Source: an uncultured Gemmatimonadota bacterium (GTDB lineage: Bacteria; Gemmatimonadota; Gemmatimonadetes; Gemmatimonadales; Gemmatimonadaceae). From it: a stretch of DNA of 5,700 bases. This document shows positions 1-5,700 of this stretch, piece by piece. The position numbers were made by a program, and so were the translations under genes. A model generated the notes under the pieces. The model worked only from the letters and a program-made list of their open reading frames with translations, was not told the DNA's origin and ran no database searches. Numbering within the stretch: the first letter of the stretch is position 1; every line of letters begins with the position of its first letter. Where the stretch lies: the NCBI GenBank assembly GCA_946887155.1, contig CAMPKM010000220.1:1-5700 (forward strand), read 5' to 3'.

Positions 1-2519
1 ATCTCGGCCGCATCGGGTTGGCGATCTCGCCGGTGAACCCGGACGTCGTTTATGCCATCGCCGACGCCGCGCAGGGCCGCGGTGGATTTTTCCGCTCCAC
101 CAATGGCGGCGTGAGCTGGGAGCGCATGAATTCGTACCAGACGGGCGGCAACTATTACAACGAAATCTTCGCCGACCCGCATGACGTCGACCGTGTCTAC
201 GCCGCTGACGTGATCCTGCAGGTCACCGACGACGGTGGGCGCACATTCCGCCGCGTGGGCGAACTTGCCAAGCACGTCGACAACCATTCGGTGTGGATCG
301 ACCCGGATGAAGTCGACCACCTCATCGTGGGCTGCGATGGCGGTGTCTATGAGAGCTGGGATCGCGGACGCACGTGGCGCTTCGCGGCGAACATCCCGGT
401 GACGCAGTTCTATCGAGTGACCGTCGACGACCTCCAGCCATTCTACCGCGTCGCCGGCGGCACGCAGGACAACTTCTCGATGGTCGGACCGAGCCGGACG
501 CGGACCGTCAACGGCATCCGTAACGCCGACTGGATCATCACCCAGGGCGGTGACGGATTCGGCAGCGCGTTCGATCCGTCCGATCCGAACATCGTCTACG
601 CACAGGCGCAGTTCGGCTCACTGTCGCGATTCAACCTCGCGACCGGCGACGTGATGGGCATCCAGCCCGAGGACGCCGCCAATGGTCCGGGACTCCGCTG
701 GAACTGGGACTCGCCACTCATGGTCAGTCCGCACTCGCCGACGCGCATCTACTTTGCGGCCGAACGCCTGCTGCGCAGCGACGATCGCGGCAACTCGTGG
801 CGCATCATCTCGCCCGACCTGTCGCGCAATATCGATCGGGCGACGCTGAAGATGATGGATCGCGTGCAGGGCGTCGATGCCGTTGGCCGGAACGCCTCCA
901 CCACGCTATACGGCAACATAACGACGATCGCGGAGTCCCCGGTCCAGGAGGGACTGCTGATCACGGGGACAAACGACGGCCGGGTGTCGATCACCGACGA
1001 CGGCGGGACGACCTGGCGCAACATCGACCGCTTCCCGACGGTCCCCGAAACCACGTATGTCGCCAAGGTGGTGGCGTCGAACCACGACGCACGGACGATC
1101 TACGTCACCTTCAACAATCACTGGACGGGCGACTACAAGCCGTACGTACTCAAGTCCACAGACCTCGGCCGGACGTGGACCAGCATCAGCGGGAATCTGC
1201 CGGCACGCGGTGCAGCGTGGGCGATTGCGGAAGATCCGCGAAATCGGAACCTCCTCTTTGTCGGAACGGAGTTCGGTGCATTTGCGTCGATCGACGGCGG
1301 TGCGAAGTGGGTGCAGATCAAGGGCGGGTTGCCGACCACCCAGGTCCGCGACATCGCGATTCAGGCCCGCGCCAGTGACCTCGTCCTCGCGACGTTCGGC
1401 CGGGGCTTCTATATCCTCGACGACTACTCGGCCCTGCGCACGCTCACGCCTGATGTCGTAGCATCGGCGGCGCACCTCTTTCCCGCACGGCCGGCGCTGC
1501 TGTACGCGCAGTCGGCGCCGTTAGGCCTTCCCGGCGCGTCGTTCCAGGGGGCAGGGCACTACCTGGCCGAGAACCCGCCGTACGGGGCCACGATCACCTA
1601 TTACCTGCGCGACGACCTCAAGTCGCGTCGCGCACGGCGCCGTGATGCCGATGCGGCGACGGCGCGGAACAACCAGGATGCCACCATTCCATCGTGGGCC
1701 GACCTCAAAGCCGAGGACCGAGAGGAGGATCCGGCGGTCATCGTCGAGGTGAGCGATGCGGCCGGCAACCGCGTCAGGCGGATGACCGGGCCCGCCTCGT
1801 CAGGCATGCATCGCGTGACCTGGGACCTCAAGTACCAGCCGGTCGACCCGGTGAACGGGCCGCCGTTTGCGATCGACCCCGACTTCCCGTTCTTTTCGCC
1901 GCCGACCGGGCCGTTCGCGTTGCCCGGCCAGTACACGGCGCGGCTCTACACGCGGGTCGATGGCGTCGTCTCGCCAATCGGTGCCCCGATGACCTTTGCC
2001 GTGGTCGATGCAGATCCGGCGGGTTCGCGTCGCAATCCGCGGACGGCAGCCATTCTGGCGAGTGAGTTGCGCAACGTCGAGCTGGAGCGTGCTGCGTTAG
2101 GCGCCGGGGCCTACCTCAACGACCTCACCGGGAAGCTGAACTTCCTCCGGCGGGCGATCGACGAATCCCCGCGTTCCGACAGCGCGCTGATACGACAGGT
2201 GCGCGCGTTGCAGACCCGGCTCCTCGACCTGCAGGAGCGGCTGAACGGCGATCCAACGCGCGGCCGCCGGAACGAAAGCTCTCCAACCGGACTGCTCGGC
2301 CGGCTCCAGATCGCACTCGCGCAGTCGCGCGGTTCGACGCTCGAGGCGCCCACGGAAGCCCAGTTGGCGCAGTTGGACATCGTGCGCAACGCGCTTGGGG
2401 CCATCCTTGCCGAGGTCCGGCAGTTCGCTGAGGTAGACGTGCGCGCGGTCGAAACGGCGGCGGAAGCGGCCGGCATCCCGTGGACGGCAGGCCGGTTGCC
2501 ACAACTTCCGCCACGCTGA
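1..2519 (+). CDS. VPS10/sortilin-like BNR (Asp-box) repeat secreted protein, 5'-partial
   Basis: The frame is open from base 3 and stops at TGA 2517-2519. A TTG at 18 could be read as a start, but the residues before it (LGRIG) already belong to the conserved first strand of this family, so the true N-terminus lies upstream; I infer about 200 residues are missing. Numbered from base 18, seven Asp-box motifs (S/T-x-D-x-G-x-T-W type) are seen at residues 27-34, 70-77, 113-120, 254-261, 325-333, 380-387 and 424-431, ending in the characteristic ATFGRGFYILDD. This indicates a beta-propeller of the sortilin/VPS10 class, often labelled 'glycosyl hydrolase BNR repeat'; I see no sialidase active-site signature. 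Residues about 571-605 resemble a FlgD-type Ig-like strand pair (SDAAGNRVRRM, then HRVTWDLKYQP). Residues about 675-810 are helical and charged. Such proteins are normally exported; their substrate is unknown. Two TTA codons (L502, L694) lie in CGTTAGGC motifs. No terminator is visible after the stop. Confidence -1.
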   Translation, partial: LGRIGLAISPVNPDVVYAIADAAQGRGGFFRSTNGGVSWERMNSYQTGGNYYNEIFADPHDVDRVYAADVILQVTDDGGRTFRRVGELAKHVDNHSVWIDPDEVDHLIVGCDGGVYESWDRGRTWRFAANIPVTQFYRVTVDDLQPFYRVAGGTQDNFSMVGPSRTRTVNGIRNADWIITQGGDGFGSAFDPSDPNIVYAQAQFGSLSRFNLATGDVMGIQPEDAANGPGLRWNWDSPLMVSPHSPTRIYFAAERLLRSDDRGNSWRIISPDLSRNIDRATLKMMDRVQGVDAVGRNASTTLYGNITTIAESPVQEGLLITGTNDGRVSITDDGGTTWRNIDRFPTVPETTYVAKVVASNHDARTIYVTFNNHWTGDYKPYVLKSTDLGRTWTSISGNLPARGAAWAIAEDPRNRNLLFVGTEFGAFASIDGGAKWVQIKGGLPTTQVRDIAIQARASDLVLATFGRGFYILDDYSALRTLTPDVVASAAHLFPARPALLYAQSAPLGLPGASFQGAGHYLAENPPYGATITYYLRDDLKSRRARRRDADAATARNNQDATIPSWADLKAEDREEDPAVIVEVSDAAGNRVRRMTGPASSGMHRVTWDLKYQPVDPVNGPPFAIDPDFPFFSPPTGPFALPGQYTARLYTRVDGVVSPIGAPMTFAVVDADPAGSRRNPRTAAILASELRNVELERAALGAGAYLNDLTGKLNFLRRAIDESPRSDSALIRQVRALQTRLLDLQERLNGDPTRGRRNESSPTGLLGRLQIALAQSRGSTLEAPTEAQLAQLDIVRNALGAILAEVRQFAEVDVRAVETAAEAAGIPWTAGRLPQLPPR
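1519..1526 (+). repeat. CGTTAGGC motif copy, inside BNR gene
   Basis: Perfect octamer in + orientation. It encodes the P-L-G step at residues 501-503 (numbered from base 18) using the rare leucine codon TTA. It lies in the segment between the propeller and the Ig-like region. Confidence -1.
2095..2102 (+). repeat. CGTTAGGC motif copy, inside BNR gene
   Basis: Perfect octamer in + orientation. It encodes A-L-G at residues 693-695 with TTA for leucine, at the start of the C-terminal helical region. It has the same reading phase as the copy at 1519. Confidence -1.
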
Positions 2520-2537
2520 ACGAGGTCCACGCTTCGA

Positions 2538-2646
2538 CGTTAGGCACCCCCAGTCCGCAAGGGCGTCCGGGATAGTCGCTGCTCCAGCGGCCCCGGGCGT
2601 CCGGAGCGGACCCATCGCTGTGAAACAGGCCCAGCCGTGCCTAACG
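2538..2646. repeat. 109-bp segment bounded by 10-bp perfect inverted repeats
   Basis: CGTTAGGCAC (2538-2547) and its exact reverse complement GTGCCTAACG (2637-2646) flank 89 bp, starting 18 bases after the BNR stop codon. Each arm contains one copy of the window's recurrent octamer, in opposite orientations. Inside are a direct repeat GGGCGTCCGG (2561-2570 and 2595-2604) and a small hairpin CGCTG/CAGCG (2577-2589). The segment is too short to encode a transposase. It could be a small palindromic or REP-like element, or two unrelated copies of a dispersed motif. The repeat itself is seen directly; any mobility is only a guess. Confidence -1.
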
Positions 2647-2755
2647 CGTGATCTGCGTCGCAGCATTGTGCTGAACCATCGCCCATCCTCTGGGGAAAAT
2701 CGTCGCTCATTGAAGCGAGCGGCCTCAGCACTCTCCATTCCTCGAGGTACTCCAT
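2547..2755. other. Intergenic upstream region of the small secreted protein gene
   Basis: No convincing -35/-10 pair was found. After the inverted-repeat segment there are two short palindromes: CAGCA-TTG-TGCTG (2661-2673), and CGCTC/GAGCG with an 8-nt loop (2704-2721). Either could be an operator half-site pair or chance. The region ends in a clear ribosome-binding site, GAGG at 2744-2747, 8 nt before the ATG at 2756. The gene probably has its own promoter here, since more than 200 bp separate it from the BNR stop. Confidence -1.
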
Positions 2756-3175
2756 ATGAAGAAGCTCCTGCTGTCGCTCCTCATTGCGGTCGTAGCCACG
2801 CCGGTCATGGCGCAGGATACCGTGACATCGCGAGGCGATGTCGCGCGCCCAGCGCCCACGTTCGAAGGTCTGGTCACGGCCATGACGAAGACGTCCGCCA
2901 CGATCGATGAGTTGACGAAGCGCCAGACGATCGAGGAGGCCGATCTCCAGGTCATCGACACCAAGCCGCTGCTCGAGGGCAAGGGAGACGAAATGCTGCA
3001 GGTCCAGCTGGACAAGAACAAGGACGCCATCAAGCAGTTGCACGACGTACTGTCGAAGCACCCCGCGGTCGAAGCGCGGCTGAAGAAGGAATCGGCGAAT
3101 CCGTCGGTGTCGGAAGTCATCGCCGCCGAAGTGACCGCTGACGGCAAGATCCAGCTCTACTATCGCAAGGTCTGA
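2756..3175 (+). CDS. Small exported protein of unknown function (139 aa)
   Basis: The ATG at 2756 has GAGG 8 nt upstream and begins a classic signal peptide: MKK, a hydrophobic core over residues 4-16, and a likely signal peptidase I site after V-M-A (residue 19, followed by QD). This fixes the start. The mature protein of about 120 residues is hydrophilic and mostly helical (residues 35-105). It shows a pattern Q-V-I-D at 65-68, then a Lys/Asp-rich helix, then a C-terminal beta-like stretch V-I-A-A-E-V-x-A-D-G-K-I-Q-L-Y-Y-R. This layout resembles small hypothetical exported proteins I associate with Gemmatimonadota and related phyla, but I cannot name a family. There are no cysteines, no lipobox and no further membrane segment, so it is probably periplasmic or secreted. 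A strong terminator 50 nt downstream indicates a monocistronic unit or the end of one. Confidence -1.
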   Translation: MKKLLLSLLIAVVATPVMAQDTVTSRGDVARPAPTFEGLVTAMTKTSATIDELTKRQTIEEADLQVIDTKPLLEGKGDEMLQVQLDKNKDAIKQLHDVLSKHPAVEARLKKESANPSVSEVIAAEVTADGKIQLYYRKV

Positions 3176-3220
3176 CGCACAACGGGCGCGGCCCTCACGG
3201 GTCGCGCCGGTTGGTCATTC

Positions 3221-3228
3221 GCCTAACG
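3221..3228 (-). repeat. CGTTAGGC motif copy (as GCCTAACG) at terminator edge
   Basis: Octamer in - orientation. Its last four bases (AACG) form the foot of the terminator hairpin that starts at 3225, so the motif and the terminator overlap. Confidence -1.
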
Positions 3229-3288
3229 GCTGTCGGTCCGTCTGGTGGTTCGAGGGTCCACCACCACCGGGGCCGGCAGCCGTTTCTT
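3225..3288 (+). terminator. Intrinsic terminator of the small exported protein gene
   Basis: The 5' arm AACGGCTGTCGGTCC (3225-3239) pairs along 15 positions with 3270-3284; two of these pairs are G-T wobbles. Inside it, TGGTGG (3243-3248) pairs with CCACCA (3258-3263) around a 9-nt loop. The stem is followed by TTTCTT (3283-3288). It starts 50 nt after the stop at 3175. The GC-rich stem and short U-tract fit a rho-independent terminator in the + direction. Confidence -1.
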
Positions 3289-3538
3289 GTGCGCACCGCT
3301 TGAAGGCGTTGTGACGGTGAATTCAGTGTCGTTGGCGCCTGCGGCGGCACACTCCCTCCCTTGGTCGGCAGATCCGCAACACTGACCTCCGTATCGGGAA
3401 ATGGAGCGGTCTGTCCGATCCCCCCCGGGAGCCGGAAGGCGTCTTCAGCAAAAACCTGAGCGGTCCACGCGTCGCTTCACGTCAAAGCCCAAGTCATCGT
3501 TGCGCGGCCCGAGTGCGACCCGATTTATTGCTGGCCGA

Positions 3539-3579
3539 CTCGTCGATACCTGGACGTCGTCTGCTCGTCTATCGACGAG
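3539..3579 (+). promoter_or_regulatory. 10-bp inverted repeat in the leader of the membrane protein gene
   Basis: CTCGTCGATA (3539-3548) and TATCGACGAG (3570-3579) are perfect inverted repeats around a 21-nt loop. A second CTCGTC (3564-3569) can instead pair with the same GACGAG (3574-3579) around a TATC tetraloop, so two hairpins compete for one arm. The ribosome-binding site begins 11 nt downstream. It could be an RNA leader structure or a DNA operator overlapping the start of transcription; the sequence alone does not decide. Confidence -1.
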
Positions 3580-3590
3580 GCGAGCATCGT

Positions 3591-3597
3591 GGGGGAG
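3591..3597 (+). promoter_or_regulatory. Ribosome-binding site that sets the start of the membrane protein
   Basis: GGGGGAG lies 4 nt before the ATG at 3602. It supports that start over the in-frame ATG at 3401. The sequence GAGCATC occurs at 3582-3588 and again at 3595-3601, a 13-nt direct repeat covering the ribosome-binding site and the base before the start. Confidence -1.
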
Positions 3598-3601
3598 CAT
3601 C

Positions 3602-3997
3602 ATGTTTCGGTTGAATGTCATTCATGCCAGCGCCGTGGGACTTGGCGCGTGCGCCATCGCGGCGCTGCTGGTTCCGGCCATCCTGCTTCGCGGACTCGGG
3701 GTCACTGAAGCCTCTGTCGCCGTCCTCGGCGTCATTCGATTGTCGGGTGTGCTGATGCTGGCGCTGGCGTCGATCCTGTGGTCCGCGCGCTTCTGGCTTC
3801 TCTCTTCCATGGGCGCGGCGACGCTGCGTGTCCTGGCCGTGATCTACGGCATAACAGCCGTGATGCTCCTCGCCCAGCAGGTCGCGGCGGGGCGGGTGAT
3901 CGAAAGCATCATCCCGATCTTGTACGTCATTATCGTCGCGGTGGAATACGCCAACAGCGCCCGGCGCTATTCGCGGCGTTTTGGCTTCACGTCGTAA
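3602..3997 (+). CDS. Small four-helix integral membrane protein, unknown function (131 aa)
   Basis: The start is the ATG at 3602 behind a strong ribosome-binding site; TAA is at 3995-3997. Four hydrophobic segments are visible at about residues 8-29, 37-60, 70-87 and 99-117. They are joined by short loops, with a basic C-terminal tail (RRYSRRF, 121-127) that the positive-inside rule places in the cytoplasm; an even number of helices puts both ends there. The last helix contains V-E-Y-A-N near its end, and the second loop has S-A-R-F-W. There are no catalytic motifs, cysteine pairs or transporter signatures, and I do not recognise the family. It is preceded by its own structured leader and converges on the M48 gene, with 52 bases between the two stop codons, so it is probably transcribed alone. 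Confidence -1.
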   Translation: MFRLNVIHASAVGLGACAIAALLVPAILLRGLGVTEASVAVLGVIRLSGVLMLALASILWSARFWLLSSMGAATLRVLAVIYGITAVMLLAQQVAAGRVIESIIPILYVIIVAVEYANSARRYSRRFGFTS

Positions 3998-4034
3998 ACG
4001 ATCGCGCTGACCTTCCGATTTCACCGTAGCCGGC

Positions 4035-4060
4035 ACCGGCTGACCGAAGTCAGTTCCGGT
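4035..4060. terminator. Stem-loop between convergent genes, possible bidirectional terminator
   Basis: ACCGG-CTGAC (4035-4044) pairs with GTCAG-TT-CCGGT (4049-4060) around a CGAA tetraloop, giving ten base pairs with a two-base bulge. A smaller alternative, AGCCG/CGGCT (4028-4041), overlaps it. The stem includes the M48 stop codon (complement at 4050-4052). There is no T-tract on either side, so the structure is clear but its role as a terminator is inferred from its place between converging genes. Confidence -1.
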
Positions 4061-5555
4061 GGACCGCTGCCTCGTTCACGCGCAACGAGCGCGCCATCCG
4101 GGAACATGCCCGCTCGATCGACACCGCAAATCTCGCCGGCGTGACACAGGCGAGGTAGACGACGTCGTCGTCAGGCAGGAGCATCGTAAACAGGGTGACG
4201 CGTTCCACCTCTCCGGTTACCGGCGATTTTCCCCGCAACCGCACGGAATAGCCTCGCGCCGCACCCAGCGCTTCCTCGTTCGCCGAGTGGTCCGGTGCCG
4301 TAAGGTGCGGATTGATGCTGAGGATCCGCCTCACGAGGTCGTCGGTCGCGTCTTCGAGAATGCCGCGCGGTCGCGACCGATCGAACGGCGCATAGTTGTG
4401 CTCGAGGCTCCGGTTCCACCGCTCGACCGCGTTCTCGAACGGTGCGTAGTAGTTGAAGACCATGCCCTGGGCGAGATGCGGTTCGCCATGGCGTCGCTCC
4501 ACGACCCCGCCTTCCGGAGCGACCGAAATGGCCACACCGGAAGGAAAGACGTTCCAGTTCTCCGGGTATTCGATCGAGAGGAGCGAGTCCGGGTGATTGA
4601 AGCGTACGAACCGGGACGATGGTCGCGGAACGTTTAGAGGAACCGGCGCGGGCATCGGCTCCACGGAACCCGCGGACGCGATGGTAACGGTCGACGGGGC
4701 AGCGGGCGTCGTTCGCGCGCGAAGGCGCGACGCGAGGAATCCGCCCACCACTTCGGCACGGCCATGGCCGAGCACATTGGCCAGGTTTCGAATCCGGTAT
4801 TCGCGATCGGATGGCGCCGGGTGACGCTCGAAAAAGGAACTCAACCCGGCGTGCCGCTTCTGTTCGCGCCGGAGCGTCGCGAATACGGCCGCCATGGCGA
4901 CGGGGTCGTACCCTGCCTTGGCCATCAAGTCCGAACCGAGCGCGTCGGCCTCGTACTCTTCGGCGTCGTCGAACGAGAGAAACGCGGCCTGGAGTCCGGA
5001 TCCGCCCGTGAGGCCGACCATATGGCTCGCCGTCCGGTGGGTCGCCCCCCAGCCGCCTAACGCGCCGATGCCGGCCCGGGCCAGGTAAGCGCGCGACGTC
5101 CGTTCCGTTCCGTGGCGCAGGATCACGTGCGCCATCGAGTGCGCGATGACCCCGGCGACCTCGCCTTCGTTGCGGGCCAGCGAGAGGAGTCCGCGGCTGA
5201 TGAAGAGGGCTCCGCCAGGCAGTGGGTGGGCATCCAGGCGACTCGAGGAAACCACGGTCGTCGAGAACGTGAACGGGGTGTTGGATATCTGGACGCCCAG
5301 CACCGACGTGACATTGTCGATGAACTGGCGCAGGCTGCGCGTGCGGACGGCGTCGAGTGTCCTCTCCAGTTCCGCTGCCGCCATCTTGCCGACTTCGATG
5401 TCCTGTTCAACCGTGAACAGGTTGAAGCCCGATGCGGTGCGCTTGATGGGCACCTGCGCCGGCATTGTGACGGGCACGAAAAAGACAGCTCCCAGCAGGA
5501 GCGCGCGAGTCGTGCGGAGTGCCGTCACCGGCTGCCTAACCACGGAGAAAGTCAC
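4050..5555 (-). CDS. Secreted M48-family metallopeptidase homologue lacking the catalytic Glu, with a C-terminal extra domain
   Basis: This is a 501-residue protein from a GTG start at 5555-5553 to TGA at 4052-4050. Residues 12-34 form a signal peptide (basic n-region, core ALLLGAVFFVPV, likely cut after M-P-A at 33). Residues 45-260 match an M48 domain: the pre-motif strand (DAHPLPGGALFIS, 108-120), the zinc helix, the third-ligand helix (EEYEADALGSDLMAKAGYDP, 199-218; ligand E200) and the HP...DRE motif (245-251). The zinc motif reads H139-S-M-A-H143, not HExxH, so the general-base Glu is a Ser (TCG). The SR usually found just before the third-ligand helix is D196-D197. M48 members such as BepA and HtpX act on envelope proteins; here zinc binding may remain without proteolysis. 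A Pro/Ala/Ser-rich linker (281-314) leads to a C-terminal domain (about 316-493) starting FVRFNHPDSLLSIEYPENW, as I recall from acidobacterial M48 proteins. The only cysteines, C470 and C484, could form a disulfide. No Shine-Dalgarno precedes the GTG; GTG at codon 5 or 10 is an alternative. Confidence -1.
   Translation of the reverse strand: MTFSVVRQPVTALRTTRALLLGAVFFVPVTMPAQVPIKRTASGFNLFTVEQDIEVGKMAAAELERTLDAVRTRSLRQFIDNVTSVLGVQISNTPFTFSTTVVSSSRLDAHPLPGGALFISRGLLSLARNEGEVAGVIAHSMAHVILRHGTERTSRAYLARAGIGALGGWGATHRTASHMVGLTGGSGLQAAFLSFDDAEEYEADALGSDLMAKAGYDPVAMAAVFATLRREQKRHAGLSSFFERHPAPSDREYRIRNLANVLGHGRAEVVGGFLASRLRARTTPAAPSTVTIASAGSVEPMPAPVPLNVPRPSSRFVRFNHPDSLLSIEYPENWNVFPSGVAISVAPEGGVVERRHGEPHLAQGMVFNYYAPFENAVERWNRSLEHNYAPFDRSRPRGILEDATDDLVRRILSINPHLTAPDHSANEEALGAARGYSVRLRGKSPVTGEVERVTLFTMLLPDDDVVYLACVTPARFAVSIERACSRMARSLRVNEAAVHRN
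5055..5062 (-). repeat. CGTTAGGC motif copy, inside M48 gene
   Basis: Octamer in - orientation, the coding sense of the M48 gene. It encodes A165-L166-G167 with TTA as the leucine codon, the only TTA in this gene, in the glycine-rich stretch between the zinc motif and the third ligand. Confidence -1.
5534..5540 (-). repeat. GTTAGGC motif copy at the M48 N-terminus
   Basis: Seven-base copy preceded by G instead of C, in coding sense. Here it is read in another phase (GTT-AGG-C, V6-R7), so it does not give a TTA codon. It lies between the GTG start candidates at codons 5 and 10; its AGG is about 6 nt before the codon-10 GTG and could serve as a weak ribosome-binding site. Confidence -1.
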
Positions 5556-5610
5556 GACGCACGATAGAGGCGTCGCAACGCGCGCAACATTCGCCGGGAG
5601 GAGTGACCAC

Positions 5611-5667
5611 CTATGGCTCGCAATGAGTAGGGAGCGAGCCCGGGTGTCGAAGCGATGTCAGCCATAG
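5611..5667. promoter_or_regulatory. Nested inverted repeats upstream of the M48 gene
   Basis: CTATGGCT (5611-5618) and AGCCATAG (5660-5667) form a perfect 8-bp inverted repeat with a 41-nt loop. GGCTCGC (5615-5621) and GCGAGCC (5634-5640) form a 7-bp hairpin with a 12-nt loop. The two share bases 5615-5618, so they cannot both form. They lie 56-112 bp upstream of the M48 GTG and could be operator or leader elements. No clear promoter was seen. The rest of 5556-5700 shows no gene. Confidence -1.
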
Positions 5668-5700
5668 ACCAAGAATTCGTTGCTCGCGGCGGTCAGGCTG

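Follow-up and report, generated by a model that had tools for sequence, protein, structure and literature searches.

A clade of M48 metallopeptidase homologues, probably from Gemmatimonadota, without the catalytic glutamate and with the zinc site retained

The window analyzed here, a whole stretch of 5,700 nucleotides, encodes a homologue of the M48 metallopeptidases with serine in place of the glutamate of the HExxH motif, and it raises the question of whether that substitution is an error, a private mutation, or a lasting property of a lineage and, if the last, what a peptidase homologue without its catalytic base would do. The gene (4050..5555, reverse strand) starts with GTG and is open from end to end, from 5555 down to 4050, over 501 codons. 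Its product, P0001 (501 aa), matches the Pfam M48 profile PF01435 over residues 73 to 257 (4785..5339, reverse strand; E value of 1.7e-21; 77.3 bits against a cut-off of 20.3). Residues 1 to 33 (5457..5555, reverse strand) resemble a signal peptide by eye, with a hydrophobic stretch followed by MPAQ, and are modelled with a pLDDT below 50.

The motif itself is as the sequence-only reading had described it: H139-S140-M141-A142-H143 (5127..5141, reverse strand), written CAC TCG ATG GCG CAC, with the serine codon TCG at 5136..5138 on the same strand. The other residues named in that reading were likewise located where it had placed them, namely, His139 and His143, the third zinc ligand E200 in E200-Y-E-A-D204 (4944..4958, reverse strand), and the HP pair at 245-246, which forms part of the active-site plug motif HPx4R (H245, P246, R251; 4803..4823, reverse strand). 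P0001 possesses the features that define family M48 (the HxxxH and E ligands and the HPx4R plug), as do all 68 of the glutamate-less proteins described below, among which it is counted, but with Ser140 it lacks the general-base glutamate expected of an active peptidase of the family.

To establish how widely the substitution is shared, we searched 5.8 billion proteins and used the best 120 of 639 matches, such that the size of any clade recovered is a lower bound. The resulting alignment has 119 rows, comprising the window protein and the hits minus P0002 (a near-copy of P0001) and P0121 (a fragment without the motif). The glutamate is absent from 68 of these 119 homologues, where it is replaced by Ala (48 rows), Ser (14 rows), or Gly (6 rows), and present in 51, the two groups being defined by column 140 itself. 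The glutamate-less rows were drawn from clusters at 90% identity, and 66 of the 68 are 476 to 525 aa long; P0069 (402 aa) and P0086 (440 aa) were excluded from the edge-strand, rate, and conserved-column counts given below, which cover 66 rows. P0002, a second public record of the gene (source ena; a cluster representative with 13 members), differs from P0001 only at the start residue and at residue 96 (T/S) and also reads HSMAH. Because this near-identical record carries the same motif, a sequencing error is very unlikely, and together with the loss in 68 rows it rules out both a single-residue error and a private mutation.

The sequence-only reading had dismissed a sequencing error on the grounds that GAG to TCG takes two base changes. 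Its dismissal stands, through P0002, but the argument behind it is weakened, since most members of the clade have Ala and a path of single-base steps exists (GAG-GCG-TCG, that is, Glu to Ala to Ser), which we infer from the genetic code, the homologues being known as proteins. It had also proposed asking whether close homologues share the serine as a clade, and had held that homologues uniformly bearing HExxH would count against it. The homologues are not uniform in this way, and it is the loss of Glu that proves to be clade-wide, the shared trait being a tiny residue in its place rather than serine as such.

This history is simple on the trees. One change suffices for both states of column 140 on a tree built without that column. 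In a rooted tree of 104 rows, 15 of them outgroup rows with HExxH, the glutamate-less clade has an SH-aLRT support of 100, and in a more careful rooted tree of 99 rows, 12 of them outgroup, all 66 glutamate-less proteins form one clade (bootstrap/SH-aLRT of 100/100). The outgroup consists of sequences annotated as acidobacterial or taken from the same phylum as a genome so annotated; the rooted trees took every third glutamate-bearing row plus P0122 to P0125 (21 of 55), and the careful tree left out P0069, P0086, and the long-branch outgroup loci L002, L005, and L011. A search with a profile of the clade agrees: among its best 120 of 627 matches, 67 glutamate-less hits (P0002 included; E values of 6.8e-219 or better) outrank every glutamate-bearing one listed (5e-218 to 4e-193), and the sole glutamate-less hit ranked lower is the 402-aa P0069. 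For these sequences, a single loss of the glutamate suffices to account for the sample, after which the site would have varied among the three smallest residues, with no return seen. An essential catalytic residue has been lost, and its loss is fixed, in a conserved lineage, as in pseudopeptidases generally; the family probably belongs to Gemmatimonadota.

Relatives in other sequence collections bear the usual motif almost throughout. A first scan of genome contigs found no relative; a further scan of genome contigs yielded 39 loci, all reading HExxH and all acidobacterial by annotation save L012 (labelled Bifidobacterium) and L038 (labelled Acidimicrobiia). Phylum draws made from the genomes of these two loci nonetheless gave the genomes already obtained in the draw from that of L001. 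No relative was found in the viral contigs scanned, and among plasmids 170 records had distant M48 matches, none of them spanning 80% of the query. The clade profile matched 164 of 199 genomes of the phylum of L001 (best E value of 2.7e-137), 4 of 30 in each of the phylum draws of G200 and G201 at an E value of 1e-60, and 5 of 38 in a class draw at 1e-90, noting that E values of genome and protein searches refer to different database sizes. Of 18 additional loci (L040 to L057, in which L040 repeats L001 and some are more distant M48 proteins), 17 read HExxH.

Two observations from these genomes stand apart from the main line. The remaining locus, L054, from the same phylum as the genome of L001, reads A-Q-E-M-A-H, with the first zinc histidine replaced by Gln and the Glu and NAF kept; this pattern, known from a single sequence, is the reverse of that in the clade of the window protein (His lost and Glu kept). 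The acidobacterial genome of L001, G001, contains three near-full-length matches to the M48 and C-terminal domains, one of which has an in-frame TAG.

H139, H143, E200, H245, P246, and R251 are invariant in 68/68 glutamate-less and 51/51 glutamate-bearing rows. A simple count puts at 6e-4 the probability of finding the whole zinc site (four residues) within the 36 invariant of 219 M48 columns, a rough figure because the ligands were conserved from the start. Of the 47 M48 columns with at least 95% conservation in 36 glutamate-bearing and outgroup rows, just one, column 140, has its residue kept by none of the 66 glutamate-less proteins; since this column was used to define the groups, what matters is that it stands alone in this respect. 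Strong decay in the glutamate-less rows is seen at D72, R85, A109, F110, Q152, and F225. Two of these positions lie in the edge-strand motif NAF (residues 108 to 110; 5226..5234, reverse strand; placed by alignment to I-N-A-F of BepA 6sar), which is intact in 50 of 51 glutamate-bearing proteins versus 3 of 66 glutamate-less ones and reads D-A-H in P0001, so the loss is wider than the single glutamate on which the sequence-only reading had centered. The LPGG beside the edge strand is largely retained. As far as these alignments go, the clade has retained the zinc site and plug but neither the catalytic Glu nor the edge-strand motif.

Constraint has also shifted between the domains. With trees held fixed, the ratio of the M48 rate to the C-terminal rate is 1.22 (95% interval, 0.99 to 1.62) in the glutamate-less clade and 0.69 (0.43 to 0.93) in the glutamate-bearing group, whose rows are those most similar to P0001 and, hence, a biased sample for this comparison. 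The ratio of these ratios, calculated after removal of column 140 and of the columns that hold the four zinc-site residues, is 1.80 (95% interval, 1.29 to 3.04). None of 400 column resamplings gave a value of 1 or less, whereas an initial set of 60 draws gave one such value and an interval of 1.13 to 2.73. On this sequence comparison, the M48 domain of the glutamate-less clade has become less constrained in comparison with the C-terminal domain, in which V377, N381, and A469 are invariant in the clade and variable in glutamate-bearing proteins.

The fold of the C-terminal domain (residues 316 to 495; 4071..4610, reverse strand) was assigned from a structure model based on 98 rows, which replaced a poor model from 29 rows (pLDDT of 69.8). 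The model has eleven strands of at least 3 residues between residues 316 and 473, and this part aligns to PsbP/Mog1-like chains, placing it with the PsbP/Mog1/DcrB-like folds, a likeness of fold that need not extend to function. The Pfam PsbP profile gives weak matches in 3 of 98 members (best E value of 0.078) and none for P0001, and PF01435 matches 98/98 members of the same alignment, A2, at E values up to 1. The best Foldseek match of the model, a Geobacter sulfurreducens M48 peptidase (3c37), is also the best sequence match to P0001 of any solved structure (E value of 4.9e-27), although it has HEINH, and its 253-residue chain, which lacks the C-terminal domain, is matched over 9 to 219 only. 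Separately, the C-terminal domain contains two cysteines, Cys470 and Cys484, that are present in all 68 glutamate-less rows and in 49 and 50 of the 51 glutamate-bearing ones, respectively, and are absent from the 15 outgroup rows; they possibly form a disulfide.

P0001 can be compared with BepA, the M48 protease of Escherichia coli that enhances beta-barrel assembly, whose zinc is held by H136, H140, E201, and the plug residue H246, and whose E137Q variant is dead (PMC7950410). Like BepA, P0001 keeps all four zinc-site residues (H139, H143, E200, and H245), but without the glutamate. BepA (6ait and 6sar) has the catalytic glutamate, a TPR C-terminal domain, and NAF, whereas P0001 has Ser140, a PsbP/Mog1-like domain, and DAH. 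It scores 82.9 bits against the cut-off of 570 for the NCBIfam BepA equivalog, and the strands modelled in its C-terminal part differ from the all-helical TPR of BepA. Closer at hand are the HExxH homologues (e.g., P0077, P0088, and P0099, the last named Gemmatimonadaceae), which have the same length as P0001, are 46 to 51% identical to it across the 51 glutamate-bearing hits listed, with alignments that span most of the protein, and form the nearest group in the tree. These homologues are presumably active, with the glutamate and NAF in place and an M48 domain that is strongly conserved.

Loss of catalytic residues with reuse for binding or scaffolding is known from other metallopeptidase families, including ADAMs, metallocarboxypeptidase-like proteins, Gone early, FtsHi, and Sonic hedgehog (PMC11266112). 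ADAM7 (HQLGH...H) and ADAM29 (HHLGH...H) resemble P0001 in having kept the histidines and lost the glutamate; many others in the part of that review available also lack zinc ligands, and none there is an M48 protein, the term M48 being absent from its main text. ZMPSTE24 E336A has a Glu-to-Ala change at the same site and keeps a protease-independent function (PMC9601121), but it was engineered from a membrane protease that is active and does not represent a natural lineage. The portions of PMC8621943 and PMC7804941 available to us concern M48 members with the usual motif, and that of PMC9965338 describes no inactive one. No M48 pseudopeptidase family appeared among the papers listed in searches of the openly accessible literature. 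This putative pseudopeptidase lineage falls within a family for which those papers describe none, the kind itself being known elsewhere.

In the left part of the window, and facing the M48 gene across about 1.5 kb, is a gene for a secreted BNR/Sortilin-Vps10-like beta-propeller protein (3..2519, forward strand; profile match), which is cut by the left edge of the window. Among the best 120 of 7999 propeller matches, relatives are mostly about 1100 aa long, and all 8 with organism names are from Gemmatimonadales, Gemmatimonadaceae, or Gemmatimonadetes, which assigns the window to Gemmatimonadota and makes that phylum probable for the glutamate-less clade as a whole. Contigs shared between the two protein searches were recognized by equal base count and source label. 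By this measure, 4 of 7 glutamate-less contigs of at least 30 kb (36,859, 40,295, 72,282, and 988,730 bases) also carry a propeller homologue (82 to 83% identity), and 0 of 9 glutamate-bearing contigs do among those best 120 of 7999 matches, which is weak evidence. A control with shifted base counts gave no shared contigs in 120 offsets. A fifth match (7,181 bases, same source) and a sixth (8,028 bases, a glutamate-bearing row, different sources) could be due to chance; the propeller entry of the window itself, P0126, was left out, and its count of 8609, equal to that of P0038, which has a different source label, was taken as chance. These shared contigs suggest a conserved linkage of glutamate-less M48 and beta-propeller genes.

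Two small proteins are encoded between these genes on the forward strand, both without a Pfam or NCBIfam match. One (139 aa; 2756-3175) has a signal-peptide-like start; the other (131 aa; 3602-3997), read from an inner ATG of a longer frame, is strongly hydrophobic and probably a multi-pass membrane protein; 52 bases separate its end from the stop codon of the M48 gene, which runs toward it.

The reading that we favor, at a probability of roughly 55%, is that P0001 is a secreted pseudopeptidase of single origin, derived from an M48 protease with a PsbP/Mog1-like domain, in which a zinc-clamped, plug-closed core carries a binding domain. An ancestral M48 protease with this C-terminal domain would have lost its catalytic glutamate once. 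Its core would still bind zinc, with the plug residue H245 as a fourth ligand, as the sequence and model indicate, and would be permanently closed and nonhydrolytic, serving as a rigid platform that positions the C-terminal domain. That domain would be the working part and bind an envelope partner, the signal-peptide-like N-terminal stretch pointing to a location outside the inner membrane. The protein would most likely act as a scaffold, adaptor, or assembly factor, perhaps in connection with the neighboring beta-propeller protein. Zinc binding, inactivity, and an envelope role are all predicted here from sequence and model. A bolder and improbable reading is that a BepA-like His-switch protease turned, in a natural lineage, into a zinc-gated binder. 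With hydrolysis lost, the plug histidine and zinc would then serve solely to latch a conformation or to sense zinc, and in this way govern binding by the C-terminal domain in the envelope, perhaps of the beta-propeller protein.

The sequence-only reading had offered a chaperone, regulator, or scaffold as the nonproteolytic role, and its overall sense holds, but these options are not equal. In a substrate-holding chaperone, the zinc cleft would bind extended peptides of envelope proteins without cutting, much as in BepA E137Q or ZMPSTE24 E336A. That a dead M48 protein folds and can bind is evident from the structure of ZMPSTE24 E336A with a peptide (2ypt), this mutant pulls down IFITM3 better than the wild type does (PMC9601121), and BepA E137Q retains a weakened LptD maturation activity (PMC8423444); the clade, moreover, keeps the zinc ligands, the plug, and most of LPGG. 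However, BepA touches LptD with an edge strand that includes N105-A106-F107 (PMC8423444), and because this motif is gone in 63 of 66 members of the clade, a chaperone of the BepA type is less likely than a scaffold or adaptor. F225, R197, and Q152 vary too, and in E. coli BepA E137Q has a dominant negative effect and is unable to restore resistance to vancomycin (PMC7950410). We therefore regard such a chaperone as improbable, though the foremost of the alternatives; since LPGG is largely kept, the glutamate-less proteins may have some residual substrate binding. Somewhat less probable still is a regulator or decoy that dimerizes with an active M48 paralogue of the same cell or competes for its substrates: pseudopeptidases sometimes regulate active cousins (PMC11266112), and the nearest group consists of glutamate-bearing relatives with the same domain order.

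Continued hydrolysis with another residue as general base is very unlikely. The zinc ligands are in place, acids close to them along the sequence are retained (E130, E202 or D, and D204), and E252, next to R251 of the plug, is acidic in 66/66 glutamate-less rows. Yet E252 is Glu in 51/51 glutamate-bearing rows as well, the clade-enriched acidic columns 209, 231, 250, and 252 are acidic in 56 to 58% of glutamate-bearing and outgroup rows, and the remaining four enriched acidic columns fall after residue 262; upon inspection, no clade-exclusive replacement acid was found within the M48 domain. Ser140 as a new nucleophile is ruled out by the predominance of Ala (48/68), and the edge-strand motif is lost as well. 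Least credible of all is a decaying gene or an error, which would account for the missing canonical residue and for an M48 domain less constrained than that of glutamate-bearing relatives, but not for a loss common to so many 90% clusters of nearly uniform length, for ligands that are invariant despite much divergence, or for the presence of this gene in another public record.

The noncutting work of M48 proteases has been probed in BepA and ZMPSTE24 with engineered dead mutants (PMC7950410, PMC8423444, and PMC9601121). Their relatives described here carry a warning for annotation, in that seven glutamate-less hits (P0016, P0019, P0030, P0032, P0045, P0055, and P0059) bear the JGI name “Zn-dependent protease with chaperone function” but may have no protease activity. 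The preferred reading, of a closed core carrying a binding domain, suggests from sequence a protease reused by evolution as a noncutting part. A natural clade that lacks the glutamate and has kept the ligands and the inhibitory plug is a record of what selection preserves once cutting is not needed, and it permits one to ask directly what structural or switching role zinc and the His plug have apart from catalysis.
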